From Nitrospirota bacterium (lineage in GTDB: Bacteria; Nitrospirota; Thermodesulfovibrionia; Thermodesulfovibrionales; JdFR-88), in contig JAKAGP010000008.1 in NCBI GenBank assembly GCA_021825785.1, forward strand, positions 1 through 14,215: a DNA stretch of 14,215 nucleotides. Direction: 5' to 3'. Made by a program: the position numbers and the translations under genes. The notes under the pieces were generated by a model that saw only the letters and a list, made by a program, of their open reading frames with translations, did no database searches and was not told where the DNA came from. Shown one piece after another: positions 1 through 14,215 of the stretch (positions are counted from its first letter, which is position 1; each line of letters begins with the position of its first letter).

Positions 1-1038
1 AGCTCCAACGCCAGCGTGACCGCCCTGATTCAAGGGTTATTGCTGGCCGAGGAAAAGAGCAATCCCCACGGCACAGGGATAGCGATAAAAACCTTAAGCG
101 GAAACAACCTGGTCCGCAAGAAGGGCGTAAGGGCCAGGACCTTTCTTCTCCAGGGCCATGCCAACTTCCTCTGGGAAAAGAAGTACCGCTACGCCCTGGG
201 GCACGTGAGGTTCAAGACCGCGGGAAAGCAGTCGGACAGAAACTCCCATCCCTTTGGCGTCCGGGTGCATGACAAATGGCACTTCGGCATCCATAACGGG
301 GTGATAGGCAAGACAAAGGAGCTTGCCCAGGAGTTCGGCGTGAGGCCTGCGGCCGTGGACAGCGAGACGTTCTGGAGATGCGTGGCAAGGCTCCAGAACC
401 GGGGCGAGGACGTCGTCACCGCCATAGAGAAGGTCACGGACTTCATCTCCGACAAGGGGGATTTCGCCTTCGCCTACATGACGGAGGGCGAGATCTTCTT
501 CTGGAGAAACGACGAGAGGCCCCTTTCCGTTTTCGACGCCCGAGAGCACCGGATGGGGAGGGTCATAGCCTCCACCAAGGAGGTGTTCACGAAGGCATGG
601 GAATGGGCCTGCCCGGGCCTGGATATCGGCAAGGTCACCTATTTCGAGGCAACGCCCTACAGGCTCTACCGCATGGCTGCGGACACGAGCCCGAAGTACG
701 AGGTCGAGGCGGTCAAGGACCTCGAACACAGGGCGAAAACGAGCAGATCCGTGGCGAGTCCGTCGCGCTACTTTTCGCATGGCGGTATGGACTATTTTGA
801 TCGGGGAAGCCAAGGCGGATTCTGGGACGAGTACTGGGGTGAAGGCGGGGCCGCCGGAAATGACGACGACCTCTACGGCGTAAGGGACCTCTCCGATACG
901 GAGATTACCGACGCCATATTCAACGCCGGGCTTGAGATGGACCAGAAGCCGCGGAATGACCCGCTCTATAGTGATTGCAAGGACTACCTGGCTGCCCTCC
1001 AGGGCGAAAGGAGGCGACGGAATGTCGACGGAGTTTAA
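1..1038 (+). CDS. Class II glutamine amidotransferase-like protein, 5' truncated by window edge
   Basis: The reading frame is open to base 1, and the GTG at 16 is only the first in-frame start codon inside the window, so the gene probably begins outside it. The visible part has the core of a GATase_6/7-type Ntn-hydrolase fold: GHVRFKT near residues 62-68 (counted from the GTG), HPFGV near 78, the IHNGVI loop near 92-97 and a DSE.F element near 116-119. In class II amidotransferases these line the glutamine pocket, and the nucleophile is an N-terminal Cys-2, which would lie left of the window and cannot be checked. No synthase partner domain follows. The last about 100 residues are low in complexity (Gly, Asp, Tyr). 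Stand-alone proteins of this type are frequent in phages and plasmids, but the substrate is unknown. The end overlaps the next gene by 17 bases, which suggests an operon. The family call is fairly firm and the function is not. Confidence 0.75.
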   Translation, partial: SSNASVTALIQGLLLAEEKSNPHGTGIAIKTLSGNNLVRKKGVRARTFLLQGHANFLWEKKYRYALGHVRFKTAGKQSDRNSHPFGVRVHDKWHFGIHNGVIGKTKELAQEFGVRPAAVDSETFWRCVARLQNRGEDVVTAIEKVTDFISDKGDFAFAYMTEGEIFFWRNDERPLSVFDAREHRMGRVIASTKEVFTKAWEWACPGLDIGKVTYFEATPYRLYRMAADTSPKYEVEAVKDLEHRAKTSRSVASPSRYFSHGGMDYFDRGSQGGFWDEYWGEGGAAGNDDDLYGVRDLSDTEITDAIFNAGLEMDQKPRNDPLYSDCKDYLAALQGERRRRNVDGV

Positions 1039-1423
1039 AAAGGTTCGGGACGAGGACTGTGCCGCCGTCCGAGAGCTTCTCTTCGCCCATAATCCCGGGG
1101 CCGTCATCCAGGGCCGCTACTACATGGCCGTGGAGGATGGCGTTATCAAGGGGATCGTGGGACTGCTGTGGAGGAGCTGGTACCTGAGCGAACTCCGGCA
1201 CCTCTACGTAAAGCCGGAGTTCAGGCGGACAGGCATTGGTGCTTTCCTTGTGGAAAAGGCCCTTGAAAGGGTCAAGACCCCTCTTGCCTGCTGCACGGTA
1301 AGAGAGGACAACGAGGGAAGCCTGACGCTTTTCAGGTGCGAGGGTTTCATCGTGGAGAGGCGGTTCGCAAACCCGGAAACGGGAAATACCGTCGCCCTCA
1401 TGATGCGGTCCACAGAGTTTTAA
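1022..1423 (+). CDS. GNAT-family N-acetyltransferase
   Basis: This encodes 133 residues starting MSTEFKKV. The ATG at 1022 was chosen because AAAGGAGG lies about 7 bases before it; the frame extends upstream but has no better start. The protein has the usual small GNAT layout. A central strand ends in LRHLYVKPEFRRTGIGAFLVEKALE, where R-R-T-G-I-G is the acetyl-CoA pyrophosphate-binding motif A (Q/R-x-x-G-x-G/A). Motif B follows with DNEGSLTLFRCEGFIVERR (sidechain-neighbour and aromatic positions of the acceptor side). Such enzymes transfer acetyl from acetyl-CoA to an amine of a small molecule or protein; the acceptor cannot be deduced. The start overlaps the end of the amidotransferase-like gene, so the two are probably cotranslated. 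A 10-bp stem hairpin follows the stop. Confidence 0.85.
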   Translation: MSTEFKKVRDEDCAAVRELLFAHNPGAVIQGRYYMAVEDGVIKGIVGLLWRSWYLSELRHLYVKPEFRRTGIGAFLVEKALERVKTPLACCTVREDNEGSLTLFRCEGFIVERRFANPETGNTVALMMRSTEF

Positions 1424-1433
1424 GCGGATTTCG

Positions 1434-1457
1434 GAGAGGGAAGGCGACTTCCCTCTC
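1434..1457 (+). other. Perfect 10-bp hairpin with GCGA tetraloop after the GNAT gene
   Basis: GAGAGGGAAG (1434-1443) and CTTCCCTCTC (1448-1457) are exact reverse complements around a GCGA loop of GNRA type. It starts 11 bases after the GNAT stop. The following bases are pyrimidine-rich (TCTCCTCC) but not a T-run, so it is either a weak terminator or an mRNA 3'-stabilising stem. Confidence 0.5.
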
Positions 1458-1475
1458 TCTCCTCCATCTCCTCCG

Positions 1476-1525
1476 GCAGGGGCCGGCCGAGTGCTTGAGA
1501 AACCGAGCATTCAGCCGGCCCCTGC
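1476..1525. repeat. Long near-perfect inverted repeat (REP-like or mRNA leader hairpin)
   Basis: GCAGGGGCCGGC (1476-1487) and GCCGGCCCCTGC (1514-1525) are exact 12-bp complements. After one mismatch, the inner arms GAGTGCTT (1489-1496) and GAGCATTC (1505-1512) pair over 8 more positions with two G-U pairs, leaving an 8-base loop. No T-tract follows, so it is not a standard terminator. It lies in the leader of the small ORF at 1561, about 25 bases before its ribosome binding site. Confidence 0.6.
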
Positions 1526-1560
1526 ATCGCAGGGAAAATCACTTTCTCAAGGAGGAGAAT

Positions 1561-1755
1561 ATGTACGTCAGAGTCAGGATCAACGGCAGAACTTTTTTAC
1601 TCTCCGAGGATGAGTTTATGAAGCTCGTCCTTGGAATGACCCCAGCAAATCCGGTCGACGTGCTGGATTTCGTGGGGGGTAGGCAAAGGGGAGAACGGCA
1701 ACAGTGCCGTTCTCCCCTGTTTAGTTTTAAATTGACACTCGCAATGCCGATTTGA
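1561..1755 (+). CDS. Small hypothetical protein, 64 aa, 3' end overlapping a terminator
   Basis: The ATG at 1561 follows AAGGAGGAG at a good distance, so translation initiation looks real. The first about 40 residues (MYVRVRINGRTFLLSEDEFMKLVLGM) look like a compact beta-hairpin plus helix of the kind found in small phage or plasmid proteins; I do not recognise a family. The last 22 codons lie over a perfect terminator hairpin and the next promoter's -35 box, which is unlikely for a natural C-terminus. A run of six G at 1674-1679 precedes this part. One more G would create a TAG directly after FVGG and end the protein before the hairpin at about 42 residues. The annotated end is therefore doubtful, and the start and N-terminal part are more credible. 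Confidence 0.5.
   Translation: MYVRVRINGRTFLLSEDEFMKLVLGMTPANPVDVLDFVGGRQRGERQQCRSPLFSFKLTLAMPI
1688..1728 (+). terminator. Rho-independent terminator
   Basis: GGGGAGAACGGCA (1688-1700) and TGCCGTTCTCCCC (1705-1717) form a perfect 13-bp stem around the loop ACAG, followed by TGTTTAGTTTT. It would end the transcript of the left block before the AT-rich gene pair, whose promoter begins 4 bases further on. Confidence 0.85.
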
Positions 1756-1761
1756 TGTAAT
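1732..1761 (+). promoter_or_regulatory. Sigma70-like promoter of the soluble/membrane gene pair
   Basis: TTGACA at 1732-1737 is an exact -35 box. With an 18-base spacer, TGTAAT at 1756-1761 matches the -10 consensus at five of six positions. It directly follows the terminator and precedes the GTG start at 1793, leaving a leader of roughly 25 bases. The pair therefore has its own insulated promoter. Confidence 0.7.
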
Positions 1762-1792
1762 ATATAAATTTTTTCAAGAGGGGGGAACGGGC

Positions 1793-2659
1793 GTGAGCGC
1801 GAAGAGAAGAAAAATTGATCGGTACATTTTAAAGGTACTTGGGAACAAAAAACAAGACCGCTTACCTGCGGGAATCATTAAAGAGACTTTGGAATATATC
1901 ATGTCTAAATCCGAACTGGATAGAAAAATAGAGGATACATCTACCAACCGCATTCACTATCTCCACCAAATCAACTTTGTCAGCAATTATGGAATAGGCT
2001 TTTTTGTGTCCGCAAAACATCATCATCGTCCTCCTCTCATTAATGCAGAAACATTAGCGGAAAGAGATAATCCTAAGGAGATAACCGAAGGCGAACAAGA
2101 AAAAACCCATTTTGCTTTGGGTCTTGGCGATCTGGAAGCATATTTATTATTAGAAAAAAAGCAGGGCGGCATGACAGCAGGAAGATTCGTCAACTACTTA
2201 AATAATAACATGCGCCAATTAAAAGGCACGGGCCAGCAAATTGAATATGACATCATCGTATCCCAGAATTTTTTGTCTAAACTCAGAGAAATGCCGAGAA
2301 TTTTTGCCGCCGAAATCTATACGACATCTGACCTCCTTACTGATACTTTTTTGAGCGATGCAGTAATTTCAAGCGAAACACGAGAGGAAATAGAACTAAC
2401 TATCAAGGCGAAAAAGGGGAAATCAATCAAAAAGAAAGCCTTAGAAGGTCTTTATAAGGCGTTTGCTGCACAGCAAACAAAAACTATTAGAAGGATGCGA
2501 GTACTAGGCAAATCCGATGAGAATGATTTTCTGCTCTTGGATACTGACCGTTTGGTTGAAGCGGAATATATTGAGGTAGAGTTGGATGCTAATGGACAGG
2601 TCACAACTAGCTCTATAACCCCCAAGATTAGAAACATGATCAGGGCGATGCTCGAATGA
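1793..2659 (+). CDS. RexA-like candidate: soluble 288-aa protein of a two-gene abortive-infection-type pair
   Basis: The GTG start at 1793 follows AGAGGGGGG. The protein has no signal peptide or membrane segment and is basic at its start (MSAKRRKIDRY). I know no catalytic motif in it. Its layout recalls lambda RexA (279 aa). An N-terminal part has a Y-H-x-I strand near residues 55-58, followed by a hydrophobic strand (GIGFFVSAK). Then comes an acidic loop and EKTHFALGLGDLEAYLLLEKK-type strands leading to GRFVNYLNNNM, where RexA has a comparable FLFVEGDTIGFAR segment leading to TSDLTDFL. The likeness is by eye over spacing and pattern, not identity. The ATGA overlap with a four-helix membrane protein repeats the rexA-rexB order. 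In lambda, RexA is the intracellular sensor that activates RexB. Function here is inferred; the gene is clearly real and much richer in A/T than the preceding genes. Confidence 0.6.
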   Translation: MSAKRRKIDRYILKVLGNKKQDRLPAGIIKETLEYIMSKSELDRKIEDTSTNRIHYLHQINFVSNYGIGFFVSAKHHHRPPLINAETLAERDNPKEITEGEQEKTHFALGLGDLEAYLLLEKKQGGMTAGRFVNYLNNNMRQLKGTGQQIEYDIIVSQNFLSKLREMPRIFAAEIYTTSDLLTDTFLSDAVISSETREEIELTIKAKKGKSIKKKALEGLYKAFAAQQTKTIRRMRVLGKSDENDFLLLDTDRLVEAEYIEVELDANGQVTTSSITPKIRNMIRAMLE

Positions 2660-3177
2660 AGTTAGGGAAATATTGTTATACTGATTTTGTTTTTTCAATA
2701 CTCGATTATTTCAGCATTCTTAATAAAAAAGAATTTGCCTTTGAATGGATACCTCCCATAATAGCCGCATTGGCTGCTTACATATTTGGCAAAAAATATG
2801 CTACTGACGATTTTTTGAAAACTTTTCTTTCACTAATAACGAATGTTTTTGCCATACTTGTTGGTTTCACTATTGCCGCTATTGCGATATTCGCATCTAT
2901 TGACATAGAAAAAAATGGAATTTTGAATAAAAAAAGTGATCGCGAAATACGGGGAAAAGAGATTAGCTATTTCAGGTTCGTGTTTATTAATTTGGTCTTT
3001 TCGGCAGTTGTCGGGATAATTATGCTTGCGGCTGCCTTGTTTTCATTTTTCATGATGCAATTTATCGAGAATGCCATCGTTCTCTCCTTAATTGTCTTTG
3101 GAACAGTGTTCAATTTGCTAGCGGCGATACGAAATACTACAAATTTATACTTCGTGCTTTTCAAACGGGTTGAATAA
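2656..3177 (+). CDS. Small four-helix membrane protein, RexB-like candidate
   Basis: This encodes 173 residues. The ATG overlaps the previous stop as ATGA, so translation is coupled. Four hydrophobic segments lie near residues 31-46 (IPPIIAALAAYIFG), 59-82 (NVFAILVGFTIAAIAIFA), 107-132 (VFINLVFSAVVGIIMLAAAL) and 139-159 (AIVLSLIVFGTVFNLLAAI). A charged cytoplasmic-type loop (EKNGILNKKSDREIRGKE) sits between the second and third, and there is a short basic tail. Lambda RexB (144 aa) also has four helices, with the same long polar loop in the middle and a short charged C-terminus, and acts as an ion channel that depolarises the membrane when RexA is triggered. Other defence membrane effectors with four helices, such as KwaA of Kiwa, are an alternative; there the membrane gene normally comes first. 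The membrane nature is firm and the Rex link is inference. Confidence 0.6.
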   Translation: MKLGKYCYTDFVFSILDYFSILNKKEFAFEWIPPIIAALAAYIFGKKYATDDFLKTFLSLITNVFAILVGFTIAAIAIFASIDIEKNGILNKKSDREIRGKEISYFRFVFINLVFSAVVGIIMLAAALFSFFMMQFIENAIVLSLIVFGTVFNLLAAIRNTTNLYFVLFKRVE

Positions 3178-3270
3178 GGAATAGGAAGCCTCGTCATAAC
3201 TGGAATGGCTCAAAAAACGAGAAGGTTTGGTTGTTATCGTACATGTGCATTGGCATTTTGACTTCCCATC

Positions 3271-3293
3271 AAACTGGCCAGCCTGTTTCTTTT
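3271..3293 (+). terminator. Weak terminator-like hairpin after the gene pair
   Basis: AAACTGG (3271-3277) and CCTGTTT (3282-3288) pair with one mismatch around CCAG and are followed by CTTTT. It lies about 95 bases after the membrane-protein stop and directly before the IS element. It is short, so only tentative. Confidence 0.3.
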
Positions 3294-3297
3294 CTAA
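3294..3297. repeat. Left copy of IS target-site duplication (CTAA)
   Basis: CTAA directly precedes the left IS end and is repeated directly after the right end at 4617-4620. Confidence 0.75.
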
Positions 3298-3315
3298 CAG
3301 GTTGTTGAAAAAGTC
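3298..3315. repeat. Left terminal inverted repeat of the IS element
   Basis: CAGG..GTTGAAAAA is shared with the right end in inverse orientation; the two mismatching bases are TT here and CC (opposite strand) at the right end. Confidence 0.75.
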
Positions 3316-3385
3316 TCCCGAAGTGGCATAAATAGTGCATATTATTTTCAGCCTCAACAGATACCGAAACGAGGAGGAAGATAAT

Positions 3386-4468
3386 ATGCGCGGCGGCGAC
3401 AAAAAAATGGAAGGAATGTTTTGTTATTTATCAGCGGAATCCGTGGTGCCGACCGATCATCCCCTGCGGCCGATACGCAAGATGGCCGAAGAGGCCCTGC
3501 AGCAATTATCATCCTCATTTGAGAAGATGTATTCCCATACAGGGAGACCGTCGATAGCTCCTGAGAAATTAATGAAGGCGTTGCTGCTGCAGACGCTGTA
3601 CTCGGTCAAGAGCGTGCGGATGCTCATGGAGCAGTTGGGATACAACATCCTCTTCAAGTGGTTTGTTGGATTAGCGATAGATGATAGGGTATGGGACCAT
3701 TCAACGTTCTCCCAGAACCAGGACCGGTTCATAAACTCGGATATAGCGAAGGCGTTCCTGGAAAAAATACAGGAGCAGGCAGGGAAAGCCGGATTGCTTT
3801 CGAGCGAGCATTTTTCAGTTGATGGGACTCTGATAGAGGCCTGGGCATCCATCAAGAGTTTCCAGGAGAGAGATAAACAGGGGCCGCCTGCCGGGAGTGG
3901 CCGTAATGATGAGGTGGATTTCCATGGAGAGAAACGCTCTAACGAGACCCATGAATCCACGACCGATCCTGACAGCAGGTTATTTAAGAAGGGCAAAGGG
4001 AAGGAAGCCAAGCTCTCTTACATGGGTCATGTGCTGATGGAAAACAGAAATGGCCTTATCGTTGATACCGAGCTTACACTTGCAACCGGGACAGCGGAAC
4101 GTGAAGCGGCAGAAAATATGGTGGAAAATATTCCTGGCTCGCACCGGATAACTATCGCTGGCGACAAGAACTATGACACGAACGGCTTTGTAGAGGCGAT
4201 AAGGGAGTTCAACGCCACGCCGCACGTAGCGCAGAATGATAAGAACCGCTCTTCAGCAATAGACCAAAGAACAACCCGGCACGAAGGATATGCAATCAGC
4301 CAGAAATACAGAAAGCGGATCGAGGAAATATTTGGCTGGATGAAGACGGTCGGCAATCTCAGGAAGATCAAATACCGGGGGCGAACGAAAGTCTCATGGC
4401 ACTTCACCTTCGCAGCGGCGGCATACAATCTGGTAAGAATGAGAAATCTTGGGGTTGGCACGGCATGA
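3386..4468 (+). CDS. IS5-family DDE transposase
   Basis: This encodes 360 residues. The ATG at 3386 follows GAGGAGGA; an in-frame ATG at 3335 exists but lacks such a site. The N-terminal part (DHPLRPIRKMAEEAL through the helix-rich QTLYSVKSVRMLMEQLGYN) is the DUF772-type DNA-binding region of IS5/IS1182-like transposases. The catalytic RNase-H-like domain follows, with the first Asp in FSVDGTLIEAW (near 144), the second in IAGDKNYDT (near 257) and the Glu in the helix RKRIEEIFGWMKT (near 315), a typical DDE set with the Y-x-x-R-x-x-x-E-x-x-F-x-W signature around the Glu. It cuts and joins the element ends. The frame is intact from start to stop, so the enzyme may be active. The end repeats and the CTAA duplication support the IS5-group assignment. 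Confidence 0.95.
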   Translation: MRGGDKKMEGMFCYLSAESVVPTDHPLRPIRKMAEEALQQLSSSFEKMYSHTGRPSIAPEKLMKALLLQTLYSVKSVRMLMEQLGYNILFKWFVGLAIDDRVWDHSTFSQNQDRFINSDIAKAFLEKIQEQAGKAGLLSSEHFSVDGTLIEAWASIKSFQERDKQGPPAGSGRNDEVDFHGEKRSNETHESTTDPDSRLFKKGKGKEAKLSYMGHVLMENRNGLIVDTELTLATGTAEREAAENMVENIPGSHRITIAGDKNYDTNGFVEAIREFNATPHVAQNDKNRSSAIDQRTTRHEGYAISQKYRKRIEEIFGWMKTVGNLRKIKYRGRTKVSWHFTFAAAAYNLVRMRNLGVGTA

Positions 4469-4598
4469 ATGCGGTAAAAGGCGAAAAACAGATCAAAATA
4501 TCAGATGAAAAAAGGTCGAAAGACTTCAAGATTAATGATATCGGATGCAGGAATAACAATTGGACATCCCAAAATGAAGGAATGTTTGCTGAAAAAAG

Positions 4599-4616
4599 GC
4601 GTTTTTCAACGGCCTG
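4599..4616. repeat. Right terminal inverted repeat of the IS element
   Basis: TTTTTCAAC..CCTG is the inverse of the left end. It lies about 130 bases after the transposase stop, so the element has a short noncoding tail. Confidence 0.75.
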
Positions 4617-4620
4617 CTAA
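4617..4620. repeat. Right copy of IS target-site duplication (CTAA)
   Basis: CTAA directly follows the right IS end and matches the copy at 3294-3297. Confidence 0.75.
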
Positions 4621-4763
4621 ATGCCTGGAGAAACTCCAGGAAATATTTCAGAGCGCCTTGGAACAGCATATTTATATCGCGAGGTAGAAAATGAATGTGC
4701 TCGCATTTCTGGATTCAATGCGCAAAGGACAGTAAGGGGCCGCTAAATAGCGCTTCGCGACGC

Positions 4764-5339
4764 TCAGTGATCAGAGAAGTGGAGTTTCACCCCGACAAAT
4801 TTCAGCGCAGCAGTCAGGTGATCCCGGTCCGCCTGAGTAAGAGGCCTCCCAAGAACGGCGATATTAAGTAGAATGTGTAGTTTAACATCATCGGGAGGAA
4901 GCCCCGGAGCCTTCGCCACGAATTCAAGAGCTTTTCGCAAAGCCGTTTCCCATTTGAGCAGCGTTCCCTGCGAGACCAGCAGGAGATCATTGTCGTCCAG
5001 CCTTAACAGGAACACGGAACCCAGCCTGTCAATTACAGACGCTTCCTGCTGGATCGCCTCCCTGGCGATGTCACATACGCCCTCGGGGTCCGATGGCAGG
5101 ATTCTGCTCTTCTTATCTTTCGAATACCTGTTCAAGACCGCATCCTTTATGTATGTCTTGATATCCGCCTTGGGCATGTAATCCGCCAAAACTTTGCCGA
5201 CATCCTTGTCCTTCACAAGGTTCTCCATAAATAAGCCGCTGTCTACCCGGCTCTTGTGAGTGTAGCCGAACTCGTCGGCTTTGCGATAAACAGCCTCCTT
5301 GATAGCCTGCCGGACCGCCGCAGGCAGTTGCTTAGCCAT
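4764..5339 (-). CDS. Unrecognised 191-aa protein, last gene of the MORC-type restriction operon
   Basis: The ATG at 5339 overlaps the helicase stop by 8 bases and has GGAGGG 6 bases before it, so it is a real, coupled gene. The protein is mostly helical, with no signal peptide, membrane segment or Cys/His metal site. The N-terminal half is charged and holds ADEFGYTHKSRVDSGLF and a TYIKDAVLNRYSKDKK segment. The C-terminal half has a strand pair (SVFLLRLDDNDLLLVSQG) and a long helical region ending ALKFVGVKLHFSD. I recognise no family and no nuclease motif. Its fixed position behind the helicase suggests a DNA-binding, specificity or adaptor role in the same system, but this is only context. 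No convincing terminator follows its stop. Confidence 0.75.
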   Translation of the reverse strand: MAKQLPAAVRQAIKEAVYRKADEFGYTHKSRVDSGLFMENLVKDKDVGKVLADYMPKADIKTYIKDAVLNRYSKDKKSRILPSDPEGVCDIAREAIQQEASVIDRLGSVFLLRLDDNDLLLVSQGTLLKWETALRKALEFVAKAPGLPPDDVKLHILLNIAVLGRPLTQADRDHLTAALKFVGVKLHFSDH

Positions 5340-6996
5340 TGAAACCCTCCGGGAACTTCAGTTTTTCAGTGTCACCAGCGTCGCTCAGGTCGGCGACATC
5401 CGCAAGCCATGCTTCAATGAACCTTTCTCCTGAAGGATCGGAAAAGCTCACCACACCGTCCTTGAGGAAAACGTATTCCTTCTCTCTGCCCCGCCTCCTC
5501 GCCTCGTGGTCGAGTTCCACTACCTCAGCCATCCGACGCACATCGGAGACGAAATCCAGCACGACCACCTTCTCCTTGTCGGGGGCTAAGCGAAGGCCTC
5601 TTCCGAGCTGCTGGACGAAGATGCGACGCGAATGAGTAGCCCTGAGAAAAACAAGGATGTTGACATCGGGAATGTCGATGCCCTCGTTCATAACATCGAC
5701 GGCCGTCACGGCGACAAGTTTTCCGCCCGCGAATGCGAGAAGACGCTTCCTGCGCTCGACGCGATCGCTTATGGACAACGACTCGCAGGGGGTTCCCTTG
5801 GCGCTAAGCATCGCCGCGAATCTCCCAGCGTGCTCGATGGAAGGGGAAAAGATGGCCATTCTGGGGTTGCGGATTGTCGAGGCGATGCGCGATATCTCCG
5901 ACATCACCGCCTCATCGCGCTGCGGTAGGAACAGGCGCTTATTCAAATCCCTTATGGTTAACCTTTCCCTCGAAATCGACGGTAACACCTCCCAGTCGAT
6001 GTTGTCGCAGTAGAGCCGGTAGTCCACCCGTGCGAGAAACCCCATCGCCATGCCGTCCACGAGGGATACTCGCGCGATGGGTTCTCCGAAAAGCTCGTCT
6101 ATAGATTTGCCATCGCCGCGCCACGGGGTCGCAGTCATGCCGATCAGGAACTTCGGAGCCAAGTGGTCCACACAGGCCCGGAACCCGTGGGACAGCGCGT
6201 GATGGGCCTCATCGACCACTACCACGTCGAAACTGCCGGGTTCTATCCCGCTCAGGTAGCCGGTGAGGCTCTGGTATAGGCCGAAGTTCGCTCCTTCGTA
6301 TATCAGCGGCGGCATCCCGTCGAAGAAATACCGCGTTGGCACCGATTTGGGGAGTTGTGGCCAGAATCCCTGTTCGAGCTGTAAAGCGAGGTCCTGGGCG
6401 TGGCAGAGGACAAGGATTTTCCTGCATCCCCTGCCCCAAAGCCTTTTCACTATCTCCCCGGCGATGACAGTCTTCCCGAGTCCGGTCGCGACCACATACT
6501 GCGCCCTTCGCCCGCCGGCATCGAATATTTCGATTGTCCTATCCACGATCTTGGACTGATATTCCCGCAAGGGTCGAGTCGCCGAGTGCATTTCGGGCCA
6601 TTTTGCTAGAAGCTCGACGAGGAATTTGCCGTTCCACAACTTCACTTCGAACCCCGCCCGTTCCAGCGCTTGCTTCCGCTTGTGAACCGACGGCGAAAAA
6701 TCTCCGTTGGAAGCGAGGGCAGCGACATGTGCCATGTAAACGGACTGCGCCTGCATCACCTCGTCCAAGCCCGCCTTGCCGACATAATTACCACCAGCGA
6801 CAGCCTTGACCTGCACGACCCAGCTTCTTGGCGATCCTTCCCGATCCCGGACGCCGACGATATCCGCTCCCATGTCTCCCGAACGTCCAATGATGGCGAC
6901 GTCGCGCCAGCCACAGTGGGACATCAGCCTAGCGACGGCCCGCTCAAGGGCTCGCCAGTCGGTCCCTTTTAGCAGGTCGTTGGTGAGGAAACTCAC
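5332..6996 (-). CDS. SF2 helicase with N-terminal Mrr-like nuclease domain
   Basis: The start chosen is the GTG at 6996, which forms a GTGA overlap with the stop of the GHKL gene; the frame extends to 7095 but that part lies in the preceding gene. The product has 554 residues. Residues 13-130 look like an Mrr_cat/PD-(D/E)XK restriction domain: WRALERAVARLM, then GADIVGV (Asp near 45) and VVQVK (Gln 62, Lys 64), the D...QxK pattern of that fold. The SF2 helicase core follows: LREYQ (Q/I region), ATGLGKT Walker A (Lys near 175), VVVVDEAHH (DEAH near 262-265), GMTATPWRGD motif III, and QQLGRGLRLAP motif VI. It is expected to move along or open DNA and possibly cut it. It would be the main restriction subunit of the operon, powered together with the GHKL ATPase. 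Cleavage activity is inferred from the motif pattern only. Confidence 0.88.
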   Translation of the reverse strand: MSFLTNDLLKGTDWRALERAVARLMSHCGWRDVAIIGRSGDMGADIVGVRDREGSPRSWVVQVKAVAGGNYVGKAGLDEVMQAQSVYMAHVAALASNGDFSPSVHKRKQALERAGFEVKLWNGKFLVELLAKWPEMHSATRPLREYQSKIVDRTIEIFDAGGRRAQYVVATGLGKTVIAGEIVKRLWGRGCRKILVLCHAQDLALQLEQGFWPQLPKSVPTRYFFDGMPPLIYEGANFGLYQSLTGYLSGIEPGSFDVVVVDEAHHALSHGFRACVDHLAPKFLIGMTATPWRGDGKSIDELFGEPIARVSLVDGMAMGFLARVDYRLYCDNIDWEVLPSISRERLTIRDLNKRLFLPQRDEAVMSEISRIASTIRNPRMAIFSPSIEHAGRFAAMLSAKGTPCESLSISDRVERRKRLLAFAGGKLVAVTAVDVMNEGIDIPDVNILVFLRATHSRRIFVQQLGRGLRLAPDKEKVVVLDFVSDVRRMAEVVELDHEARRRGREKEYVFLKDGVVSFSDPSGERFIEAWLADVADLSDAGDTEKLKFPEGFNG

Positions 6997-9332
6997 TCGA
7001 CGATTTCCAGCGCTAGGAAATTGATGCTGTGCGAACAGCGAGACAGCTCTTCTTTCCCGCGCGCGAGGGATGCGGTTCCCGACTGGCCGACCCACAGCGC
7101 ATCCTTTAGAAACGATATGATCCTATCCTTGGATTCGCTCCGGGCTCTTTCGGTCGCTTGCTGGTCTCCCAAGGTCAACGACGCATACGGCGCCACGAAC
7201 ACCTTGCCGTCGAATAAGTCCTCTGGGAACCTGTCCACAAGTCGGAAAAGCGTCCTGAACGGCACGTGCCGGAGAGCCTCGAAGCCGCCGTCCTCCCTGT
7301 TCTGGAATTTCAAGACAAGAGAACCGTCCGACAGCATCGACAGGACGGTTTCCTCCACTTCTCCGCTAGATTCGTGAACGCATTCCAATACTTGGGCCTT
7401 CTTGTCCACAAGCTTCTCCATCAGCTTTTCGCGGAGCCGATCGAATATGCCCGCAGCCTTCTCCTGAAGAGCGCTCTTGTCAACACGGAGGTCCTGTAAC
7501 CTGCCCTGGACTATTGAGGAAAAGACTGCTCCGATGTCGCTCAGACCATCGCGCGCCTTGAATTTCTCGGCTAGGTAGACTGTGAGAAGTTGCCTCGGCT
7601 CGACCGGAAACTGGGCCAGCAACTGATGGCGTGGGTTGTAGACAAAATCGCAGTCCACACCGTCTTGGAAGAATGCGCAGGGGACGAAGTCGCCGTTTTT
7701 CTGGATAGAGCCTTCCCTGAGCTCCCAAACCTTGACCTGGAAAGGACGAGCCGTTTGATAGGAGTATGCTCCCGACCACGAACTCATTTCCCGAGACTTC
7801 TGCATCAGCGCATCCAGGGTCGAACTGGCCGGAACTGGAGCGACGACTATCGCGGAGGCTGCCGGAGCCGATGTCACGGGAGTTTCGGGACCATAGTCGT
7901 CGGGATTGTCGGACGCCTCGGTTCCCGCATCCACGACTGCGGCGGTTCCAGCGCCGCGCGTAGCGTTCAGACGGTCGGCTTCCTGTGCCGCCTGCCACCA
8001 CCTGTCGTCGGATGCGTAGTCCGGGTCTCCGCGACGAAACCGCTCTGCGAATTCCTTGGCAACGGATCGGTCCACGTAAAGGCATTTCGTTCCAGGGTCC
8101 GGCCTGCGGTATGCGTTCGCGAGGAGTCCGATTGGGGAAGTGTTCGGGTCGCTGTATCCCATCGCCTTCCGGTCCTGCGGAAGAATCGGACCGACGCCAC
8201 GCAGGGCCTCCACCGTTTCGGCCCAGGACGGGTCGGTCCTGTCGAAGTCGTTCTTCTGGTATGTCGGCAGTAGATAATCTATGTGAACCTCGCCCACGAT
8301 GCGCCCGCCTACGGTCGTTCCGAGTTCGACGGGGTATTCCAGTTTCGCCGCTCCCGTCAGCGGGTTTTCGTAGGAAAAGAGCATCTTGTTGCTTATGAGG
8401 ATTTTTCTGCCGTTGCGGATGAAGTCTATGCCGAAATCGTTGGGATCCGCATATCGCTGAATTCCGACCCAGCCCCTTAACCTTTTCTGGCGCTCGATGA
8501 TGTTCGCCGGATACCGCCCCTCGGACCCGAATTTTTCACGGGCCGTTTCCTGCTCGTCGCGGGAGAGGTACGTGTTGCGCTCGACATCGAAGAGGGCGCT
8601 TCCGAGATCGCGGTTGATTTGGATCACTGCGGGGATAGTGCGTCCGTCGCGAGACACGTACCGTGAACTTCCCCACACGCAATGGCTCCTGCGGGAGAGC
8701 TTCTTCCCCTGTATGAAAATCTCCACCTCGATTTCCGCGAGGAGCGGCGAGTATATATTCTCCAGTTGCCGGCGGATGATCGCTTCCTGATCCCTGAGAT
8801 GCGCATACGTCTCGCCCTTCAGCTTTGATACGACTACCTTCGTCCCGTGTTCGGACGGGTCGCGCTTCGGTTCCGACACGACTTTCGCAGCGTAGCTTTT
8901 CGTGCCGATGAGCGCTGCGAAATCGATCTCGATGCCTGTCCATTCCGAGCTTTCCGGCGTAGCGGAAAGAAGGCGCGTGCTCTCGCCAAGCCTCGCCGTC
9001 GATATATTGAAACCCATGCCAAAGAGCCCAAGGTTGCTGACAGGGTCGTTGCTGGAGTAACCCGCCCGCGCGGCGTTCTGGAGCTGTTCAAGGACCATCC
9101 CGGGGCCGGTATCGACTACCTCGACGGTCCGCGAGCCGGATGCGACCGCCTCGCTGGACCAGGAGACGGAAACCCTCTTGTCTGGCAAGGAAGTGCCAGC
9201 CCTGACGGTTTCCGAGAAGGCGTCAACGGAATTATCGATAAGCTCAGCGAGGCACTGCCACGGCTGGAAAGGTATCTCCCCGAGAGTCCTCAGTATCCGC
9301 GGGTTAGGAGTTATGTCGATGGTTTTTATCAT
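6993..9332 (-). CDS. MORC/MutL-like GHKL ATPase, 779 aa
   Basis: The ATG at 9332 overlaps the methyltransferase stop as ATGA. The N-terminus is a GHKL (Bergerat) ATPase. The N-box is LAELIDNSVDAF (Glu 30, Asn 34), motif G1 is VVDTGPGM (Asp 74, Gly 76, Gly 78) and the ATP lid is NLGLFGMGFN (Gly 102-Gly 107). A second-domain motif GTKVVVSKL lies near 162-170. The region to about 430 resembles the transducer (S5) domain, with FIRNGRKIL and YQKNDFDR elements. An Ala/Pro-rich linker near 450-510 separates a C-terminal part of about 270 residues that I do not recognise. MORC-type proteins linked to DNA methyltransferases, Vsr and helicases were described as parts of restriction systems (Iyer, Abhiman and Aravind 2008). 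They are thought to clamp or loop DNA in an ATP-dependent way. Here it would connect recognition with the helicase-nuclease encoded next. Confidence 0.85.
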   Translation of the reverse strand: MIKTIDITPNPRILRTLGEIPFQPWQCLAELIDNSVDAFSETVRAGTSLPDKRVSVSWSSEAVASGSRTVEVVDTGPGMVLEQLQNAARAGYSSNDPVSNLGLFGMGFNISTARLGESTRLLSATPESSEWTGIEIDFAALIGTKSYAAKVVSEPKRDPSEHGTKVVVSKLKGETYAHLRDQEAIIRRQLENIYSPLLAEIEVEIFIQGKKLSRRSHCVWGSSRYVSRDGRTIPAVIQINRDLGSALFDVERNTYLSRDEQETAREKFGSEGRYPANIIERQKRLRGWVGIQRYADPNDFGIDFIRNGRKILISNKMLFSYENPLTGAAKLEYPVELGTTVGGRIVGEVHIDYLLPTYQKNDFDRTDPSWAETVEALRGVGPILPQDRKAMGYSDPNTSPIGLLANAYRRPDPGTKCLYVDRSVAKEFAERFRRGDPDYASDDRWWQAAQEADRLNATRGAGTAAVVDAGTEASDNPDDYGPETPVTSAPAASAIVVAPVPASSTLDALMQKSREMSSWSGAYSYQTARPFQVKVWELREGSIQKNGDFVPCAFFQDGVDCDFVYNPRHQLLAQFPVEPRQLLTVYLAEKFKARDGLSDIGAVFSSIVQGRLQDLRVDKSALQEKAAGIFDRLREKLMEKLVDKKAQVLECVHESSGEVEETVLSMLSDGSLVLKFQNREDGGFEALRHVPFRTLFRLVDRFPEDLFDGKVFVAPYASLTLGDQQATERARSESKDRIISFLKDALWVGQSGTASLARGKEELSRCSHSINFLALEIVE

Positions 9333-10363
9333 CTCCCGTCCACTATCCTGTTCATGAATGCGGCTATTGATTTAGCGACGTGGTATGCAAGGAGCGGGGG
9401 GACAGCATTGCCTATCTGCATAACATTCGTAGTCGCGGAAAACTGGAACGCGAAGCTGTCGGGGAAAGTCTGAAGACGGGCGCATTCGCGGACAGTGAGG
9501 CGCCGAGGCAGAGCATAGTGGAACTGTATGCGGGACTTGGCGTTCGCCCTCACGGTGTACGAAGGCCGACCTGCCCTGCTAGTCTCGTCTCCCTGCCCGT
9601 TGCCCTTCTTGGCCCTGCTGGCCCTGAAATATTGGCTCTGGTTCGAGACCGTTTCGTCGGTGACCTCCTCCAGGTTGGCGATTGCCCAATCGATGCTCCG
9701 GTGCGCCGTCGCGTGGGTCGGTTGCGGCTTGACGGGCTTTCCAGAAAGATCGTCCCGCACGCCGATGAAAAAGAGTCTCGACCGTTTCTGCGGGACTCCG
9801 TAGTCGGGAGCGCTCAGGTTCCACACCTCGAAGCGGTATCCCGCCCCTTCGAGGTCCTTAACTATGGTGTCGAGAACCGAACCGCCCCCCATCCTAGCGA
9901 GATGGGGCACGTTCTCGGCGACAACGACTTTAGGCCTGTGGGAAGTCATGTATTTGACCAGCGTCTGATACAGCCTGCCCCTGTTAGACTTCAGCCCCGC
10001 CTTCGGACCGCAGGACGAAAAATCTTGACACGGGAATCCCCCGACCAGCAGATCGGCTCCTGGCATGTCCGACGCCGACGAGACCGCCAAATCCCTCACC
10101 TCCGCATGGCGTGCGATGTTCGCGTTGTAGGTAGACACGCACTTTTCGTCGCTGTCATATGCGACGACGATGTCGAACGGGAGAGGGTTCAACCTAGACC
10201 CCATGTATTCGAAGCCACCCAAAAAACCTAAGTCAAGCCCTCCGCACCCCGCGAAGAAGGAGACGACCGAATGTCTCGGTCTTCTATGAACTCTCGCCCT
10301 TGGCCGATTTCCAAGCGTATCGTTGCTTCGCGCCACGTCCTTGCACGGCACTTCCATCGGCAT
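9329..10363 (-). CDS. C5-cytosine DNA methyltransferase
   Basis: This encodes 344 residues with all key motifs of the family: FFAGCGGLDLG (motif I, near 36-46, S-adenosylmethionine binding), GGFPCQDFS (motif IV, catalytic Cys 112), AENV (motif VI, Glu 150), QKRSR (motif VIII, near 192), RLTVRECARLQTFPD (motif IX, from 288) and IGNAVPP (motif X, from 317). It transfers a methyl group to C5 of cytosine. The target-recognition part between motifs VIII and IX is short (about 90 residues) and does not let me name a site. The start is uncertain: ATG at 10363 or at 10357, both after GGGGGTGG. No in-frame start exists nearer the vsr stop, so an overlap of about 80 bases with the preceding gene is real. 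It would protect host DNA against the operon's nuclease(s). Confidence 0.95.
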   Translation of the reverse strand: MPMEVPCKDVARSNDTLGNRPRARVHRRPRHSVVSFFAGCGGLDLGFLGGFEYMGSRLNPLPFDIVVAYDSDEKCVSTYNANIARHAEVRDLAVSSASDMPGADLLVGGFPCQDFSSCGPKAGLKSNRGRLYQTLVKYMTSHRPKVVVAENVPHLARMGGGSVLDTIVKDLEGAGYRFEVWNLSAPDYGVPQKRSRLFFIGVRDDLSGKPVKPQPTHATAHRSIDWAIANLEEVTDETVSNQSQYFRASRAKKGNGQGDETSRAGRPSYTVRANAKSRIQFHYALPRRLTVRECARLQTFPDSFAFQFSATTNVMQIGNAVPPLLAYHVAKSIAAFMNRIVDGR

Positions 10364-10769
10364 ATGCCACCCCCAGAAATCTCCTTATCCTGCCCGCGAC
10401 CTGATCGATTCTCCGCAATTGGCACTCCCAGACCACGAGCGATTTCCACCCGAGATCACGGAGCCTTTTTAGATTCGCCTCGTCCCTGGATCGATTGGAA
10501 GTGATCTTGCCCGTCCAGAAATCCACCCTCGATTTCGGTATGCGCCCCAAAGAACAGTCGTGTCCATGCCAGAAACACCCGTTTACGAAAATAATCTTCC
10601 GACGGGAAGCGAAAACTAGGTCCGGCTTGCCTGGCAGTTCTCTTCGATGAAGCCTGTATCGAAATCCCATGCCATGGACGAGCTTCCGTACTAACATCTC
10701 CGGCTTCGTGTCGCGGGAACGCACTTTCGCCATCTGAGCGCTTCTTTGCTCGGGCGTTAGATTGTCCAT
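10284..10769 (-). CDS. vsr: Vsr-type (very short patch repair) endonuclease
   Basis: The ATG at 10769 shares its A with the TGA of the upstream regulator gene (TGATG). The 161 residues match the Vsr family along the whole length: SRDTKPEMLVRKLVH (18-32), GFRYRLHRRELPGKPDLVF (35-53, metal-binding Asp 50), IIFVNGCFWHGHDC (59-72) and a C-terminal GWKSLVVWECQL. Escherichia coli Vsr nicks next to T:G mismatches formed by deamination of 5-methylcytosine; a Vsr next to a C5 methyltransferase fits that job. The position of E. coli His64 is Asn 63 here, while the FWH intercalating segment is kept. In this operon type Vsr could alternatively take part in restriction. The order vsr before the methyltransferase differs from the E. 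coli dcm-vsr order. Confidence 0.93.
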   Translation of the reverse strand: MDNLTPEQRSAQMAKVRSRDTKPEMLVRKLVHGMGFRYRLHRRELPGKPDLVFASRRKIIFVNGCFWHGHDCSLGRIPKSRVDFWTGKITSNRSRDEANLKRLRDLGWKSLVVWECQLRRIDQVAGRIRRFLGVAYADGSAVQGRGAKQRYAWKSAKGESS

Positions 10770-10975
10770 CAGTACCTCTTTGCGTCACGTTCGAAGGGCA
10801 ACATCGACCCCTCCCTTTCCTCAATCAGCTTCTCCACCGCCCTTCGGATGCACCACGCCACGCTGACCTTGCTCTTTTTAGCCATGCTAGTCAGGAGTTC
10901 GTACTGATCCGAGGACAGGGTCGCAGTGATTCGCACGGTTTCCTTCTTTACATTTTTTTGAGTGCTTGTCACCAT
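10769..10975 (-). CDS. Ribbon-helix-helix (Arc/CopG-type) regulator, candidate controller protein
   Basis: This encodes 68 residues from ATG 10975. A GTG at 10987 and an ATG at 10984 are in frame, but GGAG is too close to them and lies 11 bases before 10975. After a short polar tail comes a beta strand (KETVRITATLS), a helix (SDQYELLTSMAKKSK), a turn (VSVAW) and a second helix (CIRRAVEKLIEERE), the ribbon-helix-helix plan of Arc, MetJ and CopG-like repressors, which bind DNA as dimers through the strand. It is the first gene of the operon, and the promoter just upstream carries a 20-bp-spaced direct repeat. It probably represses its own operon, as controller proteins do in restriction-modification systems. 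The TGATG junction couples it to vsr. Confidence 0.8.
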   Translation of the reverse strand: MVTSTQKNVKKETVRITATLSSDQYELLTSMAKKSKVSVAWCIRRAVEKLIEEREGSMLPFERDAKRY

Positions 10976-10979
10976 AATA

Positions 10980-11006
10980 TGCATCACTCCGCAGTATTTT
11001 GCATCA
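10980..11006. promoter_or_regulatory. Candidate operator: direct repeat TGCATCA with 20-bp spacing
   Basis: TGCATCA occurs at 10980-10986 and again at 11000-11006, exactly two helical turns apart. One copy abuts the -10 box and the other lies in the leader. Same-face tandem sites fit cooperative binding of a ribbon-helix-helix repressor such as the one encoded directly downstream. The ATAAT ends around the two copies also form an imperfect inverted repeat. Confidence 0.45.
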
Positions 11007-11034
11007 TTATAACAGCCTCATTCGAGGATAGCAA
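11006..11034 (-). promoter_or_regulatory. Promoter of the six-gene restriction operon
   Basis: On the minus strand TTGCTA (11034-11029) and a perfect TATAAT (11011-11006) are separated by 17 bases. The transcript would start near 10999, giving a leader of about 25 bases to the regulator ATG at 10975. Confidence 0.65.
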
Positions 11035-11276
11035 TGAGCAATTACTCTTGATAACGATTCTTTTCCCTTGCCCCCTGTATCATAACACTGGCTTATTTCT
11101 TCTAATAATTCAACTGGTTACATACAAGGCGTGCCTATTTGGTTATCAGATGGGCTCAGCGTGGAAGCAATAACAGCTCTTTTAATCAGAAAGTAAGCCT
11201 AGTAGATAAAACGAGATTCTCTTCGGACTATGATAAGAAGCAAAGGCGCGAGAGGTCAGATTCCTTCTGGGACTTT

Positions 11277-11552
11277 TTAAGAACTCGGGCCTAATGAAGC
11301 CGTTTTGAACTCTGAAAATTGTCTGTCTATTTTCGCGAGGTCAGTCTTTGTCTGAGAAAGAATTTCTTTAAAACAGTTTGGGCAATATGTCTTCCCTCTG
11401 CCCATAGTACCAGGTTTGCGGACTTCGATACAATGAGTGTCCTTCTCAATGGAGCCATCACAGCGATGACAAGGGCGTTTTTTGCCAGCTTGTACAAAAT
11501 GAACGGCACCAGCACCGCTACCAATTAGAGACGGCGTTTTACCTTTTTTCAT
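11277..11552 (-). CDS. Small zinc-ribbon protein, 91 aa
   Basis: The start chosen is the ATG at 11552, preceded by GGCGGAGG; the frame runs to 11603, but without a ribosome binding site. It overlaps the end of the helicase gene by 14 bases, so the two are coupled. A CPxC-type ribbon is clear: PCHRC (Cys 28, Cys 31) and YCPNC (Cys 57, Cys 60), with HCIEV between, which should bind one zinc. The N-terminus is basic and Gly-rich (MKKGKTPSLIGSGAGAVHF), and the tail is a short helix (SQTKTDLAKIDRQFSEF). I do not recognise a family beyond the zinc ribbon. Position suggests it works with the helicase, for example as a nucleic-acid-binding accessory. Confidence 0.75.
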   Translation of the reverse strand: MKKGKTPSLIGSGAGAVHFVQAGKKRPCHRCDGSIEKDTHCIEVRKPGTMGRGKTYCPNCFKEILSQTKTDLAKIDRQFSEFKTASLGPSS

Positions 11553-13566
11553 TTTCCTCCGCCTTTCTTTTTTGAAAAAGTCTGGTAAAGTAATCAAGAA
11601 CATCTTTCAGTTCTTGGATCCCGCGCTGGTAATCGGCAGTTTTTAAAGTGTTCCGTTTGCCGGGTTCTATTTCAAGTCGTTTATTAATTTCACGATTAAT
11701 GAGCTGGACAGCGGCAGTAAAATTGGTCCCGGAGGTTCCAGGAGCCAATTTGAACGGTAAGTCCCGTCCCGCTATAGATATCTCAAGCCTATTCAGTAGT
11801 AGTTTTGCCGTCCTTTTCACTTCCTCATCAAGGCGTTTTTTTGCCTCAATTCTTTCCTTTTGTGGCTGGACTGGAAAAGGTGAAGCAGCGTCTACGGCAC
11901 GCCGCTTTCCGGCCGCATGCCCTCTGATATAGGCATCGAGAGTTGCCGCATCAAAACCAAGAGCCTCAGCCTGAGCTTTTAATTCTGCAATAAGGACTTC
12001 GTCATCGGGATCGATAAAATCTTCTTCAAAAAAGTTGGAAATGATTTCCCGCTGAACAACCATATCTTCGGATAATTTCTTGCGAGCGTCTCCAGATAAG
12101 ACTTCTTCAGGCGGTTCGGGTTCATCTCCTGAAATGAGATTTTCAAAAAATTCCTTATCCTCCCTTTCCATATCCTTGAAATCTTCTAATAAGCGATCCG
12201 TATTCAAGCCGACATGTGTAACTACATAACCATAATTATCGGGATGACGTGGGTCGCTTTGAACGATAACTCTCATGATTCTGCCGATGAACTGTATATA
12301 TGGAGCCAGCGATCGAAAAGGCCTGAAAATAGCTGCAACGCTTAGATGAGGATGATCAAAACCTTCTCCCAGCATTTGGACTTGGATGATGCAATCCAAA
12401 AGACCGGATTTGAGTTTCTGTAACACTTCGTCTTGTTTTTCGGTTGTCATTTCGCTGCTGATGATTTCTGCCCCATACCCTCTTTCAGCATAAAGAGATC
12501 GTATAGCCTTCGCATGTGCTATTGAACATGCAACAGCTATTAATTGATGTTGTGTGCCTGATTCCCTGAGTTTTTCCAGACGGTCTAAGCTCGCGTCAAC
12601 TATATTGCGATTACATTCCATTGATAGCGCGACCCCTCGGCTAAACCAATCTTCCTCTTTTAACTGTAGGACTTCATCCAAAGTCAAATGGAGCTCTTTA
12701 CCCTTATAAGTAAAGTACAACTCGTCTGGGGCAACATAAATTGCCTGCAATTTTTTTATATATCCTTTCAGCATCGCCCGTTTGAAAGAATAACGATATA
12801 TGAGTTCCCCATCGATTTGTTTGCGATCGCTTCTGAATGGCGTAGCAGTGAGGTTTATCACTTTTGCGTTTGGAAATTTATTGAAAACCTTTTTCCAGCT
12901 CGGAGCCGCGCTATGATGTCCTTCATCGACAAGAATCATATCAAAAAAATTATCGGGAAAAGCTGAAAGCCATCTATCAGCCCTGCTAGCAAGTTGCTGT
13001 ATATTTGTAAGCACAATATGGGAGCGGTCGCAATCATGAATATTGGCGTCTTTGCCATCGAGAAGTGCAACATACGGACCCGCTGCCATGACGTCTTCTG
13101 AAATGACATTAGTCTTACGCCAAAAACATTTTCGGCGGTTAGAGACGTTAAGAGCATCGAACAGTTCTGTTCGAATGGTCACGTTGGGCGCAATTACCAG
13201 GATGCGCCCTTGTGCTATGCCGAAGGGAAGAATCGAGATGAGGCCGGACTTACCGCAACCAACGGGCAAGAGAACGATTGCTTGTTTATTTTGTGGACTT
13301 GAAAAGAAATCTAGAGCGGCACCATGAGCTTCTTTTTGTGGGTCCCTGAGGAGTGGATTACCATCTGTATCCGCTTGCACACTTACAAAGAATTCATTGA
13401 AAGGTTTATTCGCCTTGACCCATTTATCGAGATCATCTTTATTGAACCGCCAAACCTTGCCTATCCGATTTGCGGGAATTCTTCCGTCTTGTGCTAGCGA
13501 ATATAAATTGCTCTGGCTTATACCCAGATACTTTGCCGTCGTTTCGACGTCATACCATTCTGCCAT
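11539..13566 (-). CDS. Excisionase-type HTH domain fused to SF2 (DEGH-box) helicase
   Basis: The start is ATG 13566 (AAGGAG 8 bases before) or ATG 13572 (only 2 bases after that site); numbering here is from 13566, giving 675 residues. Residues 3-49 are an HTH_17/MerR-like excisionase domain (YDVETTAKYLGISQSNLYSL, then GRIPANRIGKVWRF and DLDKWV). The SF2 core follows: IVLLPVGCGKSGL Walker A (Lys near 106), ILVIAPNV, LVDEGHH (near 213-217), NLTATPFRSD, then QVQMLGEGFDHPHL and QFIGRIMRV motif VI. About 200 residues remain: an acidic stretch (ENLISGDEPEPPEE) and a Lys/Arg-rich helical end. Such helicases are common in restriction and other defence loci, but an N-terminal excisionase domain is unusual and could target it to DNA or make it regulate its own promoter. 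No nuclease domain is evident. Confidence 0.88.
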   Translation of the reverse strand: MAEWYDVETTAKYLGISQSNLYSLAQDGRIPANRIGKVWRFNKDDLDKWVKANKPFNEFFVSVQADTDGNPLLRDPQKEAHGAALDFFSSPQNKQAIVLLPVGCGKSGLISILPFGIAQGRILVIAPNVTIRTELFDALNVSNRRKCFWRKTNVISEDVMAAGPYVALLDGKDANIHDCDRSHIVLTNIQQLASRADRWLSAFPDNFFDMILVDEGHHSAAPSWKKVFNKFPNAKVINLTATPFRSDRKQIDGELIYRYSFKRAMLKGYIKKLQAIYVAPDELYFTYKGKELHLTLDEVLQLKEEDWFSRGVALSMECNRNIVDASLDRLEKLRESGTQHQLIAVACSIAHAKAIRSLYAERGYGAEIISSEMTTEKQDEVLQKLKSGLLDCIIQVQMLGEGFDHPHLSVAAIFRPFRSLAPYIQFIGRIMRVIVQSDPRHPDNYGYVVTHVGLNTDRLLEDFKDMEREDKEFFENLISGDEPEPPEEVLSGDARKKLSEDMVVQREIISNFFEEDFIDPDDEVLIAELKAQAEALGFDAATLDAYIRGHAAGKRRAVDAASPFPVQPQKERIEAKKRLDEEVKRTAKLLLNRLEISIAGRDLPFKLAPGTSGTNFTAAVQLINREINKRLEIEPGKRNTLKTADYQRGIQELKDVLDYFTRLFQKRKAEENEKR

Positions 13567-13580
13567 TCCCATTTCTCCTT

Positions 13581-13620
13581 AACAAATAATAGCAAATAAT
13601 ACTAAATGATAAATAATCAT
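13581..13620. repeat. Tandem 10-bp AT-rich repeats across the promoter
   Basis: Four consecutive 10-base units start at 13581: AACAAATAAT, AGCAAATAAT, ACTAAATGAT, AAATAATCAT. The first three share the pattern A-N-Y-AAAT-R-AT; the fourth is shifted. One unit per helical turn would place sites on one DNA face, covering the -10 box, the spacer and the leader. Confidence 0.55.
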
Positions 13621-13625
13621 GTCAA
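13596..13625 (-). promoter_or_regulatory. Promoter of the HTH-helicase / zinc-ribbon operon
   Basis: On the minus strand an exact TTGACA (13625-13620) is followed after 18 bases by TATTAT (13601-13596), five of six -10 matches. The ribosome binding site AAGGAG lies about 15 bases further on. The -10 and spacer lie inside the tandem 10-bp repeats. Confidence 0.65.
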
Positions 13626-14176
13626 GAGGTAAAACGCGAGCGGATATGCTCGTAACAATCGGAGTATTCTCACGCTTCTTTTTTCTGGTCGTCAGGCCGC
13701 TGCAGAAGAGATCTGTAAAGTATGGGTTGGAATTACCCAAAAAATCGATGAATGATTCGTATGCATTATGACATTTAAATAACCCCTTATTGTGAATTAA
13801 CATCTCCCCTCTCGCTGCCTTTTATTAAATAAGATCCGCAGATATATTTGCCAAAACAATTTTCCCTTCGACGCTTTTTAAAGCCGGTGTTTATAGAACT
13901 TGGGGGACGAAAGCCATTCTCAATAATAAAAAATGGTCAAAGTAGCAGGGGAGACATCTGCCTTGGACCGATGCCGTATCTGGCGCGGACCATCGAGCTA
14001 GGGCCCGGCTGTTTGGGGCCCGCGATATAGTCCCGCCCAGACGGGGCGTGAGCGGGGTCTTGGCCCCTATAGGGCCCGCTCGTCGTCCGGAAGTGTACGC
14101 CGCCCGTCGTTGCGGCGGACCCGCGCCTGGGATTTTCCCCGATCCGGCCGGCTCTTAACAGTCCTCATGAGAGAGA
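13626..14176. other. Noncoding stretch with a GC-rich hairpin cluster
   Basis: I see no convincing gene on either strand. Base composition changes abruptly: AT-rich to about 13940, then strongly GC-rich to about 14150. In the GC-rich part GGGCCCG occurs three times (14001, 14016, 14072). Hairpins follow one another: CGCCC/GGGCG (14034-14048), GAGCGGG/CCCGCTC (14050-14081, with CCCTATAGGG inside) and CGCCGC/GCGGCG (14098-14117). It could be a structured RNA, a chromosomal remnant or a repeat; I cannot identify it. Confidence 0.4.
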
Positions 14177-14205
14177 TTGACATTTGTAACCTATAAGGTT
14201 ACAAT
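14177..14205 (+). promoter_or_regulatory. Rightward promoter at the window edge
   Basis: TTGACA (14177-14182) and TACAAT (14200-14205, five of six matches) are separated by 17 bases. It would transcribe a gene beyond the right edge. Confidence 0.6.
14185..14203. promoter_or_regulatory. Palindromic operator between the -35 and -10 boxes
   Basis: TGTAACCT (14185-14192) and AGGTTACA (14196-14203) are perfect 8-bp complements around ATA, filling the promoter spacer and entering the -10 box. A further half-site TAACC follows, making GGTTACAATAACC a second, overlapping inverted repeat. The place suggests a dimeric repressor or a MerR-type regulator; which one cannot be told. Confidence 0.55.
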
Positions 14206-14215
14206 AACCAGTGAT

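Follow-up and report, generated by a model that had tools for sequence, protein, structure and literature searches.

A two-gene cassette in a Nitrospirota genome that probably encodes an unnamed relative of the RexAB phage-exclusion system

In phage lambda the gene order is cI, rexA, rexB. The lambda RexAB system was discovered about 70 years ago, its activation is still unknown, and five RexAB-like systems are described in all, according to the report on RexABpp of Pseudomonas putida (PMC12894663). PMC11077077 mentions further homologues in actinophages together with a small number of bacterial orphan RexA genes, and the same source shows that RexA relatives outside prophages in bacterial genomes were known before, without a RexB. 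RexABpp (PP_5643-PP_5644), located in the P1 prophage of P. putida, also consists of a soluble RexA-fold protein and a protein with four transmembrane (TM) segments. It was recognised through HHpred and fold and not through BLAST, and both defence and membrane damage are described as demonstrated. When RexA of this system is overexpressed, a fraction of the cells undergo RexB-dependent growth arrest and membrane damage, and no measurable depolarisation is reported (PMC12894663). In phages CarolAnn (gp44/gp43) and Sbash (gp30/gp31) a gene for a soluble protein is likewise followed by a gene for a four-TM protein with a basic central loop (PMC6426606, PMC6426596). A CI-like repressor next door is an accessory trait of RexAB-type systems and does not define them: the Rex-like pairs of Sbash and Butters reportedly stand away from the repressor.

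The window analyzed here is a 14,215 nt stretch of DNA from a Nitrospirota bacterium. An initial annotation had likened a two-gene cassette in this window to lambda rexA-rexB, and the coordinates, lengths and overlap that it gave for the pair are exact. Gene A (1793..2659, + strand) has a GTG start and encodes a 288 amino acid protein with a predicted RexA fold, presumed to be a DNA-binding sensor or trigger. Gene B (2656..3177, + strand) overlaps gene A by ATGA and encodes a RexB-like four-TM protein of 173 amino acids, the presumed effector. The likeness to lambda RexA-RexB is in gene order, in size (279 and 144 aa in lambda compared with 288 and 173 aa) and in the predicted fold of A. The lambda genes, in contrast, are separated by a 15-bp gap, and B is about 30 aa longer than lambda RexB, with an N-terminal stretch that displays a predicted helix at positions 10–21. 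The resemblance to RexABpp is by description; that system is prophage-borne, whereas no prophage was recognised around A-B in the window. The contig of 151 kb points to a chromosomal location.

The cassette is AT-rich as had been stated, with a GC content of 0.35–0.39 versus 0.55–0.61 upstream. A terminator-like hairpin at 1687..1718 (+), a consensus match of 14 pairs with a T-rich tail, closes the upstream unit and sets the cassette apart from the genes before it. The cassette had also been credited with its own promoter. By eye, a possible sigma-70-type promoter, TTGACA-18-TGTAAT, is found at 1732..1761 (+), with TTGACA at 1732–1737, an 18 bp spacer and TGTAAT at 1756–1761. However, a promoter scan that requires an A as the second letter of the second hexamer picked up no promoter-like site ahead of gene A. 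The putative promoter thus fits by inspection, and the case for it is weaker than was claimed. The start of gene A aligns with the starts of its nearest homologues.

A and B are real genes, since 37 A-type and 14 B-type proteins exist and B comes after A in all nine loci that can be read. The A-type proteins were collected by a profile query of 5.8 billion proteins (E ≤ 1e-3), a single-sequence query with A of the same collection yielding seven; the B-type proteins come from a single query of the 5.8 billion at the same threshold. Both counts include the window's own protein. The nine loci are the window, L002 (from Desulfocicer vacuolatum), L022 (from another genome of the phylum of D. vacuolatum), the IMG/VR contigs L003, L005, L006, L007 and L008, and L041 (Anaerostipes phage AC844P2). 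L009 is the same contig as L003, and the A-type matches L004 and L023 were left out as their sequence ends after A. B lies on the same strand as A in 9/9 loci and is spaced from it by between –17 and +8 bp, with a four-base overlap in five of these. An HMM built from the 14 B proteins finds B at every locus, the weakest being L041 (8e-12) and L008 (1e-19), with E-values scaled to 1000 sequences. A is likewise found at every locus by an HMM made from eight A proteins. Both HMMs contain the window protein, and the A HMM also contains L002 and L003.

The AlphaFold2 model of A is an alpha/beta globular protein. At E ≤ 1e-3 the two chains of RexA structure 8TWQ are the sole PDB structure matches to this model, and 8TWQ is also the clear leader with a second structure aligner. 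The predicted model displays the split globular domain and the dimerisation domain of the RexA fold. A fold unlike that of RexA had been named beforehand as the outcome that would count against the comparison, and the predicted fold favours RexA. TM-scores of A with 8TWQ are 0.38 with a high rmsd when whole chains are compared, and this may be put down to a different hinge angle in the model. The weaker fold matches of A include RdgC, and in BFVD a phage recombination-associated protein matches A with an E-value of 8e-4.

Profile comparison by hhalign between the A family and ten RexA sequences gives a score of 33.5, where 200 column shuffles average 15.1 and reach 24.7 at most. When five A sequences are added the score is 34.5 (maximum 22.5 in 150 shuffles), and reversed controls score 15.7 and 16.4. 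As the hhalign probability is only 27%–34% with ten RexA sequences (7% with four), the profile similarity is support and not proof. The Rex-like interpretation of the pair is thus upheld by the predicted fold of A and by its profile scores with RexA, which lie above all shuffles. The plain A-family HMM does not score lambda RexA (E of 23 or more), and an hmmsearch of PDB sequences with the A profile gives 0 matches up to E 10, 8TWQ included. Against CarolAnn gp43 and Sbash gp30/gp31 the plain A- and B-family HMMs give no score worth naming, and CarolAnn gp44 has no row. Kinship of A with the CarolAnn/Sbash/Sejanus family was considered and set aside, as its profile P value of 0.036 was taken as noise. 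In a comparison of the same kind lambda RexA scores 14.1 against that family, also at the noise level, and therefore such a comparison misses even accepted RexA relatives.

The profile alignment covers the last third of A and of RexA. It includes a basic strand of A at residues 234–240 (2492..2512, +), which lies approximately in register with RexA positions 215–221. In the A family K or R is found at position 234 in 38/39 sequences, at position 236 in 39/39 and at position 240 in 26/38. The R219A/K221A double change in RexA is reported to abolish DNA binding (PMC11077077). K240 of A is opposite K221, and the residue opposite R219 is basic in one sequence out of 39. The isoelectric point of A is 8.96; together with the conserved basic strand this hints that A, presumably a dimer, may bind DNA non-specifically.

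A second conserved part of A spans residues 73–107 (2009..2113, +), with the pattern SAKHHHRPPLI...R.NPK...EGE.EKTH, where many columns are invariant or nearly so in 39 sequences. S73, R91, K95, E99, E103, T105, H106 and E121 are invariant in these sequences and K75 nearly so. Dense polar conservation extends over residues 73–121 (2009–2155) of the 39 sequences. In an earlier and longer alignment with RexA (score 27.3), EGE.EKTH is approximately opposite DESLGFPS. A dense polar block of this type would suit a functional site in A, which might bind a ligand or a partner or be catalytic, and it could also be read in favour of reversed roles, where soluble A is a growth-blocking effector that B sequesters and infection frees. 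The Butters gp30/gp31 pair has the same anatomy and reportedly works in this manner, but the membrane protein is described as the effector in lambda, CarolAnn, Sbash and RexABpp (PMC12894663). The four-TM layout and basic central loop of B resemble the membrane proteins of lambda, CarolAnn and Sbash, and reversed roles are considered unlikely in A-B.

The hydrophobic segments of B are at positions 27–45, 64–82, 108–126 and 140–158. The loop at positions 83–107 contains seven K/R and five D/E residues. Hydropathy thus agrees with the four membrane segments and charged central loop previously described for B, and the basic loop with four TM segments is as in lambda RexB. Four TM segments are also indicated by hydropathy in 9/9 compared proteins, including lambda RexB, CarolAnn gp43 and Sbash gp31. 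Of the K/R residues outside TM segments, the N-terminus, central loop and C-terminus together hold 14/17 in B and 8/10 in RexB, and this distribution is consistent with a cytoplasmic location of both ends and the central loop in the two proteins. An AlphaFold2 model of B from 20 sequences (pLDDT 87.0, pTM 0.80) has four long helices preceded by a short one at 10–21, and part of the central loop is folded as a beta-hairpin (93–98/101–104). A PDB structure search with this model returns generic bundles only, no recognisable RexB structure was found in PDB, and an hmmsearch of PDB sequences with the B profile gives 0 matches. The hhalign score of B with RexB is 24.6, which was reached by one of 150 shuffles and is not significant, and comparisons of B with gp43, gp31 and Sejanus are not significant either. 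The plain B-family HMM gives no score with lambda RexB (E of 23 and above). One of 20 B-type proteins matches the PADLOC RexB model (E-value = 0.012), and other single B-type proteins match 2TM effector (7.5e-4) and HamA (0.0044) models. B is thus linked to RexB only through its topology, an approximate agreement in size, the order of the genes and a weak profile score.

Searches of Pfam, NCBIfam and PADLOC with A and with B show nothing above noise, only sub-threshold matches. Neither protein matches any RexA or RexB model of Pfam, PADLOC or PHROG, and both are below the curated cut-offs of Pfam RexA PF15969 and RexB PF15968. As positive controls, lambda RexA and RexB match their own Pfam, PADLOC and PHROG models. 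CarolAnn gp44/gp43 also have no match to PF15969/PF15968. In PHROGs A matches phrog_4672 (3.6e-7) and B matches phrog_4613 (7.8e-11), families with no function annotated there. The lambda pair belongs to PHROGs 12654/14878 and the CarolAnn pair to 36224/38328, so that the CarolAnn pair is in different PHROGs from A-B. The profile scores of CarolAnn and Sbash with the window family are noise and their soluble proteins are about 80 aa longer. By sequence, A-B form a family separate from the lambda and the CarolAnn/Sbash/Sejanus RexAB families; this refers to the two families compared. Tblastn of A against phages gives one partial match (E-value = 3e-5) and that of B none; no match of A was found in plasmids.

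Other two-gene defence systems with a four-TM protein and a DNA-binding protein have a superficially similar parts list. An example is Kiwa, where KwaA has four TM segments, KwaB is the DNA-binding protein and kwaA is first in order. This gene order differs from that of A-B, the structure match of A is RexA, and neither A nor B matches PADLOC at E < 1, where Kiwa models are presumed to be present. An assignment to Kiwa or another such system is very improbable.

The PADLOC families PDC-M53A and PDC-M53B and the PHROGs 4672/4613 are two-part families like A-B, with no function given. PDC-M53A is matched by 11/39 A-type proteins at E ≤ 0.01 (best 1.2e-7) and PDC-M53B by 6/20 B-type proteins at E ≤ 0.5 (best 0.0014), and single relatives match PDC-M04B, 2TM effector and HamA models at similarly weak E-values. 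A and B of the window have no match to the PDC-M53 models. PDC-M53A (PDLC04696) also has no match in 390 genomes and 14 controls, among them the Desulfocicer genome, a result that is uninformative on absence. The term phage defence candidate denotes unverified systems in PADLOC (PMC11514479, PMC12409345), and another candidate pair, PDC-M63AB, is reported to have no activity (PMC12409345); candidacy therefore does not equal function. In literature searches, whose scope left out most subscription papers, nothing was found on PDC-M53, on PDC-M together with RexA, or on a family recognisable as A-B.

In a survey confined to the phylum of D. vacuolatum, A is present in 3/395 genomes, the third being the more distant L023 (E-value = 4e-16). 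B is present in 2/390 genomes, both with a strong A; the L023 genome is perhaps outside these 390. The pair is thus rare and patchy, a distribution that fits a defence or mobile module. It is present in phage as well as bacterial DNA and has repressor genes or genes of the defence type as neighbours. A gene for a HTH/CI-type repressor is found upstream and on the same strand in 4/5 distinct IMG/VR contigs: HTH_19 at 249 bp in L003, where a neighbouring Mu-type transposase is encoded on the opposite strand, HTH_3 at 357 bp in L006 and at about 1.5 kb in L005, and Phage_CI_repr at about 1.9 kb in L007. Phage relatives of A-B are therefore often downstream of a repressor, as is lambda RexAB. In L008, where only terminase was scanned, A-B is just before the terminase genes, and in AC844P2 a terminase-like open reading frame, just below the Pfam cut-off, is about 1.2 kb downstream. 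No repressor was seen beside A-B among the window open reading frames scanned. This, the lack of a PF15969/PF15968 match and its own SAK/EGE-EKTH signature distinguish the window pair from lambda RexAB.

The position next to repressors raises the question of a regulatory role. A-B could be primarily a lysis-lysogeny or recombination regulator that coats DNA in the manner of RexA or RdgC, with B as a membrane tether and exclusion incidental. RexA reportedly modulates the CI-Cro switch (PMC11077077), and the RdgC and BFVD matches of A are in line with such a role. This alternative is nevertheless judged quite unlikely.

In two of the loci outside the window the neighbours are of the defence type. 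In L002 the genes just upstream of A-B (3678–6876, +) encode a TIR-AAA-TPR protein and, separately, a small TIR protein; these TIR genes show weak PADLOC matches to ThsB-like, PDC-S66 and bSEFIR models. In L006 genes for Vsr, an HNH endonuclease and a C5-methylase lie on the opposite strand (9838–12278, –), downstream of A-B at a distance of about 2.4 kb, which is the same type of neighbour as in the window.

A-B are interpreted as a RexAB-type phage-exclusion module, acting by abortive infection or growth arrest, with its own sequence family (probability about 0.72), and the pair is probably a so far unnamed RexAB relative. Computation here yielded predictions for the fold of A and for the topology of B, and it showed that the operon is conserved and occurs in phages and bacteria. 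The mechanism is drawn by analogy with lambda RexAB and RexABpp. A would be a two-domain protein of the RexA fold that presumably dimerises and clamps on DNA in a non-specific manner, and it may sense either a phage protein or an intermediate of phage replication or recombination. Engaged A would activate B, a four-TM protein of the inner membrane with its ends and basic central loop in the cytoplasm. Once multimers of B had damaged the membrane, growth would cease and the phage could not finish, which would constitute the defence.

The phrog_4672/phrog_4613 and PDC-M53A/B families may be, with the odds evenly balanced, a single large and hidden RexAB branch with members in tailed phages, Mu-type phages and bacterial genomes. 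This branch would be partly prophage-free and would have its own sensor-site signature, SAK...NPK...EGE.EKTH, which stands at about the location where lambda RexA displays the conserved TKTND...DESLGFPS block. If so, RexAB would be a general free-standing immune module and no peculiarity of a few temperate phages. The present results suggest a structural identity for these database families without function. The 37 A-type proteins also provide comparative data absent from the narrow lambda family, namely conserved sites for mutation and natural pairs for exchange, and RexAB-type tests become possible in hosts where no prophage is visible.

Upstream of the cassette (16–1423, +) the window carries a gene for a class II glutamine amidotransferase-like protein (GATase_6) and, after it, one for a GNAT acetyltransferase. 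The GATase_6 protein has low-identity matches in 44 phage records; among the best 10 of the 44 several are annotated as glutamine amidotransferases. About 120 bp past gene B an IS-type element begins (3295–4619), with 18-nt inverted ends that are 83% complementary and a DUF772/DDE_Tnp_1 transposase gene. The cassette had been placed beside a restriction operon; this is right, with the transposase open reading frame (3335–4468) in between. The operon (4764–10769, –) encodes Vsr, a C5-cytosine methylase, a GHKL-type ATPase (779 aa), a protein of 587 aa with Mrr-nuclease and SF2-helicase parts, and a 191 aa protein for which no convincing match was found. It recalls the MORC-type restriction systems described in PMC2292703. 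A 72 aa open reading frame upstream of vsr (10769–10987, –) resembles a ribbon-helix-helix regulator by eye. Further along, a 677 aa protein (11539–13572, –) displays HTH_17 joined to a ResIII/SF2 helicase, and its gene is followed by a 108 aa open reading frame (11277–11603, –) with CxxC pairs by eye. The helicase gene with this small open reading frame is possibly another defence gene.
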